DNA from: Bacteroidota bacterium
GTDB taxonomy: Bacteria; Bacteroidota; Ignavibacteria; Kryptoniales; JAKASW01
Direction of reading: 5' to 3'
Assembly (NCBI GenBank): GCA_021794075.1
Contig: JAJYRM010000003.1
Location: 27,382 to 91,381, forward strand
Length of the DNA stretch: 64,000 nt
Of this stretch, positions 1-64,000 are shown piece by piece. The translations under genes and the position numbers were made by a program. Below the pieces are notes generated by a model, which was not told the origin of the DNA, did not search any database, and worked only from the letters and a program-made list of their open reading frames with translations. Position 1 is the first letter of the stretch, and each line of letters begins with the position of its first letter.

Positions 1-2
1 TC

Positions 3-1808
3 TGCTCGAACGATTTGAACGACGCGCCGGTAGCCATAGCAAGAAACTACGGGCGAGGCAAAATCATCGTGATGAGCGCGCGATTCGACCCCGTGACGGG
101 GGGAGGCTACGCCAGATTCCCGTATTTCATCGAATGGATCAAGAATTATTTCCAGCTTTACCCGACATTGAGACGGGACAACCTCGATATGTTCTTCGAT
201 CCGGGGTTAAGGTCAACGTCGCACATAAGCGTCGAATCTCTTGTAAAGGACTGGGCAGCAAAAGGTATTAGGGTGATTCAGGTTGCCGGATGGCACGAAT
301 ATCCCAAATATACTTACGATTACGACAGGTTGATCAGGTTGTGCCATGCTTATGGAATTGCCGTGTACGCGTGGCTGGAACCACCACAGATAAACAAGAA
401 GTTTTACGATGAGCATCCGCAATGGCACGAGAAGAATTACAAAGGACAGGACGTGCGCCCCGACTGGCGCTATCCCGTCGCGCTTGCCGATCCTGCCTGC
501 TTGCGCGCGGCATCTGACTGGACTTACAAGTTCCTTACCTCCCATGATTGGGACGGGGTGAACATATCCGAGCTCTATTTCGGTGGGGAGGGGGCGCCTG
601 CTGATCCGAAATTGCTTACCCCTTTCGATATGAGCGTGCGCGTCAAGTTCAGGAAGGAATACGGCTTCGATCCCGTCCAACTCTTCCAGCAGAACTCTAC
701 GCACTATTACAAGACCTCGCCGCAGGACTGGAAGAGCTTCGTCGACTTCCGCGCTTCTTTGGTAACGAGCCTGACCTCGCATTTCATAGATGTAGCCAGG
801 GACGCCTTCAGCAGCAAACCTGGCGCCCAGATAATACTGACCGCGATGGATCAGAAAACATTCCCGAATCTCCGAACCTCTCTCGGAGTGGATATGAACC
901 AGATTCTTCAACTCCGAAAAAATTATCCTTTCATTTTAAACGTTGAAGACCCGGAGGTAAGCTGGAACTCAGACCCGAGACGTTATGTGACGATAGGGAA
1001 CACGTACAAGAAATTGCTGGGAGCGGATTCTTCAGATTTGATGATAGACCTGAACATACTGGAATTTCGGCGTTCCAATTACAATGGAGTATTTCCCACG
1101 AAGATGCCGACAGGAATCGAGAGCTATCTGCTTGTGAATTCTGCCTTGCAGGCCGCTCCGCGCATAGCTATCTATTGCGAGGCAACGGCATTACCTCAGG
1201 ACATTGCCGATTTTCCTTACGCGGCTACGCCGCAAGCTAATTTCGAGGCGTCGAACGGCGGTTTCAGCGTCGACGCGCCGTACTCGACATGCATGAGGCT
1301 CAGCAATGATGTGGCTGAAGTATCGGTGGACGGCCGGATAGAATATCCTTACCAACCCGGCTGCTTCTCGATCCCAGCGGGGGATCATTTTGTTAAGATT
1401 GTCAAAACGGATGTCAACCCGTTTGAAAGCGGACTTATGCATTCACATATAGAAGCGGCGTCGTGTAATATCCTGAGCGAGCGGACATTTCAACGCGGAG
1501 TAGAGTTCACTTACTCTTCAATGGGCAGATCCGCTGTTTCTTTCGAGAAGATGCCGTACGCAGTTCTCATAGACGATCATGAAATCCCGTTTGCAGTCTC
1601 GCGAGAGGAACAACATTACGGCATCATTCTGCCGCCAGGCCAGCATAAAGCGCTTGTGGTTTTGGAAAGCACTGTATCTTATGGGATCGACATGACGAGC
1701 CTGTGGTCATCCGCACTTATAGCGATCTTCGGCTCGATCGCCGGGGGGATTCTGGTACTCCTTTATTTTGTGCTCAAGTTCAGAAGAAGGACAGTCGCGC
1801 ATGTATGA
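3..1808 (+). CDS. Membrane-anchored TIM-barrel glycoside hydrolase-like protein (5' truncated)
   Basis: The reading frame is open to the left edge of the window, so the TTG the ORF track uses as a start is internal and the N-terminus is missing. The visible part begins with the end of one domain (GKIIVMSARFD), then a region resembling a glycoside-hydrolase TIM barrel: GIRVIQVAGWHEYP, HAYGIAVYAWLEPP and WDGVNISELYFGGEG look like successive barrel strands with Glu/Asp at their ends. A beta-rich region follows, then one C-terminal transmembrane helix (SLWSSALIAIFGSIAGG) and a short basic tail, so the bulk is probably extracytoplasmic. The stop codon overlaps the start of a family 2 glycosyltransferase by 8 bp, which suggests translational coupling and a role in making or trimming an exopolysaccharide, in the way PgaB partners PgaC. 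The enzymatic activity is inferred; I cannot name the exact family. A polysaccharide deacetylase domain may lie in the missing part. Confidence 0.65.
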   Translation, partial: CSNDLNDAPVAIARNYGRGKIIVMSARFDPVTGGGYARFPYFIEWIKNYFQLYPTLRRDNLDMFFDPGLRSTSHISVESLVKDWAAKGIRVIQVAGWHEYPKYTYDYDRLIRLCHAYGIAVYAWLEPPQINKKFYDEHPQWHEKNYKGQDVRPDWRYPVALADPACLRAASDWTYKFLTSHDWDGVNISELYFGGEGAPADPKLLTPFDMSVRVKFRKEYGFDPVQLFQQNSTHYYKTSPQDWKSFVDFRASLVTSLTSHFIDVARDAFSSKPGAQIILTAMDQKTFPNLRTSLGVDMNQILQLRKNYPFILNVEDPEVSWNSDPRRYVTIGNTYKKLLGADSSDLMIDLNILEFRRSNYNGVFPTKMPTGIESYLLVNSALQAAPRIAIYCEATALPQDIADFPYAATPQANFEASNGGFSVDAPYSTCMRLSNDVAEVSVDGRIEYPYQPGCFSIPAGDHFVKIVKTDVNPFESGLMHSHIEAASCNILSERTFQRGVEFTYSSMGRSAVSFEKMPYAVLIDDHEIPFAVSREEQHYGIILPPGQHKALVVLESTVSYGIDMTSLWSSALIAIFGSIAGGILVLLYFVLKFRRRTVAHV

Positions 1809-3090
1809 TTTTTTCACGACACTCCTTGGGGCGCTGTTCGTTCTTTCGGTGATATTTATATGGTTCATGATCGCTTATCAGCTCGTCCTGACGATAGCCG
1901 GCTTCTTTCACAACTGGGCGTCTGCCAAGGAAAAACTAGCTATCGACAACATGACTCATTTCGAAAGCCCGCGAGTCTGTATCCTCATCCCCGCTCACAA
2001 CGAAGAGACGGTCATCCAGAGAACCTTGGACGCAATGGTGAAGTTGGATTACCCGGCTGACAAGCTGGAGATCCTAGTCATCAACGATGGCTCTTCGGAC
2101 AGGACGGGGGAGATAGTCGAGTCGATGTCGAAACAGGACCGAAGGGTTCGATGCTACAACGTGCCCGAAGGCGAAGGGGGTAAGGGGAAATCACGAGCGC
2201 TGAACCTTGGCTTGAAGCAAACCGATGCCGAGGTGATAGCTGTTTATGACGCAGACAACCAGCCACTTCCTGACGCGTTGAAATACCTTGTTGCGGAACT
2301 TCTCCTGCATCCTGATCTCGGCGCCGTGCTCGGTAACTTCAGAACCATTAACAAAGACAGGACCTGGCTCACTCGTTTCGTCAGCATTGAGACGATGAGT
2401 TTTCAGGCGATACTGCAGGCTGGAAGATGGGCGATGTTTAAGGTGGCAACGCTGCCGGGGACGAACTTCGTGATATGGAAGCATCTCGTGGATGATCTCA
2501 ACGGCTGGGACGAGGATGCCATTACAGAAGACTCTGAGTTGAGCATCAGGGTTTACATGAAAGGTTACAAAATCAAATACATACCGTTTGCAGTAACGCT
2601 TGAACAGGAGCCGGAGACGCTTCCGGTTTGGACGAAACAGCGAACCAGATGGGTCCGGGGCAACAACTATGTTGTGACGAAATTCATGAGAGAGATAACG
2701 CAATTCCAAAACAAGTTCCTCGCATTCGAAGTCCTCTATCTACTCTCGCTTTATTACGTGTTCCTCTTTGCAATCGGCGTCAGCGATTTAATATTTTTAT
2801 TGAGCGTCACGCATTTGGTCGCGATTCCGCTTCCGGGTCCGTACACTACTGTTTGGGTACTGGCGGTCGTACTCTTCATCCTGGAAATAATCCTAGTATT
2901 GTCGTATGAGGGAATGGACACGCCGAGGAATTTCTTCCTCGTGTTCCTGATGTATTTCACCTACTGTCAGTTCTGGATATACGTGGTCGGGAGGGCGATC
3001 TATCTTGATTATATAAAGAGGGAGAAGCGCACATGGTCAAAGACGGTGCGCTTTCAACTCGATGATGGCGCGAAAGGAAAGAAGAAGTAA
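1801..3090 (+). CDS. Membrane glycosyltransferase family 2, processive type
   Basis: I chose the ATG at 1801 over the track's 1768 start because it gives a natural N-terminal membrane helix (FFTTLLGALFVLSVIFIWF) and an 8-bp overlap with the upstream stop. The protein is 429 aa. GT-A signatures appear in the usual order: ILIPAHNEE, VINDGSSDRTGE, the DxD-like YDADNQP, GTNFVIWK, the TED motif (DAITEDSELS) and QRTRWVRG, the QxxRW motif of processive beta-glycan synthases. Two to three further membrane helices follow near the C-terminus (LYLLSLYYVFLFAIG, VWVLAVVLFILEIIL). This layout matches PgaC/IcaA and other BcsA-like synthases that polymerise and export a polysaccharide from nucleotide sugars at the inner membrane. 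The donor sugar cannot be told from the sequence. Its partner is the overlapping TIM-barrel gene. Confidence 0.88.
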   Translation: MYDFFTTLLGALFVLSVIFIWFMIAYQLVLTIAGFFHNWASAKEKLAIDNMTHFESPRVCILIPAHNEETVIQRTLDAMVKLDYPADKLEILVINDGSSDRTGEIVESMSKQDRRVRCYNVPEGEGGKGKSRALNLGLKQTDAEVIAVYDADNQPLPDALKYLVAELLLHPDLGAVLGNFRTINKDRTWLTRFVSIETMSFQAILQAGRWAMFKVATLPGTNFVIWKHLVDDLNGWDEDAITEDSELSIRVYMKGYKIKYIPFAVTLEQEPETLPVWTKQRTRWVRGNNYVVTKFMREITQFQNKFLAFEVLYLLSLYYVFLFAIGVSDLIFLLSVTHLVAIPLPGPYTTVWVLAVVLFILEIILVLSYEGMDTPRNFFLVFLMYFTYCQFWIYVVGRAIYLDYIKREKRTWSKTVRFQLDDGAKGKKK

Positions 3091-3095
3091 AACTG

Positions 3096-3506
3096 CTACG
3101 AGCGCTGTGTCTGGCAGGCAGGGCATATCCCGTAGAAGTCGATCCTTAAGTCCTGAACGACATATCCACGCGGAAGTTTAAAGTCGGGCGTGACCCTTGC
3201 CTCATCTATATCGAATATCCCTTTGCAGGATTTGCAGATGAAATGGAAGTGCTCCTCTTTGTTCGCGTCGAACCTCAGTTGTCCATCGCATATCACCTCG
3301 CTGATTTCACCCGACTCAGCGAGAAGGTTAAGGTTCCTGTAGACCGTCGCAAGGCTGATGTTTGGAAGCTCCTTGCGTACCTCGTGAAAAACCCAGTCGG
3401 CAGTGGGATGCGACTTGGTGGAGCGGACTATGTCCAGCACCTTTTCCCTCTGCCTGCTCCGCTTCCTTCGGAGGGATCCTTCGGATTGTTGAGTGTCGTT
3501 CAGCAT
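3096..3506 (-). CDS. perR: Fur-family repressor, probably PerR
   Basis: This 136-aa protein has the Fur layout: a winged helix (TADWVFHEVRKELPNISLATVYRNLNLL) and a C-terminal dimerisation and metal domain with two CxxC pairs (CKSC and CPAC) for the structural zinc. The regulatory site reads RFDANKEEHFHFIC and GIFDIDE. Asp, rather than Glu, in the second motif fits PerR better than Fur. PerR-type proteins release DNA when peroxide oxidises their iron-ligating histidines. It is the last gene of a minus-strand cluster with DUF3501, an Fe-S oxidoreductase and rubrerythrin, 30 bp downstream of the DUF3501 stop. Autoregulation through the palindrome at the rubrerythrin promoter is a reasonable inference. 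A Fur or Zur role is less likely given these neighbours. Confidence 0.85.
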   Translation of the reverse strand: MLNDTQQSEGSLRRKRSRQREKVLDIVRSTKSHPTADWVFHEVRKELPNISLATVYRNLNLLAESGEISEVICDGQLRFDANKEEHFHFICKSCKGIFDIDEARVTPDFKLPRGYVVQDLRIDFYGICPACQTQRS

Positions 3507-3536
3507 GAGATTTAGCCTCTATTTGTAAATGCCTCT

Positions 3537-4142
3537 CTAAATCCAGACATTTACCGAGCTGTCTTCGGTAATGTCGCGGTGGAGTGCGCGCCGTAATCTC
3601 TCATTGAGAGGGGTTTCTGCTTTGTAATTCTTGTGCCTGATAATAAGCGATACGGGGACCGAAGGGTCGGCGAGGATGCTTGTCTCTCCCAGGGAAAATT
3701 TGAACCTAACATATTGGACGGCGCTGATCCTGTCGTCGGTGGCGTGCCCTTCTTCGAAGACTGCGGGAATCAACTTCTCTCCCATTTTCATATACACCGA
3801 ATCTTTGTTCAACCCGACGAGCGAATCGAGGACGGGTTTGATCTTCGATTGTTCATCGACTTCAACAAAGAGTGTTGCGGTAAGCTCGTTATCACGCGGG
3901 ATGAGCTCGTTGTAAGTCTCCACTTCATCCTTGATCTTTTCGTCATCGACTATTCTTTCGACACGCATCATCTCTTCGATCTGGAAGGTGACAGTGTACC
4001 TATTTTCAAAAGTGAGAGTTACCATCTCGCCTATTTTGAGTCTCCGGAGGTTCTTCATTTCGATGATCCTCTGGCGGAAGTCGTTTCGTATCTTCTCGTA
4101 GTCTATAATGTTCTTGATTTCACTGAATTCTATGGGTTTCAC
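3537..4142 (-). CDS. DUF3501 family protein
   Basis: A 201-aa soluble protein with no signal peptide or membrane helix. I recognise it as DUF3501 from its overall sequence (KNIIDYEKIRNDFRQRI, NELIPRDNELTATLFVE, VQYVRFKF) and its position. The family has no assigned biochemical function, but it is typically found beside rubrerythrin and a cysteine-rich Fe-S oxidoreductase in anaerobes and microaerophiles, as here. The start is GTG with a GGAG element about 10 nt upstream. A small GC-rich hairpin at 4181-4197 lies in the 109-bp gap to the upstream Fe-S oxidoreductase gene. A role in peroxide or oxygen protection is inferred from context only. Confidence 0.8.
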   Translation of the reverse strand: MKPIEFSEIKNIIDYEKIRNDFRQRIIEMKNLRRLKIGEMVTLTFENRYTVTFQIEEMMRVERIVDDEKIKDEVETYNELIPRDNELTATLFVEVDEQSKIKPVLDSLVGLNKDSVYMKMGEKLIPAVFEEGHATDDRISAVQYVRFKFSLGETSILADPSVPVSLIIRHKNYKAETPLNERLRRALHRDITEDSSVNVWI

Positions 4143-4251
4143 TCTTGTCTTGCTCCTGTTCGATCTGTTCTGATAATATGCCCGCCTTCTTAGCGGGAGA
4201 GCGTGCGTTCACTGATCGCGATCTCTCTCTCGGCTTTCCGGAAGGTCCGTA

Positions 4252-5520
4252 TCAAGCCTTTGGATCCTTCTCCATTCCGTAAGCGTCTCTCAGTATCTGT
4301 ATCGGATGACGCGGCTTAGCGCCAGAGCCCTTCTCGATTTGCAGCTGCGCGAGCGGGCAATCGCTTGCTGCTGCCCCTCCGTCCCTGAATTTCTCGAACA
4401 GCGGCTCGCCTACTTCGAGTGACATCTTGAAGTTCTCCTTCTTCAGGCTCCAGGTCCCGTCATGGCCCGAACATTTGGCAACTACATCGACCTCGGTGTC
4501 TGGGATAAACTGCAGGACATCGCGTGATTTGAAGCCGATGTTCTGGGCCTTCAGGTGGCAGGGAAGATGATATGTGATTTTCCCCTGCGGATTCTTGAAC
4601 TCCTTGGAGAGCTTTCCTTCCTTGTTGAGTTTGGCAAGATATTCCATCATGTCGAACGTGTGCGAAGCCACCAGTTTCGCGTCCGTGTCGTCGGAGAGCA
4701 TCGGGTACTCCTGTTTCATCAGGTAGCTGCAGCTCGGTCCCGGTGAGACTACGTCGTATCCATTCTTGACATAGCCGGCGAGCTGGCGAAGATTGTAGGC
4801 CGCGTGCTTCTTTGCGTTATCGATGTCGCCTCCATCGAGGTAAGGCATACCGCAGCATTTCTGCGGAGGCACTTCAACATGTACGCCATTTTTTTCAAGC
4901 ACCTGTATCGCCGCCTTGCCGGTATCGGTGTCGTTGTAATTCACCGAGCAAGTATGAAAAAACACGACTTTCGGAGAGTCAGTGTTTGGAGTCTCCGGCT
5001 TTCTATGCTTCTTGTACCATGAAGTAAAAGTTTGGCTCGTGTACTTTGGCAGGTTTCTGTCGCGGTGAATGCCGATCGTCTTTTCCATCAGGATCCTGAA
5101 CAGCTTGCTCTCGAGCGTCCAGTTGACGATTGGCGCCGCCTTTGTCGAAACGGTTCCAAGGAGATCGGTTCTGCTCAGCATTTGGTCCTGGAGAGTCACG
5201 CCGCTCTTCTTCGCTTCGATCGCTTTGCCTCTCAACATGTGGCGGGGAAAATCGAGCATGTAGCTGTGCGGCGGCGTGTAAGGGCATTTCGGGAAACAAA
5301 GCTTGCAGTCGTAACAAAGGTCCACAACTTTCTTCGTGTCTTCATCGGTGAGTTTATTCATCTCGCCGTCAAGCTCATCGATTCGCTTAAAGAGGACATC
5401 GAAGGATGGGCACAGGTTAAAGCAAAGCCTGCAGCCGTTACAGATATCGAATATGCGTGCCGTCTCTTTGGCGTACGATTCTGTCTCGTAAAAATCTTTT
5501 GCGTTGAAATCAAATGCCAT
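4252..5520 (-). CDS. Heterodisulfide reductase-related Fe-S oxidoreductase (GlpC-like)
   Basis: The ATG at 5520 (MAFDFNAKDF) is preferred over the track's GTG because AAGGGG sits 8 nt upstream; the product is 422 aa. The N-terminus has two [4Fe-4S] ferredoxin-type motifs (CNGCRLCFNLCP and CYDCKLCFPKCP). Two cysteine-rich CCG-type regions follow: CSVN...KCCGMPYLDGG is a canonical one, and LPCHLKAQNIG...CSGHDG is a second, slightly divergent one. This is the layout of GlpC, HdrD-like and LUD-associated proteins that pass electrons between a quinone or another redox partner and a substrate. Placed between rubrerythrin and DUF3501 in a PerR-linked cluster, it plausibly supplies electrons to rubrerythrin, but that is inference. 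No flavin or catalytic dehydrogenase subunit is nearby. Confidence 0.85.
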   Translation of the reverse strand: MAFDFNAKDFYETESYAKETARIFDICNGCRLCFNLCPSFDVLFKRIDELDGEMNKLTDEDTKKVVDLCYDCKLCFPKCPYTPPHSYMLDFPRHMLRGKAIEAKKSGVTLQDQMLSRTDLLGTVSTKAAPIVNWTLESKLFRILMEKTIGIHRDRNLPKYTSQTFTSWYKKHRKPETPNTDSPKVVFFHTCSVNYNDTDTGKAAIQVLEKNGVHVEVPPQKCCGMPYLDGGDIDNAKKHAAYNLRQLAGYVKNGYDVVSPGPSCSYLMKQEYPMLSDDTDAKLVASHTFDMMEYLAKLNKEGKLSKEFKNPQGKITYHLPCHLKAQNIGFKSRDVLQFIPDTEVDVVAKCSGHDGTWSLKKENFKMSLEVGEPLFEKFRDGGAAASDCPLAQLQIEKGSGAKPRHPIQILRDAYGMEKDPKA

Positions 5521-5630
5521 TTTCAGACCCCTTGTTTCCACAAATTATGATCCAATATCATGCGTGCGAAAGAACGGCCCGCGGAGCCCGCTTACGTTTT
5601 CCAAAGAGGGCCCCGGCAGACCTTTCTGAT

Positions 5631-6056
5631 TTACTTCCCGAGAGTATCGAGAGCCTTTTGGAACCTGCCTGCGTGGGACTTTTCTGCGCGGGCGAGGGTT
5701 TCGAACCAGGTCGCAATTTCGTCGAAGCCTTCTTCTCTCGCCGTCTTCGCGAAACCCGGGTACATCTCGGTGTACTCGTATGTTTCACCCGTCACGGCTG
5801 AATTTAGGTTGGCTTTCGTATCGCCGACCGGAACGTTAGTAACCGGGTCGCCAACTTCCTTCAGGAAGTCGAAGTGTCCGAACGCGTGCCCTGTTTCGCC
5901 TTCGGCCGTGTCGCGGAACACGCCTGCTACGTCGGGATAACCTTCGATGTCGGCATGACGAGCGAAATAGAGATAACGACGATTCGCCTGTGATTCTCCG
6001 GCGAAGCCCTCTTTCAAGTTATTGTAGGTCTTCGATCCCTTCAATTGTTTTGCCAT
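5631..6056 (-). CDS. Rubrerythrin lacking the rubredoxin domain
   Basis: The start at 6056 ([18 protein letters not shown]) replaces the longer track start because a strong AGGAGGA lies just upstream. The 141-aa product is a four-helix ferritin-like protein with rubrerythrin iron ligands: [50 protein letters not shown] and [10 protein letters not shown]. Classical rubrerythrin is about 190 aa because of a C-terminal rubredoxin domain, which is absent here. Such proteins reduce hydrogen peroxide in the cytoplasm using electrons from a separate partner; the downstream Fe-S oxidoreductase is a candidate. It is the first gene of the minus-strand peroxide cluster, with a palindrome and promoter directly upstream. 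Confidence 0.9.
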
Positions 6057-6078
6057 CTTATCTTCCTCCTTTTTGGTT

Positions 6079-6104
6079 ATGATAATAGGAATTGTTCCTA
6101 TCAT
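6079..6104 (-). promoter_or_regulatory. Candidate PerR operator palindrome
   Basis: An inverted repeat with core TAGGAA-TTG-TTCCTA (6086-6100) and outer bases ATGATA...TCAT. It directly follows the -10 box of the rubrerythrin promoter, so a bound repressor would cover the transcription start. The same cluster encodes a Fur/PerR protein. The symmetry is seen directly; the binding protein is inferred. Confidence 0.6.
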
Positions 6105-6131
6105 GTTAGCTTATACATTTTGAAATGTCAA
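6103..6131 (-). promoter_or_regulatory. Promoter of the rubrerythrin cluster
   Basis: On the minus strand, TTGACA (6126-6131) is followed after exactly 17 nt by TAACAT (6103-6108). The -35 is a perfect sigma-70 box and the -10 matches 4 of 6 positions. The start of transcription would fall within the adjacent palindrome. Confidence 0.6.
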
Positions 6132-6148
6132 GAGAAAAAGAGACCTTA

Positions 6149-6166
6149 TTCCTTCAACAGAAGGAA
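6149..6166 (+). promoter_or_regulatory. Hairpin covering the queC ribosome binding site
   Basis: TTCCTTC-AACA-GAAGGAA is a perfect 7-bp stem with a 4-nt loop. Its 3' arm contains GAAGGA, the only Shine-Dalgarno-like sequence before queC, so the folded RNA would hide the ribosome binding site. It does not match the preQ1 riboswitch patterns I know. Confidence 0.45.
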
Positions 6167-6176
6167 ATTTTGCGTT

Positions 6177-6833
6177 ATGGAAAAGGCAGTGGTGTCACTA
6201 TCGGGCGGCATCGATTCCAGTACGCTTCTTCATTGGGCGATGAGGCGTTACAATGTCGTGGCGTTGACGTTTGATTATGGTTCCAAGCATGCCGAGCGGG
6301 AGCAAGCCGCGGCGAAAGAAATTGCGGCCCTGGCGGGGGCCGAGCACATTCTAACCAGACTTCCGTTTGTAAACGAACTTTTCAAGTCTGATCTGCTTCA
6401 GAGTGGTGGGGAGATACCCGAAGGCCATTACGAGAATTCTTCGATGAAGAGCACCGTCGTCCCGTTTCGGAACGGCATAATGCTTTCAATCGCAGCAGGG
6501 TTCGCGGAATCTGTCGGAGCCGCTACGGTCCTGTATGCCGCTCATGCGGGCGACCATGCGATATATCCGGATTGCCGTCCGGAATTCCTTAAGGCGATGT
6601 CTGAAGCCGCGAGGGCAGGTACATATATGAATGTTAAAATCGAAGATCCGTTTGTAGACCTGCATAAAAAAGATATAGTTCTCCTGGGGCATGAGCTGCG
6701 AGTTCCATTTGAGATTACCTATTCTTGTTACAAAGGCGGGAGCCTCCATTGTGGCAGATGCGGAACGTGTGTCGAGCGGAGAGAGGCCTTCAGATTAGCC
6801 GGCGTTCATGATCCAACGAAGTACGCGGGTTGA
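6177..6833 (+). CDS. queC: 7-cyano-7-deazaguanine synthase QueC
   Basis: The ATG at 6177 (MEKAVVSLSGGIDSS) starts the recognisable domain; the track's upstream extension is not protein-like. The 218-aa protein has the ATP-pyrophosphatase P-loop SGGIDSS near the N-terminus and the C-terminal zinc cluster CYKGGSLHCGRCGTC. QueC converts 7-carboxy-7-deazaguanine to preQ0 with ATP and ammonia, in the queuosine pathway for tRNA wobble modification. Length and motifs are typical. No other queuosine gene is adjacent. It is divergent from rubrerythrin and shares a 120-bp intergenic region with it. Confidence 0.95.
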   Translation: MEKAVVSLSGGIDSSTLLHWAMRRYNVVALTFDYGSKHAEREQAAAKEIAALAGAEHILTRLPFVNELFKSDLLQSGGEIPEGHYENSSMKSTVVPFRNGIMLSIAAGFAESVGAATVLYAAHAGDHAIYPDCRPEFLKAMSEAARAGTYMNVKIEDPFVDLHKKDIVLLGHELRVPFEITYSCYKGGSLHCGRCGTCVERREAFRLAGVHDPTKYAG

Positions 6834-6905
6834 GCCTTGAGCCGGATTGGCGTTGAAATGAAAGAAGCCGCTTCCCATATTTAGCTGAAATGGGAGGAGG
6901 CGGGC

Positions 6906-7847
6906 ATGCTGAAATTCCTGAAGTGGGTTCTATGGGCGGCTATCGCGGCAAGTTTAATCCTTGTTCTCTGTGGCGTGTATATTGGGAGACTTAACTTTGG
7001 ACCATATTTCGTATCGGGAAAAGGAAAGCTTGTCGAGAGTCGCTTGATCGTTTCTGGAACCGACAGTCTTTTCAAGCGCGGTTGGCTGACACTAGTCAGC
7101 GATGCCGGTAGGAAGGTAGATTGCGGACTTTTGGTACCGGCTGGTAACGATGCGGGGCGACGCTATCCTGTCATGATTCTCCTGGGAGGTAAGGCAACGG
7201 GTAAGCACGCGATAGATTATGTTCTCAATATCCGTAACGTGATAGTTGCTGCTCCGGACTATCCTTACACTCTCAGAGAGTCGTACACTCTGGGCCGATT
7301 TGTCGCTGATATACCTGAGATGCGCGAGGCTGCGCTGGGCATGGTTCCTTCCATCATGATGCTTACAGACTATCTCTGGCAGCGTCCCGATGTCGACACG
7401 ACTAAACTCGTTCTTCTCGGCTACAGCTTCGGAGCCCCGTTCGTTCCGTGTGTTGCCACTTATGACCGGCGGGCTGCCGCAGCGGCTATGGTTTTTGGCG
7501 GGGGAGATCTTAGAGCTCTGATCTATCACAACGTTCGCCGTTATCGGGGGGCGTTTGTGAGCAGGCTTTTGAGCCTTGCGGGGGGTGTCTTGCTGAGCCC
7601 TCTGGAGCCTCTTCGCTACGCGAAGGCGATTTCACCAATGCCTCTCATCATGATAAACGGATCTCAAGACGAACAGATACCGAGACAGTACGCTGAAAAA
7701 TTTTACTCGGAAGCGGGTCAGCCGAAGCGGATCGTCTGGATGGAATCTAGGCACGTTAACCCGCGCAATGTTGATTTGACTGAAAGGATAGTAGCCGCTT
7801 TGAAAGTCGAGCTCTCCAGGATAAACATTTTGACTGACACAAATTGA
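6906..7847 (+). CDS. Membrane-anchored alpha/beta hydrolase
   Basis: A 313-aa protein with an N-terminal uncleaved-looking membrane helix (WVLWAAIAASLILVLCGVYIG) followed by an alpha/beta-hydrolase core. The nucleophile elbow is LLGYSFGAPF (GxSxG), with an acid candidate in INGSQDEQIP and a histidine candidate in ESRHVNPRN. This dienelactone-hydrolase or esterase-like layout implies an ester or peptide substrate in the periplasm, but the substrate cannot be named. The start follows a purine-rich GGGAGGAGG element. It lies 72 bp after queC on the same strand and may be co-transcribed. Confidence 0.75.
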   Translation: MLKFLKWVLWAAIAASLILVLCGVYIGRLNFGPYFVSGKGKLVESRLIVSGTDSLFKRGWLTLVSDAGRKVDCGLLVPAGNDAGRRYPVMILLGGKATGKHAIDYVLNIRNVIVAAPDYPYTLRESYTLGRFVADIPEMREAALGMVPSIMMLTDYLWQRPDVDTTKLVLLGYSFGAPFVPCVATYDRRAAAAAMVFGGGDLRALIYHNVRRYRGAFVSRLLSLAGGVLLSPLEPLRYAKAISPMPLIMINGSQDEQIPRQYAEKFYSEAGQPKRIVWMESRHVNPRNVDLTERIVAALKVELSRINILTDTN

Positions 7848-8127
7848 TGATTGAAGGGTGGAGCGGACCGTTTCTTCCTCTAAGCGGGGAATTTTCGTCG
7901 ATATCACTTTTGAACGAATCATTGAAATCCACCATCAGGGAAGGATTACTTTTCCGGGCAGACAAGGATTACGAGGAGTCTTGCAGACTGAACAACTCAA
8001 GGACCTGTTTGCGGCTTTCCATTTTAAGAGACTGCTCTTCTCACACAGGGGAGCCCATTTCCCACAATCGCCCCCTACGTTTGAATTTCGCCCAAATCAC
8101 AGCTAAATTGATTAAAAACAGAGTGTA
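7848..8127 (+). other. 280-bp non-coding stretch upstream of metH
   Basis: I looked for SAM and cobalamin riboswitch consensus elements, which often precede methionine synthase, and saw none. The two track ORFs here have no protein-like character. No convincing promoter or terminator is visible. Confidence 0.5.
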
Positions 8128-9975
8128 ATGACAGGAAAAGAACTCCTACAAATACTAAAAGACAGAATCCTCGTTTTTGACGGCGCGACCGGCACAAGCC
8201 TCCAAACACAGAACCTCACGGCGGAAGATTTTGGCGGTGAACATCTGATGGGGTGTAACGAGTACCTGAACATTTCGAAACCGGAAGCTCCGGAAAAAGT
8301 CCACCGTGGCTTTCTCGACGTCGGAGTGGACGTCGTTGAGACAAATTCATTCGGGGCGACACCTATCGTGCTGGCCGAATACGGTATCTCGAACATGTCG
8401 TATGAGATAAACAAACGTGCCGCGGAAATCGCGAGAAAGTGCGCCGACGAGTATTCGACAGGTGAACGCAGGCGCTATGTCGCTGGATCGATGGGACCTA
8501 CCACTAAGCTGCCTTCGCTCGGCCATATCGAGTTCGACGCCATGCGCGATTCGTACAAGGTTCAGGTGAAGGGGCTTGTCGACGGAGGCGCTGACCTTCT
8601 CATCATTGAAACGTGCCAGGACCTATTGCAGACAAAGGCAGCGTTGGCTGCCGTTTATGAGTACACCCAGGAAAGCTCCAGGGAAATCGCGGTAATTGTC
8701 TCGATCACGATCGAGACAATGGGAACAATGCTCATGGGTACTGAGGTTTCGGCGGCGCTAACCGCTATTGAACCGTACGACATCGTGACGGTCTTCGGTA
8801 TGAACTGCGCTACCGGTCCGAAGGAGATGGAGGAAAACGTCCGCTATCTATGCGAAAACTCGCCGAAGCCAGTTTTCGTGATGCCGAACGCCGGTCTTCC
8901 TGAGAATATCGGCGGACAGGCATGTTACAACCTGAAACCTGACGAGCTTGAGTTTTGGATGACCCGGTATGTAAAGGAATTCGGAGCTAGCATTATCGGC
9001 GGGTGTTGCGGGACGACACCTGAGCACATAACCAGACTCGTAAAAATCGCGTCCAGCGTGAAACCAAAGAAACGCGAATTCTCCTACACGTCCGCCGTAT
9101 CATCGATATATTCAAGCGTTTCGCTTCATCTCGATCCGCCTCCAGTGATTGTCGGAGAAAGGTGCAACGCCAACGGGTCGAAGAAGTTTAAGGAGCTTCT
9201 CCTCGCGGAGGACTATGACGGCATGGTACAGCTCGCGAAGGAACAGATGAAGGAAGGGGCGCACATTCTAGACCTTTGTGTCGCGTACGTCGGGAGGGAT
9301 GAAGTCCGCGACATGCGCGAAGTGATGAAGAGGTTCAACACCCAGGTCGCTTTGCCTTTGATGATCGATTCCACCGAATACCAGGTTATAGAAGAGGCGC
9401 TGAAGAGGTACGCTGGGAGAGCCATCATCAACTCGATAAACCTGGAAGACGGCGAGGAGCGGATGAAGAGGGTGCTCCCGCTTTGCAGGAAATACGGCGC
9501 GGCTGTGGTGGCTTTGACCATAGACGAATCGGGCATGGCGAAGACCCGAGAGAAAAAATTTGAAGTGGCCAAGCGTATTCGGGATCTGGCGGTCAACAAA
9601 TACGGGATGAGAGAGCAAGATTTGATATTCGATACGCTGACTTTCACGCTCGGTTCCGGCGATGAGGAATTCAGGAAAGCCGGTATCGAGACGATCGAAG
9701 CGATTAAGCTCATAAAAACCGAATTCCCGGCGGCCTACACGCTCCTTGGCGTGTCGAACACCTCGTTTGGCTTGAACGCGCACGCGCGTCACGTTTTGAA
9801 TTCCGTTTTCCTATATTATGCGATTGAGAAAGGGCTCGACCTTGCGATCGTCAACGCACAGAAGATCACGCCCCTTTACAAGATAGATGAGCGCGGGAGG
9901 GAGATCTGCAGGGAATTGATTTTTGACGAGCGGAAGTTTGCCGACGCTTCTGCCGGAGAGGCGGTGCAAGGGTGA
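8128..9975 (+). CDS. metH: Methionine synthase, homocysteine- and folate-binding half
   Basis: This 615-aa protein carries the first two modules of cobalamin-dependent methionine synthase. Residues about 1-300 form the homocysteine S-methyltransferase barrel (FDGATGTSLQ, ETNSFGA), with zinc-binding cysteines in GMNCATGP and GGCCGTTPEH. Residues about 335-600 form the pterin/methyltetrahydrofolate-binding barrel (IVGERCNANGSKKF, MIDSTEYQVIEEAL, VSNTSFGL). It stops before the cobalamin module, which is encoded by the next gene; stop and start overlap as TGATG. Together they would transfer the methyl group of 5-methyl-THF to homocysteine. The usual protein is one chain of about 1,200 aa, and 615 plus 578 equals that length, so the split is either a natural two-subunit form or a frameshift in the linker. 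Confidence 0.93.
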   Translation: MTGKELLQILKDRILVFDGATGTSLQTQNLTAEDFGGEHLMGCNEYLNISKPEAPEKVHRGFLDVGVDVVETNSFGATPIVLAEYGISNMSYEINKRAAEIARKCADEYSTGERRRYVAGSMGPTTKLPSLGHIEFDAMRDSYKVQVKGLVDGGADLLIIETCQDLLQTKAALAAVYEYTQESSREIAVIVSITIETMGTMLMGTEVSAALTAIEPYDIVTVFGMNCATGPKEMEENVRYLCENSPKPVFVMPNAGLPENIGGQACYNLKPDELEFWMTRYVKEFGASIIGGCCGTTPEHITRLVKIASSVKPKKREFSYTSAVSSIYSSVSLHLDPPPVIVGERCNANGSKKFKELLLAEDYDGMVQLAKEQMKEGAHILDLCVAYVGRDEVRDMREVMKRFNTQVALPLMIDSTEYQVIEEALKRYAGRAIINSINLEDGEERMKRVLPLCRKYGAAVVALTIDESGMAKTREKKFEVAKRIRDLAVNKYGMREQDLIFDTLTFTLGSGDEEFRKAGIETIEAIKLIKTEFPAAYTLLGVSNTSFGLNAHARHVLNSVFLYYAIEKGLDLAIVNAQKITPLYKIDERGREICRELIFDERKFADASAGEAVQG

Positions 9976-11711
9976 TGGCTGAACTGAAATGCGTATATGA
10001 TCCGCTGGTGGAGTTGATGAACTTTTACGCGGCGGCGAAGTCCGGTCCGGCGAAAGACGTTGACGAGGAATCGTTAAGTCTCGAAGATAAGCTGAAGAGA
10101 AGGATCATCGACGGCGACAGGATCGGAATCGGCGACGACCTGAAAAAAGCTCTCGAGCAGTATTCTCCCCTTCAGATCATAAATGAAGTATTGCTGGACG
10201 GCATGCGCGCCGTGGGTGAACTGTTCGGAAGCGGTCAGATGCAGCTTCCGTTCGTATTGCAGTCAGCGGAAACGATGAAGGCCGCGGTTAAGTATCTCGA
10301 GCCTTTCATGGAGAAAGTCGAGGGAGCACAGAAGGGGACGATAGTCCTTGCGACTGTGAAGGGTGACGTCCACGACATCGGGAAAAACTTGGTTGACATT
10401 ATCCTGACGAACAACGGTTACAAGGTTATTAACCTCGGCATCAAGGTGCCGATTGAGCAGATTATTGAAGCCGCTGAGGGCAGCGATGCTGACGCCATCG
10501 GTATGAGCGGTCTGCTGGTGAAGTCGACCGTGGTCATGAAGGAGAACCTTGAATTGATGGAGCAGCGCGGGATCAATATACCGGTGGTACTTGGCGGCGC
10601 AGCCCTCACGAGAAGATATGTCGAGCAGGATCTCCGTAAGGTTTACAGAGGCTATTTATCCTACGCCAACGACGCGTTCGCCGGACTCCATTTCATGGAA
10701 GACATCAAGTCCGGGAAAGTCGATGTTGCGGAAATTACGAACGCGACGACATCGTCGACTTCGTTGAACAAGACCCTCGAGCTGAACAGGAAAGTGGCAG
10801 GCAGAGAAGAGCAGGTCATCGTTCAATCAAGAAGCAAGGTGAAGACCGATGTCGATATGCCGGTTCCGCCATTTTATGGTACGGCGGTCGTGACGGATAT
10901 CAAGCTAGAGAAGATATGGGAATACCTCAACGAGGTCGCTCTTATCCGCGGCCAATGGCAGTTTTCGAAAAAGGGGAAAACTGAAGAAGAGTACGACAAG
11001 ATATTGAAGTCCGATGTTTATCCGGCGCTTGAGGAAGAAAAGCTGAAGGTGAAACGCGAGCGGCTATTCGAGCCTAAAGTGGTTTATGGCTATTTCCCCT
11101 GTCAATCGTCAGGTAACGATCTGATCGTCTACCGGCCCGCTTCCGACGAAGATCCATGTTCCAAATGGAGCGGGGTCAAGCCCCACAACGCGAGAATGAG
11201 TGATCTGAGAGAGTGGGTCAGGTTCACTTTCCCGCGTCAAAGGGACGATCGGTTCCTGTGCATCTCGGATTATTTCAGATCGGTAGAATCCGGTGAGCTC
11301 GATGTGATTGCCTTGCAGGCAGTGACCATAGGGGCAAAGGCGAGCGAATCCACCAAGAGACTGTTCGATGCTGGCAACTATCAGGAATACCTTTACCTGC
11401 ACGGACTCAGTGTCGAGAGCGCGGAAGCGCTCGCTGAATATTGGCACAAGATAGTCCGAACGGAGCTCGGGATAGTAGGGAACGATGCCAAAGAAATCAA
11501 GAGGCTCTTCTCACAGGGTTACCAGGGATCGCGCTATTCGTTCGGTTATCCCGCGTGTCCGAACATCGAAGACCAGGCGCGACTGTTCGAAATTCTGAGG
11601 CCGGAAAGGGCGGGGATCACTTTGACGGAGGAATATCAGCTGGTGCCTGAACAGAGCACGACTGCCATAGTGGTACACCATCCCGAAGCCAAGTATTTCA
11701 ATATCAAGTAA
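9975..11711 (+). CDS. metH: Methionine synthase, cobalamin-binding and reactivation half
   Basis: I start at the ATG at 9975, which overlaps the upstream stop as TGATG; the track's GTG is one codon earlier. The 578-aa chain begins with the helical cap region, starting in YDPLVELMNFYAAA, which is normally continuous with the folate module. The B12-binding Rossmann domain follows with the axial-histidine motif DVHDIG and GLLVKSTVVM. The C-terminal AdoMet-binding reactivation domain contains GYFPCQSSGND, FPRQRDDRFLCISDYF and RYSFGYPACPN. The presence of the reactivation domain implies reductive repair of cob(II)alamin. Expression is probably coupled to the upstream half. recN follows after 8 bp. 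Confidence 0.93.
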   Translation: MAELKCVYDPLVELMNFYAAAKSGPAKDVDEESLSLEDKLKRRIIDGDRIGIGDDLKKALEQYSPLQIINEVLLDGMRAVGELFGSGQMQLPFVLQSAETMKAAVKYLEPFMEKVEGAQKGTIVLATVKGDVHDIGKNLVDIILTNNGYKVINLGIKVPIEQIIEAAEGSDADAIGMSGLLVKSTVVMKENLELMEQRGINIPVVLGGAALTRRYVEQDLRKVYRGYLSYANDAFAGLHFMEDIKSGKVDVAEITNATTSSTSLNKTLELNRKVAGREEQVIVQSRSKVKTDVDMPVPPFYGTAVVTDIKLEKIWEYLNEVALIRGQWQFSKKGKTEEEYDKILKSDVYPALEEEKLKVKRERLFEPKVVYGYFPCQSSGNDLIVYRPASDEDPCSKWSGVKPHNARMSDLREWVRFTFPRQRDDRFLCISDYFRSVESGELDVIALQAVTIGAKASESTKRLFDAGNYQEYLYLHGLSVESAEALAEYWHKIVRTELGIVGNDAKEIKRLFSQGYQGSRYSFGYPACPNIEDQARLFEILRPERAGITLTEEYQLVPEQSTTAIVVHHPEAKYFNIK

Positions 11712-11719
11712 CATCGAGC

Positions 11720-13435
11720 ATGCTGAAAAATCTCTCGATAAAGAATTATGCCCTGATAGACGAGCTCGAAGTCGAGTTCGGAACGGGGTTGAATATCATT
11801 ACCGGCGAGACTGGCGCGGGGAAGTCCATCATAATCGACGCGCTTAACCTGATCCTCGGAGAACGAGCGGCGCAGGATGAAGTAAGAAGCGGCGCCGACA
11901 AGAGCGTCGTCGAGGGAGTTTTCACGATTTCTGGGAACAAGAAAGTCCGGCGACTTCTCGATGCGGCGGAGATAGAAGCGGATGAGGAAATAATCGTACG
12001 CAGGGAAGTTAGCGCGAAGGGGCAGAGCCGCGCCTTCGTGAATGACACGCCAGTTCCCGTCGCGCAGCTGAAAGAACTCGGCGATTACTTGGTCGACCTT
12101 CATGGGCAGCATGAGCACCAGTCGCTCCTCCGCGCGGAGACTCATATCGATCTCCTTGATGATTTCGGCGGACTCGATAACCTGATCAAGAATTTCAGGA
12201 TCGCATACGACGGGCTGAACTCCGAGCTCGCTGAAATGAAAGAGCTTATATCGAGGAGAGAGGCGCTTAAGGAAAAACGCGAGCTTTACGCTTTCCAGAT
12301 AAAAGAGATCGACGCGGTGAATCCGGAGCCGGGCGAGGTCGACCGGCTCGAGTCGGAGCTGAAAATACTCGAGAACTCAGAGAAGCTCTACGAAGTCACG
12401 ATGAAGCTGTACGAGCTGCTCTATGACAGCGAGAGCTCCATTCACGACCAGCTCGTCATGGTGCGTAACCAGCTGGAGGATCTGTCGGACATAGACAAAT
12501 CTTTCGAGCCGCTTAAGGCGGACGGTGAGACTGCCAAAGCGATAGTGGATGAAATAACGAGGTCCGTGCAGAGCTACAGCAGCAAGATCGATTTCAATCC
12601 GGAGCGGCTCGAAGAAATCAGGGAGAGACTCGGCGTGCTCTCCATGTTCAGGAAGAAGTATGGAGGCTCGCTGGAAGCGGCCATCGAATATCGGGAAAAG
12701 ATAGGTAAGGAGTTTCAGCTCGCGGAGAATTTCGATGAGGCCATCGGAAATCTCGAAAAGAATGTGGAGCGCCAAAGGCAAGAGCTTTCTGAGATTGCGG
12801 AGAGACTTTCCTCGAAGAGAAGGGAAGTCGCTGAGCGGGTCATGAGAAGTATCGTCGGAGTGCTCGCGGAAATAGGGATCGAAAACGCGAAGTTCGAAAT
12901 AGAGATAAAGAACAGGCGCTTTGACGGAAACGGGGCGGAGATCAGGCCTCTTGTCAGGCTCGGCCGCGATTTTTATGAGACTAACGAAAAGGGTTTCGAT
13001 TTCGTGGAATTCTTCATCTCTACGAACGTAGGCGAGGAGCCGAGGCCGCTTGCGAAGGTGGCTTCGGGCGGAGAAATATCCAGGATCATGCTCGCGTTGA
13101 AGACTATTCTCGCGAAGAGCGACCGCCTGCCGCTCCTGGTGTTTGACGAAATTGATACCGGCATCAGCGGAAGGATCGGAAGTAAAGTCGGAAAAAGCCT
13201 GAAGAGTCTCTCCAAATTTCATCAGATCATAGCGATCACGCACCTCCCCCAGATTGCCGGGATGGCGGACGTGCATTTCAAGGTCGAGAAGGGGGTCAAG
13301 GGGAAGCGCGCCGTCACAAGCGTGTCGCGACTCAGTGAAGACGAACGTGTCCTGGAAGTTGCGCGCCTCCTTAGCGGTGAGGACGTGACCCAAGCCAGCA
13401 TATCCGGCGCAAAGGAGCTTATCGGAATCAAATGA
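11720..13435 (+). CDS. recN: DNA repair protein RecN
   Basis: A 571-aa SMC-like ATPase of normal length. Walker A is GETGAGKS in FGTGLNIITGETGAG; long coiled-coil-prone arms rich in E, K, L and R fill the middle third. The ABC signature ASGGEISRIMLALK and Walker B LLVFDEIDTGISG lie in the C-terminal part. RecN acts early in double-strand break repair by homologous recombination. It begins 8 bp after metH and overlaps cysS by ATGA, so the three genes probably share a transcript. Confidence 0.96.
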   Translation: MLKNLSIKNYALIDELEVEFGTGLNIITGETGAGKSIIIDALNLILGERAAQDEVRSGADKSVVEGVFTISGNKKVRRLLDAAEIEADEEIIVRREVSAKGQSRAFVNDTPVPVAQLKELGDYLVDLHGQHEHQSLLRAETHIDLLDDFGGLDNLIKNFRIAYDGLNSELAEMKELISRREALKEKRELYAFQIKEIDAVNPEPGEVDRLESELKILENSEKLYEVTMKLYELLYDSESSIHDQLVMVRNQLEDLSDIDKSFEPLKADGETAKAIVDEITRSVQSYSSKIDFNPERLEEIRERLGVLSMFRKKYGGSLEAAIEYREKIGKEFQLAENFDEAIGNLEKNVERQRQELSEIAERLSSKRREVAERVMRSIVGVLAEIGIENAKFEIEIKNRRFDGNGAEIRPLVRLGRDFYETNEKGFDFVEFFISTNVGEEPRPLAKVASGGEISRIMLALKTILAKSDRLPLLVFDEIDTGISGRIGSKVGKSLKSLSKFHQIIAITHLPQIAGMADVHFKVEKGVKGKRAVTSVSRLSEDERVLEVARLLSGEDVTQASISGAKELIGIK

Positions 13436-14904
13436 AGACTGAGATCTATCTCTTTAATTCACTCACGAGGCAGAAGGAAAAATTTTTCCCGGTTGCAGAA
13501 GGGCGGGTGGGCATATATGTCTGCGGTCCAACCGTCTACAACCATTCTCACATCGGGCACGGCAAGAGTTATGTCTCGTTCGATGCTATAGTGCGGTTCT
13601 TTCGATTTGTCGGGTACAAAGTCCTCTACGTGCAGAATATCACGGACGTCGGTCATCTTACGGACAATGCCGACCAAGGGGACGACAAGATCGAGAAGGA
13701 AGCGAAGCGGGACAAGATTAATCCGATGGAGATTGTCGAGACTTTCATGCGAAGTTATTTTGAGGACATGGACAGGCTCGGTGTTATCAGGCCGGACATT
13801 TCTCCAAGGGCGACCGGCCATATAGTGGAACAAATTGAACTTACAAAGAAACTCATTAAGCGCGGTTACGCTTACGAAGCGGGTGGCAACGTCTACTTCA
13901 ACGTATCAAAGTTTCCTGAATATGGAAGGCTTTCCGGCAAGAGAGTGGAAGATCTTGTGGCTGGGGCGCGCATAGACGTGCGAAGCGACAAGAAGAACCC
14001 CGCTGATTTCGCGCTCTGGAAGAAGGCTGAAGCAGGCCATATCATGAGATGGCCCTCACCATGGGGTGACGGCTTCCCGGGATGGCATTTGGAGTGCTCG
14101 ACCATGAGCATGAAGTACCTCGGTGAATCTTTCGATATTCACGGCGGCGGTCTTGACAACCAGTTTCCGCACCACGAGTGCGAGATCGCGCAGAGCGAGG
14201 CGGCGACAGGCAGGCCTTTTGTTAAGTACTGGTTGCACAACAACATGGTGACCGTCAACGGAACGAAGATGAGTAAGTCGCTTGGCAACTTCGTAACTCT
14301 CAAGGATGCGTTCAAGAAATTTGATCCAATTACCGTAAGGTTCTTTGTTCTCCAGAGCCACTACAGAAGTCCTCTCGATTATTCGGATGATGCTGTGGAG
14401 GGAGCAGGGAAAGGACTAGACAGGCTTAAGAATGTGATGCGTGAGCTGCTCGACCTTGCGGGAGACAAGAGAGGCGAGGTCGACTTTGCATCCCTTCCGG
14501 AAGAGCCGATCAATCTTCGACGGTACTATAACGAATGGCTCGCCGCAATGGCGGATGACTTTAACACTCCCGGCGCTATCGCTGCCATTTTTGAAATGCT
14601 TAAGGATATTAACACCTCGATCGGCTCCGGTAATGCGATGACGTCAGAGTTTGCGGCGCTGACTTATTCTTTCATTGATGTCCTCGCCGGAGACGTTCTC
14701 GGGATACTTCCCACCGATGATAATCGCTCTGCCGGAAAAAGCATCGAATCGGATCTTGTAAATCTGTTTATCGGACTTCGATCCGATGCGCGGAAGGGGC
14801 GGGATTTCAAGCTCGCAGATTCGATCAGGTCTGAACTGCAGAGCATGGGCGTAATCCTCGAAGACAAGAAGGATGGAACAACCACTTTCAAGATTGTAAG
14901 GTGA
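13432..14904 (+). CDS. cysS: Cysteinyl-tRNA synthetase
   Basis: A 490-aa class I aminoacyl-tRNA synthetase. The N-terminus has [16 protein letters not shown] with the HIGH motif; zinc ligands are visible in the early CGP cysteine, in LECSTMSM and in the HHECEIAQ block. KMSKSLGNF is the KMSKS loop, and a helical anticodon-binding region ([19 protein letters not shown]) ends the protein. It charges tRNA-Cys using ATP. The ATG overlaps the recN stop by 4 bp. Confidence 0.97.
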
Positions 14905-14947
14905 AAAGACGAGAAGAGCCTTCGGTTCCACCTGTAGACGATCAAGG

Positions 14948-14976
14948 CTGACAAAACGTTCCGACTTACTTATATT
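14948..14976 (+). promoter_or_regulatory. Candidate sigma-70-like promoter
   Basis: CTGACA (14948-14953) and TATATT (14971-14976) are separated by exactly 17 nt. It would drive the amidohydrolase-like gene and the following envelope genes, with a 5' leader of about 125 nt in which I recognise no riboswitch. Confidence 0.5.
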
Positions 14977-15107
14977 GCAGTTAACAGGTATGGAAAAACC
15001 GGAGGCGTGGCTGCCGGAATAAGATTCCAGCAGGCCGTTCACAATGGCGACATCAGGTAACTTTACGATCCAAAGGTCCTTTATAGTCACTGGTTAAGGG
15101 AGGAGCA

Positions 15108-16502
15108 ATGAGCTCGACGAAGATCATAGCTGGCGGATATGGCTTTCTGTGCGATGAAGAAAATAGAAACGGCTTCCTAAATATCGCCGTCCGTTCCAAT
15201 CTTGTCCTGGAAGTATCAAAGGATTTGGACGGGCTGAGGCGGAAATATCCTGAAGCAGAGATGGTCGACGCGTCGAATAAGATCATCCTCCCAACTCTCT
15301 TCAATGCGCATTTCCACCCGGAGTCACTCATCACCCGGTTCGTGGAATCGCGCATCCCGATTTCACAGTGGACATCTGGTGATCTTCTTCATCTCGAGGC
15401 GGCTCTCGATTCGCAGGACGAGAGTTTTTATGAAAGGATGTATCACCTCACATTTTTCAGCGCCCTCCAGAGCGGTGTGGCAACTGTCGCTTTTTCGGTG
15501 ATAGGAGATGAGCCGGGCGCAAGAGGCATGTTTTCCGCCGTCAAACTCACAGGCGTCGATGCCGTGGCATTCGCTGAAAGCGAACAGCAGATAAGCTTCT
15601 TGAGGAGAATCGTGGACCGGCATTTGAAGTCGGGTGTGTTCGTCCCGTATCAGAAGGACCTGACCCTTTTCGGTCTGAGCGCAGTGGCAAGGAACAACGC
15701 CGATTCTCCGGGCTGGATCATGACCCATGCAGATGAAGATCCGGCAGACACACTGACCACGAAGTCAAATTTTAATTCGGGCATCATTCATCTTCTTAGG
15801 AAAAGCAAGATACTTAGCAGCTCCACGATACTCGTCGGATTAAACGGGACTCCCGGGGCCTCTCTAAAGATCGCAAAATCTTCCGGGGCAAAAATCGTAA
15901 TCATCCCGCAGAACCTCAACGCGCAGACCTTCAAGTCGATCAGAAATATATATCGGCATTTCGCCGTCGGTTCAAACTGGGAAACGCCGGGATTGTTCTT
16001 GCAAATGAAGCGGCTCCTCGAACTTGGATGTGAACCGGAAGAGGTCTTGATGAGCGTTACGCGTTCAGGGGGGGAACTTTTCAATATGGGCTCCAAGCTC
16101 GGGAGTATTGAGAGCGGAAAGGTCGCGAGTTTGGCTTTCATAGACGCTACCAAGCTGTCAGCGAGAAGACTCGAGATAATGCCTGCCGACTCGGCCGTGA
16201 CGGCATTCATAGAGGACTATTCCGACTCTGATGTCTCCGACGTCATGCTGGACGGAGAATTCGTTTACAAAGATCGGAAGCTCCTCCTTTACGACACCGG
16301 TGAGCTGCTTAACGAGGAGAAAGATCTGATCAAGATACTGAGCGGTCAGACCGAAAGTGTCGCTCCTACTGTGGAGCCCAAGTCTCCGGCATTGAGAACT
16401 CAGGAGATGAATGTTGAGAGTGTTAATGAAGTTGAACAAGGATCGAAGAAAGTAGAACTTCCGAAGAACATACGAAAGGTATTCGGCGAAGATGAATTCT
16501 AA
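15108..16502 (+). CDS. Amidohydrolase-superfamily protein with degenerate metal site
   Basis: A 464-aa protein with the overall plan of cytosine-deaminase or chlorohydrolase-like amidohydrolases. It has an N-terminal beta-sandwich segment, LFNAHFHPES carrying the HxH metal pair, and a barrel. It ends in the returning beta segment SKLGSIESGKVASLAFID, which is typical of the family. A third histidine occurs in IMTHADEDP. Where the family usually has another histidine the text reads LVGLNGTPG, and the usual GTD aspartate region reads VGSNWETPG, so two expected ligands seem to be missing. The last 60 residues (TESVAPTVEPKSP...) are an unusual, probably disordered tail. It has a GGGAGG ribosome site and is followed 13 bp later by an outer-membrane protein gene. 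Enzymatic activity is uncertain. Confidence 0.7.
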   Translation: MSSTKIIAGGYGFLCDEENRNGFLNIAVRSNLVLEVSKDLDGLRRKYPEAEMVDASNKIILPTLFNAHFHPESLITRFVESRIPISQWTSGDLLHLEAALDSQDESFYERMYHLTFFSALQSGVATVAFSVIGDEPGARGMFSAVKLTGVDAVAFAESEQQISFLRRIVDRHLKSGVFVPYQKDLTLFGLSAVARNNADSPGWIMTHADEDPADTLTTKSNFNSGIIHLLRKSKILSSSTILVGLNGTPGASLKIAKSSGAKIVIIPQNLNAQTFKSIRNIYRHFAVGSNWETPGLFLQMKRLLELGCEPEEVLMSVTRSGGELFNMGSKLGSIESGKVASLAFIDATKLSARRLEIMPADSAVTAFIEDYSDSDVSDVMLDGEFVYKDRKLLLYDTGELLNEEKDLIKILSGQTESVAPTVEPKSPALRTQEMNVESVNEVEQGSKKVELPKNIRKVFGEDEF

Positions 16503-16514
16503 AAGGAGATTGAA

Positions 16515-17288
16515 ATGAGATTGAAAGCCCTTCTGTTCGTATTTCTGACATCGTCGGTAGTGTTTGCTCAAAATGTAAATGGGAGCGCAGGAACGGCTGC
16601 AGGCGTCGAGTCGCAGTATCTCGTCGACATGCCGACTGCCGGAATTCTGCACAACGGCATGATAGAAATGGGCGTGAACTTCTACGAGAATAGTGGTGTC
16701 CTTGTGTCGCTCGAAGCGGGGGCTTTCAACCGTCTCACGTTCGGTCTGAGTTATGGAGGTACAAATGTCATCGGCTCCGGTCCGGTAGATTGGAACAATC
16801 TTCCTGGCGTGAACGTCCGATTCAGGCTCATTGACGAGACGACGGATTTTCCCGCCATAACGTTCGGGTACGACTCTCAGGGAAAGGACGCGTACCTTTC
16901 GCAGTACAACCGCTATTTATATAAATCGCCTGGTTTTTTCGCGGTTGCCTCGAAATACTTCAATATGCTGGGGTACCTTGGCATTCACGGCGGAATCAAC
17001 TATTCGTTGGAAAACGGTGACGGGAACAAGAACATTAACTTCTTCGTCGGCGCCGATAAGACGATAGGCCGCGATATTTCCGTCGTCGCCGAATATAATT
17101 TTGGAATGAACGATAATTACCCTGATGTTTCCATGTTGTCAGACCCGGGACCCGGCTACCTTAACGCGGGCGTCAAGTGGAGTGTGGGAAACGGTTTTAC
17201 AGTCGAGTTCGATTATAAAAACATCCTTAATCTTCGGAAAACAGGAAGCCTGAGGACCATACGGATAGAATACGCTCAGTCGATGTAG
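16515..17288 (+). CDS. Predicted outer-membrane beta-barrel protein
   Basis: A 257-aa protein with a cleavable signal peptide (LKALLFVFLTSSVVFAQ, cut after FA). The rest consists of alternating hydrophobic and polar strands (RLTFGLSYGGTNVI, LNAGVKWSVGNGFTVEFDYK) ending near an aromatic and charged strand, typical of small outer-membrane barrels. The start has a clean AAAGGAG 6-8 nt upstream. I do not recognise a named family. It lies 13 bp after the amidohydrolase-like gene and is probably co-transcribed. Confidence 0.7.
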   Translation: MRLKALLFVFLTSSVVFAQNVNGSAGTAAGVESQYLVDMPTAGILHNGMIEMGVNFYENSGVLVSLEAGAFNRLTFGLSYGGTNVIGSGPVDWNNLPGVNVRFRLIDETTDFPAITFGYDSQGKDAYLSQYNRYLYKSPGFFAVASKYFNMLGYLGIHGGINYSLENGDGNKNINFFVGADKTIGRDISVVAEYNFGMNDNYPDVSMLSDPGPGYLNAGVKWSVGNGFTVEFDYKNILNLRKTGSLRTIRIEYAQSM

Positions 17289-17397
17289 CGGCACTCTTGA
17301 AAACGTCAAAAATCGATTAAGATTAATTAATATTAAGGGCTACAGAAAAACCTTGCGTCGCTTTCCTTTGTTATAGAAATTGAAGCGAGGTTATTAG

Positions 17398-17694
17398 ATG
17401 ATGATTGCGATTCTTATGTCGGCCTTCTTATCGACTGGAAAAGTCGGCGGCGACACGCTTAGCACACGGGGCCTTGCGAAAGACTTCGAGAAGTTTTATC
17501 ACCCGCCTGCAATATTTCTGAATCAATCTCAGAATGCGATGTGGGAAAGAAATCTTATGCCCCTGATCTTCGTCTCTCCATTCGGGACCGGTTCTTTCCT
17601 TTATCGGTACTACGGTCAATCTACGAGTCGTGGGTCAGAAACTGTGTCTGGTGGGATTAAGCGTAACGACGAGAATTCGCGTCGAAAAAAATGA
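17398..17694 (+). CDS. Small hypothetical protein, uncertain
   Basis: A 98-aa ORF with a weak hydrophobic N-terminus (MMIAILMSAFLSTGK) and no known family. In its favour, GAGG precedes the start and the stop lies 10 bp before the next ATG, as in an operon. Against it, the second half is polar and basic with no clear fold, and the region before it (17289-17397) is AT-rich and non-coding. It could be a real leader gene or chance. Confidence 0.35.
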   Translation: MMIAILMSAFLSTGKVGGDTLSTRGLAKDFEKFYHPPAIFLNQSQNAMWERNLMPLIFVSPFGTGSFLYRYYGQSTSRGSETVSGGIKRNDENSRRKK

Positions 17695-17704
17695 GGTGAT
17701 TGCC

Positions 17705-19168
17705 ATGAAAACAAAATTGGCGACTTTGACACTTTCGCTTTTGGTTGTTCTCGGAATGTCGGGCTGTTACACCGAGTTTGCGACCACAGGCGGAAACTAC
17801 GGCGGCTACGGGTCTTCATACAATTCCAGTAGCTCCGATACTTCTCAATACGGCTACAGTCCAACATACTATGACTCAACCGGTACTCCGCAGGTAAATC
17901 CCAACTACCAAAGCAATGAATATGGCTACGGTACTTTCGGGATGGGTGGTTACGGGTTCGGGAATCCCTGGCCCTATTACAATTCCGGTTTCTTTGGCCC
18001 GTCTTATGGGTACTACCCCGGTTGGACCTACAGCATGTTTTATCCAAGCTCAGCATGGTATCCGATGAATTCATGGTCATTAGGGTTTGGGCTAAATTCA
18101 TGGTATGGCGGCCCATTCTCATACGGTGGCCTTGCCGGCTGGGGGAATTGGGATTGGAACTACTACTCGTTAGGCTACATGGGTGGATACTACCCGTATA
18201 ATTCTTATTATGGAGGCTACTATCCATACTCAGGATATTATCCATACTACTCTTACTACGGTGCAGCCGGTGTCGGTTATCCCGCGAGGACGAGAGACAT
18301 AGGCGGTACACGTATGGGTCGTGGCTATGGCCAGGGTGAAGTAGTTCAATCCGGTGGCGCGACCGGGGCCGCTGTTGGTACAGCCAGCGGCGTAAGAGGA
18401 GAGACTGTAAATGCTAGCGGTTCCTCAGTAACCAGAACGAGAACCGGAGGGTCAGAAAACCCGGTGGGCGGATATGGTACCGCCGGTAACATAAATAACC
18501 GTCAGAGAGTACGCGAGCGCGTCCCGCGATACGCCCCGGCTTCACAGGGAAATCCGAATTCCGCTCCATCACCGGCGCAGCGTGGCAGGGCCAGCTATGC
18601 GCCGGCATCTCAGCAGAATCCGAATTCTGCTCCGAATGCGCAGCCGCAACAGCCAAACCAGCAACCCCCCGTGAGGCAGCGCGCTCCGAATTATACGCCT
18701 CCGCCGAGAAACAATTCAAATCCGGCCCCGAACTCTCAGCCACAACAGCCGAGTCCGCAACCACAGCCGCGAGTTCGCGAACAGGCGCCACAGTATAATC
18801 CGCCGCCTCAATACAATCCGCCTCCACAGTACAATCCGCCGCCGCAGTATAACCCGCCGCCACAGTACAACCCTCCTCCGCAGGCGCCACCGCCGAGGAT
18901 CAGGCATGAGTATTCTTCGTACAACTTAGGAGCAATTCGCGCTCAGGCTTCGCAGGCCGCTCAAGAGATTAGAGCGATCAGGCAGCGTTTCAACTATGTT
19001 CCGCCGGTACAAATAGCACGCGCCAATCAGATGCCGAGTTTCAGGGAGAATGCGCCTCGTTTTGAGTACCGCACCGCTTCGGCATCACCGGTAATGAGAG
19101 CGTCAGCTCCGTCCGCACCCCCATCAAGGGGTGCGGGCTCAAGCGGCGGAGCCAGAGCGCGCCACTGA
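17705..19168 (+). CDS. Tyr/Gly- and Pro/Gln-rich lipoprotein
   Basis: The ATG at 17705 has a good GAGGTGA site and gives a lipoprotein signal (LSLLVVLGMSGC), with the lipobox cysteine about residue 21; the product is 487 aa. After the lipid anchor comes a region of roughly 180 residues dominated by Tyr, Gly, Ser and Pro (YYPYNSYYGGYYPYSGYYP). A basic stretch with VRERVPRYAP-like repeats follows, then a Pro/Gln/Asn-rich segment including five tandem copies of QYNPPP. A short helical region and a Ser/Gly/Arg tail end the protein. The composition suggests an elongated, adhesive or structural surface protein on the outer membrane. No homologue or enzymatic motif is recognised. Confidence 0.75.
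   Translation: MKTKLATLTLSLLVVLGMSGCYTEFATTGGNYGGYGSSYNSSSSDTSQYGYSPTYYDSTGTPQVNPNYQSNEYGYGTFGMGGYGFGNPWPYYNSGFFGPSYGYYPGWTYSMFYPSSAWYPMNSWSLGFGLNSWYGGPFSYGGLAGWGNWDWNYYSLGYMGGYYPYNSYYGGYYPYSGYYPYYSYYGAAGVGYPARTRDIGGTRMGRGYGQGEVVQSGGATGAAVGTASGVRGETVNASGSSVTRTRTGGSENPVGGYGTAGNINNRQRVRERVPRYAPASQGNPNSAPSPAQRGRASYAPASQQNPNSAPNAQPQQPNQQPPVRQRAPNYTPPPRNNSNPAPNSQPQQPSPQPQPRVREQAPQYNPPPQYNPPPQYNPPPQYNPPPQYNPPPQAPPPRIRHEYSSYNLGAIRAQASQAAQEIRAIRQRFNYVPPVQIARANQMPSFRENAPRFEYRTASASPVMRASAPSAPPSRGAGSSGGARARH
18791..18880 (+). repeat. Five tandem 18-bp repeats coding QYNPPP
   Basis: Five in-frame 18-bp units of the form CARTAYAAYCCNCCNCCN encode QYNPPP each time. Third positions differ between copies, so the repeat is kept at the protein level. 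Unit number could vary between strains by slippage. Confidence 0.9.
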
Positions 19169-19274
19169 TACTGCTCTTTGATATGGCCGGCAAATGCGAC
19201 TGATCGCGCAGGCATCGGCCGGCAGAATTCTGTTGAATGATCTCTAAAGTGTCCACTAACTAGGCGGTATTAGT

Positions 19275-20786
19275 ATGAAAAGCAGACTATTGGTATTATT
19301 TTCTTCCCTGTTCCTGATTTCCTTCAACGCTTTTGCTCAATATCCTGAAGATGCGCTTAGATTGGCCGAGAGCGGTTATGGTGTCAGTGCTAAATCAGTC
19401 GCCATGGGAGGTGCTATGACTGGATTGGCGCAAGGTTTTGATGCGACTTACTTCAACCCTGCTGGATTGGCCCAATCCAGACAATCCCAGCTTCAGTTTG
19501 GACTAAATTTTCTCGGCTATACCGATAATTCCACCTACCTCGGAAACAACAATTCGCTTTCAAGTTCGCAAACGGATCTTTCCAGTCTAGGGTTGGTATA
19601 TCCTTTCCCGACCACCAGAGGGAGTTTCGTGATCGCGTTTGGCTATAATCATGGTCCCGATTATAACGCGGCACTCGGTGTTAGTGGCTTCAATCCCAAC
19701 AGTTCTATCATACCTTCGCTTTATTATCCGGGAGATACGCTCGCGGATATAGCCTATATGGATTTTCTCGAGAACACGAATCAACAGCCATACGTGAGTG
19801 GCAATGTCAATCAGAGCGGGAACGTCTATACCTCAGGCGGACTGAACAATTGGCTCGCCGCTGCAGGTTTGGATATCGGCCCCGGCTTTTCACTCGGATT
19901 GACATTGAATCTGATTAGTGGGCAGTACAAGTATATCCAGAATTTTCAGGAAACAGGAGTCTCTGGTAATAGTTACAATTCTACGGAATTCACATCGTTT
20001 GCCTTGAAGAATGAGGATAATCAGAGCATCAACGGGTGGAATGCGAAATTGGGCATGATGTATCGGCTACATGACTCGGGGGGTAACACGATCGCAAGAT
20101 TTGGCGCGACTATAGAGTTCCCGACTCTCCTCACGATCAACGATAACTTCAGCTCAAGTGGCACCGCGACGTTCGCGGCAGGCCTGCTCGGTCCCGCAGG
20201 TTCTTACTCATATGCTACAAGCAACGGTTATGGACAGAGTGAATCTCCATATCCCGGTCCCACACTCCAGTACGATGTAACGACTCCTTTCAAGTTTTCG
20301 CTTGGCGTATCGGGCGGTACCGCTCAACTCCAGGCCGCGGCCGATATTCAATATGTCGATTGGACTCAGTTGAGCTTCAGTAATTTCAATCTGCCATCGA
20401 ATCAGAGTCCGTCCAGCACCCTTAATGCACAGATCAAGCAACAATACCGCGCTACCACCAGCATCAGGGCCGGAATCGAATATGCGCTGACAAATCCAAA
20501 CTATTCGCTCCTGGTGCCATACTTAAGAGCGGGCGTCGGATACTTGCCTTCTCCGTATAGCGGCGATGGGTCTTCTCAGGCTCAGAAGCTTGTCAGCGGG
20601 GGAATAGGCGTGAAGATTCAAAACAGCATAGAGCTTGATGTGGCATATCAATACGATTTTTGGAATACTACGAGTCAGCTTTATCCGAGCACCGTCATAA
20701 ATGGCATCACGTACGCATCGCAAAGCACGAGCAACGAAAAGATCACCAACACGAATTTTCTGTTCACGTTCAAGTATGATTTCTGA
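19275..20786 (+). CDS. FadL/OmpP1-like outer-membrane transport protein
   Basis: A 503-aa protein with a signal peptide (LFSSLFLISFNAFAQ). The mature start (ESGYGVSAKSVAMGGAMTGLAQGFDATYFNPAGLAQ) is the characteristic FadL/OmpP1 N-terminus, in which a gene product labelled 'always the same first hatch strand' reads MGGA...D.A....NPAGLA. The remainder is barrel-like, with an aromatic C-terminal strand (FLFTFKYDF). FadL proteins take up hydrophobic compounds such as long-chain fatty acids across the outer membrane; PorV of the type IX system is a related fold. Which substrate applies here is unknown. It is the centre of a run of four or more envelope genes. Confidence 0.8.
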   Translation: MKSRLLVLFSSLFLISFNAFAQYPEDALRLAESGYGVSAKSVAMGGAMTGLAQGFDATYFNPAGLAQSRQSQLQFGLNFLGYTDNSTYLGNNNSLSSSQTDLSSLGLVYPFPTTRGSFVIAFGYNHGPDYNAALGVSGFNPNSSIIPSLYYPGDTLADIAYMDFLENTNQQPYVSGNVNQSGNVYTSGGLNNWLAAAGLDIGPGFSLGLTLNLISGQYKYIQNFQETGVSGNSYNSTEFTSFALKNEDNQSINGWNAKLGMMYRLHDSGGNTIARFGATIEFPTLLTINDNFSSSGTATFAAGLLGPAGSYSYATSNGYGQSESPYPGPTLQYDVTTPFKFSLGVSGGTAQLQAAADIQYVDWTQLSFSNFNLPSNQSPSSTLNAQIKQQYRATTSIRAGIEYALTNPNYSLLVPYLRAGVGYLPSPYSGDGSSQAQKLVSGGIGVKIQNSIELDVAYQYDFWNTTSQLYPSTVINGITYASQSTSNEKITNTNFLFTFKYDF

Positions 20787-20813
20787 TACGCATGATTCTC
20801 ACGGAGGTGTGAT

Positions 20814-21518
20814 ATGATACGCAGGACGAGCCTACTCCTCTCTTTTTTGTTTATCGTCGCCACCAGTTCAGCTCAGGCACAATTGCTTGGGAGAGAGAGA
20901 GCCACAGATAACGTTGGTTATGGCATTAGTTCGTTAGGGGCCGCACCGGCCACGGGACAAGATTTCTTGTCCGCCGGGTCTTCTCAGTTCACAAGACCCC
21001 AAGGCGCGATCGCGGCCCCTGAGTATTCACCGGTGTTGATGAACGCCACCTCGCTCGGTGCCGGGGCAGTCGGCAGTTTCCCATTGCACAACGATATGTT
21101 TCTCAGGATTTCACTCATTAGTCTTTACGAGCCTGTCTCAACTTTCGGGGCGGTTCCTTCGTCGCAGGGTGTGTTGATGCCGGTCGAACTAGGCGTCAGA
21201 GTTCCGTTCATGAGTTCGAGGCTGAACACGCTTGGGTACACACTTTACGGAGAAGGTTCAGCAGGAATGCTCTTCGGTTGGGCCTTTCCGACGAGCGGGT
21301 CATTTCTGAATTATTCACTCCCATATTCAAGGTTTACCACGGGAGCTTCGGCGTATCTCGGTATCGGCAATTCTCTTCGACTCGCCAGGTTCGTTGGATT
21401 GTATTTGAATGGAGGAGTAGGATACTACAACTTCTTCTCCACTTCGTTTATGCCTCAGACGAGATATGTCGTACCTTCCGTCTCTGTAGGATTCATGTTT
21501 AACTTTACACAAGGGTAA
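20814..21518 (+). CDS. Predicted outer-membrane beta-barrel protein
   Basis: A 234-aa secreted protein with a signal peptide (LLLSFLFIVATSSAQAQ) and barrel-like strands (TLYGEGSAGMLFGW, GLYLNGGVGYYNFF, PSVSVGFMFNF). The last strand ends close to the C-terminus, as in outer-membrane proteins. It has a strong GGAGG site and starts 27 bp after the FadL-like gene, so the two are probably co-expressed. No named family is recognised. Confidence 0.65.
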   Translation: MIRRTSLLLSFLFIVATSSAQAQLLGRERATDNVGYGISSLGAAPATGQDFLSAGSSQFTRPQGAIAAPEYSPVLMNATSLGAGAVGSFPLHNDMFLRISLISLYEPVSTFGAVPSSQGVLMPVELGVRVPFMSSRLNTLGYTLYGEGSAGMLFGWAFPTSGSFLNYSLPYSRFTTGASAYLGIGNSLRLARFVGLYLNGGVGYYNFFSTSFMPQTRYVVPSVSVGFMFNFTQG

Positions 21519-21583
21519 ATCGCCGGATATCTACTTAAGCCTTTCTGTTGTTACATTGGCAGGCGCTTCACTAAATTAATCAG

Positions 21584-24004
21584 GTGAAACGGTTTAAGTT
21601 TGTCGCAGCGGTAGCCTCACTTACATTATTCATAATACTTGTAAGTGTAATTCTGCTGCTTAAGAAATTCGGGACTTCGTCGCTACCGCAGCTTGACGGA
21701 AGAGAGGAATTGTCCAGCCTCGGCGGGAAGGTTGAGATTCGCAGGGATAGTCTTGGTGTGCCTTATATAGAGGCGCGCTCCGACTCGGACGCTTACTTCG
21801 CGCTCGGCTTTGTGCATGCACAAGACAGGTTGTTCCAGATGGAGCTATACAGGCGCCTTGGAGAGGGAAGACTCAGCGAGATCTTTGGCGCTAAAGTTAT
21901 TCCCGTGGATGAACTTTTCCGCAGTCTGGAGTTCAAGAAGATGGCGGACTCCCTTTATCGAAGCTGCTCTCCTCTCAGCAAGAATATACTTCGTTGGTAT
22001 TCCGACGGTGTGAATTCATATATTTCACGAGCTAAGGCCCTTCCCGCAGAATTTTCGATGCTGAAATTCCATCCTGGCCCGTGGAAGCCGCGCGATAGTT
22101 TTATCGTCGCGAGGCTGATGGCCTGGGAGCTTAACATATCCTGGTGGACAAAGCCGGTATTTGGTGAACTTTACGACAGCTTGGGTGCGCAGAAAGCTTC
22201 GCTGCTTATTCCGCTCTTTGGCGGCTCAAGCGGCAAAATGGCCGATGCGTCGCGAGACATGAGGCAGTCCGCAATCCGCGGCTTCATGAAAGCTAACTCT
22301 CAAGCGCTTGCGATGTTGGGGGGCGCCAAAGCTCCAGACTGTTTCGGGAGTAACAACTGGACGATCGCCCCATCGAGAACCAATACCGGATCCGCGATTC
22401 TCTGCAACGACCCTCATCTCGCGTTCAGCGAGCCGGCAAGATGGTACATCGTCTCGATCTCCGCTCCTAACCTACATGTCATAGGCGTCTCGCTCCCCGG
22501 CGCGCCCGGTATCGTGATCGGCAGAAATGACTATATCGCCTGGGGAATGACCAATGTCATGTCGGATGATTCGGATTTTTACATAATGCAGCCCGACTCC
22601 TCAAATCCGAACATGTACTGGTACAACGGTAAACTTCTTCCTTTCATCACCAGCGAAGACACTATCGAAGTCAAGGGAGCAACGCCTTATATTTTTGCCC
22701 GGCGTTCCACCGTTCTCGGACCTGTAGTAAGCGGAGTCATATCCTCTTCCTACAAAACGACATCCGTCGGCGATGAGAATACCGAACCAGGCGGGATCGT
22801 CGCGCTTCGCTGGAGCGCGTACTGGCCAAGCGACGAAGTGAGGTCGTTGTACCTCCTCAATACCGCACGAGATTTCCATGATTTCCTGAATGCCCTGAGC
22901 TACTTCGGAGCTCCGGCGCAGAATTTCGTTTACGCTGACGTCAATGGAAATATAGGCTACAAGGCGGCTGGCAATATCCCTTTGAGACGCTATCCTGTTC
23001 CATTCCTTCCTCAGCCGGGAAATACGAGCAAGTTTGTGTGGGACAGCTTCATCCCTTTCAACGCTCTCCCGGAAAGCTACGATCCTTCAGCGGGTTTCCT
23101 GGCTACAGCGAACAATCGCACCACACCCAATAACTATCCGTACTACATAACAAACCTCTACGAGCCTTCGGCACGCATAGACAGGATAACGTCGTTTATC
23201 GAGCACCACGACACAATGAGCGTCGCTCTTTCTCGAGAGCTGCAGCTGGATTATTATTCCCAATTTATGGTATCTCTTAATCAGCATGTTCTTGCGGCAT
23301 GCGACAGCGAAAAGTTTTACCCAAAAGAGCTGGTGTACCTGAAGAATTTCGAAGGGATGATTGGCGCCAAAAGCACTGCGGCGACCATATTGAACATGAC
23401 TTTCGTGAACATGTTAAAAAACGTCTTGGAACCCGTGATGGGGAGAGGACTCTATCGCAGGTATGTCGTGGTCAGCAACGTTCCTACAAGGATCCTGAAT
23501 GGGATGATGGAGAAGCCGCAGCAATTGGCTGAACTATACGGAGTATCAAACGGCGACAGCCTGCTCGAATTGGATCTGACGAAGAGCCTTCAGAGTTCAT
23601 TGGAGACGCTGAGGTCGGAGTTCGGTCCGCATCCTATAAACTGGATGTGGGGAAGAATCCATACGTTGGAACTTGAGCATCCTCTCAAGTCGAACGCGAT
23701 CGTTAGAGCTATCTACGACTCCGGTCCATTTCCGAGGGGAGGTAACAACACGACTGTTAATAATGGTGAGTATTCACTCGACAAGCCTTACCACATGAAG
23801 GTAGGGCCGTCAATGCGGATGATAGTAGACATGGGCAAATCAGGTATGTATTTCAGTCTTCCGGGTGGAGAGTCGGGGCAAATCCTTAGCCCGTACTACT
23901 CAAACCTGTTGAAAAATTATCTTGACGGCAAGCTGACCTTTTTCCCGATAAAGCTTTCAGGAAAAGAGACCGCGCACCAACTAACACTTGTACCACGCAA
24001 ATGA
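21584..24004 (+). CDS. Penicillin acylase-family N-terminal nucleophile hydrolase
   Basis: An 806-aa precursor starting at GTG, with an N-terminal membrane segment or signal (AAVASLTLFIILVSVILLL). The family pattern is clear: DSDAYFALGFVHAQDRLFQME in the alpha chain, then the autoprocessing site GSNNW with the nucleophile serine at about residue 256, and LPGAPGIVIGRNDYIAWG in the beta chain. Members hydrolyse amide bonds of acylated compounds such as beta-lactams or homoserine lactones; the substrate cannot be predicted. The C-terminal GGNNTTVNNGEYS and SLPGGESGQILSPYY blocks are also typical. It overlaps the sirtuin gene by 4 bp. Confidence 0.92.
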   Translation: MKRFKFVAAVASLTLFIILVSVILLLKKFGTSSLPQLDGREELSSLGGKVEIRRDSLGVPYIEARSDSDAYFALGFVHAQDRLFQMELYRRLGEGRLSEIFGAKVIPVDELFRSLEFKKMADSLYRSCSPLSKNILRWYSDGVNSYISRAKALPAEFSMLKFHPGPWKPRDSFIVARLMAWELNISWWTKPVFGELYDSLGAQKASLLIPLFGGSSGKMADASRDMRQSAIRGFMKANSQALAMLGGAKAPDCFGSNNWTIAPSRTNTGSAILCNDPHLAFSEPARWYIVSISAPNLHVIGVSLPGAPGIVIGRNDYIAWGMTNVMSDDSDFYIMQPDSSNPNMYWYNGKLLPFITSEDTIEVKGATPYIFARRSTVLGPVVSGVISSSYKTTSVGDENTEPGGIVALRWSAYWPSDEVRSLYLLNTARDFHDFLNALSYFGAPAQNFVYADVNGNIGYKAAGNIPLRRYPVPFLPQPGNTSKFVWDSFIPFNALPESYDPSAGFLATANNRTTPNNYPYYITNLYEPSARIDRITSFIEHHDTMSVALSRELQLDYYSQFMVSLNQHVLAACDSEKFYPKELVYLKNFEGMIGAKSTAATILNMTFVNMLKNVLEPVMGRGLYRRYVVVSNVPTRILNGMMEKPQQLAELYGVSNGDSLLELDLTKSLQSSLETLRSEFGPHPINWMWGRIHTLELEHPLKSNAIVRAIYDSGPFPRGGNNTTVNNGEYSLDKPYHMKVGPSMRMIVDMGKSGMYFSLPGGESGQILSPYYSNLLKNYLDGKLTFFPIKLSGKETAHQLTLVPRK

Positions 24005-24759
24005 GTATCCCTGAAGAGCTGCAGAAGATACTTAGATCGGCCAGAGATGTGGTAGCGCTTACCGGGGCAGGTATCTCGGCGGAAAGCGGGATACCTACTT
24101 TCCGTGGAAACGACGGATTATGGAGTAAACTCAATCCTGAGGAGTTGGCCAATTTCGACGCCTTCCTGAGAAATCCAGAGCTGGTATCCGAGTGGTACGA
24201 GCATCGTCGGCAGATAACGCGCGAGTCAAAGCCAAACCCGGCTCACTACGCCCTTGTCGAGATGGAAAAATCGTTCCGGAGTTTCACGGTCATTACTCAG
24301 AATATCGATAACCTCCATAAGCGCGCGGGCTCAAAAACGGTTGCGGAGCTTCATGGGAACATCGAGCGGAACTACTGCCTCGGCTGCGGGAAGCGCTACG
24401 ATGGTGAAGAGTTCGACAGGAACGGCTCATTTAGATGTTCGGAGTGCGGAGGCCTTATAAGACCTGACATAGTCTGGTTCGGAGAGATGCTCCCTGAGGA
24501 CGAGTGGGCCTTGGCGGAGGAGGCCGCTCAGAGGGCCGATGTCATGTTTGTTGTAGGCACCTCTTCAGTGGTCTATCCAGCAGCCGAGCTTCCGATGACC
24601 GTAAGAAGGAACGGTGGAAAGATTGTAGAAGTGAACATAGAAGAAACACCCCTGTCTGATTCCGCAGACTTTTCATTCAAGGGATCGGCTTCCATGGTAT
24701 TATCTGAAATAACGGATGAAATAAAGGAGTTACGTGGTTTTGCAAAAGATACAGAATAG
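24001..24759 (+). CDS. NAD-dependent protein deacylase (sirtuin, SIRT5/CobB-like)
   Basis: A 252-aa sirtuin. It shows the NAD-binding GAGISAESGIPTFRG motif, the TQNIDNLH motif, the catalytic histidine in ELHGN, and two CxxC zinc pairs (CLGC, CSEC). The motif WYEHRR contains the YxxR pair that binds acidic acyl groups in SIRT5 and CobB, so desuccinylation as well as deacetylation is plausible. It removes acyl groups from lysine in cytoplasmic proteins, consuming NAD. ATGA overlap with the penicillin acylase gene and a 26-bp overlap with pyruvate kinase place it in a tight operon. Confidence 0.93.
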   Translation: MSIPEELQKILRSARDVVALTGAGISAESGIPTFRGNDGLWSKLNPEELANFDAFLRNPELVSEWYEHRRQITRESKPNPAHYALVEMEKSFRSFTVITQNIDNLHKRAGSKTVAELHGNIERNYCLGCGKRYDGEEFDRNGSFRCSECGGLIRPDIVWFGEMLPEDEWALAEEAAQRADVMFVVGTSSVVYPAAELPMTVRRNGGKIVEVNIEETPLSDSADFSFKGSASMVLSEITDEIKELRGFAKDTE

Positions 24760-26164
24760 GAAAACAAAGATTGTTTGTACGCTTGGACCCGCCTCAGATA
24801 CTGAGGAAAAGATAAGGAATCTTGTAGACGCTGGCGCGGATGTGTTCAGGCTGAATTTTTCCCACGGGACGCACGAGGAACACGCCGAACAGATCGAAAT
24901 AATCAGACATTTGGAGAGCGTATGCAAGAAAAGATTTGCGATAATACAGGATCTTCAGGGGCCGAAGATAAGGGTGGGACAGATAGACGGAGTCATCACT
25001 CTTAAGAATGGCGATACTGTCACGTTGACAATTGCCGACGTCATCGGGAAGGGAAAGATTATTCCTGTCACATACCAGGGGATAGTAAACGATGTCAAGG
25101 CGGGCGACAGAATTTTGATGGATGATGGTCTCCTCGAGTTGAAGGCTAAATCGGTATCGGCGAAGGAAATACAATGTGAAGTCGTGAACGGCGGACCGCT
25201 CACTTCGCACAAGGGAATCAATCTCCCCGGCTGCGATGTCAGCATACCATCGTTGACCGACAAGGATATGGCCGATCTCGAATTCGGTGTCAAGAGCAAG
25301 GTCGATTTCATCGCCCTTTCCTTTGTCCGTCACGCCTCCGACGTTCTACAGCTCAGAGATTTACTGGCTGAACTCAACGGTAATCAGGGCATCATCGCGA
25401 AGATAGAGAAGCCCGAGGCGGTGAAAGAGATAGATCCTATCATCGAGGCGAGCGATGCCATCATGGTGGCGCGCGGGGACCTTGGCGTTGAAGTGCCGAT
25501 AGAAGAAGTGCCTGTCCTGCAGAAGAGGATCATTCGCAAGTGCAATGAATACGGGAAGCCCGTCATTACGGCAACGCAGATGCTCGACTCGATGATCCGC
25601 GAACCACGCCCGACAAGGGCGGAGGCGACTGATGTCGCCAATGCCGTCTTCGACGGAACCGACGCGGTAATGTTAAGCGGAGAGACCTCAGCCGGAAACT
25701 TTCCCGTCGAAGCGGTGAAAACGATGGTGTCGATAGTGAAGATGGCAGAATCGGAGATGGGGCTCGTTTCGCGAAAGCTGGATTACAAGGCGGTCCGCGA
25801 CGATTTCACCGATGCTATCGCCGAAGTGGCGTGCTCGTTGGCAAATTTTGTCGATGCTTCATTCATCATACCGATAACGAATACCGGCACGACGGCGCGA
25901 GCCCTTTCAAAGTATAGACCTCAGGTCCCAGTCTACGCGATCACCGAGAGCGTGGAGGTCGCGAGGAAGCTTCCTCTGATTTGGGGCGTCGTTCCAGTAG
26001 AGGTCGAGTCTATTCCCGACACGGATGCCATGCTCGCCAAGGTGGGCTCTATTTTGAAGTCGGCTTCTCTCGCCTCGACCGGCGACACTTATGTGCTCAC
26101 CGCGGGAACGCCCATCCTGGCTAGAGGAACGACGAATACTCTCAGAATAGAGAAGATCAGGTAG
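24734..26164 (+). CDS. pyk: Pyruvate kinase
   Basis: A 476-aa protein of standard length. Recognisable motifs are KIVCTLGPAS, RLNFSHGTHEEH, the substrate and metal site IEKPEAVKEID with MVARGDLGVEVP, and TQMLDSMIREPRPTRAEATDVANA. It catalyses phosphoenolpyruvate plus ADP to pyruvate plus ATP. The start is GTG (4 nt after AAGGAG) or possibly the in-frame TTG two codons later, which has better spacing. The gene begins inside the sirtuin coding region. It converges with a minus-strand gene with only 3 bp between the two stops. Confidence 0.97.
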   Translation: MVLQKIQNRKTKIVCTLGPASDTEEKIRNLVDAGADVFRLNFSHGTHEEHAEQIEIIRHLESVCKKRFAIIQDLQGPKIRVGQIDGVITLKNGDTVTLTIADVIGKGKIIPVTYQGIVNDVKAGDRILMDDGLLELKAKSVSAKEIQCEVVNGGPLTSHKGINLPGCDVSIPSLTDKDMADLEFGVKSKVDFIALSFVRHASDVLQLRDLLAELNGNQGIIAKIEKPEAVKEIDPIIEASDAIMVARGDLGVEVPIEEVPVLQKRIIRKCNEYGKPVITATQMLDSMIREPRPTRAEATDVANAVFDGTDAVMLSGETSAGNFPVEAVKTMVSIVKMAESEMGLVSRKLDYKAVRDDFTDAIAEVACSLANFVDASFIIPITNTGTTARALSKYRPQVPVYAITESVEVARKLPLIWGVVPVEVESIPDTDAMLAKVGSILKSASLASTGDTYVLTAGTPILARGTTNTLRIEKIR

Positions 26165-26167
26165 CTT

Positions 26168-27256
26168 TTAAAAATATACGTGAGATTCGATCAACGCTTC
26201 CAACGGTTGAGGCGCGCCGATGGCATTTGTCGTATTGAACCTGATCTGCGGCATGAAATCAAGGTGCGGGACCGGATAGATATTGACGCCTAAAATGTAC
26301 CTCGCGTAGTAGGGCCCTCCCGCGAAAGTCTTGAAGTAATCAAACCTCCCCATCGCGAATAGACCGTTTCCAATCTCATAGGTAAGCTGGGCCATTCCCG
26401 CGTTTGAGGTAACGTTCGGCGGCAAAAGCGTGCCGGGCAGAGATCTTGCCCAGTCGTATTCGGCGAGCAGCGTGAAGCGGTCGTCTGCGCCGATCCCTCC
26501 GTGGAATCCGTACATCATCGTGCCGCTTGATAAATAGGCCGAGCCGCCGAGCATCAAGTTGACAAACCCTTTCGTAAGATATTCGACCCTTCCTATGAAA
26601 GCCTTCTTCGAGTTGAAGTTGATATTGCTGTATCCGTCCCCGTTTGTCGCGTCGAGAGTGACAAGGAAGTTGCTGAGCTGAGAGCCGACCTCCACTCCGA
26701 CCGACCGGTAGAGTGGCCCGAAGATGAGGCCCAGCTGCGGTATTCCCTGAAGGTATCCGAAGTTCCCGCCTCTAGTGTATGCGGTGTGGTCGTCGAGCCT
26801 GATTCCGTATGATGGCGCGAAAGCTCCCACCTTGACCCAGGAATTCCCTTCGTTGAAATCGTACATACCGTAGGCTTCATACGCCGTGTTGACGAAATCA
26901 TATTTTATGTAGAGACGTGTCGACGTGTAAACGTGCAATGAACTGTAGAGCGCCCCTTCCATCGACTGGAAAGTCGTGTTTTTTGTTTGGCCGTCGTAGA
27001 GATATTGGAATCTCACGTCGCCGCCTATGAGGATATCGCGGGTGAGTTGAGGGCTGAAATGAAATCCCTTGCCGTGATTCTTGAAAAGTCTGAGATGGTC
27101 GTCAACAAAGCTGGGTGCTTCAAATGTGTTTCTCAACTCTCCGCCGGTAGGATTGAAGTGGCAATTAGCGCATTCCATCCCGGTCATCATTGCGAACCTG
27201 GGGAGAGCGAAAGCGGCGTTAGTTGTAAACAACAGTATCAAAAGGGTTCGGCGCAT
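26168..27256 (-). CDS. Outer-membrane barrel protein with one N-terminal c-type heme motif
   Basis: A 362-aa exported protein with a short signal peptide (LLILLFTTNAAFALP) and a single heme-binding motif, CANCH, near residue 30 in the context MECANCHFNPTGGELR. About 300 residues of beta-barrel-like sequence follow (WVKVGAFAPSYGIRLDD, LMLGGSAYLSSGTMMY, YILGVNIYPVPHLDFMPQIRF). A heme at the periplasmic mouth of a barrel suggests electron transfer across or at the outer membrane, but that function is inference. A diheme cytochrome gene lies just upstream on the same strand, separated by an intrinsic terminator. No multiheme protein is nearby. Confidence 0.75.
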   Translation of the reverse strand: MRRTLLILLFTTNAAFALPRFAMMTGMECANCHFNPTGGELRNTFEAPSFVDDHLRLFKNHGKGFHFSPQLTRDILIGGDVRFQYLYDGQTKNTTFQSMEGALYSSLHVYTSTRLYIKYDFVNTAYEAYGMYDFNEGNSWVKVGAFAPSYGIRLDDHTAYTRGGNFGYLQGIPQLGLIFGPLYRSVGVEVGSQLSNFLVTLDATNGDGYSNINFNSKKAFIGRVEYLTKGFVNLMLGGSAYLSSGTMMYGFHGGIGADDRFTLLAEYDWARSLPGTLLPPNVTSNAGMAQLTYEIGNGLFAMGRFDYFKTFAGGPYYARYILGVNIYPVPHLDFMPQIRFNTTNAIGAPQPLEALIESHVYF

Positions 27257-27282
27257 AGCATGGGCCTTTCTTGAGCATTAAT

Positions 27283-27310
27283 AAAAAAGCCGGACATTCG
27301 TGCCCGGCTC
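27283..27310 (-). terminator. Intrinsic terminator after the diheme cytochrome gene
   Basis: On the minus strand AGCCGG...CCGGCT forms a 6-bp stem with a 10-nt loop, followed directly by six T residues. It lies between the diheme cytochrome stop and the start of the heme-barrel gene only 27 bp away, so the latter would depend on read-through or on a promoter overlapping the terminator. Confidence 0.75.
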
Positions 27311-27341
27311 AGTAAAATCCCTTACCCCCTTTTGAAAGCGT

Positions 27342-27758
27342 TTACTCCAGCGGAAAAGGGTGCTTGAAGCCTCCGGGCGGCATGTTCATTGGGCGCTCGT
27401 GACCCTGGTGGCACGTATAGCACGTCGGCTTTTTCGCGTGCGGGAAGGAAAAATATGTCGTCCTGATCTGGAGAAGCATCTTCAGCATGACGCGCGCGAT
27501 TCGCTTTTGCGGCTTCGCGTCACTCGCGAAATTGTGAGTATTGTGGCAGAAGGAGCAGTTGACGCCGAGACTCTGCTTGAACATATCCATCCAGCTCTTC
27601 AACTCCTTCTTTGTCTTCACAAAGGTAAGTACCTGAAGATTTCTCCCCCAAGATGGTTTCGCTTCCTGCTTCGCGTATACGTTATTGTGTATTAAAAGGC
27701 TCCCGATTCCGACAGCGACAAGGACAGGAAATACCAGCCAGTTCTTCTTAAGCATCAC
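27342..27758 (-). CDS. Small exported diheme c-type cytochrome
   Basis: A 138-aa protein with an N-terminal signal or anchor (FPVLVAVGIGSLLIHNNVYA) and two CxxCH motifs, CSFCH and CYTCH. The spacing and surrounding sequence (LGVNCSFCHNTHNF, PQKRIARVMLKML, KPTCYTCHQGH) match the photosynthetic-reaction-centre cytochrome subunit-like family. That family also occurs in many non-phototrophs of the Bacteroidota and Acidobacteria. It should act in periplasmic electron transfer. It sits between two outer-membrane proteins on the same strand and is followed by an intrinsic terminator. Confidence 0.85.
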   Translation of the reverse strand: MMLKKNWLVFPVLVAVGIGSLLIHNNVYAKQEAKPSWGRNLQVLTFVKTKKELKSWMDMFKQSLGVNCSFCHNTHNFASDAKPQKRIARVMLKMLLQIRTTYFSFPHAKKPTCYTCHQGHERPMNMPPGGFKHPFPLE

Positions 27759-27808
27759 GGCTCCATTTTCAAATATTAACAGGGAGATGAAGCTTAAAGG
27801 TTCCTCAT

Positions 27809-29167
27809 TCAGAAAGAGAAATTAAACATGACACGCGGCTCGATTCTCTTCTGAACCTGGTAGCCACCGCTGACCGGAATGAACGTCCAGTAATAATTGA
27901 AACCGACAGTCATGAACGGGTACGGTTTGTAACCGAAGAAAGCGTAGAGAAGCGAGCGCTTATCGAGCTGGAACGCATCCTTGAAGCTCTGGATTCCCCA
28001 TCTATCGTATCCCGCACTGAAAGCGATCATCGGGACGAGGTTCGGGAAGCGAGTCTCAAGGTGAAGCAATCCTCCGTTCGGGTCATGATCGATTCCCCTG
28101 TATCCGCCGACGATCTGGAATTGCTGGAGGACCGCCACAGTGATCTGACCGTACCACCCCTGACCACCAGGAGTGTTGGCCAGCTGTGTCGCCTGGCTGA
28201 AGTAGCCGGTGTCGTTCGGAACATAGCGGTTGAGTTCGTAGAATTGGTTGAAATACTCTGGAATGAACTGGCGTCCGATCCATTGGTGTTCAAGTTTGAT
28301 AGAAGCTTTTGCGAGACCGAGCCCGTTGAAGTTGAAAAGTATTCCTGCCGCGGAGCCGTGACCGAAATGGTTTATCTGTGCGTAATCGTAATATAGGTCC
28401 GCATCTGCAAATGGAATGCGTAACACCGGTAAACCGGCATCAAAGCCGTACTCCGACAGACGTCCGGTGTTTTCTATGGAATATGGTGATTGTGCGGGAC
28501 CCGGTGGGAGCGACGGATTGGGTTCTACAAGGTGATTCACTTCAACCAGACCCGAATTCTTGTTCTGATCGGTCACGTATGTCGCGCCAAGCTCAAAACC
28601 TCCTATAATGGGGATTTCTCCCAAGGTTGTGAACCTTAACGGCCTCACGTAGAATCTTCCTCCGATGACTCCGGGCTGATTGAAGTTGCCATACATCGTT
28701 TCAAAGCCGAATTTGTTGAAGTCTAGATCGAGTTCAGCCCCAATGGTCCTATTGTCATAGCTCGGACTGTTGTTGTAGTCGTACACTATGAATCCATGTC
28801 CGAGAGTTGCCATGTCCATTTGCCCAACTTTCGCAAAGACGGGGTCGTGTTTCTGTCCCCAGCTTATGTACCTTATGATCTTCCTGTACGCGCCGCCCGA
28901 CCAGTCGGCCTTCCTTATTTTGCCTGTGTTAGTCGAGATGCGCATGGTAAGGTCGAGACCAATGCCGAGTTTTCCGAATTGTAGGTCAGGCATGACGCCA
29001 ATCATGTAGTAAGGTACCGTCTGACCGTTTTCGTTAATCCAGGAAATTCCGAGCCCGCCAGCCACCTGGCTCTCACCCGGTGCCAGCAGCGGCGTTGGAT
29101 AATTCTGAGCGAACAGTGCGGAGACTGAAATAAGAGTTATTGCAATTATAGTAATCGTTGCCTTCAT
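27809..29167 (-). CDS. Predicted outer-membrane porin-like protein
   Basis: The ATG at 29167 (MKATITIIAITL) has GAGG 6 nt upstream and gives a standard signal peptide ending SALFAQ; the product is 452 aa. The mature protein is rich in alternating strands and aromatic residues (GAYRKIIRYISWGQK, GFELGATYVTDQNK, PFMTVGFNYYWTFIPV) and ends in RVMFNFSF, a typical barrel-terminal strand. The size fits a 16-22-strand porin. The family is not recognised. It lies 50 bp upstream of the diheme cytochrome on the same strand, so the two are probably co-transcribed, possibly for a respiratory or metal-related function. Confidence 0.65.
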   Translation of the reverse strand: MKATITIIAITLISVSALFAQNYPTPLLAPGESQVAGGLGISWINENGQTVPYYMIGVMPDLQFGKLGIGLDLTMRISTNTGKIRKADWSGGAYRKIIRYISWGQKHDPVFAKVGQMDMATLGHGFIVYDYNNSPSYDNRTIGAELDLDFNKFGFETMYGNFNQPGVIGGRFYVRPLRFTTLGEIPIIGGFELGATYVTDQNKNSGLVEVNHLVEPNPSLPPGPAQSPYSIENTGRLSEYGFDAGLPVLRIPFADADLYYDYAQINHFGHGSAAGILFNFNGLGLAKASIKLEHQWIGRQFIPEYFNQFYELNRYVPNDTGYFSQATQLANTPGGQGWYGQITVAVLQQFQIVGGYRGIDHDPNGGLLHLETRFPNLVPMIAFSAGYDRWGIQSFKDAFQLDKRSLLYAFFGYKPYPFMTVGFNYYWTFIPVSGGYQVQKRIEPRVMFNFSF

Positions 29168-29182
29168 TTGTATCCTCATTAA

Positions 29183-29719
29183 TTAACCGAAAAGAATTCG
29201 GCAGATCATCAGAGCCCCCAGCATCCCGACGGCATCCGCGATCAAACCGGCCGCCACTGCGTGTCGTGTCCTGTAAATGTTCACCGAACCGAAGTAGACG
29301 GCAAGAACATAGAAAGTCGTTTCGCTGCTTCCATACATCGTTGAGACAAGTATTCCAATGAACGAATCGGGTCCATATTTCTTCATAATATCTGCCATGA
29401 GGCCAAGTGAGCCGCTCCCCGTAAGAGGACGGAGCAGGGCCATCGGGACAACTTGCGGCGGCATCCCAATCAGGTTTGCGATTGGGGAGAGAAGTTTCAC
29501 AAGTATCTCCATCGCTCCGCTTGCCCTGAATATTCCTATCGCGACCAGCATAGCCACCAGATAAGGTATAATCTTGACTGCCACCTCAAAGCCGCCTTTT
29601 GCGCCCGCAACAAACGATTCGTAGACTGGAACCTTCTTCCTGGCGGCATAAGCCACAAACGCCGCTATGATAAGAGGTATAGCCACTATCGACAGAGCCT
29701 GCAGGATATCTTTTATCAA
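29183..29719 (-). CDS. SpmB-like nucleoside-recognition (Gate) domain membrane protein
   Basis: A 178-aa polytopic membrane protein that matches SpmB in length and sequence: VAVKIIPYLVAMLVAIGIFR, MALLRPLTGSGSLGLMADIMKKYGPDS and the C-terminal helices with STMYGSSETTFYVLAVYFGSV. In Bacillus, SpmA and SpmB act in spore core dehydration, but the same pair occurs widely in non-sporulating bacteria with unknown transport function. The start is TTG overlapping the SpmA stop (TTGA), so the pair is translationally coupled. No sporulation gene is present in the window. Confidence 0.88.
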   Translation of the reverse strand: MIKDILQALSIVAIPLIIAAFVAYAARKKVPVYESFVAGAKGGFEVAVKIIPYLVAMLVAIGIFRASGAMEILVKLLSPIANLIGMPPQVVPMALLRPLTGSGSLGLMADIMKKYGPDSFIGILVSTMYGSSETTFYVLAVYFGSVNIYRTRHAVAAGLIADAVGMLGALMICRILFG

Positions 29720-30672
29720 TTTGAACCTCCGGATTCCGGCGTGCTGTCGTCAGGTTGGTCCTTGATCCTGTATATTTTCAATCTTTGGAGAATTTTAGCT
29801 GCAGCTATGCCCGCAATAGTAGCCAGACCAGCCCCAAAGAAAGATGTCATTAGGATAATCGTCGGATCTTTGGAGCCGAGGGCCGCGCGTATCGCAATTG
29901 CCGTCGCCGGTATGAGAGTCAGTCCCGCGGTGTTGATCGCTAGGAAAGTAATCATGGCGTTGGTGGCAGTTCCTTTGTGTGGGTTCAGACTTTCGAGATG
30001 CTCCATTGCTTTCAGGCCGAGGGGAGTGGCGGCATTATTCAACCCCAGCATGTTCGCTGCCATGTTCATGATCATCGCGCCTATTGCGGGATGATCCGGA
30101 GGAATGTCCGGAAAGACTCTTACCATGACCGGCTTCAATATGCGGGCGATAATTTTTATCATTCCGCTATCCTCAGCAAGCTTCATTATGCCGAGCCAGA
30201 AAGCCATTACTCCGATCAATCCCAGGGAGATCTTTACGGCGAGCTCGCTATAGCTTATGACGGCGTCGAGGACAGCTTTGGTCTTCACAAGCGAAGTTGT
30301 CGGCAAGAGTATGGTCATCTCGCTGCCTTGGCGGGAGAGAACCTTTGCTGTTATCTGTTTAGAATTGTCATCGGTCTTTGCTACTGTCTTCCAAATCTCC
30401 GGTGACTCCTCATCGGTGGATATATTAATGGAATTTCCCGCTAATGCGGCCCGATAGCTGATCGTATCTGGATAGTCGATCTGTACTCCGTAGAACTTAT
30501 CGTAATATTCGCGTGAGTAAGAAATTGTCCCGGTCCCAACTCCCGTGCTGTCGTATTGAAGCTCGAATGGCTCTCCGTTTTTATACCGGTTCGTCGACGC
30601 GTCATAAATGTCTGTCGATGCGGCAGCGAGCACACCTATCAGGACAAGCCCTATCCAGACATAGTTAAGCAT
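29716..30672 (-). CDS. SpmA-like membrane protein with an extra-membrane insertion
   Basis: A 318-aa protein, against about 200 aa for Bacillus SpmA. The first helix (YVWIGLVLIGVLAAAS) and the later core (LAVKISLGLIGVMAFWLGIMKLAEDSG, MIMNMAANMLGLNNAATPLG, TFLAINTAGLTLIPATAIA) are clearly SpmA. Between them is a hydrophilic insertion of about 110 residues (DIYDASTNRYKNGEPFEL through LLPTTSLVKTKA) that looks beta-rich and would lie outside the cytoplasm if helix 1 crosses outward. Its partner SpmB overlaps downstream. The function of the pair outside spore formers is unknown. Confidence 0.85.
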   Translation of the reverse strand: MLNYVWIGLVLIGVLAAASTDIYDASTNRYKNGEPFELQYDSTGVGTGTISYSREYYDKFYGVQIDYPDTISYRAALAGNSINISTDEESPEIWKTVAKTDDNSKQITAKVLSRQGSEMTILLPTTSLVKTKAVLDAVISYSELAVKISLGLIGVMAFWLGIMKLAEDSGMIKIIARILKPVMVRVFPDIPPDHPAIGAMIMNMAANMLGLNNAATPLGLKAMEHLESLNPHKGTATNAMITFLAINTAGLTLIPATAIAIRAALGSKDPTIILMTSFFGAGLATIAGIAAAKILQRLKIYRIKDQPDDSTPESGGSN

Positions 30673-31017
30673 TAATCTACCTTTTTGGCTCTCGAGTTTT
30701 CAGCAATCAGATCCATATGGGCTAATGTAATCCGTGACACTTCACCGAGTTTGGTCGAATTAAGGACGCTTGCTAAACAACTTAAAGATAGTCTCATAAG
30801 TTTGATAAATACGATAGGTTAAATATAGGGGCAAGGGCGATGCATTTCAACTTCTCAACGACATATTGAGAATTTGACAGATAAGAAAAGGAGATGGGAA
30901 ACGCCATAAGTTGTCAAAAGGCTCACGCGGGAATTAGGGGTACAAGGACGGATTTATCTTAAGGTGCTTTACGCGGACAATTTTGGGTGGTGAAAATGGA
31001 GGAGGGATAAACCTAAA
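30673..31017. other. Intergenic stretch between spmA and the leu operon end
   Basis: About 345 bp without a convincing gene. It must hold the spmA promoter on the minus strand; AAAAAGG lies just before the spmA start. I see no RNA gene, and the short ORFs here are not protein-like. Confidence 0.5.
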
Positions 31018-31065
31018 TCGCAAGGATGGGCGGAGGCTGGCGCCTCTGCCCATCGACCCTTGCGA
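31018..31065 (-). terminator. Large hairpin ending the ilv-leu operon
   Basis: An outer 8-bp stem (TCGCAAGG/CCTTGCGA) encloses a 12-bp GC-rich stem (ATGGGCGGAGGC with GCCTCTGCCCAT, one G-U pair) and a 4-nt loop. It starts 11 bp after the leuB stop. Only a weak T-rich run follows on the minus strand, so it may be a terminator or an RNA-stabilising 3' structure. Confidence 0.65.
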
Positions 31066-31075
31066 TCAGAGTTCT

Positions 31076-32143
31076 TTAAAGAGCGTTCTCAACCATACGG
31101 CCCATCTCTTCAGTAGAGAGGACGTTCTGGCCAGCGGTGGCGATGTCAGCGGTGCGGTATCCTTCGCCGAGGACTTTTTCGACGGCGTGGAATATCTTTC
31201 TCGACAGTTCTTTCTGCTTCAGTGAATACTCCAAAAGCATCGCCGCTGAGAGAATGCTGGCTATTGGGTTCGCGAGTCCTTTGCCCGCGATGTCTGGCGC
31301 GCTGCCATGTACCGGTTCATACAGTGCGTGTTCCTCGCCGACGCTCGCCGAGGGAAGCATGCCTATCGAGCCGGTAAGCATCGAAGCTTCATCACTCAAT
31401 ATATCGCCGAACATATTCTCTGTCAGGATGACGTCGAAGTTCTTTGGGTTTCTCACAAGCTGCATCGACGCGTTATCTACGTACATGTGATCGAGCTGAA
31501 TGTCAGGGTAATCTTTCTTCTGCATCCCGCTCACGACTTCGCGCCATAACATGGAGGTGTGAAGGATGTTTGCCTTATCGACGGATGTGACTTTCTTTTT
31601 CCTGGTCTTTGCCAGCTTGAAGGCTGTGTGGGCTATGCGTTCGATCTCAGGGACTGTATAGGTCATCGTGTTGATACCGCGCCGAGTGCCGTTTTCTTCA
31701 ACTATGCCCGCGGGTCTTCCGAAATAGATGCCGCCGGTCAACTCTCTGATCACGACGATGTCGATCCCTTTCACCACTTCGGGCTTAAGCGACGAAGCGT
31801 TCAATAGGGCGTCGAATAGGATTGCCGGCCTGATGTTAGCGTAAAGCTCCAGCCCTTTTCGCAGGCCAAGCAGAGCCTGCTCCGGCTTCATCTCATAGGG
31901 AAGTGTGTCCCATTTCGGACCGCCGACAGCCCCGAGAAGCACCGCATCGCTTGCAAGCGCCGCCTTTAACGTCGCTTCGGGAAGGGGTTTGCCGTCGGTG
32001 TCGATTGCGATCCCTCCGGCCCTCAGTTCTGTGAATTCAAATTGTTCATTTAGAATCTGTGACGCTTTCTTCAGTATTCTTACGGCCTGCGACGTAACTT
32101 CTGTTCCGATGCCGTCTCCAGGAATAACTGCGATCTTAAACAT
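31076..32143 (-). CDS. leuB: 3-isopropylmalate dehydrogenase
   Basis: A 355-aa protein of standard length. Motifs include [13 protein letters not shown] at the N-terminus, GAVGGPKWD, the substrate arginine region [10 protein letters not shown], and the metal/NAD region [21 protein letters not shown] with [14 protein letters not shown]. It oxidises and decarboxylates 3-isopropylmalate to 2-ketoisocaproate precursor with NAD. With citramalate-derived erythro-3-methylmalate it can also give 2-ketobutyrate for isoleucine. Its start overlaps the leuD stop by 8 bp. It is the last gene of the operon. Confidence 0.97.
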
Positions 32144-32720
32144 TTGCCTCCGCCTTCGGTTTGATCATGCCGATCTTGCGGGCGTAAGCGAAGAGACCTC
32201 CTGCATTTATTATGTCTGCCGCGTCGCCAAGCGGACGAAGCTCAAAAGTCTTGCCGGTGGTTTTGTTCGTGATCTTGTTCGCGTCAAGTTCTATTTCCAC
32301 CTTATCACCGGTTGAAAACGATTTAAAGATATTCTCCACTGATTCGAGAGGCTTTAGGAAGCCGCCGTCGACGGAGTTGCGGTAGAATATCCGCGCGTAT
32401 GTTTGCGCGATGACCGCCTTCACGCCTGCGATTTGGAGAGCGAGCGGCGCGTGTTCTCTCGAAGATCCGCAACCGAAGTTTTTTCCTCCGACAATGATGG
32501 GGAATTCAGATTCGAACTCGCCTTCCTTGACGAATTTCACGCCGCCTTTTGGAAGGCCTGATTTGTCCTCGGGTACTCCGCTCATCGCGTATTTCCCGTA
32601 CAGCTTGCGTTCCTCCGGGGAATGCGTGTCGTAGACCAAATGTTTTGCCGGTATGATCTGATCCGTGTCCACGTTATCGCCGACAACGTAGACAGTACCG
32701 GTTATTTTATTCTGTGACAT
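32136..32720 (-). CDS. leuD: 3-isopropylmalate dehydratase small subunit
   Basis: A 194-aa protein with the swivelling-domain pattern of aconitase small subunits: [19 protein letters not shown], the active-site loop [14 protein letters not shown], and [14 protein letters not shown]. It pairs with LeuC to isomerise 2-isopropylmalate to 3-isopropylmalate, and with citramalate to give 3-methylmalate. It is slightly longer than the 160-170 aa of the archaeal-type partners. It lies 66 bp after leuC and overlaps leuB. Confidence 0.95.
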
Positions 32721-32786
32721 CTTCTGTCAATCTCCTGATTTCTGCTGATTCTTATTCGTTCGACTTGATGGTTTACGATTCCACGA

Positions 32787-34085
32787 CTACGCGAGGTACT
32801 TCCGCGGATCCGTGATTTTTCCGGTCAGCGCCGTAGCGGCAGCTGTCAACGGAGATGCGAGATAAACTTGTCCTTTCTTCGACCCCATTCTTCCGGGGAA
32901 GTTGCGGTTCGTAGTTGAAACGCATATCTCCTCACCGTTTATCCGGCCGAAGGTGTCTTCTGGTCCGCCAAGGCAGGCTCCGCAGCTTGCGTGGCCTATC
33001 CTGCATCCGGCTTCCTTGAAGATTTGAAGAAGAGTCTTGCCGCCGATCTTTTCTTTCTCCAGACCTTTTTCAACGTCGGTTGTAGCGGGGACGATAAAAG
33101 TGTCGACCGCGGTCTTCCTTCCGTTGAGAATCTTCGCCGCGGCCTGAAAGTCCACGAGCTTTCCGCCTGTGCATGAGCCGATATAGACTCTGTCAACTTT
33201 GACATCGGAAAGTTTCTCTGCTGCCTCGACATTTTCCGGGGAATGCGGCTTCGCGACGAGCGGGACGATTTTTGACGCATCGTATTTCAGCTCAGACGCG
33301 AACTTTGCGTCTGAATCGTTCTGCACCGGCTTATAGGGCTTGTTGCTTCTCGCCTTGACGTATCTTTCAGTCTCCTCGTCAGGGGCGATGACGCCGTTCT
33401 TTCCGCCTGCCTCGATCACCATATTGCAGAGTGTCATTCGTTCTTCAATGTTCAGACTGTGAACAGCCTCGCCGGCGAATTCCATCGCGGCGTACGAGGC
33501 GCCGTCAACTCCGATGTCTCCGATGATTCTCAGTATAAGGTCCTTTGCCATCAAATAGTCGGGCAACTTGCCGTTGAAGACGAATCGCATAGTCTGCGGG
33601 ACCTTGACCCACAGCTTGCCCGTGCCGAGAATGAATGCGGCATCGGTGTTGCCGATGCCAGTCGCAAACTCGCCGAACGCTCCCGCCGTGCAGGTATGCG
33701 AGTCCGTGCCGAAAAGGACTTCGCCCGGTCTCGTGTAGCCCTCTTCGGGGAGCGCCACGTGACACACGCCCTTGTAGTCGGGAGTACCTACGTCATAGAA
33801 GTTCTCTATCTGCTGGTCCTTCACGAAGTCTCTGAGGAAAACCACGTTGCGTTTCGCGTGCTGGTCTTCGGTGAAAATATAGTGATCCGGGATCACAACG
33901 ACTTTGTTCCGATCCCATATCTTTGCGTCCGCTCCGAATTCCTTCCTGAATATCGAGATAGTGCCCGGCCCGGTGACGTCGTGAGTCATGAGGACGTCGA
34001 CGTCGATCCATACGTTCTCGCCCGGCACAACCTTATCCTTTCCAGAATGGCTGGCAAGTATCTTTTCGGTGATTGTCATTCCCAT
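32787..34085 (-). CDS. leuC: 3-isopropylmalate dehydratase large subunit (HacA-type)
   Basis: A 432-aa member of the shorter LeuC/HacA class (about 420 aa, against 465 for E. coli LeuC). The [4Fe-4S] cysteines are in GSCTGGK and GHASCGACLGG, and the substrate region includes FGTDSHTCTAGAFGEFATGIG. The labile cluster makes it oxygen sensitive, which is worth noting beside the ferritin-like protein in the same operon. It forms the isopropylmalate isomerase with LeuD. The first or third codon (both ATG) could be the start; no strong ribosome site separates them. Confidence 0.96.
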   Translation of the reverse strand: MGMTITEKILASHSGKDKVVPGENVWIDVDVLMTHDVTGPGTISIFRKEFGADAKIWDRNKVVVIPDHYIFTEDQHAKRNVVFLRDFVKDQQIENFYDVGTPDYKGVCHVALPEEGYTRPGEVLFGTDSHTCTAGAFGEFATGIGNTDAAFILGTGKLWVKVPQTMRFVFNGKLPDYLMAKDLILRIIGDIGVDGASYAAMEFAGEAVHSLNIEERMTLCNMVIEAGGKNGVIAPDEETERYVKARSNKPYKPVQNDSDAKFASELKYDASKIVPLVAKPHSPENVEAAEKLSDVKVDRVYIGSCTGGKLVDFQAAAKILNGRKTAVDTFIVPATTDVEKGLEKEKIGGKTLLQIFKEAGCRIGHASCGACLGGPEDTFGRINGEEICVSTTNRNFPGRMGSKKGQVYLASPLTAAATALTGKITDPRKYLA

Positions 34086-34162
34086 TTTAAGAATCTCTCT
34101 CTGATTTTGCGCTTCTTTGTAATGTCCGTTAGTAATAAGAATTTAACCAAATAATGCCTGAA

Positions 34163-35722
34163 TTACACGGCGTTCGCTTGTTTCTTGATGGCGGGGTCTT
34201 CCGCCGACTTTGCTGATTTTGCTGAGATTGCCCGGTTAACTGCCTGTAAGTACGCCTCGACACTTCCCGTTACGATGTCCGTGCTTGCGGCGTGGCCTGT
34301 GAATATCACATCGTTGAAGATGACCTTAACGACTACTTCTCCGACAGCGTCTCCGCCCCACGTAACCGACTTGATGTTGTAGTCGGTAAGTTGTCCGTTC
34401 ATCTTGGTAATTCTCTCGATGGCGTTGTAAGCCGCGTCGACGGGGCCGTCTCCGGTCGCGGAGTCGACGAAAGTCTCTTTGCCGTCGCTCAACTCGACTA
34501 CCGCCGTCGATTTCACTCCGGTGCCGGTCATCACCTGCAAGCTCGACAGCGTGAAGCTGGTCTCGTCGTTATCGAACTTGTTATTCAAGATGGCCACCAG
34601 GTCCTCGTCGAGGATCTCTTTCTTCTTGTCAGCGAGCTGCGTGAACTCGGTGTAAACGTTGTTGAGCTCTTCCGGATTCAATGAGTAGCCAAGCTCCTCA
34701 AACCTCTTCTTGAGAGCATGTCTTCCTGAATGCTTACCGAGAACCAGCGTCGAATGTTTTATGCCGACAGATTCCGGAGTCATAATCTCGTATGTCATCC
34801 TGCTCTTTATGATGCCGTCCTGATGGATCCCGGCCTCGTGGGAGAAGGCGTTTGCTCCGACTATCGCTTTATTTCGCTGTACCATCATCCCCGTGAGAGT
34901 CGAGAGGAGGCGGCTTGATTTGTAAATCTCTTCAGCTTTCACGTCGGTATGAAAGGGGAGAGCGTCCGGACGCGTCTTAAGCGCCATGACAAATTCTTCC
35001 AGCGACGCGTTTCCGGCGCGTTCGCCGATGCCGTTGATGGTGCATTCAATCTGTCTCGCTCCATTCACAACGGCAGCGATGGAATTGGACACAGCGAGGC
35101 CGAGGTCGTTATGGCAGTGAGTGCTGAGAACTGCCTTCCCGATGTTCTTAACGCGACCTCGTATGATACTGATCATCGTGCCGTAGTCTTGCGGCAGCGC
35201 GTATCCAACGGTGTCGGGGAGATTGATTGTCGTAGCGCCGGCATTGATGACTGCCTCAATTATCTGGCAGAGATAGTCGATGTCGCTTCTGCTCGCGTCT
35301 TCGCAGCTGAACTCGATGTCGTTAGTGAGCTTCTTAGCATAAGCTACGGCGTTGATCGATTGTTCGAGGACCTGCTCGCGTGTCTTGTTGAGCTTGTGCT
35401 TGAGATGGATGTCGCTCGTCGCTATGAATACATGGATGCGCGGCTTGGCGGCGTACTGCAGCGCCTCGAAGGCGCGGTCTATGTCGAGAGTCGTTGCCCT
35501 GCAAAGGCCCGCGATTGTGCAGCCCTTGATGGTTTTCGAAATTTCGCGGACCGCCTCAAAGTCCCCGTCCGATGCAATAGGAAAACCAGCCTCTATGATG
35601 TCAACGTTGAGGGCCTCAAGCTGTCTCGCCATCTTCATCTTCTCTTGCGTGTTCATGCTGCATCCGGGGGATTGCTCGCCGTCTCGCAGCGTGGTGTCGA
35701 AAATATATATCTTGTCGCTCAT
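34163..35722 (-). CDS. leuA: 2-isopropylmalate synthase
   Basis: A 519-aa enzyme of full length. The catalytic barrel starts with [18 protein letters not shown], followed by [13 protein letters not shown] with metal histidines and [15 protein letters not shown]; the bridging region is [13 protein letters not shown]. The C-terminal regulatory domain ([13 protein letters not shown] through [14 protein letters not shown]) is present, so leucine feedback inhibition is expected. It condenses acetyl-CoA with 2-ketoisovalerate. It lies 19 bp downstream of the small ferritin-like gene. Confidence 0.97.
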
Positions 35723-35741
35723 CTTCTCTCTCCCTATGGTC

Positions 35742-35972
35742 CTACTGAAACATGCTGTTAATTGCGTCGGTAATGTCGTTATTTGCCTTGAGCTGGCGGA
35801 GATGTTTTTCGATCTGAAGGTAGTGCTCGTATTTCTGGCTTGCCAGAGAGCGGAACAATTTCTTCGTCTCAGCGTCGTCAGAAACCTCAGCGTGATCGTT
35901 ATACCGCCTTATCGTCTCCATTTCGTTGTTTAAAGCCTTTTCAAGTAACTCGATACGTGTCTGGGCATTCAT
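35742..35972 (-). CDS. Small two-helix ferritin-like protein
   Basis: A 76-aa soluble protein predicted as a helical hairpin. The pattern [17 protein letters not shown] in helix one and [19 protein letters not shown] in helix two resembles one half of a rubrerythrin or COG1633-type ferritin-like domain, with Glu in helix one and an ExxH-like pair in helix two as possible iron ligands. A dimer could make a complete four-helix di-iron bundle, as encapsulated ferritins do. It overlaps the end of cimA by 4 bp and sits 19 bp before leuA, so it is a true member of the branched-chain operon. A link to iron supply or protection of the Fe-S enzyme LeuCD is speculation. Iron binding is not proven. Confidence 0.7.
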
Positions 35973-37579
35973 TTTGCCACCTCTAACTCTTTCTTTTCTG
36001 CTTTCGCCTTGTCATTGTCCTTCATCATCTTGTAGACGATCGAGTCTACAAGCGCTTTCCAGCTTGCTTCTATGATGCTTTCGGAAACACCGACCGTGCT
36101 CCAGTCTGATTCGCCGTCCGTTGTCTCTATAAGAACTCTTACTTTCGCGCTGGTTCCTTCGCCGGCATTGACGACTCTGACCTTGTAATCGGAGAGCTTC
36201 GTTTCGGCCAGCTGCGGGTAGAACTGCAGGAGAGCCTTGCGCAGCGCGTTATCGAGCGCGTTCACCGGTCCGTTTCCTTCCGCGGCAGTGTGCTCGATCT
36301 TGTCGCCGACCCGAAGTTTAATCACCGCTTCTGTGTGCGCTAGGCCCGAGTTGTCATTTTTTTCGATGATGATGTGCAGCGCTTCAAGCTCGAATGGGAT
36401 CTCTACCTCGCCTGTGTCTTTTCGCATTAGTATCTCGAGCGAAGCGTCAGCATCCTCAAATACGTATCCCTGGCTTTCGAGAGCCTTAAGTTCATTCACG
36501 ATCTTCGTCGCTTTGCCGTTGTCGTCGGCGATCTTGATCCCAAGGCGTTCGGCCTTATATAGCACGTTGCTCTTGCCGGACAAATCGCTGACTAACACTC
36601 GACGCGAGTTTCCGACTACTTCAGGCTCGATGTGCTCGTAGGTGCGTGCCGACTTCATCACAGCGCTTACGTGAACCCCTCCCTTGTGAGCGAACGCGCT
36701 CTGACCGACATATGGAAGGCTTTTCCTCGGCTGGAGATTTGCCACCTCACTGACAAACCTTGACAACTCGGTTAACCCTTTCAGCTTCGCTGGTGAGAGG
36801 ACGGGAAGATTCATCTTTAGCTGAAGATTCGGAATTATCGAGCATAGGTTTGCGTTGCCGCACCTTTCGCCGAATCCGTTGATTGTCCCCTGCACCTGCG
36901 TGGCGCCGGCTCTGACCGCGGCGAGCGAATTGGCGACGGCGAGTTCCGAATCGTTGTGTGCATGAATGCCGATCTGGATTTTTACGGCGCCACCCGCAGT
37001 ACGGACTATCTTCTCGACTTCTTCCGGAAGGCTCCCGCCGTTTGTATCGCAGAGGACGATGAAGTCTGCACCACCTGCCTCGGCAGCTTTGATCGTGCTC
37101 AGGGCGTATTCGGAGTCTGACTTGTAACCGTCGAAGAAATGTTCCGCGTCGTAGATCACTTCCTTGCCGTTGGCCTTAAGGTACTTCACGGTCTCGGCGA
37201 TGATCTCCAGGTTTCTCTCCTTCGTCGTACCGAGCGCGGCTGTGACGTGCATATCCCACGACTTACCGAAGATCGTTACGGTCGGGGTAGCTGCATTCAG
37301 CAGCTGATTTACGTTAGCGTCGGTCTCAGGAGTGGATGAAGCTTTACAGGTGCTCCCGAAAGCGGCGAGCTTGGCATGCTTCAGCTTTACTTCCTTCATC
37401 CTGTCGAAGAACTCCATGTCCTTCGGATTGGATCCGGGCCATCCCCCTTCGATGTAATCCACGCCGAAGCTGTCAAGATGAAGGGCTATCTTCACTTTGT
37501 CTTCCACGCTGAAGGAGATTTCCTCTCCCTGAGTGCCGTCGCGGAGAGTCGTGTCGTATATGTATGTTTTTTGTCCCAT
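35969..37579 (-). CDS. cimA: (R)-citramalate synthase
   Basis: The ATG at 37579 (MGQKTYIYDTTLRDGTQGEE) has GAGGA about 8 nt upstream and starts at the family's usual position; the product is 536 aa. The LeuA-like barrel shows DTTLRDGTQGEEISFS, GGWPGSNPKD, AEHFFDGYKSD, IGIHAHNDSELAVANS and INGFGERCGNANL. These features match CimA of the type that condenses pyruvate and acetyl-CoA rather than 2-ketoisovalerate. A C-terminal regulatory domain is present, so isoleucine inhibition is likely. Together with LeuC, LeuD and LeuB it gives 2-ketobutyrate without threonine deaminase. A homocitrate synthase role is much less likely. Confidence 0.93.
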   Translation of the reverse strand: MGQKTYIYDTTLRDGTQGEEISFSVEDKVKIALHLDSFGVDYIEGGWPGSNPKDMEFFDRMKEVKLKHAKLAAFGSTCKASSTPETDANVNQLLNAATPTVTIFGKSWDMHVTAALGTTKERNLEIIAETVKYLKANGKEVIYDAEHFFDGYKSDSEYALSTIKAAEAGGADFIVLCDTNGGSLPEEVEKIVRTAGGAVKIQIGIHAHNDSELAVANSLAAVRAGATQVQGTINGFGERCGNANLCSIIPNLQLKMNLPVLSPAKLKGLTELSRFVSEVANLQPRKSLPYVGQSAFAHKGGVHVSAVMKSARTYEHIEPEVVGNSRRVLVSDLSGKSNVLYKAERLGIKIADDNGKATKIVNELKALESQGYVFEDADASLEILMRKDTGEVEIPFELEALHIIIEKNDNSGLAHTEAVIKLRVGDKIEHTAAEGNGPVNALDNALRKALLQFYPQLAETKLSDYKVRVVNAGEGTSAKVRVLIETTDGESDWSTVGVSESIIEASWKALVDSIVYKMMKDNDKAKAEKKELEVAK

Positions 37580-37733
37580 TTGGTTGTTCCTCTTAGAGAT
37601 TGAACACGAATAGCACGGACGAAAGTCCATTGAAACCTGCCGCATGAACAGACTTGTCGGAGTTCGTCATGCCGGTGAGGTTCATTTTAACTAGCAGTCT
37701 CATGCGCGCCATTCGTGTCCTCAATTCGCGTCG

Positions 37734-38738
<1,005 letters not shown>

Positions 38739-38877
38739 TTAGTTCTGGTTATTGTCTGATTTCAATGGTGACTGGGGAAATGTTGGATTGGTGGAGTATT
38801 GGAATGATGGAATGATTGGGGCGGGACGATTCGTATCACGTCGACTTTGGTTCTGTCGGGCGCGAGGCGAATCGGTA

Positions 38878-38900
38878 GCGCATTTCTTTTGGAAATGCGC
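38878..38900. repeat. Perfect inverted repeat in the ilvN-ilvC spacer
   Basis: GCGCATTTC and GAAATGCGC form a 9-bp stem with a 5-nt loop. On the minus (operon) strand no T-run follows, so it is not a canonical terminator. It may be an mRNA processing or stability element. Confidence 0.6.
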
Positions 38901-38922
38901 TCTTCCGGTTACCCAATATTCC

Positions 38923-38938
38923 CCGCAGGGTCCTGCGG
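38923..38938. repeat. Perfect inverted repeat CCGCAGG-GT-CCTGCGG
   Basis: A 7-bp perfect stem with only 2 nt between the arms. A related, decayed sequence (CCGCAGGGTCTTGTGGAC) occurs at about 58553 in another intergenic gap, suggesting a dispersed element. Confidence 0.55.
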
Positions 38939-38986
38939 ACAAAATTCCATTATTTCCACAGAAGTGGTCCTTTGGACAGTAATACA

Positions 38987-39478
38987 TTATACTGTTCCTT
39001 CGAATTCCCTCTTGAGTGCTACGCGTCCGGTGCGAGCGATCTCCTTTATGCCGAATGGATCGAGCATCTTTATCATCGCGTCGACTTTCTGTTCGCTTCC
39101 AGTCGCTTCGATTGTAATCGAGCGCGGGCTGATGTCGATTATCTTGGATCGGAATATTTCGGATATCTGCATGAGCTCCGACCTCGAATTCCGGTTCGCG
39201 GCGACTTTTATCAATACCAACTCTCTCTCAACGTAGTTGTCGTAGGTGAGGTCGACCACCTTGGTGACATCGATAAGTTTGTTGAGCTGTTTGATGATTT
39301 GCTCGATCACATCGTCGTCGCCCTTAGAGACGATGGTGACTCTTGCGACCGAATCGTCTTCGCTGGTTCCGACGGAGATGCTGTCGATATTATATCCGCG
39401 GGCGCTGAAAAGTCCCACGATTCTGTTCAATGCGCCGAACTTGTTCTCTACTAGGATGGATATCGTGTGTTTCTTCAC
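38987..39478 (-). CDS. ilvN: Acetolactate synthase regulatory subunit
   Basis: A 163-aa protein with an N-terminal ACT domain (HTISILVENKFGALNRIVGLFSARGYNI) and a C-terminal half (ERELVLIKVAANRNSRSE) matching IlvH/IlvN. It confers valine feedback inhibition and stimulates the catalytic subunit IlvB. Its ATG overlaps the ilvB stop by 4 bp, which ensures balanced synthesis. The length equals that of E. coli IlvH. Confidence 0.96.
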   Translation of the reverse strand: MKKHTISILVENKFGALNRIVGLFSARGYNIDSISVGTSEDDSVARVTIVSKGDDDVIEQIIKQLNKLIDVTKVVDLTYDNYVERELVLIKVAANRNSRSELMQISEIFRSKIIDISPRSITIEATGSEQKVDAMIKMLDPFGIKEIARTGRVALKREFEGTV

Positions 39479-41208
39479 TTCACGGCCTCCGAATGAACCT
39501 TTGCCATTTGAAGCTCCTTGACTGATTTTGGATAGTCGATTATCTGTGCCACGGTACCGCCGCCAGGAATCATCGGGAATACGTTGTCTTCTTTGATGGT
39601 TCTGAAATCGATGATCACAGGGCGGTCGTTTATCTTCATTGCTTCCTTGAGCGTCGGGACGACTTCTTCAGTCTTGTCTGTGATGAATCCCGCACCGCCG
39701 AAGGCCTCGGCCAGTTTCACGAAGTCGGGGTTGTTCCCGAGAGTTACGTGGCTATACCGCTTCTTGTAAAAGAGATCCTGCCACTGTCGTACCATTCCGA
39801 GGTAGCCGTTGTTCAATATCACTATCTTAAGAGGGAGCTTGTTGGAAACAGCGGTCGCCATTTCCTGTATGTTCATCTGGATGCCGCCGTCGCCGTTGAT
39901 GCTGAAGACGGGCCTGTCTTTCACGCCGAAAGCTGCTCCCATCGCGGCCGGGAAGGAAAATCCCATTGTCCCGAGCCCGCCGGATGTTATATTCGACCTG
40001 GGATTGAGGAATTTATAGAACTGGGCGGCCCACATTTGGTTCTGACCGACATCTGTCGTGATTACCGCATTCCCGTTCGTCATTTCATAAATTTTCTCAA
40101 TCACAAATTGGGCTCTTATCTCGCTCCCATTCTCATATCTGAGCGGATGCTCCGCTTTCCAGTCCTCGATCTGTTCCAGCCATTCCTTTGTATCGAGAGT
40201 GTTCACAAGCGGAGTTAGCCTTTCTAAAACGTGACGCACATCGCCGACTATCGGCACGTCCACCTTTACATTCTTGCTTATCGCTGAAGGGTCGATGTCT
40301 ATATGTATTTTCTTTGAGTTGGGCGAGAACATCGCAGGGTTTCCGGTAACACGGTCGTCGAAGCGCGAGCCTATCGCTATCAGGCAGTCGCACTGATCCA
40401 CCGCAATATTCGAGTACCAGGTCCCGTGCATGCCGAGCATTCCCATCGACAATTTGTCGTCGCCGGGGTACGCTCCAAGCCCCATAAGAGTCATTGCCAC
40501 AGGGGCATTGAGCTTTTTCGCGAGGTTGTAAAGTTCGGCTGACGCGTTCGAGTTTATTACACCGCCGCCGACATAAAGTACCGGCTTGCGTGATGCGTTT
40601 ATGATTTCCACAGCTTTGTTTATCTGTCCCATGTGCCCGAAGTAGAACGGGTGATATCCGCGGAGCTTAACCTCCTTCGGATAAAGGAACGCGGCTTTCG
40701 AGGCCATTACGTCTTTGGGCATATCCACGACGACGGGGCCCGGCCTCCCAGTGGAGGCGATATGGAAGGCGGCCTTGATTGTCCATGCCAGCTGCTTTAC
40801 GTCTTTCACGAGGAAATTGTGCTTCGTTATCGATCTGGTGATTCCAATTATATCGGCTTCCTGGAAAGCATCGTTGCCTATCAAATTAGTCGACACCTGA
40901 CCGGTGAAGACGACGAGCGGCACCGAATCCATGTGGGCGTCCGCGATTCCGGTTACGGTATTTGTGGCTCCGGGACCGGAGGTCACGACAACTACTCCGA
41001 CCTTTCCTGTAGCCTTCGCGTATCCTTCAGCGGCATGGACAGCGCCTTGTTCATGGCGAGTCAGTATATGTTTTATGTGCGACATGTCGTGCATCGCATC
41101 ATAGACCCCGATTACCGCTCCACCCGGGTAACCGAAGATGTATTCGACATTTTCTTCGATCAGGCTCTTAACGAATATCTCCGCGCCTGTCATTTCGTTG
41201 GTGCTCAT
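39475..41208 (-). CDS. ilvB: Acetolactate synthase catalytic subunit
   Basis: I place the start at the ATG at 41208 (MSTNEMTGAEIFVKSL), with GGAG 8 nt upstream; the track's 26-residue extension is not protein-like and runs into the leader region. The 577-aa enzyme has EYIFGYPGGAVIGVYDA with the catalytic glutamate region RHEQGAVHAAEGYA, and the thiamine-diphosphate motif GDGGIQMNIQEM...NNGYLGMV. It condenses two pyruvates to acetolactate, or pyruvate with 2-ketobutyrate. It is the first structural gene of the operon, downstream of the proposed leader-peptide attenuator. Confidence 0.96.
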   Translation of the reverse strand: MSTNEMTGAEIFVKSLIEENVEYIFGYPGGAVIGVYDAMHDMSHIKHILTRHEQGAVHAAEGYAKATGKVGVVVVTSGPGATNTVTGIADAHMDSVPLVVFTGQVSTNLIGNDAFQEADIIGITRSITKHNFLVKDVKQLAWTIKAAFHIASTGRPGPVVVDMPKDVMASKAAFLYPKEVKLRGYHPFYFGHMGQINKAVEIINASRKPVLYVGGGVINSNASAELYNLAKKLNAPVAMTLMGLGAYPGDDKLSMGMLGMHGTWYSNIAVDQCDCLIAIGSRFDDRVTGNPAMFSPNSKKIHIDIDPSAISKNVKVDVPIVGDVRHVLERLTPLVNTLDTKEWLEQIEDWKAEHPLRYENGSEIRAQFVIEKIYEMTNGNAVITTDVGQNQMWAAQFYKFLNPRSNITSGGLGTMGFSFPAAMGAAFGVKDRPVFSINGDGGIQMNIQEMATAVSNKLPLKIVILNNGYLGMVRQWQDLFYKKRYSHVTLGNNPDFVKLAEAFGGAGFITDKTEEVVPTLKEAMKINDRPVIIDFRTIKEDNVFPMIPGGGTVAQIIDYPKSVKELQMAKVHSEAVK

Positions 41209-41290
41209 AATGTGTCTCCGTATTTTGTTATGATATTGACCATGGTCCGCATTTCGTTGTCCAAAAATCTTGGACCAGATCATCACTTAT

Positions 41291-41428
41291 TAAAACGGCC
41301 TCAAACGCCTCGGCAAAGCCTTGGGCTTTAGGCTATTCCCGTCGATGTAAATGGATTCTTGTTAGGTTCGCGCTCTCGGGGAATAACCTTCGGCTATTTA
41401 GCTAATAATGCCGAGTAGGATATTCCCC
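41291..41428 (-). promoter_or_regulatory. Candidate ilv-leu attenuator with alternative RNA folds
   Basis: Reading the minus strand I can mark four segments. Segment 1, GGGGAATATCC (41418-41428), lies in the last codons of the leader ORF. Segment 2, GGTTATTCCCC (41378-41388), pairs with it. Segment 3, CGGGAATAGCC (41331-41341), can pair with segment 2 instead. Segment 3 continues into GCCTAAAGCC-CAA-GGCTTT...AGGC (41307-41333), a terminator-like stem followed by T-containing runs up to about 41292. A ribosome stalled on the Leu/Ile codons would block 1:2 and favour 2:3. The U-tract is weaker than in textbook terminators. Confidence 0.6.
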
Positions 41429-41565
41429 TCGCTTAGAAGGAGGAGAACTAGAATGGAAATTAGGGAAAGGAGGCCAAGAAGATTTGAATCGATTGGGTTG
41501 GTTAAGGGCAGCGAAACAGTCTTCGCCGCCATACTAGAGCCATATGTAGGTGCGTTCTCGTTCAT
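41398..41565 (-). CDS. Leu/Ile-rich leader peptide of the ilv-leu operon
   Basis: This 55-codon ORF is below the track's length cut-off. It reads MNENAPTYGSSMAAKT..., and its second half is extremely rich in branched-chain residues (LLGLLSLISILVLLLL, then NILLGIIS and the TAA stop); 18 of the last 28 residues are Leu, Ile or Val, including four consecutive Leu codons. A strong promoter lies directly upstream and the acetolactate synthase gene follows 189 bp after the stop. The stop falls within an RNA hairpin loop. This is the expected form of an attenuation leader that senses charged tRNA-Leu and tRNA-Ile. The ribosome site is weak (AGAAG), and an alternative start at Met12 exists. A small membrane peptide is the other possibility. 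Confidence 0.7.
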   Translation of the reverse strand: MNENAPTYGSSMAAKTVSLPLTNPIDSNLLGLLSLISILVLLLLSEGNILLGIIS

Positions 41566-41579
41566 ATCTTCTTTTATAA

Positions 41580-41608
41580 AGTATACGGAATCGGTTCCTC
41601 GATGTCAA
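41580..41608 (-). promoter_or_regulatory. Promoter of the ilv-leu operon
   Basis: On the minus strand TTGACA (41603-41608) is followed after exactly 17 nt by TATACT (41580-41585), a 6/6 and 5/6 match to sigma-70 boxes. The predicted start leaves only about 8 nt before the leader ATG, so the leader message has a very short 5' end. Confidence 0.7.
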
Positions 41609-41861
41609 TACTAGGGTCGGAGAAATTTCATTAAATCTTTAATTGTTCGGGAGTTGAAGATTGGAGTATTGAGCTATTTTGAAGCGTCTAGGCTGCAACT
41701 GATTTGACCGCATCCTCCTCTAGAATATGTCTGGATTCCAATCGGATCCTTCCTTATAGTGAATTGCCGCCGGTTGCCGGGGAAAACCGTCGGTTTGTTT
41801 CTCAGTGGAGCCGTTAATAACTTTTTTGGCCACTTAAAGATTTTACAGACGAGGAGTATAA
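41609..41861 (+). other. Upstream region of porX
   Basis: The stretch holds no further gene. A near-perfect 9-bp stem (CCGCCGGTT at 41767-41775 with AACCGTCGG at 41785-41793) followed by TTTGTTT lies about 70 nt before porX and could end upstream transcripts or attenuate porX. No clear -35/-10 pair was found. Confidence 0.4.
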
Positions 41862-43433
41862 ATGTACGGGGATAAGAGAAGAATCCTATGGGTTGATGAT
41901 GAGATAGAGCTTCTAAAACCGCATGTCATCTTCCTTCAAGACAAAGGCTTTCACATAGATACCGCGACTAATGGCCAGGATGCAATAGAGCTTGTGAAGC
42001 AGAATCTCCGCGATGAGACTTTCGATCTCATTCTTCTGGATGAGATGATGGCTGGAATGGGCGGTCTAAGCACGCTTGAGGTCATAAAAGAAATCGCACC
42101 TGAAATTCCGGTAGTAATGATAACAAAGAACGAAGCTGAATCGCTTATGGAAGAGGCCATCGGTCAGAAGATAAGCGACTACCTGACGAAACCGGTTAAC
42201 CCGAGCCAGATTCTCATGACCGCAAAAAAAATTATCGATGGTCATAAAATCGAAGGAGAGAGAGTCTCGAGAGACTACGTGTCTGAGTTTAGACAAATCG
42301 CCTCGGACATAGATGCCGACCTCAACTACGAGCAATGGGTAGACATCCACCAGAAGTTGACTTACTGGGAGCTTGAGATCGATGAGCATCCTGAGACCGG
42401 CTTAAAGGAACCTTTGATGGATCAGCGCCGGGCGGCAAACGCGGCATTCGGAAAGTACATCGACGGCGTCTACAAAGATTGGGTCAAGAAGAAAACCGAC
42501 AGGCCGAAGCTTTCGCACGAGGTATTTGAGACTTTCGTGATGCCTAAAATGGTTCCCGGGAAATCCGTCGTGCTTATGGTCATCGACTGCATGCGCCTCG
42601 ATCAATGGCTCATTATGGAAGACTTCCTTCGCGATATGTTTTCAATAACCAAGCAATATTATTACTCCATCCTTCCGACAGCCACGCCGTACTCCAGAAA
42701 TGCCATCTTTAGCGGTCTTCTTCCTCTTGAAATGGAGAAGCGGTTCCCGGAGATCTGGGACAAAGGGAATTCGGATGACGACTCCAGCAGGAACCGCAAT
42801 GAGAAGGAGCTGCTGGCGGATCTTCTTCAGAGAAAACGGCTGCGGGTCGACCCGAAGTATATCAAGATCATCGATCCGGATTTCGGGAAAAATATCGTTT
42901 CGAACATCCCCGGCTTCGCGAAGCAGCCGCTGACTGCCATCGTGGTAAACTTCGTCGATATACTGGCGCACTCCCGTTCGGATTCGGATATTCTTAAGGA
43001 GATAGCTCCGGACGAAAGCGCGTATCGCTCGCTAACCAAGTCGTGGTTCCAGCACTCTTACCTGCTTGATCTGTTCAAAGCGCTTGCGCAGACTGATGCC
43101 ACAGTCATAGTCACGACTGACCACGGAAGCATCAGGAGCATGCGTGGTTCGAAGGTGCTCGGCGACAGGGAAGCGTCGACCAATCTTCGATACAAGTTCG
43201 GCAGGAACCTGAAGTGCGACGACAGGCAGGCCATCTTCGTGAAGAACCCTGAGGACTACATGCTTCCCAGACGCGGCGTGACGATTAATTATATCATCGC
43301 CAAAGAGGACTTCTACTTCGTTTATCCGACTGATTACCATAAATATCTGGAGCAGTACCACGACAGTTTTCAGCATGGGGGAATATCTCTCGAAGAGATG
43401 ATACTTCCGGTTGCGATACTGGACCCTAGGTAA
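41862..43433 (+). CDS. porX: PorX-type response regulator with PglZ domain
   Basis: A 523-aa protein. Residues about 1-125 are a CheY-like receiver: acidic VDDE, phospho-acceptor Asp in DLILLDEMM, conserved Thr region and Lys in SDYLTKPVNP. A helical linker follows, then from about residue 215 a PglZ alkaline-phosphatase-fold domain with VVLMVIDCMRLDQW, TATPYSRNAIFSG, NFVDILAHSRSD and TTDHGS, which carry the metal-binding residues. In Bacteroidota PorX works with the kinase PorY and a sigma factor to control the type IX secretion system, and the PglZ domain cleaves cyclic oligonucleotides. No type IX component is nearby. AGGAG precedes the ATG. Confidence 0.93.
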   Translation: MYGDKRRILWVDDEIELLKPHVIFLQDKGFHIDTATNGQDAIELVKQNLRDETFDLILLDEMMAGMGGLSTLEVIKEIAPEIPVVMITKNEAESLMEEAIGQKISDYLTKPVNPSQILMTAKKIIDGHKIEGERVSRDYVSEFRQIASDIDADLNYEQWVDIHQKLTYWELEIDEHPETGLKEPLMDQRRAANAAFGKYIDGVYKDWVKKKTDRPKLSHEVFETFVMPKMVPGKSVVLMVIDCMRLDQWLIMEDFLRDMFSITKQYYYSILPTATPYSRNAIFSGLLPLEMEKRFPEIWDKGNSDDDSSRNRNEKELLADLLQRKRLRVDPKYIKIIDPDFGKNIVSNIPGFAKQPLTAIVVNFVDILAHSRSDSDILKEIAPDESAYRSLTKSWFQHSYLLDLFKALAQTDATVIVTTDHGSIRSMRGSKVLGDREASTNLRYKFGRNLKCDDRQAIFVKNPEDYMLPRRGVTINYIIAKEDFYFVYPTDYHKYLEQYHDSFQHGGISLEEMILPVAILDPR

Positions 43434-43446
43434 GTATCTTATATTT

Positions 43447-43875
43447 ATGGCAAGATACATCTCCAAAAGCGAAGGCGAGACTGTAGCCTTTGGGCGTGAC
43501 CTCGCAAAGCGGCTCCGCCCGGGGAGTTTCGTGGCTTTATACGGCGACCTTGGAGCCGGGAAGACCCAATTCGTCAAGGGAATTTGCGAAGCGTTTAAGG
43601 TCAAAGAAGTGGTCAACAGCCCTACTTTTACTATAGTCAATGAATATCACGGCACTCTACCCGTTTACCATATAGATCTTTACAGGATGAAGGATATACA
43701 AGAGATATTCGGAATCGGATTCGATGAATACTCCGAGGCTGGTGGCGTGTGTCTCGTTGAATGGGCGGAGAAGCTTGACGGCATCATTCCGGAAAAACGG
43801 TTTGACGTCAAGATGGCCGTCATCGACGACACGACACGCGAGATAATCGTCGACTCGCCCGGAGGCGAGGATTGA
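43447..43875 (+). CDS. tsaE: tRNA threonylcarbamoyladenosine biosynthesis ATPase TsaE
   Basis: The ATG at 43447 (MARYISKSEGETVAFG) begins the conserved region; the product is 142 aa, normal for TsaE. Walker A is GDLGAGKTQFVKG, and the block VNSPTFTIVNEY plus HIDLYRM is typical, as is the late LVEWAEKL. TsaE supports t6A formation at position 37 of ANN-decoding tRNAs with TsaB and TsaD. It is followed immediately by tsaB. No good ribosome site is seen; the gene starts 13 bp after porX and may be coupled to it. Confidence 0.94.
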   Translation: MARYISKSEGETVAFGRDLAKRLRPGSFVALYGDLGAGKTQFVKGICEAFKVKEVVNSPTFTIVNEYHGTLPVYHIDLYRMKDIQEIFGIGFDEYSEAGGVCLVEWAEKLDGIIPEKRFDVKMAVIDDTTREIIVDSPGGED

Positions 43876-43877
43876 CC

Positions 43878-44639
43878 ATGGCCAGGATACTTGCCATAGA
43901 GACTGCGACGAAAATTTGTTCCGTCGCACTTAGCGACAACGGCTCCGTTTTTGCCGAGTCGACGCTGCACGTCCCGCAAGTGCATGTTGAAAGGCTTGTC
44001 GTTTGCGCGAACGAAATGATGGAGAATGTCCATCTGAACTACGCGGATCTCGATGCTGTCGCTGTCTCCAACGGACCGGGAAGCTTCACCGGCCTGCGAA
44101 TCGGGCTGAGCGTGGCCAAAGGAATAGTGTTCGCTTTGGACAAGAAGCTTATCGCGGTGCCGACGCTCGACGCGATAGCTTTGAAGGCGAGGGACTTCGC
44201 CGGAGAGCGAGTAGTAGTGCCATTGCTGCACGCGCGGGCGGGGGAGTTCTATTACGCTTCTTTCAAAATTGGCGGCTCGGGGCTTGTCAGGCTCGAAGAT
44301 TACGGAATTGCTGAGGCCACAGAGATAGCGGATAAGTTCGACAAGGAGACGCTCTTCGTCGGCGAAGGTGTCGGTGCGTTTTTATCGAACGGCGCAGTGG
44401 CAGGAAAATTTAGCAGGGATTCGATGAGAGTAATGGATGCATCGGCAAGGGAAGTCGCTATGCTGGCCATTGACAGATTCAGTCGGGGCGAATTTTCAGA
44501 TCTTAGATCGCTCGCTCCGTTGTACATAAAAGACTTTGTAGCCATCAAGGGAAATCCCCTTAGTAAATTATCACGCAAGAAGTCTGCCGACGGCTCATCA
44601 GATGGAGCTAGGCGGGAATCGGGAGTGGAGAAGAGCTAA
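43878..44639 (+). CDS. tsaB: tRNA threonylcarbamoyladenosine biosynthesis protein TsaB
   Basis: I prefer the ATG at 43878 (MARILAIETATKICSVAL) to the track's TTG two codons earlier; GAGG lies about 9 nt upstream. The 253-aa ASKHA-fold protein shows VAVSNGPGSFTGLRIGLSVAKGI and VPTLDAIA, the family signature. It is the scaffold partner of TsaD and TsaE in t6A synthesis. The last 30 residues are Lys/Ser/Arg-rich and longer than usual. The stop overlaps the accD start as TAATG. Confidence 0.94.
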   Translation: MARILAIETATKICSVALSDNGSVFAESTLHVPQVHVERLVVCANEMMENVHLNYADLDAVAVSNGPGSFTGLRIGLSVAKGIVFALDKKLIAVPTLDAIALKARDFAGERVVVPLLHARAGEFYYASFKIGGSGLVRLEDYGIAEATEIADKFDKETLFVGEGVGAFLSNGAVAGKFSRDSMRVMDASAREVAMLAIDRFSRGEFSDLRSLAPLYIKDFVAIKGNPLSKLSRKKSADGSSDGARRESGVEKS

Positions 44640-45478
44640 TGTCGTGGTTCAAACGTTCGACGCAAAATATCACCTCCGCCGAGAAGAAGGATCTCCCCGA
44701 GGGATCATGGGTGAAGTGCGAGAAGTGCGGAGAAATGCTGCACAAGACGCAAGTCGAAGACAATTTCTGGACATGTAACAAGTGTGGCTTCCATTTCAGG
44801 ATAGGAAGCGAGGAATACATCGAGATCCTGATAGACAAGAAGACTTTCAAGGAAACCGACAAGAAGCTCAAGGCGAACGATCCGTTGGGTTTTGTTGATA
44901 CAAAGAGTTATAAATCCAGGCTCGTCGAGGCTCAAAAGAAGACCGGTCTTACCGATGCGATTAGGACCGGCACGGGTGAGATCAACGGGCATCCTGTCGT
45001 ATTCGGGTGCATGGATTTCAAATTCATCGGCGGGAGCATGGGCTCCGTAGTCGGTGAAAAGGTGGCAAGGGCAATCGACAGGGCAGTCAAAATGGAACTC
45101 CCGCTAGTGTTGATATCTCAGAGCGGCGGCGCACGCATGATGGAGGCGGCGCTCTCACTGATGCAGATGGCGAAGACGAGCGCGAGGCTCACGCGGCTAC
45201 ACAAGGCAGGCCTCCCTTACATCTCGATACTCGCCGATCCCACAAGCGGTGGCGTCACCGCGAGTTTCGCCATGCTAGGTGACTTCAACATAGCCGAGCC
45301 CGAAGCTCTCATTGGGTTCGCTGGGCCGAGAGTCATAAAGCAGGCGGTTGGGAAAGACCTTCCCGAAGGGTTTCAGCGCTCCGAGTTCGTGCTCGACAAA
45401 GGTTTTGTTGATATGATCGTCCACCGAAAGGAACTGAAAGGAAGAGTCACGCAGCTTCTGGGCCTGCTGGAATCGTAA
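44639..45478 (+). CDS. accD: Acetyl-CoA carboxylase carboxyltransferase beta subunit
   Basis: A 279-aa protein with the N-terminal zinc ribbon CEKCGEML...CNKCGFHF and a crotonase-fold carboxyltransferase core (GSMGSVVGEKVARAIDRA, QSGGARMMEAALSLMQM, DPTSGGVTASFAMLGD, IGFAGPRVI). It forms malonyl-CoA with AccA from carboxybiotin, the first step of fatty-acid synthesis. accA is not in the window. The gene overlaps the end of tsaB by one base, an unusual but tight arrangement. Confidence 0.97.
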   Translation: MSWFKRSTQNITSAEKKDLPEGSWVKCEKCGEMLHKTQVEDNFWTCNKCGFHFRIGSEEYIEILIDKKTFKETDKKLKANDPLGFVDTKSYKSRLVEAQKKTGLTDAIRTGTGEINGHPVVFGCMDFKFIGGSMGSVVGEKVARAIDRAVKMELPLVLISQSGGARMMEAALSLMQMAKTSARLTRLHKAGLPYISILADPTSGGVTASFAMLGDFNIAEPEALIGFAGPRVIKQAVGKDLPEGFQRSEFVLDKGFVDMIVHRKELKGRVTQLLGLLES

Positions 45479-45530
45479 GCGACCCGCTGCGGATATAGGC
45501 TGGATTTCTCCCTAAAAGTTAGAGGGAAAC

Positions 45531-46436
45531 ATGACCATACGAATAGTCGGTGTACCAATGGATCTTGGCGCCGGCAGGCGCGGCGTCGATATGGGACCGT
45601 CGGCGCTGAGGATAGCGGGACTCGCTGAACGACTGCGCGAGATCGGCCACACGGTATTCGATGACGGCGACATCCCCGTTACGGTGCCTGAAAGCCAGGA
45701 AATCGCTGATCACAAACTAAAGTACCTTCCTGAAATTGTCCGGGTGAGCACGCTCCTCTCCCACAAAGTGGAATCAATAATGGAGAGCAAAGAATTTCCG
45801 CTCGTGTTGGGTGGAGATCACTCCATAGCGATGGGAACGATATCCGGGCTTTCCAACTACGCTCGCAAGCACAATCTCAGGTTTGGATTGATCTGGATTG
45901 ACGCCCACGCGGACATGAATACTCACGAGACGACCCCGTCAGGCAACATACACGGCATGCCGCTCGCCGCAGTACTCGGAGAGGGAGCGGTTGAGCTTAC
46001 GACCATCGGAGGCGATTTTCGCAAAGTTGATCCGAAGAATGCGGTTCTCATAGGCGTTCGGAATATTGACAATGCCGAGAAGGAGATCGTGCGGCGGATC
46101 GGCATCGCGCACTACACGATGTCGGACATCGATAAATACGGCGCTCACAGAATTATAGGCAGGGTTTTGAAGGAGATGCGTGATAAGGTGGATCTTCTTC
46201 ACGTCAGCTTTGATATCGACTCGGTGGATCCTTCAGTCGCTGCCGGCGTTGGAACTCCATCGCCGGGTGGACTGAGCTACCGCGAGACTCATTTGATCAT
46301 GGAAAACATTGCCGATTGCTCATGCATGAGCTCGCTGGAGGTGACGGAGGTAAATCCAATTTTTGATATTAAGAATCAGTCTGCCGAATTCGCCACCGAA
46401 GTAATAGCCTCCGCGATGGGGAAGAGGATAATCTGA
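45531..46436 (+). CDS. rocF: Arginase
   Basis: A 301-aa ureohydrolase. The manganese ligands are in GGDHSIAMGT, WIDAHADMNTHETTPSGNIHGMPLA and SFDIDSVDPSVAAGVGTP; the middle block THETTPSGNIHG is specific to arginases rather than agmatinases. It cleaves arginine to ornithine and urea in the cytoplasm. It starts 53 bp after accD with a GAGGG element. No urease or ornithine aminotransferase is adjacent, so the fate of the products is not visible here. Confidence 0.95.
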   Translation: MTIRIVGVPMDLGAGRRGVDMGPSALRIAGLAERLREIGHTVFDDGDIPVTVPESQEIADHKLKYLPEIVRVSTLLSHKVESIMESKEFPLVLGGDHSIAMGTISGLSNYARKHNLRFGLIWIDAHADMNTHETTPSGNIHGMPLAAVLGEGAVELTTIGGDFRKVDPKNAVLIGVRNIDNAEKEIVRRIGIAHYTMSDIDKYGAHRIIGRVLKEMRDKVDLLHVSFDIDSVDPSVAAGVGTPSPGGLSYRETHLIMENIADCSCMSSLEVTEVNPIFDIKNQSAEFATEVIASAMGKRII

Positions 46437-46582
46437 GTAGCAGAACAAAGAAAAGGGTACACCGGCGACAAGGATGTCATTGAGTCTAAAGAATAATTCT
46501 TACACGGCCATCGGTTCCTGTTCGATCTGGTTGTTCCTTGAGAGCCGAGTTAGTTTTCTTTTAATCAGCAGAAAATGAGTCT

Positions 46583-47443
46583 ATGAAGATAGTTAAAGAC
46601 GTTGCTGAAATGCAGCGAACAGCCGATGAGATCCGCCGGAGCGGGAAGAGGCTTGGCCTTGTCCCGACTATGGGATATCTCCACGAAGGCCATATGAGCC
46701 TTGTGGATGAAGCCCGGAAAAATGCGGATGTCGTCGCGATATCGATATATGTGAATCCCACGCAGTTTGCCCCGAACGAGGATCTCTCGAGTTACCCGAG
46801 GGACTTTGCCAGGGATGAAAAGCTGGCCGAGACACGCGGCGTCGACATAATTTTCGCGCCTAGCGACAGCGTCATGTATCCCCATAAGCAGCTGGCGTTT
46901 GTCGAGATAGAAGAAGTCTCGCGAGTTCTCGAGGGGGAGTTCAGGCCGACCCACTTCAAGGGGGTCGCGTCGGTTGTCGCGAAACTGTTCAACATAGTGA
47001 AGCCTCATATGGCAGTGTTTGGACAGAAGGATGCCCAGCAGGCATTCATAATACGAAAGATGGTTTCGGATTTGAACTTCGATGTGAATATAGTGCTTGC
47101 TCCAATAGTACGGGAGGAGGACGGACTGGCACTCAGCTCTAGAAACATCTACCTGTCTGAGGATGAGAGGAAGAAAGCGACGGTGCTCTACCGATCACTG
47201 AAGCTAGCGCAAAAAGCTGTCGGAGATAATGAAAGGAATCTTGCACGAGTACGGTCCGAGATGCTGGAGCTGATCGCTTCCCAATCCACAGGCAAGGTCG
47301 ATTATATAGATTTCGTGGACCCCGATACCTTTTCAAAAGTTGAAGATGTCGGCTCGTTGGAAAGGGTGCTTGCCCTCCTCGCGGTCAGGTTTGGGAGGAC
47401 GAGACTCATTGACAACATGATTCTGGAAACGCGTCCAAAATGA
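46583..47443 (+). CDS. panC: Pantothenate synthetase
   Basis: A 286-aa protein of standard size. The nucleotide-binding HIGH-like motif is TMGYLHEGHMSLV, followed by VNPTQFAPNEDLSSYPRD, the beta-alanine/pantoate region FGQKDAQQAF and the KMSKS-like LALSSRNIYLS. It joins pantoate and beta-alanine with ATP to give pantothenate, the precursor of coenzyme A. Its end overlaps a Nudix hydrolase gene by 4 bp, whose family degrades CoA. Confidence 0.97.
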   Translation: MKIVKDVAEMQRTADEIRRSGKRLGLVPTMGYLHEGHMSLVDEARKNADVVAISIYVNPTQFAPNEDLSSYPRDFARDEKLAETRGVDIIFAPSDSVMYPHKQLAFVEIEEVSRVLEGEFRPTHFKGVASVVAKLFNIVKPHMAVFGQKDAQQAFIIRKMVSDLNFDVNIVLAPIVREEDGLALSSRNIYLSEDERKKATVLYRSLKLAQKAVGDNERNLARVRSEMLELIASQSTGKVDYIDFVDPDTFSKVEDVGSLERVLALLAVRFGRTRLIDNMILETRPK

Positions 47444-48102
47444 AAACTAGTGATCTTGGCGCGCTGCGCGCGGCGTTGCCTGAAATCCCGGGCATACAAG
47501 GAGAAGATTATTTTGTCTCAGTGGTTCTCTTGCTTCTCGTCCCGGTCGGAGAAGAATTTTCCATTCTCTTTGAGAAACGGGCTACGTCGATTAGGCAGGG
47601 AGGAGAGATTTCGCTGCCGGGTGGTCGTCACGATAAAGAGGATGAGTCCCTTCAGGCGACGGCAATTCGCGAAACCAACGAGGAGTTGGGGATCCCGGCG
47701 GAGAAGATTACGATCGTCGGTCGTCTCGATTCAGTCTTTGCTCCGATGGGCGCGATGGTCCATGTGTTTGTCGGAGTAGCGGATATATCTCCCTCGTCGA
47801 TAAAGGAGAATCCCGATGAAGTTGAAAAAGCCTTCCTAGTGCCGGTGTCGTACTTCCAGGAAAACGCGCCGGAAGTCTACACGGTGGTTACAGAAGTCCA
47901 TCCAAAGTACAAAGACAAGTCCACCGGAGAAGAGGTTGTCCTTTTTCCAGCGAAAGAGCTCGGGCTGCCGAGACGCTATTGGGACGGTTGGGGTGGATTC
48001 AAGCACAGGATATTTGTCTTCAAGACTCCCGAAGGAACGGTTTGGGGATTAACGGCAAAAATACTTGTCGACTTCGTTAAAAAGCTGACAAAGGATGGAT
48101 GA
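47440..48102 (+). CDS. CoA pyrophosphatase-like Nudix hydrolase
   Basis: A 220-aa Nudix protein. The box GGRHDKEDESLQATAIRETN plus EELGI has the extra spacing residue found in the NudL/CoAse group, and LPGGRHD matches their typical LPGGxxD. These enzymes cut CoA, or acyl-CoA, to phosphopantetheine and 3',5'-ADP. The ATGA overlap with panC supports a CoA-related role. The C-terminal part (RRYWDGWGGFKHRIFVF) is also usual. ADP-ribose pyrophosphatase is a less likely alternative. Confidence 0.87.
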   Translation: MKTSDLGALRAALPEIPGIQGEDYFVSVVLLLLVPVGEEFSILFEKRATSIRQGGEISLPGGRHDKEDESLQATAIRETNEELGIPAEKITIVGRLDSVFAPMGAMVHVFVGVADISPSSIKENPDEVEKAFLVPVSYFQENAPEVYTVVTEVHPKYKDKSTGEEVVLFPAKELGLPRRYWDGWGGFKHRIFVFKTPEGTVWGLTAKILVDFVKKLTKDG

Positions 48103-48180
48103 GAAGCCAACTCTCCGGATTTTCACCTCGTGAGCCGGTGCTCTCAATAGAGTTCGGCGGCTGAAGACATACAGGCATAA

Positions 48181-48208
48181 AAAAAGGCGGTATTACAACC
48201 GCCTTTTT
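48181..48208. terminator. Bidirectional intrinsic terminator
   Basis: AAAAAGGCGGT and ACCGCCTTTTT form an 11-bp stem around a 6-nt loop. It has T-runs in both directions and lies between the convergent Nudix gene (plus) and the secreted-protein gene (minus). Confidence 0.9.
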
Positions 48209-48237
48209 GAAACCGCGGGAATTGTCCGCGCGGTTAC

Positions 48238-48669
48238 TTATTTCTTCCACTTACCTTTGACAGGCCAAACCTTTGCGACTCGGACGATGCTCAGTCCGGA
48301 TCTACTGTTCACTACCCCGGTGACTTTGACTTCCTGTTCCATATAAGGAAGCAATAGGGAGTTCGCAGATTTATTGGTCGAGGTTACTGCCAAATACACA
48401 TGTCCATGGCTAAGTATGCCGACAGGCAAGCCGCTTCTTACACATGCCGTCTGGCATGCCTTCGCGCTTTCGCCGTGGGTTCCTTTTGCCAAGTAGCAGG
48501 AGAGCCCAACGACCTGGCCCTCGAGCGTAGTGTTCATCGATTTCATGGACATAGCCATGTGCATGCCGTGACTTCCTTTCATGGACCCCATTCCCTGGGC
48601 CTGTGACATCGCGGCAGTTGAAACCACCGCCATGATTGCGAAAGCCACGATCTTCATGTATCGAGTCAT
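48238..48669 (-). CDS. Secreted Met/His-rich protein with conserved cysteines
   Basis: A 143-aa exported protein; the ATG at 48669 follows AGGAGGAGG closely. After the signal peptide (FAIMAVVSTAAMSQA) comes a Met/His/Ser-rich segment (GSMKGSHGMHMAMSMKS) that looks able to bind copper or another soft metal. A small beta-rich domain with three cysteines follows: VVGLSCYLAKG, AKACQTACVRSG and the last strand GLSIVRVAKVWPV. The conserved cysteine pattern suggests metal or redox chemistry in the periplasm. It lies 21 bp downstream of superoxide dismutase on the same strand. I know no named family. Confidence 0.65.
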   Translation of the reverse strand: MTRYMKIVAFAIMAVVSTAAMSQAQGMGSMKGSHGMHMAMSMKSMNTTLEGQVVGLSCYLAKGTHGESAKACQTACVRSGLPVGILSHGHVYLAVTSTNKSANSLLLPYMEQEVKVTGVVNSRSGLSIVRVAKVWPVKGKWKK

Positions 48670-48690
48670 TTCCTCCTCCTGCTTTTGTTC

Positions 48691-49278
48691 TTACTTATGA
48701 GCTTTGTCGAAACGCGCGGCCGCCTCTTTCCAGTTGAGGTTCTTCATGAATGCGGCGATGTAGTCTCCGCGTTTCAAACCGTAGTCAATCATAAACGCGT
48801 GTTCAAAAACATCGAGCACTACTATCGGTGTGCAGCCCGCGAGGTGTCCCATGTCGTGCTCGTTAATCCACTCGTTATAGAGCGCGCCGTTCGACCCATC
48901 GAGGTAAAGAAGCGTCCAACCGATGCCCCTCATGCTTCCAGCAGCTTTGAAGTCGGCTTCCCAGTTCGCGTAGCTTCCGAACTGCTTTTCGATAGCCGCG
49001 CTGAGGTTACTCTTCGCGAGCGGGTCTTTCCCGCCGAGGTTGTCGAAATAATATTCGTGGAGGCGCATGCCGTTGAATTCCCATCCGAACCTTCTCTTCA
49101 GCTCGGCATATTCCGGAGTACCCGTCTTACCGTCCTTCAACATCTGCGAAAGAATGTCCGCGACCTTGTTCGTGTTTGTTACGTACCCCTGATACAACGT
49201 GAAGTGATTCTCTAAAAGCTGCTTTGAGAAGCCCTCCATTCCGATTAGGTGACTGTAATTCTTAGCCTGATAAGCCAT
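48691..49278 (-). CDS. sodB: Superoxide dismutase, Fe/Mn type
   Basis: A 195-aa protein of the Fe/Mn family, without signal peptide. The metal ligands are visible as His in LENHFTLYQGYV, His in MRLHEYYFDNLGG, and the Asp and His in LDVFEHAFMIDYG. It dismutates superoxide in the cytoplasm. The metal cannot be told from sequence alone. It has a good AAAGGA site and starts a two-gene unit with the secreted Met/His-rich protein. Confidence 0.95.
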   Translation of the reverse strand: MAYQAKNYSHLIGMEGFSKQLLENHFTLYQGYVTNTNKVADILSQMLKDGKTGTPEYAELKRRFGWEFNGMRLHEYYFDNLGGKDPLAKSNLSAAIEKQFGSYANWEADFKAAGSMRGIGWTLLYLDGSNGALYNEWINEHDMGHLAGCTPIVVLDVFEHAFMIDYGLKRGDYIAAFMKNLNWKEAAARFDKAHK

Positions 49279-49463
49279 TGCTCATTCCTTTCTTTTTTGT
49301 TGCGAGAAATCGCCCCGCCCCCTTTCTGGCGATACGAGGCGATGACTCTCTTCTTGAAAAGGTTTTCTATTTCCTAAAGTTCCTTACGGCAGCCGATGTC
49401 TGTTTCTAAACCCTGTGTCGCTAATCCGTATCGTGGAGATGGCTGGATCTCCGCCGGAACTTC

Positions 49464-49817
49464 TTAAGCGCTGAACGAATGGCCGCAGCCGCAGGTACGG
49501 GTTGCGTTGGGGTTATCGAAAGTGAAACCTTTCCCGCTCAAACCATCCTGGTAGTCGAGCGTTACCCCAGCAAGATACGGGAGGCTCCTCTCGTCTATGA
49601 AGACTCTTACGCCCTGTGTCTCGATCACCCTGTCTGTATCATGCGAAGCTTCGTCGAAGCCGAGTGCGTAGCTGAAACCGCTGCATCCGCCTCCCTTGAC
49701 TCCAATTCTAAGCCCGGCTGTCTCGGGTACATTGTTCTCGGACATAACTCTCTTTATTTCCTGCGCGGCTCTTTCGGATATATTGATTTCCGCCTGAGCT
49801 GTCTCTAAGTCTGCCAT
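49464..49817 (-). CDS. A-type iron-sulfur carrier protein (HesB/IscA/ErpA family)
   Basis: A 117-aa protein with the three conserved cysteines of A-type carriers: the first in GGGCSGFSYALGF and the CxC pair in RTCGCGHSF. It delivers [2Fe-2S] or [4Fe-4S] clusters to apoproteins in the cytoplasm. AGGAGA precedes the start by 7 nt. It lies upstream of superoxide dismutase on the same strand but is separated by 185 bp, so joint transcription is uncertain. Confidence 0.93.
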   Translation of the reverse strand: MADLETAQAEINISERAAQEIKRVMSENNVPETAGLRIGVKGGGCSGFSYALGFDEASHDTDRVIETQGVRVFIDERSLPYLAGVTLDYQDGLSGKGFTFDNPNATRTCGCGHSFSA

Positions 49818-49876
49818 TTGTATTCTCCTGCGAATCTATTTGTAAAGTCTTGGTAAGATATTCCCAAGATGCATCA

Positions 49877-50176
49877 TCAGAATTTCAAGGACGGTTTACC
49901 CGGTTTTGTCGTCCGGAATTCGGGGTAGTTAAGAGTCCAGATTCCGTCGGTAACTCCCTTAAAGACCCCGTCTGAAACCATCACCTTGATTAACGCATTA
50001 GTAATGGCTTCAAGTTCCGCGTCCGACGTCCTAAAACCGCCTGAAATCAGGAAATAATTCACGGCGTAACGGATATCCCTGTAGAAGAGGTTCGAGTTAT
50101 GAAAAGTTGGGAACTTTGAGCGAAAAAAATTGAGGAATTGGATTTTGTGATTGGTGATGAAATCGATTTCTTTCAT
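49877..50176 (-). CDS. Small conserved-looking hypothetical protein
   Basis: The ATG at 50176 (MKEIDFITNHKIQFL) follows AAAGGACAAAGCC and is preferred over the longer track start; the product is 99 aa. It is a soluble, mixed alpha/beta protein with an aromatic-rich C-terminus (GIWTLNYPEFRTTKPG). I do not recognise the family. It lies 59 bp upstream of the A-type carrier gene on the same strand. Confidence 0.55.
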   Translation of the reverse strand: MKEIDFITNHKIQFLNFFRSKFPTFHNSNLFYRDIRYAVNYFLISGGFRTSDAELEAITNALIKVMVSDGVFKGVTDGIWTLNYPEFRTTKPGKPSLKF

Positions 50177-51535
<1,359 letters not shown>

Positions 51536-51545
51536 TCAGTTCATG

Positions 51546-51585
51546 TACGGGACGGGCCTGCCAATGGCCGTCCCGTATTTTTTTT
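51546..51585 (+). terminator. Strong intrinsic terminator after gapA
   Basis: TACGGGACGG pairs perfectly with CCGTCCCGTA, followed by eight T residues. Confidence 0.93.
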
Positions 51586-51618
51586 GCCCGAAACCATGGG
51601 CAGAGTAGAAAGGGTAGA

Positions 51619-52284
51619 TTGAATTTTTTTCTGATCGCAGCCGTGTTGTTGGGCTTCAACCCCACCCCGTCCCAGCAGAACGCCCGTGAAGTCTTCGATA
51701 GATGTCAAGCCCGAGTAATTGAAATCGACAGCTCGCTAAAAAGCATGGACTTGAGCTTCACTCAAAGGATGGAGTTGGTTTCGAGGGGCGGAAGTGTCGA
51801 TAACCTTGTTTTCAGGATAACGGTGCGCCACGGGATTTTTAAGAGAGAATTGATTTCCGGAACGGTGCCTAATGGGAGCCGCTTTAATGCCGGCTACGAC
51901 GCGTTCGATAAAATGTTCCTTTTGCACGAATATTTCTTTGATAAGGGGAAGACGCTTTCGAGTTGCGATCTTGAAGATCCTGCCGCAGGCGATGATCTCA
52001 GGCTCAAATTTTCCTTTGCCGAGCCGACGGACACCGATCATGCGATGAGCACGGTAACCGCGTCAATTGCTCCCGGTAACTTCACGCCCGTTTGGATAAG
52101 GGAGCATCTCAATGGACTACCGTTAGGAATGGAGTTTGACGACACGATTAACGTTTCACACGACAAAGCGCTGAATTTGTATTATCCGGAAAAGATAGTG
52201 ATGCGCATATACGGCAAGTTCTTCTTCCTCCATGGCGAGATCGGGAAGATTACGATTCGAAACGAGGGGCTTCATAGAATATGA
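51619..52284 (+). CDS. Secreted protein of unknown function, LolA-like suspicion
   Basis: A 221-aa protein starting at TTG, with a short signal peptide (FFLIAAVLLGFNPTPS). The mature part is strand-rich and reads like an outer-membrane lipoprotein carrier or periplasmic binding fold: SSLKSMDLSFTQRMELVSRGG, VTASIAPGNFTPVWIREHLN, YYPEKIVMRIYGKFFF. That likeness is only by eye. Its stop overlaps the next secreted-protein gene by 4 bp, so the two are coupled and may act together. It begins 34 bp after the gapA terminator. Confidence 0.55.
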   Translation: MNFFLIAAVLLGFNPTPSQQNAREVFDRCQARVIEIDSSLKSMDLSFTQRMELVSRGGSVDNLVFRITVRHGIFKRELISGTVPNGSRFNAGYDAFDKMFLLHEYFFDKGKTLSSCDLEDPAAGDDLRLKFSFAEPTDTDHAMSTVTASIAPGNFTPVWIREHLNGLPLGMEFDDTINVSHDKALNLYYPEKIVMRIYGKFFFLHGEIGKITIRNEGLHRI

Positions 52285-53024
52285 GGATCGCGATTCTTCT
52301 CCTTCTGGCGGGAATATGTACCACTGAAGCAAGGGCGCAGTCGCTTACGGCCGCATCGCTTTTGAGAGACTCGCGGCTCCGGATCGCGTCGTTGGAGAAA
52401 AGGGCCGACAGGGTAAACGGAAGTCTGATCGTGTCGGTCGCCTTTAAGGCGAGTATACTCGGAAGGACAGTTTCCGGAAACGCCAAGTACAGGATAATGA
52501 TAAGGGACGGCGTGGACATGGAAAACCAGGCGGTCGGGAAACCGTTTTTCTCGGACTCGGGGTCGGCGCGTATGATGGCAAGAGAATTTGCCCGAAGGCT
52601 GAACAAGCCTATGATGGACTATTATCTCGATATGGCGTTCCCCTGGAGAAGATTTCTCGCTCACGCCGACAAGAAACGAGAGTTTACGGCGACGCTCGAT
52701 TCTGATTCCGTTATGGTTGAGGGCCGGGTATGCTTCCTGATTTCTTACAAAGTCGACGCTGAAGGTGATTCCCTCAGCGCCGTGGGAGGAGGGAAGATTT
52801 GGCTTGACACTCACACACTTCTACCGGTGAGGACGGATCGCAATTTCAACACAAAGACCGATCGCGGAAACGCGCAAGTCGTTTCGACTTCCGAATTTGG
52901 CGCGATCCCTGGCGGAGTGCCGGTCTTGTTGAAGAGCGAGACGAGGACTGTCCCCAAGTTTTTCTTTGTGAGCTTGGGGGCGATCAAAACAATGGTTGAA
53001 CAATCTGACTTTAATCTGGAGTGA
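52281..53024 (+). CDS. Secreted protein of unknown function, partner of the preceding gene
   Basis: A 247-aa protein with a signal peptide (IAILLLLAGICTTEARAQ). The mature part shows strands such as VSGNAKYRIMIRDGVDMENQ, VCFLISYKVDAEGDSLS and GGKIWLDTHTLLPVRTDRN; the last resembles outer-membrane lipoprotein-sorting or MucB/RseB-like folds. No family is certain. It starts within the end of the upstream secreted-protein gene and ends 3 bp before pgk. Confidence 0.6.
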   Translation: MRIAILLLLAGICTTEARAQSLTAASLLRDSRLRIASLEKRADRVNGSLIVSVAFKASILGRTVSGNAKYRIMIRDGVDMENQAVGKPFFSDSGSARMMAREFARRLNKPMMDYYLDMAFPWRRFLAHADKKREFTATLDSDSVMVEGRVCFLISYKVDAEGDSLSAVGGGKIWLDTHTLLPVRTDRNFNTKTDRGNAQVVSTSEFGAIPGGVPVLLKSETRTVPKFFFVSLGAIKTMVEQSDFNLE

Positions 53025-53027
53025 AAA

Positions 53028-54254
53028 ATGGAGAATACTTTCAACAAGAAGACAATCGAGAACGTAAATGTAAAGGGAAAGAAAGTTCTGGTCAGAGTGG
53101 ATTTCAATGTGCCGCTTGACGAGAACAAGAACATTACGGACGATATCCGTATCGTGGAATCTCTCCCGACCATAAAGAAGATTATGAAAGATGGCGGGAT
53201 TCCTGTTCTAATGAGCCATCTTGGAAGACCGAAAGGCAAACCGAAGCCGGAATTTTCGCTGGCGCCGGTAGCCAAGAGGCTTGGTGAGCTGCTTTCGACT
53301 AAAGTGATCATGGCGCCGGATTGTATCGGCGAAGCCACGAAAGCGGCGGTTGCATCGGCGAAACCTGGTGATGTCGTACTCCTGGAGAACCTTCGCTTCC
53401 ACGCGGAGGAAGAGGCGAACGATCCGGAATTCGCGAAGCAGCTCGCATCGCTCGGCGAGATTTACGTTAACGACGCGTTCGGCAGCGCTCACCGCGCGCA
53501 TGCGTCCACGGAAGGGGTCACGAAGTTTCTCTCCGAAGGATCGATACGAAAGCCCGCCGTCGGCGGTTACTTGATGGAAAAGGAATTAAAGTACCTTTCT
53601 CAGGCTGTCGGGAACCCGAACCGTCCTTACGTCGCGATTATTGGCGGCGCGAAGATCTCAGGGAAAATTGACGTTATCAACAACCTTCTTGGCAAAGTCG
53701 ACGCGCTCATCATCGGCGGCGGAATGATGTTCACGTTCCTGAAGGCGATGGGAAAGGAAATCGGTAATTCGATACTCGAAGCCGACAAGCTCGAGCTCGC
53801 GAAGGAACTCCTGGCTAAAACGAAAAGCGGGAAGGCGAAGCTCCTGCTTCCGGTGGACTGCGTCGTCGCGGAGAAATTCGAGAACACTGCTGCCAGCAAG
53901 GTGGTTAGTGTCGATTCGATACCGCAGGGTTGGGTTGGCATGGATATCGGTCCGAAGAGCATCGAACTTTTCAGCAAGGAAATTGCAAGTTCGAAGACCG
54001 TCGTTTGGAATGGGCCGATGGGAGTGTTCGAGATGGACAACTTCGCGGCCGGAACAAAGGCGATAGCCGATGCGCTTGTTGTTGCCACAAAAAAAGGCGC
54101 GGCTACTATCGTAGGCGGAGGAGATTCCGCGGCGGCAATAGCGAAATTCGGCATGGAAAAACAGGTTTCGCACGTATCGACGGGCGGCGGCGCCTCCCTC
54201 GAATTCCTCGAAGGAAAAGTGCTCCCAGGTGTTGCAGCACTCGACAATAAATGA
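53028..54254 (+). CDS. pgk: Phosphoglycerate kinase
   Basis: A 408-aa enzyme of standard length. Motifs are [31 protein letters not shown] and [15 protein letters not shown] in the N-domain, then [25 protein letters not shown] and the C-terminal ATP-site GGGDSAAAI and [13 protein letters not shown]. It makes ATP and 3-phosphoglycerate from 1,3-bisphosphoglycerate. It is 3 bp downstream of the secreted gene pair, an odd mixing of envelope and glycolytic genes. Confidence 0.98.
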
Positions 54255-54306
54255 TTAAAATGGAAACAGACGGAGGTTTATAGGTGTTGAGTAAGGTGAA
54301 GGAAAT

Positions 54307-55227
54307 ATGAGTTACTATACGAATTATTCGGGATACTATACGCCTCCGTCGAGTTTCAGATTCTTTCCGAAAGGGATGAAGTTTCTCCTCATCTCTACTT
54401 CGGCGGTCTTCCTCTTTCAGCTCTTCCTGCAGCTTGGCCTGCGAATCGGGCATGTATATCTGTACGATGTTTTCTTCAGACTCTTCGCGCTTTACCCTCT
54501 TGGTCAGGGGTTCCTGGTCTGGCAACTGGTAACCTACCTTTTTCTTCACGGCGGTTTCTTCCACATATTCTTCAATCTCCTGGCGCTCTGGTTCTTCGGA
54601 GTTGAGCTGGAGAATCTTTGGGGGACCCGCAGGTTTTTGACTTTCTACTTCATCTGCGGAATCGGGGCCGGGATATCAAACATACTCCTCACCCCACTCT
54701 TCACGACACCGCTGCCGACGATCGGTGCATCGGGAGCCATCTACGGCGTCCTCCTCGCCTTCGGAATGCTTTTCCCAGAAGTGCCGGTCTACATCGCGTT
54801 TCTTTTCCCGATAAAGGCAAAATATGTCGTGGCGTTTTTCATCGCGATGGAGTTGTTCAACGGTGTCATGAACACCTCTGATGGAATAGCGCACTTCGCC
54901 CACCTGGGCGGCGCGTTCGTCGCGTTCATATACCTTCTTTACTATCGGAGGTCAGTTCCTTCCTTTGGAAGACTTTCCGATTTCATGTCGAAGCAAAAGG
55001 AAGCATTGACAAGCAAGATTCGGCCGAAGAAGAAATATTCAGATACCAACGTCATTACGGATGTCAATTTCAGGGAGGTGAAGCCGCGCCGGGAAGTTCA
55101 CGATGAAGGCGGTTTCAGCCAGGCGAAGCTCGACGAGATTCTGGACAAGATAAGCGCGTCCGGATATGACTCGCTGACTGAAGACGAAAAGAAAGTTTTA
55201 TTCAATGCCAGTAAGAAGTTAAATTAG
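54307..55227 (+). CDS. Rhomboid family intramembrane serine protease
   Basis: A 306-aa membrane protein with at least six helices. The catalytic serine is in IGASGAIYGVL and the histidine in HFAHLGGAFV, and LFLHGGFFHIFFNLLALW is the conserved L1-loop and helix 2 region. The N-terminus is Tyr-rich and short. After the last helix a soluble tail (KAKYSDTNV-like basic region, then LDEILDKISASGYDSLTEDEK) matches the small C-terminal domain found on many Bacteroidota rhomboids. It cleaves substrates within the membrane; the target is unknown. Confidence 0.92.
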   Translation: MSYYTNYSGYYTPPSSFRFFPKGMKFLLISTSAVFLFQLFLQLGLRIGHVYLYDVFFRLFALYPLGQGFLVWQLVTYLFLHGGFFHIFFNLLALWFFGVELENLWGTRRFLTFYFICGIGAGISNILLTPLFTTPLPTIGASGAIYGVLLAFGMLFPEVPVYIAFLFPIKAKYVVAFFIAMELFNGVMNTSDGIAHFAHLGGAFVAFIYLLYYRRSVPSFGRLSDFMSKQKEALTSKIRPKKKYSDTNVITDVNFREVKPRREVHDEGGFSQAKLDEILDKISASGYDSLTEDEKKVLFNASKKLN

Positions 55228-55279
55228 TTTTTAGAGAGCGGTCAACCCGCTTTTTGACATAGATACGAGAGAGGATACG

Positions 55280-56419
55280 ATGATAGAGCTGCCAGTAATT
55301 TCGAATCAGACGGAACGGGTAAACCCGCCATCTCCGGAGCTGCCGTTGAATTTCAATCAGCCGAAACGTAAGTCCAGAAAGGTGTTCATAGGTAAAGTCC
55401 CCGTGGGAGGCGGGGCCCCTATCACCGTCCAGACCATGACGAAGACGAAAACCTCCGATGTGGACGCGACAGTCAAGCAGATTGTCGAAGCGGCAGACGC
55501 GGGAAGCGATATCGTACGCGTCACGGTGAACGACAAGGAAGCGGCGGCAGCGATAGGGGAGATCGTCAAGCAGTCGCCCATCCCTGTAGTTGCGGATATA
55601 CATTTCAACCACATATTTGCCATCAAAGCCCTCGAGGGAGGGGTGGCAAAGGTCAGACTGAATCCCGGCAATATTGGAAGTGTGGACAGGATCCGGCAAG
55701 TCCTTTCCCTCGCGAAAGAAAGAAAGGTGCCCATAAGGATCGGGGTGAACTCGGGCTCGCTTGAGAAGGATATTCTTGAAAAGCACGGCTACCCGACGGC
55801 CGAAGCGCTTTACGAAAGTGCGATGCGGCACGTCAATATCTGCGAAGAGAATGACTTTCACGACGTTATTATCTCTGTCAAGTCAACCGACGTCCGCCTG
55901 ATGATTGCCGCTTACCGGCTCATAGCGGAAAGGACAGACTATCCGCTTCATCTCGGAGTAACCGAGGCAGGCCCAACGAGAATAGGCACGATAAAGTCGT
56001 CGATCGGGATCGGTACTCTGCTCGCGGAAGGTATTGGCGACACTATAAGAGTTTCACTGACGGACGACCCGGTGAGAGAGGTCGAGGTTGGAAAAGAGAT
56101 TTTGCGCTCGCTAGGTCTCGCGACGCGAAACGTCGAACTTATCGCTTGCCCGACATGCGGGAGGCTAGAGGTGGATCTCTTCTCGATCACGAAACAGCTT
56201 GAAGAGCGCCTTGCCGGCATAAAGAAACCAGTGAAGATCGCGATACTCGGATGCGTCGTTAATGGTCCCGGCGAAGCGAGCGAAGCGGATATAGGTGTCG
56301 CTTGCGGAAAGGGAGTCGGCATACTCTACCGAAAAGGAGAAGTCATCCGCCGCGTGAAAGAGGAAGAGATAGTGAACGCTGTGGTAGAAGAAGTCGTCAA
56401 ATTCCAACCGACAAATTGA
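55280..56419 (+). CDS. ispG: 4-hydroxy-3-methylbut-2-enyl diphosphate synthase (flavodoxin/ferredoxin)
   Basis: A 379-aa IspG/GcpE of the short bacterial type. The barrel shows VQTMTKTKTSDVDAT, VADIHFNHIFAIKALE and LGVTEAGPTRIGTIKSSIGIG; the [4Fe-4S] cysteines are in ACPTCGRLEVDL and LGCVVNGPGEA. It acts in the penultimate step of the methylerythritol-phosphate route to isoprenoids. GAGAGGA precedes the start. It follows the rhomboid gene after 52 bp and precedes a HIT protein. Confidence 0.97.
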   Translation: MIELPVISNQTERVNPPSPELPLNFNQPKRKSRKVFIGKVPVGGGAPITVQTMTKTKTSDVDATVKQIVEAADAGSDIVRVTVNDKEAAAAIGEIVKQSPIPVVADIHFNHIFAIKALEGGVAKVRLNPGNIGSVDRIRQVLSLAKERKVPIRIGVNSGSLEKDILEKHGYPTAEALYESAMRHVNICEENDFHDVIISVKSTDVRLMIAAYRLIAERTDYPLHLGVTEAGPTRIGTIKSSIGIGTLLAEGIGDTIRVSLTDDPVREVEVGKEILRSLGLATRNVELIACPTCGRLEVDLFSITKQLEERLAGIKKPVKIAILGCVVNGPGEASEADIGVACGKGVGILYRKGEVIRRVKEEEIVNAVVEEVVKFQPTN

Positions 56420-56458
56420 CTTTGATGAGAAATTGGAGTTCCAAGAGAACCTAAGCTA

Positions 56459-56803
56459 ATGAGCTGCATTTTCTGCGACATATCGGAAGGTAAGGCGGCG
56501 GCAGATTTCATCTTCAAAGACGGAGACGTGTTTGCCATCAGGGATGTCCATCCCGCCGCTCCGACACATATCCTTATCATCCCGAGGAAACATGTGGCTA
56601 GCCTCGCAGAAATGGAGTGGGTTGCCGACACTAATCTGGTTTCGAAGATGGTGGCCACGGCGGTCGATGTGGCCAGGAAAGTTTCTATTTCCGAAAGAGG
56701 TTACAGGCTGGTCTGGAACTGCCGAGCCGATGGCGGCCAGACGGTCAGTCATATACACCTTCATCTATTAGGCGGCAGGCAGATGAAATGGCCGCCGGGG
56801 TGA
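56459..56803 (+). CDS. HIT family (HINT-like) nucleotide hydrolase
   Basis: A 114-aa protein with the full HINT pattern: CIFCDISEGKAAADFI with the Cys pair, APTHILIIPRKHV, NCRADGGQTVSHIHLHLLGG with the histidine triad. These proteins hydrolyse purine nucleoside phosphoramidates. The length equals that of bacterial HinT. It starts 39 bp after ispG. Confidence 0.94.
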   Translation: MSCIFCDISEGKAAADFIFKDGDVFAIRDVHPAAPTHILIIPRKHVASLAEMEWVADTNLVSKMVATAVDVARKVSISERGYRLVWNCRADGGQTVSHIHLHLLGGRQMKWPPG

Positions 56804-56810
56804 TGATACA

Positions 56811-57098
56811 ATGAAAACGAACAGAGTAATATTCCTGGCGTGGTTCGCGCCGCTGATTTTCATGCTCATCGCGTTCTACGTCCTCTTTAACAGCCAGGCT
56901 CCGACGGCGGCGAAGGTGGTCTTCACGTCTGTACCGGTGCTTATATGGATCCTTGGCGGGTTCGCGATCTACCGTGAGTACCACGAACAGAAGAAAGAAC
57001 GCCGCAGGGAAGAGGAGATTCTTGACGAGGTCAAACAAATATTGAATACTCCCAGGAACGCACCCGACAAGAGGCATTCTGAAGAACGAAGAGACTGA
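56811..57098 (+). CDS. Small two-helix membrane protein
   Basis: A 95-aa protein with two predicted membrane helices (VIFLAWFAPLIFMLIAFYVLF and VVFTSVPVLIWILGGFAIY) and a basic, acidic-mixed C-terminal helix (EQKKERRREEEILDEVKQIL). It begins 7 bp after the HIT gene and is probably co-transcribed. No family or function is recognised; the tail probably lies in the cytoplasm. Confidence 0.6.
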   Translation: MKTNRVIFLAWFAPLIFMLIAFYVLFNSQAPTAAKVVFTSVPVLIWILGGFAIYREYHEQKKERRREEEILDEVKQILNTPRNAPDKRHSEERRD

Positions 57099-57252
57099 AG
57101 AGGTCGTGGAACATCAATGCGACGGAGGCAAGCCGCTTCAGGGGCGGTTGTGTGAATATCGCTATCATCTTGACTGAAATGACTTTCCAAATTCTTCCGC
57201 AGCAAGCAACGATGCGGGCGGGCTTGGTTACTCCTTTTCCGCGGAGTGTTGA

Positions 57253-58350
57253 ATGAATATCCCCGATTTCTTCTTGCGATACTGGCTTCTCATTGCCCTA
57301 TACCAGGCAACTTGTGCCTTTGCCTCTTCTGCGGTAGCGGATCGTAAGCGACGCGACCAGGGGTACTGGTTTTTGTCCGGTCTAGTACTTGGAATATTTG
57401 CTCTCGCCGCGGTTATCATCGTCAAGAGACGTTCTGAGGAGCTCGCGCCGAAGAATAATCTCCTGCTGGATTCTGAGCACTACCTGCGGAGCGGATGGAG
57501 AGTAACACTTTTTCTCGTAGCCATAATCGCGATTTACTACATCTCCGCTATCCTGGCCAAGCTGACGGGCGTTGTACCGATACAATCTTTCTATTTCCTC
57601 TTTTACATCGACGTGATCATCGCAACGTACCTTCTCATTAGGTTCGTTGACAGACGAAGATTCGTCTCCGTCGGGATTCCTTATCACGGCAAGATCTGGA
57701 AAGAGTTGCTTCTCGGATTTCTGATTGGCGCGGTAATGATTGGGGCTGTCGGCGGAGTTGAGCTGGCGGCTGGTGCCATCAAGTTGAACATCAGGCCAGG
57801 GCAGAATTGGCTTCTCGTGATTAGAAACTTCGGATTGAGTTTCATCTTCTTCGGCTTTTTTGCGATGGGCGAAGAGCTGGTTTTCAGGGGCTATCCATTC
57901 CAGGCATTGATTGATGGGACTGGGGCCGTTGGCGCGACGATCCTCATGTCGATTTTTTTCGGTGCGATGCACCTGGCAAACCCTTCCGCGGATTTTCTGT
58001 CGACGCTGAACACGATGCTTGCTGGAGTCTGGCTTTCTCTGGCATACTTGAAGACTCGCGCGCTTTATTTCCCATTCGGAATGCACTTCTCGTGGAATCT
58101 GGTGCAGAGTTTCTTTCTTTCGCTTCCTGTCAGCGGATTGCTCACGAACAGGACGATATTCGTTCCGACGGATTACGGTCCCTATTGGCTTACGGGTGGA
58201 AGGTATGGTCCTGAAGCCGGAGTCGGCACGACGGTCGTGATCGCGGCCGCTATCGCTTATTTGCTCATCAGCAAGAAAATAAAGCCGGCATACGATTACG
58301 AGGCGACCAGGCAACGCTTTGCAGTTGCCGACAGGAGCAATGCCGCCTGA
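57253..58350 (+). CDS. CPBP family intramembrane metalloprotease
   Basis: A 365-aa polytopic protein. The CPBP/Abi motifs are present: MGEELVFRGYPF (EExxxR), FFGAMHLAN (FxxxH) and HFSWNLVQS (HxxxN-type). About eight membrane helices precede and follow them. The family includes Rce1-like proteases and bacteriocin self-immunity proteins; the substrate here is unknown. It lies 154 bp after the small membrane protein. A 281-bp non-coding gap with repeats follows. Confidence 0.9.
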   Translation: MNIPDFFLRYWLLIALYQATCAFASSAVADRKRRDQGYWFLSGLVLGIFALAAVIIVKRRSEELAPKNNLLLDSEHYLRSGWRVTLFLVAIIAIYYISAILAKLTGVVPIQSFYFLFYIDVIIATYLLIRFVDRRRFVSVGIPYHGKIWKELLLGFLIGAVMIGAVGGVELAAGAIKLNIRPGQNWLLVIRNFGLSFIFFGFFAMGEELVFRGYPFQALIDGTGAVGATILMSIFFGAMHLANPSADFLSTLNTMLAGVWLSLAYLKTRALYFPFGMHFSWNLVQSFFLSLPVSGLLTNRTIFVPTDYGPYWLTGGRYGPEAGVGTTVVIAAAIAYLLISKKIKPAYDYEATRQRFAVADRSNAA

Positions 58351-58386
58351 CATCCGTTTAGTACCAAAAGGGTTACAGAGTTCGAA

Positions 58387-58428
58387 GGGTCATGTGGGCT
58401 GCAAAATGTTCAACCCCAGGCAGAAGCT
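58387..58428. repeat. Degenerate intergenic repeat, copy 1
   Basis: This 42-bp segment (GGGTCATGTGGGC...CAGGCAGAAGCT) matches 58556-58597 at 32 of 42 positions in the same orientation. Both lie in the 281-bp gap between the CPBP and phosphatase genes, which holds no convincing ORF. Confidence 0.5.
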
Positions 58429-58555
58429 AAACAATTGCACAGAGTACAACAGAGAGAACAATTTCTTTCCGTGGATCTATTTGCTTCTTCCGCACATTAA
58501 TATCCCAATAAGGTAATGCGGAATACTGCAAGGAGGTATCCGTGGAACTCCCGCA

Positions 58556-58597
58556 GGGTCTTGTGGACGGTGAAATGTTTAAATCCAGGCAGCGGCT
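58556..58597. repeat. Degenerate intergenic repeat, copy 2
   Basis: The second copy (GGGTCTTGTGGAC...CAGGCAGCGGCT) has CCCGCA directly upstream, giving CCGCAGGGTCTTGTGG, which resembles the perfect inverted repeat at 38923. The copies may be remnants of a dispersed element or RNA hairpin. Confidence 0.5.
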
Positions 58598-58631
58598 GGC
58601 TGCCAGGGAGGTGGGTGGGAAAAGATCTCTA

Positions 58632-60332
58632 CTACTTTGACCGTTTCATTACTAGAAGAGTCATGTCGTCGAATTGCGGAGTCTCCGCGACGTGAGCGTT
58701 GACCTCTTCAAAAATCCTGGCTGCAATCTCCGCTGCGGATAAGCTGAGAGATTTCTTCACTAGGGCTTCAACCCGCTCGGCACCGAATCTTTCTCCTCCT
58801 GAATTGACTGCGTCGTGAACCCCATCTGAACAGACCACCAGTACGTCGCCTTTATGGACTTCCATCTCCTCGCTTTGGAAGGGAAAGTCTTCCACCACTC
58901 CGAGCGGAACACCGCCCGCCTTTAAACGGTGTGCGCTTTTTCCCTTATGGAAGAAGAGCGGCTCTTCATGGCCGGCGTTAGTATAGGTGAAGAAATTCTT
59001 TCTCGCGTCAAGAACGCCATAAAATAACGTCGCGAACTTGTCGGGCGCTGTCGAACTGAAAAGTAGATTGTTCGATTGCGCGACGCATTGTCCGGGATCG
59101 GGATTTAGTCTCGAATACGCTCTGATGCTTGCCTGCACATTCGCCATTAGTAGCGCCGCGGGCATCCCTTTCCCCGACACATCGCCAAGAGAAAAAGCGA
59201 CCCTGTCGCTCTCGAGCTGTATGAAATCATAAAGATCGCCGGCGACAGATTTCGCCGGGATAGAGTCCGCGAAAAACTCGTAGCCATCGGTCGAAGGGAT
59301 CTGCTTCGGAAGGAGTCCCATCTGCACGGTGTGGGCCGCGGAGAGATCCTTCTCGAGCGCTATTTTGTGGCGCTCTTCCTCGTAAAGACGGGCCTTTTCG
59401 ACGGCGAGCGCGGCATGAACAGAAAGAGCGTTTATCCCTATCTCATCTTCGTGCGTGAAGGCGCCTTCTCGCTTGTTCAGCAGCTGGAACACGCCTGCTA
59501 TCTTTCCTTCCTTGTCGCGCATCGGCATACAAAGTATTGTCCTGGTATGGTAACCAGTTCGCTTGTCTATTTCCGGATTGAATCTGGCATCGAGATAAGC
59601 GTCAGGGATGTTCAATGTATCGCCGGTGGCGGCGACATATCCGGCAATGCCCTTTCCGACGGGGAGCCTGATAGTTATCGGCTCGGAAGCCTCCAGCACC
59701 TTCGACCACAACTCTCCCTTCCTCTCGTCGATCAGATAGACGGTTCCGCTGTCGGCGTCTACCGTCTTCAGGGCAATATCGAGAATTATCTTGAGCAGAT
59801 TGTCCAGATCAAGCGTTGAGTTGATCATCTTCGACGCGTCGATGATGCGCTCAAGCCTTCGTACCTCGGTGACAAGATGTCTGGTGGTGCGCTCGAGCTC
59901 CTGCAGGAAATGGTTGTTCTGTGACCGAAATCTTATTGAAGTCACGAGAAGGAGCCTGATGGCAAATGGATGGCTCTCCGCGAGGAGTTTGTCGAAATCT
60001 CTTTTGGAAAGGACATAGGTGGTGCAATCGTCAAGAGCGACGGCTTTGCCAGGGTTGGGGCGGCCGTCGATAATTGATATCTCTCCGAAGAAGTCTCCGG
60101 GATGCAGCAGGGCGAGGCGGAAGTCGTCGCCGAGTCTTGTCATTCGAGTCAGCTTCACGCGTCCCTCGAGTATAAGGTGGATGCCTGAGCTCTCGTCGTC
60201 GTCTTGCATTATGGTTTCACCGGCGATGAAATGTTGTTCGCGAAGGCGTGGAAGTATAAATGCGTATTCTTGTTCGGTTATGTCCTCAAGCAGGATGTTG
60301 AGCCGAAGACGGTCGATGGCATTTGTAATCAT
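58632..60332 (-). CDS. cNMP-binding, GAF and SpoIIE-type phosphatase protein
   Basis: A 566-aa cytoplasmic signalling protein in three parts. Residues about 10-140 form a cyclic-nucleotide-binding domain (IHLILEGRVKLTRMT, HPGDFFGEISIIDG). Residues about 165-325 are a GAF domain (LDNLLKIILDIALKTVDADSGTVYL, LPVGKGIAGYVAATG). Residues about 345-566 are a PP2C/SpoIIE-type serine phosphatase (SVAGDLYDFIQL, SLGDVSGKGMPAALLMA, NAGHEEPLF, VVCSDGVHDAVN). Such RsbU-like proteins dephosphorylate anti-sigma-factor antagonists in response to second messengers or small ligands. No anti-sigma or STAS gene is adjacent, so its target is elsewhere. Confidence 0.93.
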   Translation of the reverse strand: MITNAIDRLRLNILLEDITEQEYAFILPRLREQHFIAGETIMQDDDESSGIHLILEGRVKLTRMTRLGDDFRLALLHPGDFFGEISIIDGRPNPGKAVALDDCTTYVLSKRDFDKLLAESHPFAIRLLLVTSIRFRSQNNHFLQELERTTRHLVTEVRRLERIIDASKMINSTLDLDNLLKIILDIALKTVDADSGTVYLIDERKGELWSKVLEASEPITIRLPVGKGIAGYVAATGDTLNIPDAYLDARFNPEIDKRTGYHTRTILCMPMRDKEGKIAGVFQLLNKREGAFTHEDEIGINALSVHAALAVEKARLYEEERHKIALEKDLSAAHTVQMGLLPKQIPSTDGYEFFADSIPAKSVAGDLYDFIQLESDRVAFSLGDVSGKGMPAALLMANVQASIRAYSRLNPDPGQCVAQSNNLLFSSTAPDKFATLFYGVLDARKNFFTYTNAGHEEPLFFHKGKSAHRLKAGGVPLGVVEDFPFQSEEMEVHKGDVLVVCSDGVHDAVNSGGERFGAERVEALVKKSLSLSAAEIAARIFEEVNAHVAETPQFDDMTLLVMKRSK

Positions 60333-60748
60333 TTTCGGTCCGGTCTGCTCCCTAAAGTGTTAAGAAACGACCGCTCTATGGAACAAGACCGGCCGTCCCA
60401 CCTTCATTTCCGACTGATAACATCATTGGACGCTGTTGAAATTAACAGTCCGGTCCATTAAAGCAAATATTCGGCTCGGGATTGATTTGAAGATCGGCTG
60501 GTTATTGGCGGTCCTTATACGCCAGGACAATTACACGGAAACATTCCGTGATCGCACTCGACAAGCGCGGATTAGCCCGAATCCGTTTATCGGCTTAACT
60601 CAAATCTTCCGTGTCTCTAGAGCTCTGTAAGTCGTCTCCAAATATATCTACAGGCGGATGGTCAGTCTCTTCCGCTCTCAATCGTCGTCAACTTCCGGAG
60701 ATAGTCAACCTCCATCGACAGGCAATGACGACTTCGCCGGTTAGGTTC
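60333..60748. other. Intergenic stretch between the phosphatase and lipoprotein genes
   Basis: About 415 bp with no protein-like ORF. It lies upstream of the phosphatase on the minus strand and downstream of the Gly-rich lipoprotein. A short hairpin (CTGTT-GAAATT-AACAG near 60440) is the only structure I noticed. No RNA gene is recognised. Confidence 0.45.
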
Positions 60749-61630
60749 TTAGTGAATTGTCGGAGCGTGGTAAGGTCCGGAGGACAAATCGGCGCGGAGC
60801 CAGAAGTCTATTTGTTTCGGAGCCTTGAACTGTCCGGGTCCCTCGCCTCTGTACCCGCCTCTATCACCTCCGCCATATTCGCCTCCACCATACTCACCTC
60901 CACCGTAACCATCCCCCTCCATACCGCCGGGCATCTGGCCACCATCTCCTCCTTCACCGCCGAAGTCGCCACCGCGGCCTCCGCGCCGTTCTAGCGAGGA
61001 GGGGCGTTTGAAGGTGCCTCCGATAATTCCTATACCTACTTCATCTCCCTTCGGATTGATCGCGTAGGGATCACTGGCGGACGAATGCAGCGGAACTCTC
61101 AATTCATAGATCAACCCGTTATCAGATCCTCTCATCTGCAATTGGATCCCTTTCAGATCAGCGATCGACAGCTTCTCAGGTCCTTTAGGATTTACGCCGA
61201 GTAGTTCCAATTCATTGGGGTTCCTCATAACGAACGTCGCATTCTCCTGCTCCTGGTTCTGTTTGGAATCGAAGTCTTTTCGGAAGTTAGCGCCGTTAAA
61301 CCTGCCCACAGGGAAATGAATTCCGAATTTCTGTCCCGCGCCTCCTGTCGGATCGAACCAGACTGTGAGCCCAAGTCCTCTTATCTGGAAAGCCTGCCTG
61401 CGATCAGTTGTCTTTAAGATCAGGTATAAGTATTTCGAGTCGTTCCTGACTCCGGCGGTCATCTGCGCGGAAGGGATATAAAACATCGTGTCTCCCCAGT
61501 CGCTGTCTTTTCCATCAACGATAATCTTATTGGCGCTCCACATGCTTTTAACGAGAAGCATGCTTGTGCAGCCGGTGAACAGAAGCGGTGTTGCCAATAG
61601 AAGGAATGGAACGTATTTCGACAACCTCAT
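60749..61630 (-). CDS. Lipoprotein with a carbohydrate-binding-like domain and Gly-rich tail
   Basis: A 293-aa protein with a lipoprotein signal (LLLATPLLFTGC). The first domain starts with ANKIIVDGKDSDWGD, a pattern seen at the start of CBM9-like or DOMON-like sugar/heme-binding domains, and continues with strands such as KYLYLILKTTDRRQAF and GLGLTVWFDPTGG. From about residue 215 a Gly/Arg/Glu/Tyr-rich stretch follows (GGGEYGGGEYGGGDRGG), then a conserved end FKAPKQIDFWLRADLSSG. Location is expected at the outer membrane. The ligand is unknown. It is the only gene between the phosphatase and the DMT-like gene. Confidence 0.65.
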   Translation of the reverse strand: MRLSKYVPFLLLATPLLFTGCTSMLLVKSMWSANKIIVDGKDSDWGDTMFYIPSAQMTAGVRNDSKYLYLILKTTDRRQAFQIRGLGLTVWFDPTGGAGQKFGIHFPVGRFNGANFRKDFDSKQNQEQENATFVMRNPNELELLGVNPKGPEKLSIADLKGIQLQMRGSDNGLIYELRVPLHSSASDPYAINPKGDEVGIGIIGGTFKRPSSLERRGGRGGDFGGEGGDGGQMPGGMEGDGYGGGEYGGGEYGGGDRGGYRGEGPGQFKAPKQIDFWLRADLSSGPYHAPTIH

Positions 61631-61735
61631 GAAAATACTCCTTTGAGTTTGCTATGGTGAACTTGGCTCTTCGGGCTAAACCTAGATTTTGAGTCGTTAT
61701 TCTGTAGCTAAGTTTAATTAAATTTTACCTAAAAA

Positions 61736-62074
61736 ATGAACTGGCCATTAGTCATCCTCGTCGGATCGCAGCTTCTTTTCAGCACAGGCGACCTTCTGGC
61801 GCGCACTTACATGCGCAAATACGGCTTTTCGGTCGCAACTTTCCTTAGCCTTTGGTTCGCTGTTTACTTTACAATCCGAACAATAGCGATGTTTGGGCAA
61901 CTTTATGTGTTCACGTCCGTCCAATTAGGCAAGACCATGGCGCTATTTGGCGCGGTCTCAATAGTCCTTTCCAACGTGCTGGGCCTGCTGGTACTGAAAG
62001 AGGTCTTGAGTCCCGTCTCTTACGCCGCCGTTGCTCTGGCGGTGGCGGCTTTTATGGTCATGGCCGTTCGTTGA
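61736..62074 (+). CDS. Half-size DMT/EamA-like membrane protein
   Basis: A 112-aa protein with four predicted membrane helices (PLVILVGSQLLFSTGDLL, FLSLWFAVYFTIRTIAMFG, LGKTMALFGAVSIVLSNVLG and YAAVALAVAAFMVMAV). The size and the LVLKEVLSPVSYAAVAL end resemble one repeat of the drug/metabolite transporter superfamily, as in small multidrug resistance proteins. It would function as a dimer. The substrate is unknown; the SMR glutamate is not obvious in helix 1. No strong ribosome site is seen. Confidence 0.65.
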   Translation: MNWPLVILVGSQLLFSTGDLLARTYMRKYGFSVATFLSLWFAVYFTIRTIAMFGQLYVFTSVQLGKTMALFGAVSIVLSNVLGLLVLKEVLSPVSYAAVALAVAAFMVMAVR

Positions 62075-62202
62075 AAATCTGCGAGGCGCGAAGCGATTCC
62101 TCACTGGCCGGTGAAAAGGACATTACCCGGTTAATGATTGCTATTCGCCCGCGTTTGGAGTAGATTTTTCCACTGCTTTTCACTTTGAACAAGGAGGACC
62201 AA

Positions 62203-63744
62203 ATGTACAAATCCCTGTCTGCGATCGTTCTTGCTCTCATTGTTGCAGCCGCACCATTGTCGGCGCAGACGAGAAGAGAGAAGAGTGATTCCAGCAACTC
62301 AGAAATTCCCAAGCCGCTTCTGGTGTCGACGCAACATAGCATCACGATCGACGGCAAGTTGATTCATTACACCGCAACAACGGGAACGATACTTCTGAGG
62401 AACCACAACAACAAACCGATAGCTTTATACGGTTTCACCGCCTACACCAAAGACGGCGTAACCAATCCTTCCACGCGGCCGATCACGTTCGCGTACAACG
62501 GCGGTCCAGGATCGTCGTCGATATGGCTACTTATGGGAGCGCTCGGCCCGAAGAAAATTGTGACTAACGACCCGCACGCGACACCGCCCGCCCCGTACAC
62601 GCTGGAAGACAATACCAACTCGATACTCGATGTGACCGATCTGGTCATAATCGACGCGATGGGCACCGGCTTCAGCAGGCCCGTCGGAAAGGCGAAGGGA
62701 TCTCAGTTCTGGGGAATAGACGAAGACGCCAAGGGAACCAGTGAATTCATCTACCGGTATATCGCGAAGTACGATAGATGGAATTCCCCAAAGTTTCTCT
62801 TCGGCGAGAGCTATGGCACCACGCGTAACGCCGCGACAGCTGACTATCTGTACGAGAACGACGGCATTCAACTGAACGGCGTCATATTCCTTTCCACCGT
62901 TTGGAATTTCGAGACGCTCGCGTTCGCCCCAGGCAACGACCTGCCGTATGAACTCTATCTCCCTACATACGCTGCGGTGGCGTGGTATCACAATGCGCTC
63001 CCCAACAAGCCGAAGGATCTCCCCGCATTCCTGGATAAGGTGAGGAAGTTCGCGAGAAATGAATATGCCAACGCGCTGTTCAAAGGCGCCTCGATAGATA
63101 GCACAGAGTACAATGACGTGCTCGACAAGCTTTATGAGTATACAGGTATCTCGAAATCATACTGGTCGAAAGCGAACCTCAGACTGAGTGAGCCGCAATT
63201 TACCGCGGAGCTCTTGCGCAACCGCGGCGAAGCGGTCGGCAGGCTCGATGCGCGATATACCGGACCGGAAGAGGATATGATCGGCGAGTATTCGAGATAC
63301 GATCCTCAAAGCGTTAAAATAAGCCCGCCATTCATGACAGGCTTCCTGGATTACCTTTACAACGATCTGAAATATCCGACGAAGTATTATTACCGCATGG
63401 ACGCGTATGGTATGAAGGGATTCAAATGGGACTGGAACCAGTACGGGCGCAGGTCTTTTGGCTTCCGTGATCCAAACGTTGCTCCCAACCTGGCGGATGT
63501 CATGTCCAAGGATCCATATCTGAACATCCTGATGTTGAACGGCTACTTCGATCTCGCGACGCCTTTTTACGCTACGGAGTACACGGTTGACAATCTCGGC
63601 AACAACATCCCGGATCTTCTGAAGAGGGTACACTTCAAATATTTTTATTCGGGTCACATGGTTTACGTGAATCCCAAGGTGATGCCTCAGCTTCACAAGG
63701 ATGTAGCCGACTTCATCGAGTCGATGATACATCCAAAGGATTAG
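62203..63744 (+). CDS. Secreted serine carboxypeptidase-like protein (peptidase S10)
   Basis: The ATG at 62203 (MYKSLSAIVLALIVAAA) has AAGGAGG 7 nt upstream and gives a signal peptide cut after LSAQ; the product is 513 aa. The S10 pattern is clear: FAYNGGPGSSSIWLLMG, the nucleophile serine in LFGESYGTTR, the aspartate in LNGYFDLATPF and the histidine in YSGHMVYVN. These enzymes release C-terminal amino acids at acidic pH and act outside the cytoplasm. It is followed by an intrinsic terminator. Confidence 0.93.
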   Translation: MYKSLSAIVLALIVAAAPLSAQTRREKSDSSNSEIPKPLLVSTQHSITIDGKLIHYTATTGTILLRNHNNKPIALYGFTAYTKDGVTNPSTRPITFAYNGGPGSSSIWLLMGALGPKKIVTNDPHATPPAPYTLEDNTNSILDVTDLVIIDAMGTGFSRPVGKAKGSQFWGIDEDAKGTSEFIYRYIAKYDRWNSPKFLFGESYGTTRNAATADYLYENDGIQLNGVIFLSTVWNFETLAFAPGNDLPYELYLPTYAAVAWYHNALPNKPKDLPAFLDKVRKFARNEYANALFKGASIDSTEYNDVLDKLYEYTGISKSYWSKANLRLSEPQFTAELLRNRGEAVGRLDARYTGPEEDMIGEYSRYDPQSVKISPPFMTGFLDYLYNDLKYPTKYYYRMDAYGMKGFKWDWNQYGRRSFGFRDPNVAPNLADVMSKDPYLNILMLNGYFDLATPFYATEYTVDNLGNNIPDLLKRVHFKYFYSGHMVYVNPKVMPQLHKDVADFIESMIHPKD

Positions 63745-63768
63745 TCCAACAGCAGGTGCTAAATGCAT

Positions 63769-63804
63769 TAGCCACGCTCTCATGAGCGTGGCTATTTAAT
63801 TTTT
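63769..63804 (+). terminator. Intrinsic terminator after the carboxypeptidase gene
   Basis: TAGCCACGCTC and GAGCGTGGCTA form a perfect 11-bp stem with a TCAT loop, followed by TTTAATTTTT. Confidence 0.92.
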
Positions 63805-63845
63805 CCGCATCTGGAAGTCGGCGATTCATTCATCAATATCGAATG

Positions 63846-63874
63846 TTGTTTAAACGTCCCTAAACGCGTATATT
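63846..63874 (+). promoter_or_regulatory. Candidate promoter of tRNA-Leu
   Basis: TTGTTT (63846-63851) and TATATT (63869-63874) are separated by 17 nt and lie about 60 nt before the tRNA. Confidence 0.5.
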
Positions 63875-63933
63875 AATCGCGCAATATCCAAGTCTTCGGC
63901 TTCGGAAACCACGCAGAGTTTGAAAAATTGGAC

Positions 63934-64000
63934 GCCCGGGTGGCGGAATTGGCAGACGCGCTAGATTCAGGGTCTAGTGACCGCAAGGCCGTGCAGGTTC
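63934..64000 (+). tRNA. tRNA-Leu (anticodon CAG), 3' end outside the window
   Basis: The sequence begins with the acceptor strand GCCCGGG, the D-arm TGGCGGAATTGGCAGACGCG, then the anticodon stem CTAGA, loop TTCAGGG with anticodon CAG, and stem TCTAG. The following GACCGCAAGGCCGT looks like the long variable arm of a class II tRNA, as expected for leucine. The window ends within the T arm. It would read CUG codons. Confidence 0.93.

Follow-up and report, generated by a model that had tools for sequence, protein, structure and literature searches.

We found that the genes for branched-chain amino acid (BCAA) synthesis in the window, by which we mean the whole 64,000-nucleotide stretch of DNA analyzed, are preceded by a leader-peptide element, and that this ilv-leu operon is very probably controlled by ribosome-mediated attenuation in response to charged tRNA-Leu and tRNA-Ile. 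The operon lies on the minus strand of a 4.5 Mb genome and begins with ilvB (acetolactate synthase large subunit, 39475-41208, start at 41208, GGAG at 41219-41216). It continues on the same strand with ilvN (38987-39478), ilvC (37734-38726), cimA (citramalate synthase of the isoleucine route, TIGR00977, 35969-37645), leuA (34163-35722), a leuC-type gene for the isopropylmalate dehydratase large subunit (32787-34085), a putative leuD-like small subunit gene whose reading frame was read by eye (32136-32720), and leuB (31076-32143). This order therefore covers Ile (by the citramalate route), Val, and Leu, the three amino acids that a first-pass annotation of this DNA had assigned to the operon. 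The divergent neighbor, at 41862-43433 on the plus strand, encodes PorX, a type IX secretion response regulator.

To follow the element in relatives we used a genus set of 12 sequences: the window, 10 congeneric genomes whose ilvB start is intact, and another in which the leader lies at the end of a contig. The leader was found in all 12 genus genomes in which the ilvB start region is assembled, and in the window it sits between a promoter and the BCAA operon, as expected of an attenuator. The near-consensus promoter noticed earlier consists of the -35 box TTGACA (41603-41608) and the -10 box TATACT (41580-41585) on the minus strand; it matches 11 of 12 consensus positions and is the sole such site within 800 bp. 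Although shuffles of these 800 bp give 1.2 such sites by chance, we consider the promoter confirmed because it is conserved in the genus: all 12 genomes share the same TTGACA and a spacer of exactly 17 nt, and the end of the -10 box lies 12-15 nt upstream of the ATG (14 nt in the window). The predicted transcription start is near 41573.

The leader ORF (MNENAPTYGSSMAAKTVSLPLTNPIDSNLLGLLSLISILVLLLLSEGNILLGIIS) occupies 55 codons at 41398-41565 on the minus strand and ends 189 nt upstream of ilvB. Leu, Ile, or Val account for 19 of its 27 C-terminal residues, and it contains a run of four Leu codons (CTC CTC CTT CTA, 41434-41445), the presumed stall site, 5 nt upstream of the first pairing segment. 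The coordinates, the strand, and the Leu/Ile/Val-rich last half with its Leu run all hold as first described. Leu is present at every position of this run in 12/12 genomes, and its first and second codons are always CTC. Across the genus set the leader varies from 53 to 62 aa while every indel is a multiple of 3, frame and stop are kept, with TAA invariant, and substitutions at run positions fall mostly within L/I/V. The dN/dS ratio (12 genomes) is 0.51 in the N-terminal part, falls to 0.36 in the run, and is lowest, at 0.12, over the last 12 codons. The leader ORF is under codon-level selection, and this selection suggests that it is translated, as an attenuator with a run of cognate codons demands. 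The first-pass annotation had looked to codon-level conservation upstream of ilvB in relatives to test its proposal, and the 12 genomes agree with it.

Three RNA segments follow the Leu run, all read on the minus strand. Segment 1 (GGGGAATATCCTACTCGGC, 41410-41428) lies within the ORF and is near-invariant; segment 2 (GCCGAAGGTTATTCCCC, 41378-41394) begins 3 nt past the stop codon and is invariant in 11 genus members; and segment 3 (GGGAATAGCCT, 41330-41340), complementary to segment 2, is near-invariant in the genus. As had been proposed, segment 2 can pair in two competing ways. The 1:2 hairpin has an energy of about -23 kcal/mol, with z near -4.6 per genome against shuffles and a Stouffer z of -15.9 (n = 12), and the 2:3 duplex ranges from -15 to -24 kcal/mol across the genus. 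A further hairpin, 3:4 (GCCT..AGGC, 41298-41333), would be exclusive with 2:3; it overlaps segment 3 and is present in most genus members (Stouffer z -4.6, 12 genomes), being weak in L008, L009, and L031, and its pairing is retained despite changed sequence in several relatives. In most genus members the 3:4 loop (41315-41309) carries the motif TGCCGAG or a close variant, complementary to CTCGGCA in the leader ORF.

Within the genus, the support for these base pairs is mainly invariance, and invariance alone does not prove pairing. Because segments 1 and 2 are near-invariant there, covariation could come only from other families, and these supplied the compensatory change for which the earlier annotation had asked. 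Across the class, 8 of the 11 pairs of the 2:3 helix show changes on both sides, a number reached in 0 of 500 shuffles. The alignment was hand-anchored, with 26 distinct sequences whose arms were joined by an artificial six-A spacer and with Chlorobiia left out. In it 86.4% of cells pair, compared to only 27-48% in slid registers, but the former value leans towards structure because the register was chosen to fit the pairing. The compensatory counts and a swap test are therefore the stronger evidence. When partners were swapped between sequences, the 2:3 energy went from -23.2 kcal/mol for native partners to -16.7, and that of 1:2 from -19.2 to -14.2. The swap test gave no signal for the segment pairings within the genus, since the sequences are invariant, nor for 1:2 in Chlorobiia. 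Both of the mutually exclusive pairings, 1:2 and 2:3, are under selection, as in an attenuator.

From these features we infer that the ribosome stalls, that the RNA switches, and how expression is turned off; the mechanism would run as follows. Transcription would begin about 8 nt upstream of the leader ORF. When charged tRNA-Leu is scarce (or tRNA-Ile, from the earlier Ile codons), the ribosome would stall on the Ile/Leu run and cover segment 1, leaving segment 2 free to pair with segment 3; the 2:3 duplex would prevent hairpin 3:4, and the operon would be expressed. When BCAAs are plentiful, the ribosome would reach the TAA and depart, 1:2 would form, and segment 3 would pair with segment 4, so that expression halts upstream of ilvB.

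The element extends well beyond the genus. A model of the genus element (R1) matched 12 of 13 genus genomes, the one miss being an 84% complete genome (G012) that also had no congeneric ilvB match, and over 396 genomes of the phylum it gave no match outside the genus. Its wider reach was therefore taken from reading the upstream regions of ilvB and ilvD. A homologous leader precedes ilvB in 16 of 17 readable loci of family f17 and ilvD in 8 of 9 loci of f10; ilvD also has one in f4, in f19, and at one of the two loci of f13. A second leader-bearing class, which we take to be Chlorobiia, has a homologous leader, before ilvB or ilvD, in 9 of 11 readable loci. In each relative's leader the BCAA codon run extends to the stop codon; segment 2 follows, mostly fitting the class-wide consensus RGGTYRNTCCC, and then segment 3; examples of segment 2/segment 3 pairs are GGTCAATCCC/GGGATTGACC, GGTTAACCC/GGGTTAACC, GGTCGATCCCTAA/TTAGGGGTCGACC, and CCGGAGGTTAC/GTAACCTCCGG. 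The upstream regions of ilvB and ilvD held no leader in the order-level family f2 or in the class of G041 (f26), the separate ilvD gene of the genus has no BCAA leader of this type, and no convincing Trp leader was seen at trpE in 12 genus loci.

We also scanned the fetched pieces, taking each intergenic gap of 200 nt or more, for uORFs with at least seven L/I/V among 10 residues within their last 26 codons. Such uORFs occurred in 21 of 121 gaps, of which 19 precede ilvB, ilvD, or ilvE and two do not, an association beyond chance; many of the scanned pieces were centered on ilv genes, and the remaining gaps in those pieces served as the control. In genome G098, two tandem attenuators lie upstream of ilvE (locus L122, G098:C121:26300-35000, minus strand, approximately 2940-3260), with separate Ile-run leaders (MKNTIINIIIIIIVIIG and MYKTNSHIIISIIIIVIIGIIDG), each followed by its own textbook terminator, with T6 and T9, respectively. 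Given the conservation in 12 genomes and the relation to the leaders of green sulfur bacteria, this group probably senses BCAAs by ribosome stalling, as E. coli does.

The sensing half of the element, judged from its sequence, appears to work like that of an ilv/leu attenuator. The OFF step is a different matter. The first-pass annotation had described 3:4 as a terminator-like stem; the hairpin exists, but the U-tract that directly follows the stem in a canonical intrinsic terminator of the ilvL/leuL type is missing in 11 of 12 genus members, where no 8-nt stretch downstream of 3:4 contains more than 5 T (the exception is L011). In contrast, T-rich sequence is found at this position in most Chlorobiia, in G098, and in several members of f17 and f10. 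A GCTRTATCTGARG-like motif downstream of segment 4 is common to the f10 loci.

With the U-tract missing, the OFF step in the genus is not a canonical intrinsic terminator. One quite conceivable alternative, which is a sub-model of attenuation by ribosome stalling and not exclusive with it, is that the same sensor acts through Rho-dependent termination, pausing, or RNA processing. Rho would then be loaded, whenever 2:3 fails to form, on either the G-poor linker that separates segments 2 and 3 or the untranslated RNA past the stop codon. Besides the missing U-tract, this is consistent with an excess of C over G in the linker of every genus member, although the linker is not conserved, and with the presence of rho in the genome. 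Canonical terminators do exist in this genome, but in approximately 335 kb of its own DNA they follow just 6 of 50 convergent gene ends (2.1 in shuffles), a count that depends on crude gene calls. Against a Rho output, most members retain the 3:4 pairing although its sequence has changed, and its mean strength exceeds that in the relatives, which suggests that the hairpin itself matters. With no T-rich stretch in 11 of 12 genus members, few canonical terminators, and Rho present, we do not class the element as a canonical intrinsic-terminator attenuator. The genome also encodes a second Rho-like protein (G000:C70:13026-14066; 409 bits, below the curated cut-off).

Another possibility is that the alternative structures act on translation of ilvB, the effector being a hairpin upstream of its ribosome-binding site. 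An additional hairpin at 41276-41244 on the minus strand, without a U-tract, lies about 36-68 nt upstream of ilvB and is conserved in structure and position but not in sequence (Stouffer z -4.9, 11 genomes), and the untranslated spacer from segment 3 to ilvB is longer in the genus (about 130-178 nt) than in f17 (46-92 nt). We consider translational control unlikely, however, as the alignment shows no conserved pairing of segment 3 or 4 with the ilvB GGAG and the relatives carry T-rich sequence after 3:4 instead.

It could be speculated that the ORF is not a regulatory leader but the gene of a small, functional membrane protein, since its C-terminal 27 residues resemble a transmembrane segment and dN/dS is below 1 throughout. 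This is very improbable: conservation includes third codon positions in the overlap of the ORF with segment 1, in which RNA constraint coincides with the code, other families keep just the BCAA run and its position, and we rejected this reading on the grounds that RNA conservation extends past the stop codon while the N-terminal half is poorly conserved. A metabolite riboswitch, such as the ppGpp-type ilvB riboswitch, that overlaps an ORF by chance would also give a structured and conserved 5' region upstream of ilvB, but we rejected it as scarcely credible because the reading frame and BCAA codons are conserved and no leader, T-box, or riboswitch family of Rfam 15 matched the window at the gathering score. 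On 15 related loci, Rfam gave only two unrelated SAM riboswitches, both in f10 genomes (L118:2850-2966 and L119:2907-3005).

These data suggest that BCAA attenuation by ribosome sensing, best known in gammaproteobacteria and actinobacteria, extends to a deep part of Bacteroidota, with at least eight families carrying a homologous RNA element. They also offer a concrete candidate regulator for study, both in lineages not yet cultured and in green sulfur bacteria that can be grown. The range from a U-tract through T-rich sequence to no U-tract forms a natural series in which to follow an attenuator whose sensor is conserved and whose output changes. We tentatively propose a broader history, in which an ancient homologous BCAA attenuator would be a general means of controlling ilv operons both in this class of Bacteroidota and in Chlorobiia. 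In the Kryptoniota genus to which the window belongs, the intrinsic terminator may have given way to an output that needs no U-tract (Rho or another factor), the ribosome-sensing half remaining frozen. A homologous ilv element across these classes, or its U-tract-free form, was not found described in the literature searched, whose coverage left out one broad 2010 survey.

In E. coli, the ilvGMEDA and leuABCD operons are preceded by leaders (ilvL and leuL) that combine a BCAA-codon-rich leader peptide with alternately pairing segments. The leader of the window is like these enterobacterial leaders in its peptide, its alternate pairing, and its BCAA operon, and we know of no sequence relation between them. 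It differs in that its genus lacks the U-tract, in that a joint ilv-leu operon that includes citramalate synthase is under a single leader, and in that about 8 nt separate the predicted 5' end from its ORF.

The principle of leader-peptide attenuation is known and has already been suggested in the phylum. A 2010 paper stated that such systems were until then demonstrated in no groups other than Proteobacteria and Actinobacteria, and itself added Firmicutes (PMC2965389); attenuation of ilvB by uORFs has since been argued to be common (PMC10272879). The first-pass annotation knew of no description in this kind of FCB bacterium; however, a paper on Flavobacterium psychrophilum gives strong clues for leader-peptide attenuation at amino-acid operons (PMC9723704), and another reports leader-like sORFs in Bacteroides thetaiotaomicron (PMC7366714). 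These suggested leaders belong broadly to the same phylum and share the proposed principle. A description of actinobacterial ilvB leaders notes that codon substitution in S. coelicolor had no effect (PMC1262725), which calls for caution when attenuation is inferred from sequence. The actinobacterial leaders and the Corynebacterium ilvB-II motif resemble the window element in having an I/L/V-rich uORF before ilvB(NC) and competing hairpins (PMC1262725, PMC10272879, PMC11857589). The terminator stem of Corynebacterium leads into a run of uridines (PMC10272879), and the window element differs from these leaders in coming from another phylum and in having no Rfam match.
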